Below are positions 1 to 7,272 of a stretch of 7,272 nt of DNA, one piece after another. The DNA is from Clostridiales bacterium. Its GTDB lineage: Bacteria > Bacillota_A > Clostridia > Peptostreptococcales > Anaerovoracaceae. The position numbers and the translations under genes are program-made. The stretch spans positions 1 through 7,272 of the forward strand of contig JAILFI010000076.1 in assembly GCA_024697655.1 (NCBI GenBank), given 5' to 3'. Under the pieces are notes generated by a model. That model worked only from the letters and a program-made list of their open reading frames with translations, searched no databases and was not told the origin of the DNA. The first letter of the stretch is position 1. Every line of letters begins with the position of its first letter.

Positions 1-1185
1 CCATGCCGCCAGCATCCGGCGGGCGATCTTGTCGTCGATCTCACGGGAGACATCGATGACGCCGTTGGCGAGTTCCGCGTGGTGGTCCTTGATGTACTGC
101 GCGCTCATCGCCTGCACCGCGAAGGACAGATCCATCATCTCTGCGGGATGGCCGTCCGCCGCAGCGATGTTGACCAGCTTACCCTCGCCGATGACATGGA
201 TGACCTTGCCCCACGGCATAACATACGCCGTGATGTTGCGGCGCGCTTCGTATTTTTCTATCGCGAGGTCCTCGAGTTCGTCCATCTCGACTTCTACGTT
301 GAAATGGCCGGCGTTGGTGAGGATCGCGCCATCTTTGAGCGATTCGAAATGACGCTTGTCGATGACATGGCTGCAGCCGGTGACCGTGATGAAGACATCG
401 CCGATCGCCGCAGCCTCCGCCATCGGCATGACATCATAGCCGTCCATGTGCGCTTCCATGGCCTTGACCGGATCGACTTCCGTGACGATGACCTGCGCGC
501 CGAGCGCTTTCGCTCTCATGGAAACGCCTCTGCCGCACCAGCCGTACCCGGCCACGACGACCTTCTTCCCTGCCACGATCAGATTGGTGTTGCGCATGAT
601 GCTGTCCCAGACGGACTGGCCGGTGCCGTAGCGGTTGTCGAACAGGTGCTTGCAATCCGCATCGTTGACCGCGACCATCGGGAACTTGAGGACACCCTCG
701 GCTTCCATCGCCTTCAGACGGATGATACCCGTCGTGGTCTCCTCGCAGCCGCCCCAGACATCTTCCGCCAGGTCCGGACGTTTGCCGTGCAGCATGCCCA
801 CGAGGTCACCGCCGTCGTCGATGACGATATTCGGCTTGTGCCCGAGGCACATCTCGATGTGCCGGTCGTACTCTTCCGGTGTTGCTGCGTGATACGCGAA
901 GACCGGGATCCCGTCATCCACGAGCGCCGCCGCAACGTCATCCTGCGTGGACAGCACATTGCTGCCGGTCGCGCGTAGATCTGCTCCGCCCGCAGCGAGC
1001 ACCTTGCACAGGTAAGCGGTCTTGGCCTCCATATGGATAGACAGGGAAATCTTCACACCTTCAAAAGGCCTGGTTTCCTCGAATTCTTTTTCGATCGCGT
1101 TCAGCAGGGGCATGTGCCGCCTGACCCAGTTGATCTTTTTGTGTCCCTCGTGCGCGAGAGCGATGTCGCGGACTTCGTATTCCAT
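1..1185 (-). CDS. ahcY: S-adenosylhomocysteine hydrolase (adenosylhomocysteinase), C-terminus cut by window edge
   Basis: Cytosolic NAD-dependent enzyme that reversibly splits S-adenosylhomocysteine, the by-product of SAM-dependent methylation, into adenosine and homocysteine. The frame is open for 395 codons and runs off the window without a stop. It lacks the internal insertion of the long eukaryotic-type enzymes, so it resembles the roughly 400-residue form and probably misses only about 10 residues. Visible motifs: SIHMEAKTA (residue 49 on, His51 matching the substrate-site His); SNVLSTQDDVAAAL (75-88); DDGGD (123-127); EETTTG (148-153); NDADCKHLFDN (174-184), with the catalytic Lys179 and Asp183; the Rossmann NAD loop GYGWCGRG (213-220); NAGHF (291-295); DGHPAEMMD (344-352). 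The start at 1185 is preferred over an in-frame ATG at 1191, because AAAGGA sits 6 bases before the former and directly abuts the latter. It follows glmS by 76 bases with no obvious promoter. Identification is secure. Confidence 0.96.
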   Translation of the reverse strand, partial: MEYEVRDIALAHEGHKKINWVRRHMPLLNAIEKEFEETRPFEGVKISLSIHMEAKTAYLCKVLAAGGADLRATGSNVLSTQDDVAAALVDDGIPVFAYHAATPEEYDRHIEMCLGHKPNIVIDDGGDLVGMLHGKRPDLAEDVWGGCEETTTGIIRLKAMEAEGVLKFPMVAVNDADCKHLFDNRYGTGQSVWDSIMRNTNLIVAGKKVVVAGYGWCGRGVSMRAKALGAQVIVTEVDPVKAMEAHMDGYDVMPMAEAAAIGDVFITVTGCSHVIDKRHFESLKDGAILTNAGHFNVEVEMDELEDLAIEKYEARRNITAYVMPWGKVIHVIGEGKLVNIAAADGHPAEMMDLSFAVQAMSAQYIKDHHAELANGVIDVSREIDDKIARRMLAAW

Positions 1186-1191
1186 ATACAT

Positions 1192-1197
1192 TCCTTT
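1192..1197 (-). promoter_or_regulatory. Shine-Dalgarno of ahcY (decides the start)
   Basis: The minus strand reads AAAGGA, then a 6-base spacer, then ATG at 1185. The spacer itself contains another in-frame ATG at 1191-1189, which would have no spacing from this site. The sequence therefore favours the shorter protein starting MEYEV. Confidence 0.7.
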
Positions 1198-1211
1198 CTT
1201 AATGGCAGAGA

Positions 1212-1234
1212 TGCCGCCGGACCAGCCGGCGGCA
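1212..1234 (-). other. GC-rich stem-loop between glmS and ahcY
   Basis: A perfect 9-bp inverted repeat (TGCCGCCGG / CCGGCGGCA) with a 5-base loop lies 27 bases after the glmS stop and 14 bases before the ahcY Shine-Dalgarno. Downstream on the minus strand comes TCTCTGCC rather than a run of T, so it does not qualify as a standard intrinsic terminator. It may stabilise the 3' end of the upstream mRNA, mark a processing site, or partly attenuate ahcY. It is symmetrical, so it could also form in a plus-strand transcript, but no convergent gene is present. Confidence 0.6.
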
Positions 1235-1261
1235 CAGTGGTTTCATATCGATGCCGGCAGC

Positions 1262-3091
1262 CTACTCGACCGTCACGGACTTGGCCAGATTCTTCGGCTT
1301 GTCGATGTTGCAGCCGCGCGCTTTCGCTACGTAATACGCAAAGAGCTGCATCGGCACGACCGACAGCAGCGGGGTCAGTTCATCCGGGCAATCCGGGATA
1401 TAGATGACCTCGTCCGCCTGCTTTTCGACTTCCTTGTCGTTCTCTTTAGCGACCGCCAGAACGTAAGCGCCTCTCGCCTGCACCTCCTTGATGTTGGAGA
1501 GCATCTTCTCGAACAGCGCGCTCTGCGTCGCCAGGACGACCACGAGTGTTCCCTGGTCGATCAGCGCGATGGTGCCGTGCTTGAGTTCGCCGGCTGCGAT
1601 CGCAAACGAGTTGATGTAAGAGATCTCCTTCATTTTGAGGGAGGCCTCATAGGAGACAGACGCGTCCAGGCCGCGGCCGATGAAGAACATTTCGTTCTCT
1701 CTGTGGAATCTGTCCGCGATCCGCTTGACCGCCTTCTGCCCCTTGAGATAGCGGGTGAGTTTTTCCGGAATCGCTTTCAGTTCCCCGATCATCTGCCGGT
1801 AATACGTCTCGTCGATCACCCCGCGCAGTTTGCCCATATACAGTCCCAGCATGTACATGATCGTCAGCTGGGTCGTGTACGCTTTCGTGCTGGCCACCGA
1901 GATCTCGGGACCCGCCCAGGTATAGATGACATCGTCGGATTCACGGGCGATGGAACTGCCGACCACGTTGACGACCGACAGCACACGGGCGCCTTTGCTC
2001 TTCGCTTCGCGCAGCGCATGCAGCGTATCCAGTGTTTCGCCGGACTGGCTGATCGCGATGAACAGCGTTTTGTCATCCACGAACGGGTCTCTGTAACGGA
2101 ACTCGCTGGCGATATCGACTTCGACCGGCAGTTTTGCCATCTTTTCGATCGCGAACTTGCCGATCAGACCGGCATGGTACGCCGTGCCGCAGGCGACGAT
2201 GCAGACCTTATTAATGCTGTCCAGGTCTTCCTTAGTGAGTTCGATGCCGTCCAGTTTGATGTTGCCGTCTTCGTCCAGCCGGCGCAGGAGCGTTTCTTCG
2301 ACGCCTTTGGGCTGCTCGTTGATCTCCTTGAGCATAAAGTGATCGTACCCGCCGCGCTTCGCCGAATCCACGTCCCACGTGACGGTGAATGCTTCGTGCT
2401 CGACCGGCTCGTTGTTCTCATCGAAGATCTCGATGCTGTCCGCTGTGACGACGATCGTTTCGTCGTTCTCGATGAAGTAGACCTGCCGCGAACGTTCCAT
2501 GATCGCAGGGATGTCCGATGCGATGTAGTTGCACCCTTCGCCGATGCCGGCGATGAGCGGTGCGTCTTTTCTGACCGCGACGATCTTGTCGGGCTCATTG
2601 GCGCAGATGACGCCGATCGCATATGCGCCGCGCATCTGCTCGACCGCTCTGTTGACCGCTTCGTGCAGATCACCGTCGTAGTAGATGCCGATCAGGTGCG
2701 CGATGACTTCGGTATCCGTGTCCGAGCGGAATTCCACCCCGTATTCACGGATCAGCTCCTCTTTGATCTCGACGTAGTTCTCGATGATTCCGTTGTGCAC
2801 GACCGCGATGGTGTTGTCCTCATTGGTGTGCGGATGCGCATTGATCTCGGAGGGGACGCCGTGCGTCGCCCAGCGCGTATGCCCGATGCCGACCGGACCG
2901 TCGAAAGCCGGATCCGCAACGATGCTCTCCAGATTTTTGATCTCGCCGACCGCCTTGCGTACTTCGATCTCTCCGTCTTTGCAAAGCGCGATGCCGGCCG
3001 AATCATAGCCCCTGTACTCCAGGCGCTTGAGTCCGTCGATGATCACTTCTTTTGCGTTATCTTTACCGATATAGCCTACAATACCGCACAT
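1262..3091 (-). CDS. glmS: Glutamine--fructose-6-phosphate aminotransferase (isomerizing)
   Basis: Cytosolic enzyme making glucosamine-6-phosphate from fructose-6-phosphate and glutamine, the entry step to UDP-GlcNAc and peptidoglycan. At 609 residues it is full length for the family. The N-terminal class II glutaminase domain (about 2-225) begins MCGIVGY with nucleophile Cys2, and shows HTRWATHG (71-78), HNGIIEN (99-105) and SDTDTE (123-128). Two SIS sugar-isomerase domains follow (about 290-425 and 455-590). They carry CGTAYHAG (301-308), SQSGETLDT (348-356), STKAYTTQ (401-408), LKMKEISYI (485-493, with Glu489) and GELKHG (501-506). The C-terminal tail DKPKNLAKSVTVE is the classic end that closes the active site. 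The start is fixed by the need for Cys2 and by GGAGG (3101-3105) with a 9-base spacer. Only 15 bases separate it from glmM, so it is co-transcribed with glmM. That gap leaves no room for a glmS ribozyme. Confidence 0.98.
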   Translation of the reverse strand: MCGIVGYIGKDNAKEVIIDGLKRLEYRGYDSAGIALCKDGEIEVRKAVGEIKNLESIVADPAFDGPVGIGHTRWATHGVPSEINAHPHTNEDNTIAVVHNGIIENYVEIKEELIREYGVEFRSDTDTEVIAHLIGIYYDGDLHEAVNRAVEQMRGAYAIGVICANEPDKIVAVRKDAPLIAGIGEGCNYIASDIPAIMERSRQVYFIENDETIVVTADSIEIFDENNEPVEHEAFTVTWDVDSAKRGGYDHFMLKEINEQPKGVEETLLRRLDEDGNIKLDGIELTKEDLDSINKVCIVACGTAYHAGLIGKFAIEKMAKLPVEVDIASEFRYRDPFVDDKTLFIAISQSGETLDTLHALREAKSKGARVLSVVNVVGSSIARESDDVIYTWAGPEISVASTKAYTTQLTIMYMLGLYMGKLRGVIDETYYRQMIGELKAIPEKLTRYLKGQKAVKRIADRFHRENEMFFIGRGLDASVSYEASLKMKEISYINSFAIAAGELKHGTIALIDQGTLVVVLATQSALFEKMLSNIKEVQARGAYVLAVAKENDKEVEKQADEVIYIPDCPDELTPLLSVVPMQLFAYYVAKARGCNIDKPKNLAKSVTVE

Positions 3092-3106
3092 ATTCCGTAT
3101 CCTCCG

Positions 3107-4456
3107 TCAGCCGAATTTTCTGGTCAGCAGTTTCGCGAGATCCTCCGCCAGATCGGTGATCTGCTCCAGTTCCTCCCCTTCGATCATGACCCGCACGAGC
3201 GGTTCTGTGCCGGACGGGCGGATCAGAACGCGGCCGGAGCCTTCCATCTGCGTTTCCACTTCCCTGATCGCTGCCTGGATCTCTGTATCCGTCTGATATT
3301 TATTCTTGTTTTCGTTCTTTACTTTCGCGTTCTTCAGGACCTGCGGATAGATCGTGATGGCATCCGACAGTTCCGATGCCTTCTTCCCGGACTGCAGGAC
3401 TGCCTTCAGCAGCTGCAGAGATGACAGGATGCCGTCGCCGGTCGTCGTTTTGTCCAGGAAGATGATATGCCCGGACTGCTCACCGCCGATGATCCCGCCG
3501 GTCTTGAGCATGCTCTCGAGCACATACCGGTCGCCTACGCCGGTGACTTCGACCTTGCACCCGATGCTTTCCATGTACTTATGAAAACCGATGTTGCTCA
3601 TGACGGTCGCTGTGACCAGATCGTCCTTCAGACGGCCCTCCTCCTTAAGCATGGCAGCGCAGATGCAGATCACCTTGTCGCCGTCGATGATCCGGCCCTG
3701 TTCATCCACCGCAATGAGCCTGTCCGCGTCGCCGTCATAGGCCATGCCCATGAACGCACCTTCCCGGATGACCGCCTCGCAGAGACGTTCCGGGTGCGTG
3801 GACCCGCAGTTATCGTTGATATTGAGGCCATTCGGAGAATCGCCGATCACCACGACGTCCGCGCCGAGCGCTTCGTAGACCTTGCCGGCGATGTTGTAGG
3901 AAGCGCCGTTCGCGCAGTCCAGTACGAGTTTGACGCCGCGCAGATCCATCGGTGTCGAAGACACCAGAAAATCGATATATTTCTGGGTGGCATCCTCGTC
4001 GGCAATAATGTGCCGGCCGAGCTGATCGCCCGTGATGTACTTATTGACTTCGATGTTGCGGATGATGATGTCCTCGATCTCGTCTTCGACCGCATCATCC
4101 AGTTTGAATCCTTCCCCGTTGAAGAACTTGATGCCGTTGTACTCAAAAGGATTGTGGGAAGCGGAGATGACAACGCCCGCATCCGCCCGGTAATGCCGCA
4201 CGAGATACGCCACTGCCGGCGTCGGCATAACGCCGACCGTGATGACATCCGCACCGACTGCCAGGATCCCGGCAGACAGCGCGGACTCCAGCATATCTGC
4301 GGAGATACGCGTATCCGTCCCGATCAGGATCGTGGGGCGTCCCTTGCTCTTGCTCAGAACATGTGCGCCGGCTTTGCCCAGCTCAAATGCCAACTCCGGT
4401 GTCAGCTCGCTGTTCGCGACGCCTCTGACACCGTCTGTGCCAAACAGTCTGCTCAT
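3107..4456 (-). CDS. glmM: Phosphoglucosamine mutase
   Basis: Converts glucosamine-6-phosphate, made by the downstream glmS product, to glucosamine-1-phosphate for UDP-GlcNAc synthesis. It belongs to the alpha-D-phosphohexomutase family, and 449 residues is the usual length. Motifs in order: RLFGTDGVRG (3-12); the phosphoserine loop ISASHNP (97-103), with catalytic Ser100; the metal-binding loop DGDADR (241-246); the sugar-binding loop GGEQSGH (324-330); and the phosphate-binding loop RPSGTEP (413-419) in the C-terminal domain. These distinguish GlmM from broader phosphoglucomutases. The start at 4456 has GGAGG (4467-4471) with a 10-base spacer (or AGGAG with 8), embedded in the last codons of cdaR. 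The gap to cdaR is 5 bases, implying translational coupling. In other Bacillota, GlmM binds the cyclase CdaA and inhibits it. The cdaA-cdaR-glmM order here is the conserved one, so the same control is likely, though inferred. Confidence 0.98.
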   Translation of the reverse strand: MSRLFGTDGVRGVANSELTPELAFELGKAGAHVLSKSKGRPTILIGTDTRISADMLESALSAGILAVGADVITVGVMPTPAVAYLVRHYRADAGVVISASHNPFEYNGIKFFNGEGFKLDDAVEDEIEDIIIRNIEVNKYITGDQLGRHIIADEDATQKYIDFLVSSTPMDLRGVKLVLDCANGASYNIAGKVYEALGADVVVIGDSPNGLNINDNCGSTHPERLCEAVIREGAFMGMAYDGDADRLIAVDEQGRIIDGDKVICICAAMLKEEGRLKDDLVTATVMSNIGFHKYMESIGCKVEVTGVGDRYVLESMLKTGGIIGGEQSGHIIFLDKTTTGDGILSSLQLLKAVLQSGKKASELSDAITIYPQVLKNAKVKNENKNKYQTDTEIQAAIREVETQMEGSGRVLIRPSGTEPLVRVMIEGEELEQITDLAEDLAKLLTRKFG

Positions 4457-4461
4457 CTTTC

Positions 4462-5682
4462 TTACTCCTCCGTCGTGACTGCCTGCAGAATGATCTTGAT
4501 CTTCTGCGGCGCGATCACCACTTTATCCGCATCCAGGCTGCTGCTCTGGACGACTTCCACTTCGTGTTCCCCTTCTTCCAGATCCTTCGCCGACACGTGC
4601 AGCGTCAGATCTGATTTCTTCAGATTATCCAGGACATCCTTTTCTCCGCTGACCGTGACCTCTACAGATGCTGTCACGATCTCGGCGGCCAGGCCATCCG
4701 GCACATCCCGCACCTCGATCTCAGAAGAGGCGTACGTCCAGTTCTTCGTCACCGTCGACGCTCCCTTGATCTCGATGGTCGCTTCCAGAGGCTGCGGCTC
4801 CGTTACAGTCACCCCTTCCGGGAGGACCGGGGTAAGCGGAACGGTGCTGCTCTGCGTCATCCCCGTGATATCGACCGGCTCCGCTGCGACCTCTTTCAGA
4901 TCCTCAAGGACGGACGGCGGTCCGCTGACCGTCACTGTGGACGGGGCGCTGATCTGCCCCTGTTCGTATCCATCCGCCGGAGTGCCTGTTGTTTCGGCAG
5001 TGAACGGAACCGTCTTCGAACCGACGATAGCCGCCGTGACCTGCACCTCGGAGGACGCCAGTTTGACGCGGCTGACCTGCCCGCCGTTTGCGTCCACCGG
5101 GACCGCATTCTTAGTCAGACGGGTCGTCTTCTCGGTAAGTTCCGCAACGTTGACGGTAACAGCCAGATGATCGATCGACTTGACTGTCGATGCCGCGCCG
5201 GTGACAGCGATCGTCTCAGGTGTAACAGTCACATTGCCGGCGCTTTGAGAGACTTCAAACGCCCCTTCAAAATCGACCTGCACATCGATGTCTTTCGTGA
5301 CCAGATCATCGATCACCACCGTGACATCATCGATACTTGCTTTCTGAAGTTCAACAGTATTCGGGATCCTGATATCCAAAGGCACCTCATGCGTCCCCTT
5401 CGTCAGCCCCGAAACATCCGCCACAACGCTGACCTTGTCACTGCTCGCCAGCAGTTTCCGGACATCGGAGCGGTCCCCCTTGATCGTCAGGTCGACCGTC
5501 ACTTCACCCGTGTCTACAAGCGCAAGACCGTTCTCAGTCAGCGATTCTTCGCCGGCAAATACGACAGGCACGTCAACAAGACGCCCGGTCGTTGCCGGAT
5601 CCACCTGTCCGACGACATAGATCCACAGCAGCAGCGAAGCGATGAAAGCGATGACCGCGTTGACTTTGTTGTTCCTCAACAT
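4462..5682 (-). CDS. cdaR: CdaR, membrane-anchored YbbR-domain regulator of diadenylate cyclase
   Basis: A 406-residue protein with a short basic N-terminus, one hydrophobic segment (about residues 8-25, rich in A, I, L and V), and a long beta-rich domain predicted to lie outside the membrane. That part divides into four YbbR-like repeats of 80-90 residues, roughly 34-126, 130-219, 223-305 and 314-402. Recurrent patterns are D-V-P / E-V-P-L at repeat starts, VTVSG-type strands (such as 250-254 and 342-346) and terminal strands like TVVIDD and ATIEIKG. CdaR proteins bind CdaA and modulate c-di-AMP output, possibly in response to envelope state. No enzymatic motif is visible. The start at 5682 overlaps the cdaA stop by one base (TGATG), with GGAGG (5691-5695) 8 bases upstream. 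The repeats are too divergent for exact boundaries by eye. The family assignment rests on architecture plus position between cdaA and glmM. Confidence 0.93.
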   Translation of the reverse strand: MLRNNKVNAVIAFIASLLLWIYVVGQVDPATTGRLVDVPVVFAGEESLTENGLALVDTGEVTVDLTIKGDRSDVRKLLASSDKVSVVADVSGLTKGTHEVPLDIRIPNTVELQKASIDDVTVVIDDLVTKDIDVQVDFEGAFEVSQSAGNVTVTPETIAVTGAASTVKSIDHLAVTVNVAELTEKTTRLTKNAVPVDANGGQVSRVKLASSEVQVTAAIVGSKTVPFTAETTGTPADGYEQGQISAPSTVTVSGPPSVLEDLKEVAAEPVDITGMTQSSTVPLTPVLPEGVTVTEPQPLEATIEIKGASTVTKNWTYASSEIEVRDVPDGLAAEIVTASVEVTVSGEKDVLDNLKKSDLTLHVSAKDLEEGEHEVEVVQSSSLDADKVVIAPQKIKIILQAVTTEE

Positions 5683-6518
5683 CAGTCATCCCTCCCGTTC
5701 CGTTTGAACAGCGCCTTGACGAGGCTGCCTTCGCTCTGGGTGTCCTGCAGGTACAGCGCGAGCAGCCGTTTCTCCAGCGTCTTGCCGTCCAGATACCGTT
5801 CGATCACCCCGTCTTCGACCAGCGTGATGATCCCGGTCTCTTCGGAGACAACAAGGACCAGACAATCCGACTTTTCACTGATGCCGATCCCGGCGCGGTG
5901 GCGGGTGCCCAGGCTCTTGGGGATCTCCATGTTGTCCGTCAGCGGCAGCACGCAGCCTGCTGCGTAAAGCTTTGTCCCGCGGACGATCATCGCGCCGTCA
6001 TGCAGCGGCGATCCTTTGTAGAAGATGTTCTCGATCATCTGCGCGGAAACATCCGCATCGATGACCGTGCCGGTCTCGACGATGTCCGACAGATTGGTGT
6101 CGCGTTCGAACACGATGAGGGCGCCGGTCCGGTCCGCTGCCATCTCTTCGGCGGCAACGATGAACTCGGCGACCACATCTTTTGCTTTTTCTTTATCCAG
6201 CGGGTCCACTTTGATCTTGAACAAAGAGCCGCGTCCCATCCGCTCCAGCGCCCGTCTCAATTCGGGCTGGAACAGGATGATCAGCGCCAGTACACCGACC
6301 GCCAGCGTGCCCTTCATGATGAAGTTGAGGACATGCAGCTGCAGGATATCCGACAAAAAGGCAACAGCAAGAAGGACCAGCACGCCCTTGAGCAGCTGCT
6401 CCGCCCTGCTGTCTCTGATGAATCCCAGTACCTTATAGAAGATATAGGCAACGATCAGGATATCCAGTATGTCTGTGATCGCTATACCGGCGAGAAGGTT
6501 CTCCGTTAACTGATGCAT
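5682..6518 (-). CDS. cdaA: Diadenylate cyclase CdaA (DisA_N/DAC domain, membrane-bound)
   Basis: Makes cyclic di-AMP from two ATP at the membrane. c-di-AMP is the second messenger controlling potassium, osmolyte and cell-wall balance in Gram-positive bacteria. The 278-residue protein has three N-terminal hydrophobic segments (about 13-31, 42-58 and 70-84). The cytosolic DAC domain follows, starting near the conserved FQPELRRALE (83-92). It contains the two family hallmarks, DGA (174-176, within SPLHDGAMIV) and GTRHR (204-208), followed by AGIGISE and VVSEETG. The length and three-helix layout match CdaA (YbbP/DacA) rather than DisA or CdaS. The start at 6518 is preceded by GGGAGGG (6522-6528). 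It lies 15 bases after hpf and overlaps cdaR by one base, so CdaA and CdaR are probably made in step. All catalytic motif residues are intact. Confidence 0.98.
   Translation of the reverse strand: MHQLTENLLAGIAITDILDILIVAYIFYKVLGFIRDSRAEQLLKGVLVLLAVAFLSDILQLHVLNFIMKGTLAVGVLALIILFQPELRRALERMGRGSLFKIKVDPLDKEKAKDVVAEFIVAAEEMAADRTGALIVFERDTNLSDIVETGTVIDADVSAQMIENIFYKGSPLHDGAMIVRGTKLYAAGCVLPLTDNMEIPKSLGTRHRAGIGISEKSDCLVLVVSEETGIITLVEDGVIERYLDGKTLEKRLLALYLQDTQSEGSLVKALFKRNGRDD
5690..5696 (-). promoter_or_regulatory. Shine-Dalgarno of cdaR inside the end of cdaA
   Basis: The minus strand reads GGGAGGG within the last codons of cdaA, about 8 bases before the cdaR ATG. The ATG shares its A with the cdaA stop (TGATG). 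This arrangement is typical of translational coupling. Confidence 0.7.
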
Positions 6519-6533
6519 GGACCCTCCCGCTTA

Positions 6534-7058
6534 TCAGTAGGTGGTTTCGAGAAGACCGTAGTCCTTCTCGTTTCTCTTATAAACAACGTTAACGCTGTCG
6601 GTTTCCACATTGAGGAACACGTAGAAGTTGTGCTCCAGCATTTCCATCTGCAGGACCGCCTCGTCGACCGTCATCGGTGTAAGCTCGAATTTCTTGTTCC
6701 TGGTGACTGCGATCTCTTCGGTTTCCTCCGGCTCCGGCACCTGGCCCAGATCGATCATCTTGTTGTCCTTGTGCTTTTTCTGGAGCTTTCCCTTGAAACG
6801 GGACATCTGGCTGGACAGCTTCGCAACGACGTTGTCGATGCCGTCGTAGAACTCTTCGGCTCTGTCTTCTGCACGGAAGATCATCCCGCGCGCTTTGATG
6901 GTGACTTCTGTCTTTTTATATTTTTTCTCCTCCGTCAGCATGACGTCGGCATCGATATCGTCAGAAAAATATTTTCCAAGTTTCTGTACTTTCTTTTCGA
7001 TCGTATCTTTCAGATGGTCACTGACTCTGCAGTTCTTACCTGTGATGTTCACTCTCAT
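6534..7058 (-). CDS. hpf: Ribosome hibernation promoting factor, long form (HPF/RaiA/YvyD)
   Basis: Binds the 30S decoding site and joins two 70S ribosomes into inactive 100S dimers during stationary phase or stress. The 174-residue length is that of the long form. The N-terminal S30AE domain (about 1-97) begins MRVNITGKN and holds the expected basic patches, with EEKKYKKTEVTIKARG around 43-58. An acidic, charged linker (about 104-117) follows. The C-terminal dimerisation domain (about 121-172) shows KKFELTPMTVDEAVLQMEML and VNVVYKR. The C-terminal half is diagnostic for long HPF and absent from short Hpf or YfiA. The start at 7058 has a perfect AAGGAGGT 6 bases upstream, the strongest ribosome binding site in the window. 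hpf is the first gene of the visible operon, 15 bases ahead of cdaA. Upstream lies a GC-rich structured leader. Confidence 0.97.
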   Translation of the reverse strand: MRVNITGKNCRVSDHLKDTIEKKVQKLGKYFSDDIDADVMLTEEKKYKKTEVTIKARGMIFRAEDRAEEFYDGIDNVVAKLSSQMSRFKGKLQKKHKDNKMIDLGQVPEPEETEEIAVTRNKKFELTPMTVDEAVLQMEMLEHNFYVFLNVETDSVNVVYKRNEKDYGLLETTY

Positions 7059-7064
7059 AATGCG

Positions 7065-7072
7065 ACCTCCTT
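7065..7072 (-). promoter_or_regulatory. Consensus Shine-Dalgarno of hpf
   Basis: The minus strand carries AAGGAGGT with a 6-base spacer to the hpf ATG, fully complementary to the anti-Shine-Dalgarno. It directly abuts the 3' arm of a small hairpin (7072-7094), sharing one base with it, so its accessibility could depend on folding of the leader. Confidence 0.85.
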
Positions 7073-7094
7073 ATTGCCCTTCATTGGTGCAATA
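7072..7094 (-). promoter_or_regulatory. Small leader hairpin abutting the hpf ribosome binding site
   Basis: The minus strand pairs TATTGC with GCAATA (6 bp). The pairing continues past a bulged A with two more C-G pairs, enclosing an AATGAA hexaloop. The 3' arm ends at the first base of the hpf Shine-Dalgarno. The helix is AU-rich and only moderately stable. It could stack near the ribosome binding site or tune its access, but it could also be chance. Confidence 0.35.
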
Positions 7095-7124
7095 GCAACT
7101 AATAAGCATTAACTGTCTATACAA

Positions 7125-7272
7125 CAGCCGTCTGGCTGACCTGGTCTTTGCCCCCACACTTGCCTTGACCCGGGTTTCCCGGAGGACTTACTTCTAAACT
7201 GCGCCATGATCACCGCGGCCTCTTGCTCGCGGCTTACGTGGGACCTTTCGCCCGCAGCTGGCATGGCCTTGC
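7125..7272 (-). ncRNA. Structured leader RNA upstream of hpf, candidate raiA-motif RNA (5' end beyond window)
   Basis: This stretch precedes hpf on the same strand, shows no convincing coding frame, and is GC-rich with purine-rich single-stranded linkers. Visible minus-strand helices are: CAGCC/GGCTG around an AGAC loop (7125-7138); CCGGG/CCCGG around AAA (7170-7182); CCGCG/CGCGG (7213-7232); and a long-range GCCATG (7267-7262) with CATGGC (7208-7203) that encloses the previous one. CTGCG (7257-7253) can alternatively pair with CGCAG (7203-7199). The conserved-looking linkers GCGAAAGG, AGAAGTAAG and GCAAAGACC resemble junctions of a compact folded RNA. The raiA motif is a known class of structured non-coding RNA in Bacillota and Actinomycetota, usually located just upstream of raiA/hpf. 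Position and form fit, but I matched it from context rather than by alignment. Alternatives are an unclassified hpf leader or the end of another RNA gene. The RNA's 3' boundary near 7120 is an estimate. Confidence 0.6.

What the first reader, a model, noticed from the sequence alone, without database searches (positions are those of the whole stretch)
7125..7272. Structured non-coding RNA upstream of hpf, candidate raiA-motif RNA
About 150 GC-rich bases ahead of hpf on its strand carry several nested and long-range helices with purine-rich linkers and no credible protein. hpf is the raiA gene, and the raiA motif is a large structured RNA class defined by this location. Its biochemical role is still poorly understood, although disruption in a clostridial host has been reported to affect sporulation and aggregation. 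If confirmed, this is a raiA RNA leading an operon that also encodes c-di-AMP synthesis and the first steps of wall-precursor synthesis. That context may hint at function.
Basis: partly seen in the sequence, partly recalled or inferred. Interest (0 to 1): 0.75.

Follow-up and report, generated by a model that had tools for sequence, protein, structure and literature searches.

The report
raiA RNA before hpf, c-di-AMP operon
The stretch is most of a real raiA RNA, a known large structured bacterial RNA of unknown biochemical role, and close relatives of it occur in genomes in which the sporulation and c-di-GMP genes so far tied to this RNA could not be found.

Summary
Window 7127-7272 (minus strand) matches Rfam raiA (RF03072) at 100.7 bits, E 2.1e-24, although the window edge cuts off the first 19 model positions. 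In the closest relative (hpf 97% identical) the complete RNA scores 135.8 bits. It is the short-P6 'variant 1' form. Cryo-EM pairings P1a, P3a and pk-1 covary in 56 distinct sequences. Thermodynamic folding alone is not above chance.

Context: comFC (seen in L001) - raiA RNA - hpf - cdaA - cdaR - glmM - glmS; hpf-cdaA-cdaR follows in 23 of 27 variant-1 loci with enough sequence.

Added here:
(1) Ten RNA-bearing genomes (nine without G008, probably mis-binned) show neither Spo0A nor GGDEF, nor EAL above cut-off, nor SpoIVA. Sporulation and c-di-GMP are therefore unlikely to be the core function there.
(2) In variant-1 loci P1 usually continues past the Rfam model (29 of 34; permuted maximum 8), with a U-tail in 9 of 34, and the RNA often lies close to comFC. 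This suggests release from an operon transcript by P1-dependent termination or cleavage (inference).

A new member of a known class in an informative setting.

The parts
7127..7272 (-). raiA RNA (RF03072), variant 1 (short P6); first 19 model positions (5' strand of P1) lie beyond the window end
   Evidence: 100.7 bits, E 2.1e-24, model 20-209; complete homologue in L001 7275-7439, 135.8 bits
7253..7259 (-). pk-1 5' half (P3 loop, AGCUGCG), pairs with 7197-7203 (CGCAGUU)
   Evidence: all 7 pairs formed in the window; 382 of 391 cells paired across 56 distinct rows, 67 double-change cells (shuffle mean 20.4, 0 of 500 reach it); coordinates checked
7197..7203 (-). pk-1 3' half
7242..7268 (-). 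P3 stem (P3a 7266-7268 with 7242-7244; P3b), carrying the pk-1 loop
   Evidence: P3a 168 of 168 cells paired, 20 double-change cells (shuffle mean 5.2, 0 of 500)
7238..7241 (-). P4 5' strand (CCAC), pairs with 7154-7157 (GUGG)
   Evidence: 56 of 56 distinct rows paired, one compensatory A-U to G-C change
7163..7185 (-). short P6 hairpin in place of the P6-P7-P8 domain
   Evidence: alignment (43 model positions replaced by 2 nt); inner stem 106 of 108 cells paired in 36 variant-1 rows; the outer hairpin is not supported by covariation
7127..7146 (-). 3' strand of P1 (partner outside the window)
   Evidence: P1a 446 of 490 cells paired, 209 double-change cells (shuffle mean 56.4, 0 of 500), from homologues
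7119..7126 (-). probable 3' strand of the P1 extension (UGUUGUAU), identical to that of L001, where it pairs 8 bp with the 5' flank
   Evidence: the 5' partner in the window's own genome is not visible
6534..7058 (-). hpf (raiA gene), long hibernation promoting factor, 174 aa
   Evidence: Ribosomal_S30AE and Ribosom_S30AE_C over cut-off
5682..6518 (-). cdaA, diadenylate cyclase
   Evidence: DAC, CdaA_N
4462..5682 (-). cdaR (YbbR domains)
3107..4456 (-). glmM
   Evidence: PGM_PMM domains I-IV; gene name inferred from domains and context
1262..3091 (-). glmS
   Evidence: SIS (two stretches) and glutamine amidotransferase domains; gene name inferred from domains and context

Best explanation
A raiA (ModT) RNA of the compact variant 1. 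It folds into a pseudoknotted core closed by P1 and works in trans as a free, stable RNA, probably with proteins, that helps set the passage from growth to stationary phase. It is not a riboswitch for hpf. In the window's kin the RNA lies in the chain recD2-comFC-[raiA RNA]-hpf-cdaA-cdaR-glmM-glmS. Its closing helix is prolonged beyond the Rfam P1, by 8 bp in L001 and by up to 18 bp in others. I infer that this long stem frees the RNA from longer transcripts: by intrinsic termination where a U-tract follows, and by double-strand cleavage (RNase III type) or use as a read-through leader where none does, as in the window. SHOWN: identity, structure, covariation, the P1 extension in homologues, gene order. 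FROM PAPERS: trans action, abundance, growth-phase role (other species). INFERRED: release mechanism and function in this organism. Identity alone I put at 0.98, a trans-acting growth-transition role at 0.65, release through the long P1 at 0.4.
For: Covariance-model match. Covariation in P1a, P3a and pk-1 and one compensatory change in P4. P1 extension: 29 of 34 variant-1 loci against a permuted mean of 2.4 and maximum of 8 in 2000; U-tail 9 of 34 against a mean of 0.55, maximum 3. comFC stop within 60 nt of the RNA in 23 of 34 loci with same-strand comFC, overlapping in 3 (frames checked). No promoter- or terminator-like site between RNA and hpf in window or L001. Against cis control of hpf: the distance from RNA to the hpf match varies from 28 to 3854 nt, another ORF lies between in L009, hpf is not beside the RNA in G011, and in G164 it is on the other strand. 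Trans-complementation and abundance: PMC11706538.
Against: No transcript data for any of these organisms. 11 of 19 loci embedded close to comFC have a TATAAT-like box in the last 45 nt before the RNA (0 of 500 shuffles as many), so an own promoter is possible even there, although full promoter-like pairs are not clearly above chance (6 of 19; 62 of 500 shuffles). The 19 were picked by hand from 23: G049, G054, G060 and G065, all variant 2, were counted with the others, all of which had promoter-like sites, so 10 of the 23 have one. The P1 extension is not general: 3 of 19 variant-2 loci and 4 of 21 new class-level loci (permuted mean 0.6, maximum 4). In the window the 5' strand of P1 is not visible. 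No protein or ligand partner is known to me.
Confidence: 0.6

Rival explanations
1. Cis-acting leader: the RNA is the 5' untranslated region of the hpf-cdaA-glmS operon and controls it, for example through P1 acting as a terminator that gates read-through.
For: Same strand, 68 nt before hpf, no terminator or promoter found between them in the window and L001; P1 extended and followed by a U-tail in 9 of 34 variant-1 loci; hpf-cdaA-cdaR downstream in 23 of 27 variant-1 loci.
Against: Variable distance, an intervening ORF in L009, hpf elsewhere in G011 and inverted in G164; a promoter-like TTGTAT-17/18-TATAAT before hpf in close relatives G002, G003, G004, G006, G007 and G043; trans complementation in two clostridia (PMC11706538).
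Confidence: 0.15
2. The RNA acts chiefly by lowering c-di-GMP and so promoting sporulation, as reported for C. difficile.
For: Deletion raises c-di-GMP and lowers sporulation there (PMC11706538, abstract and discussion).
Against: In 70 genomes, 56 with the RNA: 28 of 56 have no Spo0A_C, 14 of 56 no GGDEF, 10 of 56 neither (G008 among the ten is probably mis-binned, leaving 9). Those 10 have no EAL over cut-off (1 weak match) and no SpoIVA. RNA and Spo0A are not associated (Fisher p 1.0), and the 14 RNA-less genomes all have a GGDEF match, two of them weak (G058 4.1e-5, G069 2.2e-4).
Confidence: 0.1
3. Chance GC-rich sequence or a short protein, not a structured RNA.
For: Folding energy of the window part is no better than shuffles; a 51-codon frame is open.
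Against: Significant model match, covariation; the frame is not conserved.
Confidence: 0.01

Closest known systems
raiA motif RNA / ModT (Rfam RF03072), C. acetobutylicum and C. difficile
   Same: Rfam match; P3, P4, pk-1, pk-2 in the window and P1 in homologues; comFC upstream (in L001) and hpf (raiA) downstream
   Different: No P7/P8; P1 prolonged beyond the Rfam model in kin; RNA between comFC and an hpf-cdaA-cdaR-glmM-glmS cluster; nearest genome without detected Spo0A or GGDEF; no separate terminator found in the window
raiA 'variant 1' (short P6 stem-loop; 32% of sequences according to PMC11751092, section read)
   Same: Short P6 hairpin in place of the P6-P7-P8 domain
   Different: Nothing found that sets it apart, except the P1 extension, not mentioned in the passages I read
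Riboswitch with terminator (works-like comparison only)
   Same: Structured RNA ahead of an operon; in some kin the closing helix plus U-tract looks like a terminator
   Different: Distance and neighbour gene vary; six close kin have a promoter-like site for hpf; class reported to act in trans elsewhere

Membership tests
raiA motif RNA (RF03072) | Covariance-model match over gathering score (101.3 bits) | tested here: inconclusive
   Window 100.7 bits with 19 positions cut off, E 2.1e-24; complete homologues: 9 of 11 loci over the score, 123.1-139.7 bits. Read together, membership is certain in practice.
raiA motif RNA (RF03072) | pk-1 (7 bp) between P3 loop and pk-loop | tested here: met
   7 of 7 pairs in the window; covariation across 56 distinct rows
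raiA motif RNA (RF03072) | pk-2 (2 bp) | tested here: met
   both pairs in the window, 107 of 112 cells; hardly varies and one slid control is as good (95%), so no covariation support
raiA motif RNA (RF03072) | P1 closing helix | tested here: inconclusive
   5' strand outside the window; met in homologues (P1a 446/490, P1b 165/165, P1c 270/275)
raiA motif RNA (RF03072) | P6-P8 domain or short P6 (variant 2 or 1) | tested here: met
   Variant 1: alignments; definition read in PMC11751092
raiA motif RNA (RF03072) | comFC upstream and/or raiA (hpf) gene downstream (typical, not required) | tested here: met
   hpf 7058-6534; comFC in L001 6418-7197; the window ends before any comFC
raiA motif RNA (RF03072) | Abundant, stable discrete transcript acting in trans | not testable with these tools
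   Known to me for clostridia only, from PMC11706538
cis-regulatory riboswitch | Conserved tie to one downstream gene at short distance | tested here: not met
   varying distance, intervening ORF, cdaA instead of hpf in G011, inverted hpf in G164

The most novel reading that the evidence does not exclude
In the window's kin the raiA RNA has become an operon-embedded RNA whose prolonged P1 is at once the closing helix of the core, the strand that holds the -35-like box of hpf in some close kin, and the signal (terminator or RNase III-type stem) that frees it from comFC-hpf-cdaA transcripts. Its core role is then coupled to ribosome hibernation and c-di-AMP/wall-precursor supply rather than to sporulation or c-di-GMP, whose genes are not found in the nearest hosts.
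Probability: 0.25. Interest if true: 0.6.

Novelty: new member of a known kind. Interest (0 to 1): 0.35.

Why it matters
The raiA RNA is a widespread large bacterial RNA with a solved structure and no known biochemical function. Genomes that keep it without detectable Spo0A, SpoIVA, GGDEF or EAL narrow the search: the core activity is unlikely to depend on sporulation or c-di-GMP. The compact form (about 165 nt in L001) is a natural small version for ligand, protein and ribozyme assays. The prolonged P1 and the closeness to comFC give a testable idea of how the RNA is made where no promoter or terminator of its own is obvious.

Tried and rejected
Plain thermodynamic folding as evidence: rejected, not above shuffles. 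sroD match at 1208-1253 (18.8 bits, gathering score 50): chance. P4 and the P6 hairpin were first counted one column out of register (50% and 49% paired); P4 was recounted (56 of 56); the P6 hairpin in its right register pairs only in part of the rows, as it aligns raggedly, so beyond its inner stem it has no covariation support. The idea that the P1 extension belongs to variant 1 as such: doubtful, since G025, G026 and G039, variant 2 with the same gene neighbourhood, have it too; I take it to follow descent, but built no tree. A promoter for hpf in the window: none found (for L001); the hexamer scan before hpf was near chance overall (29 of 39 against 24.3 in shuffles), so only the TTGTAT-TATAAT pairs of six close relatives weigh with me. 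An association of the RNA with Spo0A or GGDEF in 70 genomes: none in the expected direction. A literature link of raiA with cdaA and c-di-AMP: no paper in the open-access library holds all three terms; raiA with comFC and noncoding RNA gives two papers; three of cdaA, hpf, ribosome hibernation, c-di-AMP gives three papers that I judged unrelated from the listing. Soares et al. 2024 and Weinberg et al. 2017 are not held, so I do not claim that the P1 extension is absent from print.

Dropped rows: L012 (23% match) was not scanned with Rfam. G008 was left out of flank and order counts because its RNA repeats that of G001 and its contig looks mis-binned; it is still among the 70 genomes. G015 and G034 fell out of the P1-extension count for short flanks. 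G003 has a run of N inside P6 and was put with variant 1 by its kinship. In one search, 4 of the 23 loci close to comFC (G049, G054, G060, G065) were counted with the variant-2 group, not the embedded group.

Full report
OBSERVATION. The window was compared with all of Rfam 15 on both strands. It gave one significant match: raiA RNA, RF03072, 7272 to 7127 on the minus strand, 100.7 bits, E 2.1e-24, model positions 20-209, cut off at the 5' end by the window border. Rfam's gathering score is 101.3, so the truncated piece misses it by 0.6 bits. No whole genome is held for the window, so I used relatives of hpf. One search gave 12 loci; L012, a distant 23% match from Haemophilus, was left out. 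Of the 11 scanned, 9 (L001-L009) have a complete raiA RNA at 123.1-139.7 bits. In L001, an 'uncultured Clostridiales' MAG (isolate RUG13615) with hpf 97% identical, it lies at 7275-7439 (135.8 bits), 61 nt before hpf. At genome level 10 of 11 have the RNA, as do 48 of 61 (G001 and relatives) and 26 of 148 genomes drawn from its class (both larger searches used stricter filters that lose weak matches). None of 14 control genomes rings in these three searches.

IS IT MORE THAN CHANCE. Folding energy alone is not: z +0.42 for the window part, -1.47 for the L001 RNA with 8 bases on each side. Covariation is. I aligned 57 RNAs (window plus 56 loci; 56 distinct rows) and counted the pairs of the cryo-EM structure described in PMC11751092 (section read); the mapping onto positions is mine. 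P1a: 446 of 490 cells paired, 209 with changes on both sides (shuffle mean 56.4; 0 of 500 reach it). P3a: 168 of 168, 20 double changes (5.2; 0 of 500). pk-1: 382 of 391, 67 double changes (20.4; 0 of 500). P1b 165 of 165 and P1c 270 of 275, few changes. P3b and pk-2 hardly vary, so say nothing (all). P4 in the correct register: 56 of 56, one compensatory change (the first count was one column off). Shuffles do not keep kinship; slid controls, which do, reach at most 67% of cells for P1, P3 and pk-1, but 95% for pk-2. In the window P3a, P3b, pk-1 and pk-2 all form. A minus-strand frame of 51 codons is open in the window, but 28 of 56 relatives lack its ATG and only 8 of 56 have ATG plus 45 or more open codons. 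comFC reads into the RNA in three relatives in three different frames.

WHAT KIND OF raiA RNA. In the window and in six of the nine relatives (L001, L002, L004, L005, L007, L008) 42-43 model positions are replaced by 1-3 nt; in L006 and L009 by 9 and 19 nt; L003 has a run of N there. The P7/P8 part is thus missing and P6 is a short hairpin. PMC11751092 calls this variant 1 (32% of sequences), against variant 2 with P6-P8 (68%). The compact form is therefore known.

SURROUNDINGS. Pfam confirms hpf (both S30AE domains), CdaA, CdaR/YbbR, GlmM-type and GlmS-type enzymes, then S-adenosylhomocysteine hydrolase; from hpf to glmS the genes are 15 nt or less apart or overlap by one base. Upstream in L001 are RecD2 and ComFC-type genes. 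Of 45 loci with at least 5.5 kb downstream, 27 have hpf-cdaA-cdaR in this order (24 of them with glmM, 16 with glmS as well), among variant-1 loci 23 of 27 (detection by tblastn with window proteins, so distant homologues may be missed). comFC (74%) and raiA (66%) as usual neighbours are in print (PMC11706538, introduction; also PMC11477304, passages); for the cdaA link I found no paper. In G011 the RNA stands directly before cdaA and hpf is on another contig; in L009 an esterase-like ORF (named by eye) separates RNA and hpf; in G164 hpf is inverted. The link to hpf is not obligatory.

A LONG P1. Bases just outside the Rfam boundaries pair with each other. With a simple no-gap score (pair +1, mismatch -2), 29 of 34 variant-1 loci reach 6 or more, against a mean of 2.4 and a maximum of 8 when flanks of different loci are paired at random (2000 permutations); 9 of 34 also have a U-tail at the helix end (mean 0.55, maximum 3). 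Among 19 variant-2 loci only 3 do (mean 0.32, maximum 3), namely G025, G026 and G039, which share the window's gene neighbourhood. In 21 further class-level loci 4 do (mean 0.60, maximum 4), one of them the only evident variant-1 RNA among them, G164 (164 nt, 14 bp, cdaA cluster). So it looks like a property of a group of relatives; no tree was built. In L001 the extension is AUAUGGCA/UGUUGUAU; G002, G006 and G043 keep it with one-sided changes and, at one pair in G006 and G043, a two-sided change. The window has the identical 3' strand at 7119-7126. G018, G027 and G036 end in a perfect or nearly perfect helix followed at once by seven T, which looks like an intrinsic terminator whose 'loop' is the whole RNA; a scan limited to loops of 3-8, as, cannot see such a thing.

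PROMOTERS. Before the RNA, promoter-like sites were found in 36 of 36 variant-2 loci (shuffle mean 21.0), in 17 of 20 variant-1 loci not close to comFC (7.0), but in 6 of 19 loci within 60 nt of comFC (3.5; 62 of 500 shuffles reach it). Those 19 were chosen by hand from 23; the other four are variant 2 and are among the 36, so 10 of 23 have a site. A TATAAT-like box alone is enriched in the 19 (11 of 19, 0 of 500), so own promoters are not excluded. Between RNA and hpf, six close relatives (G002, G003, G004, G006, G007, G043) have TTGTAT-17/18-TATAAT; in G002, G006, G043 and G007 the TTGTAT lies within the P1 extension, in G003 partly, in G004 not. The window and L001 have the TTGTAT but no matching -10. 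In the window, then, read-through from RNA to hpf is the simpler guess, not shown.

HOSTS WITHOUT DETECTED SPORULATION OR c-di-GMP GENES. In 70 genomes (61 plus 9 more), 56 have the RNA. Of these 28 lack Spo0A_C, 14 lack GGDEF and 10 lack both: G001-G004, G008, G009, G021, G025, G049, G060 (table). G008 is labelled Bacteroidales, has no hpf domain hit and carries an RNA identical to that of G001, so its RNA contig is probably mis-binned; without it, 9 of 55. The 10 have no EAL over cut-off (one weak match in G004) and no SpoIVA. Spo0A_C was counted over cut-off (a weak match in G006 was not counted); some counted matches lie in frames of only about 120-185 aa. The RNA is not associated with Spo0A (Fisher p 1.0); the 14 genomes without it all have GGDEF matches (p 0.057, opposite to a dependence), weak in G058 and G069. 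Completeness is not told for these genomes, and those whose titles I saw are mostly MAGs, so single absences are soft; G021 has its RNA on a 1.54 Mb contig of a 1.9 Mb genome. This extends the remark in PMC11706538 that the RNA occurs in non-spore-formers, and questions c-di-GMP as the general output.

MECHANISM. Papers (PMC11706538: abstract, introduction, three results sections, first of two parts of the discussion, and passages; PMC11751092: one section and passages; PMC12286853 and PMC11477304: passages) describe an abundant, stable, trans-acting RNA, monomeric in vitro, affecting the growth transition, with first evidence for protein association. I take the window's RNA to be the same machine in its compact form. 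The special step proposed here, release from operon transcripts through the long P1, rests and is inference.

VERDICT. Identity practically certain; class known; setting and hosts informative. New member of a known kind, interest 0.35.

Noticed in passing
window 7072-7094 (-); L001 7468-7487: A small hairpin (TATTGC...GCAATA in the window, TATTGTTT...AAACAATA in L001) ends just before the AGGAGG of hpf; its sequence differs but the pairing is kept. Not seen by eye in the other gaps printed, apart from G008, which repeats L001, so it may be chance.
   Followed up: partly
G017, G040, G024 (loci L059, L091, L060), 5' end of the raiA RNA: The comFC reading frame runs into the raiA RNA and stops inside it, in three different frames; in G017 the stop is the UGA of the conserved GGUUGA. 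A translated 5' strand of P1 could couple ComFC translation and RNA folding.
   Followed up: partly
L008 (G008), record RUG528: Record labelled 'uncultured Bacteroidales' carries a comFC-raiA RNA piece nearly identical to L001, with a partial hpf match and no cdaA found; probably a mis-binned or chimeric contig.
   Followed up: no
window 4462-5682 (-): cdaR is only 67% identical to that of L001 while hpf is 97%, cdaA 91%, glmM 93% and glmS 92%: the YbbR-domain protein differs unusually fast in this pair.
   Followed up: no
G110 (L115), G165 (L114): raiA RNA matches of 339 and 348 nt, some 130 nt longer than the Rfam model of 209 positions; not examined.
   Followed up: no
window 1-1191 (-): S-adenosylhomocysteine hydrolase follows glmS, after 70 nt in the window and 94 nt in L001.
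   Followed up: no
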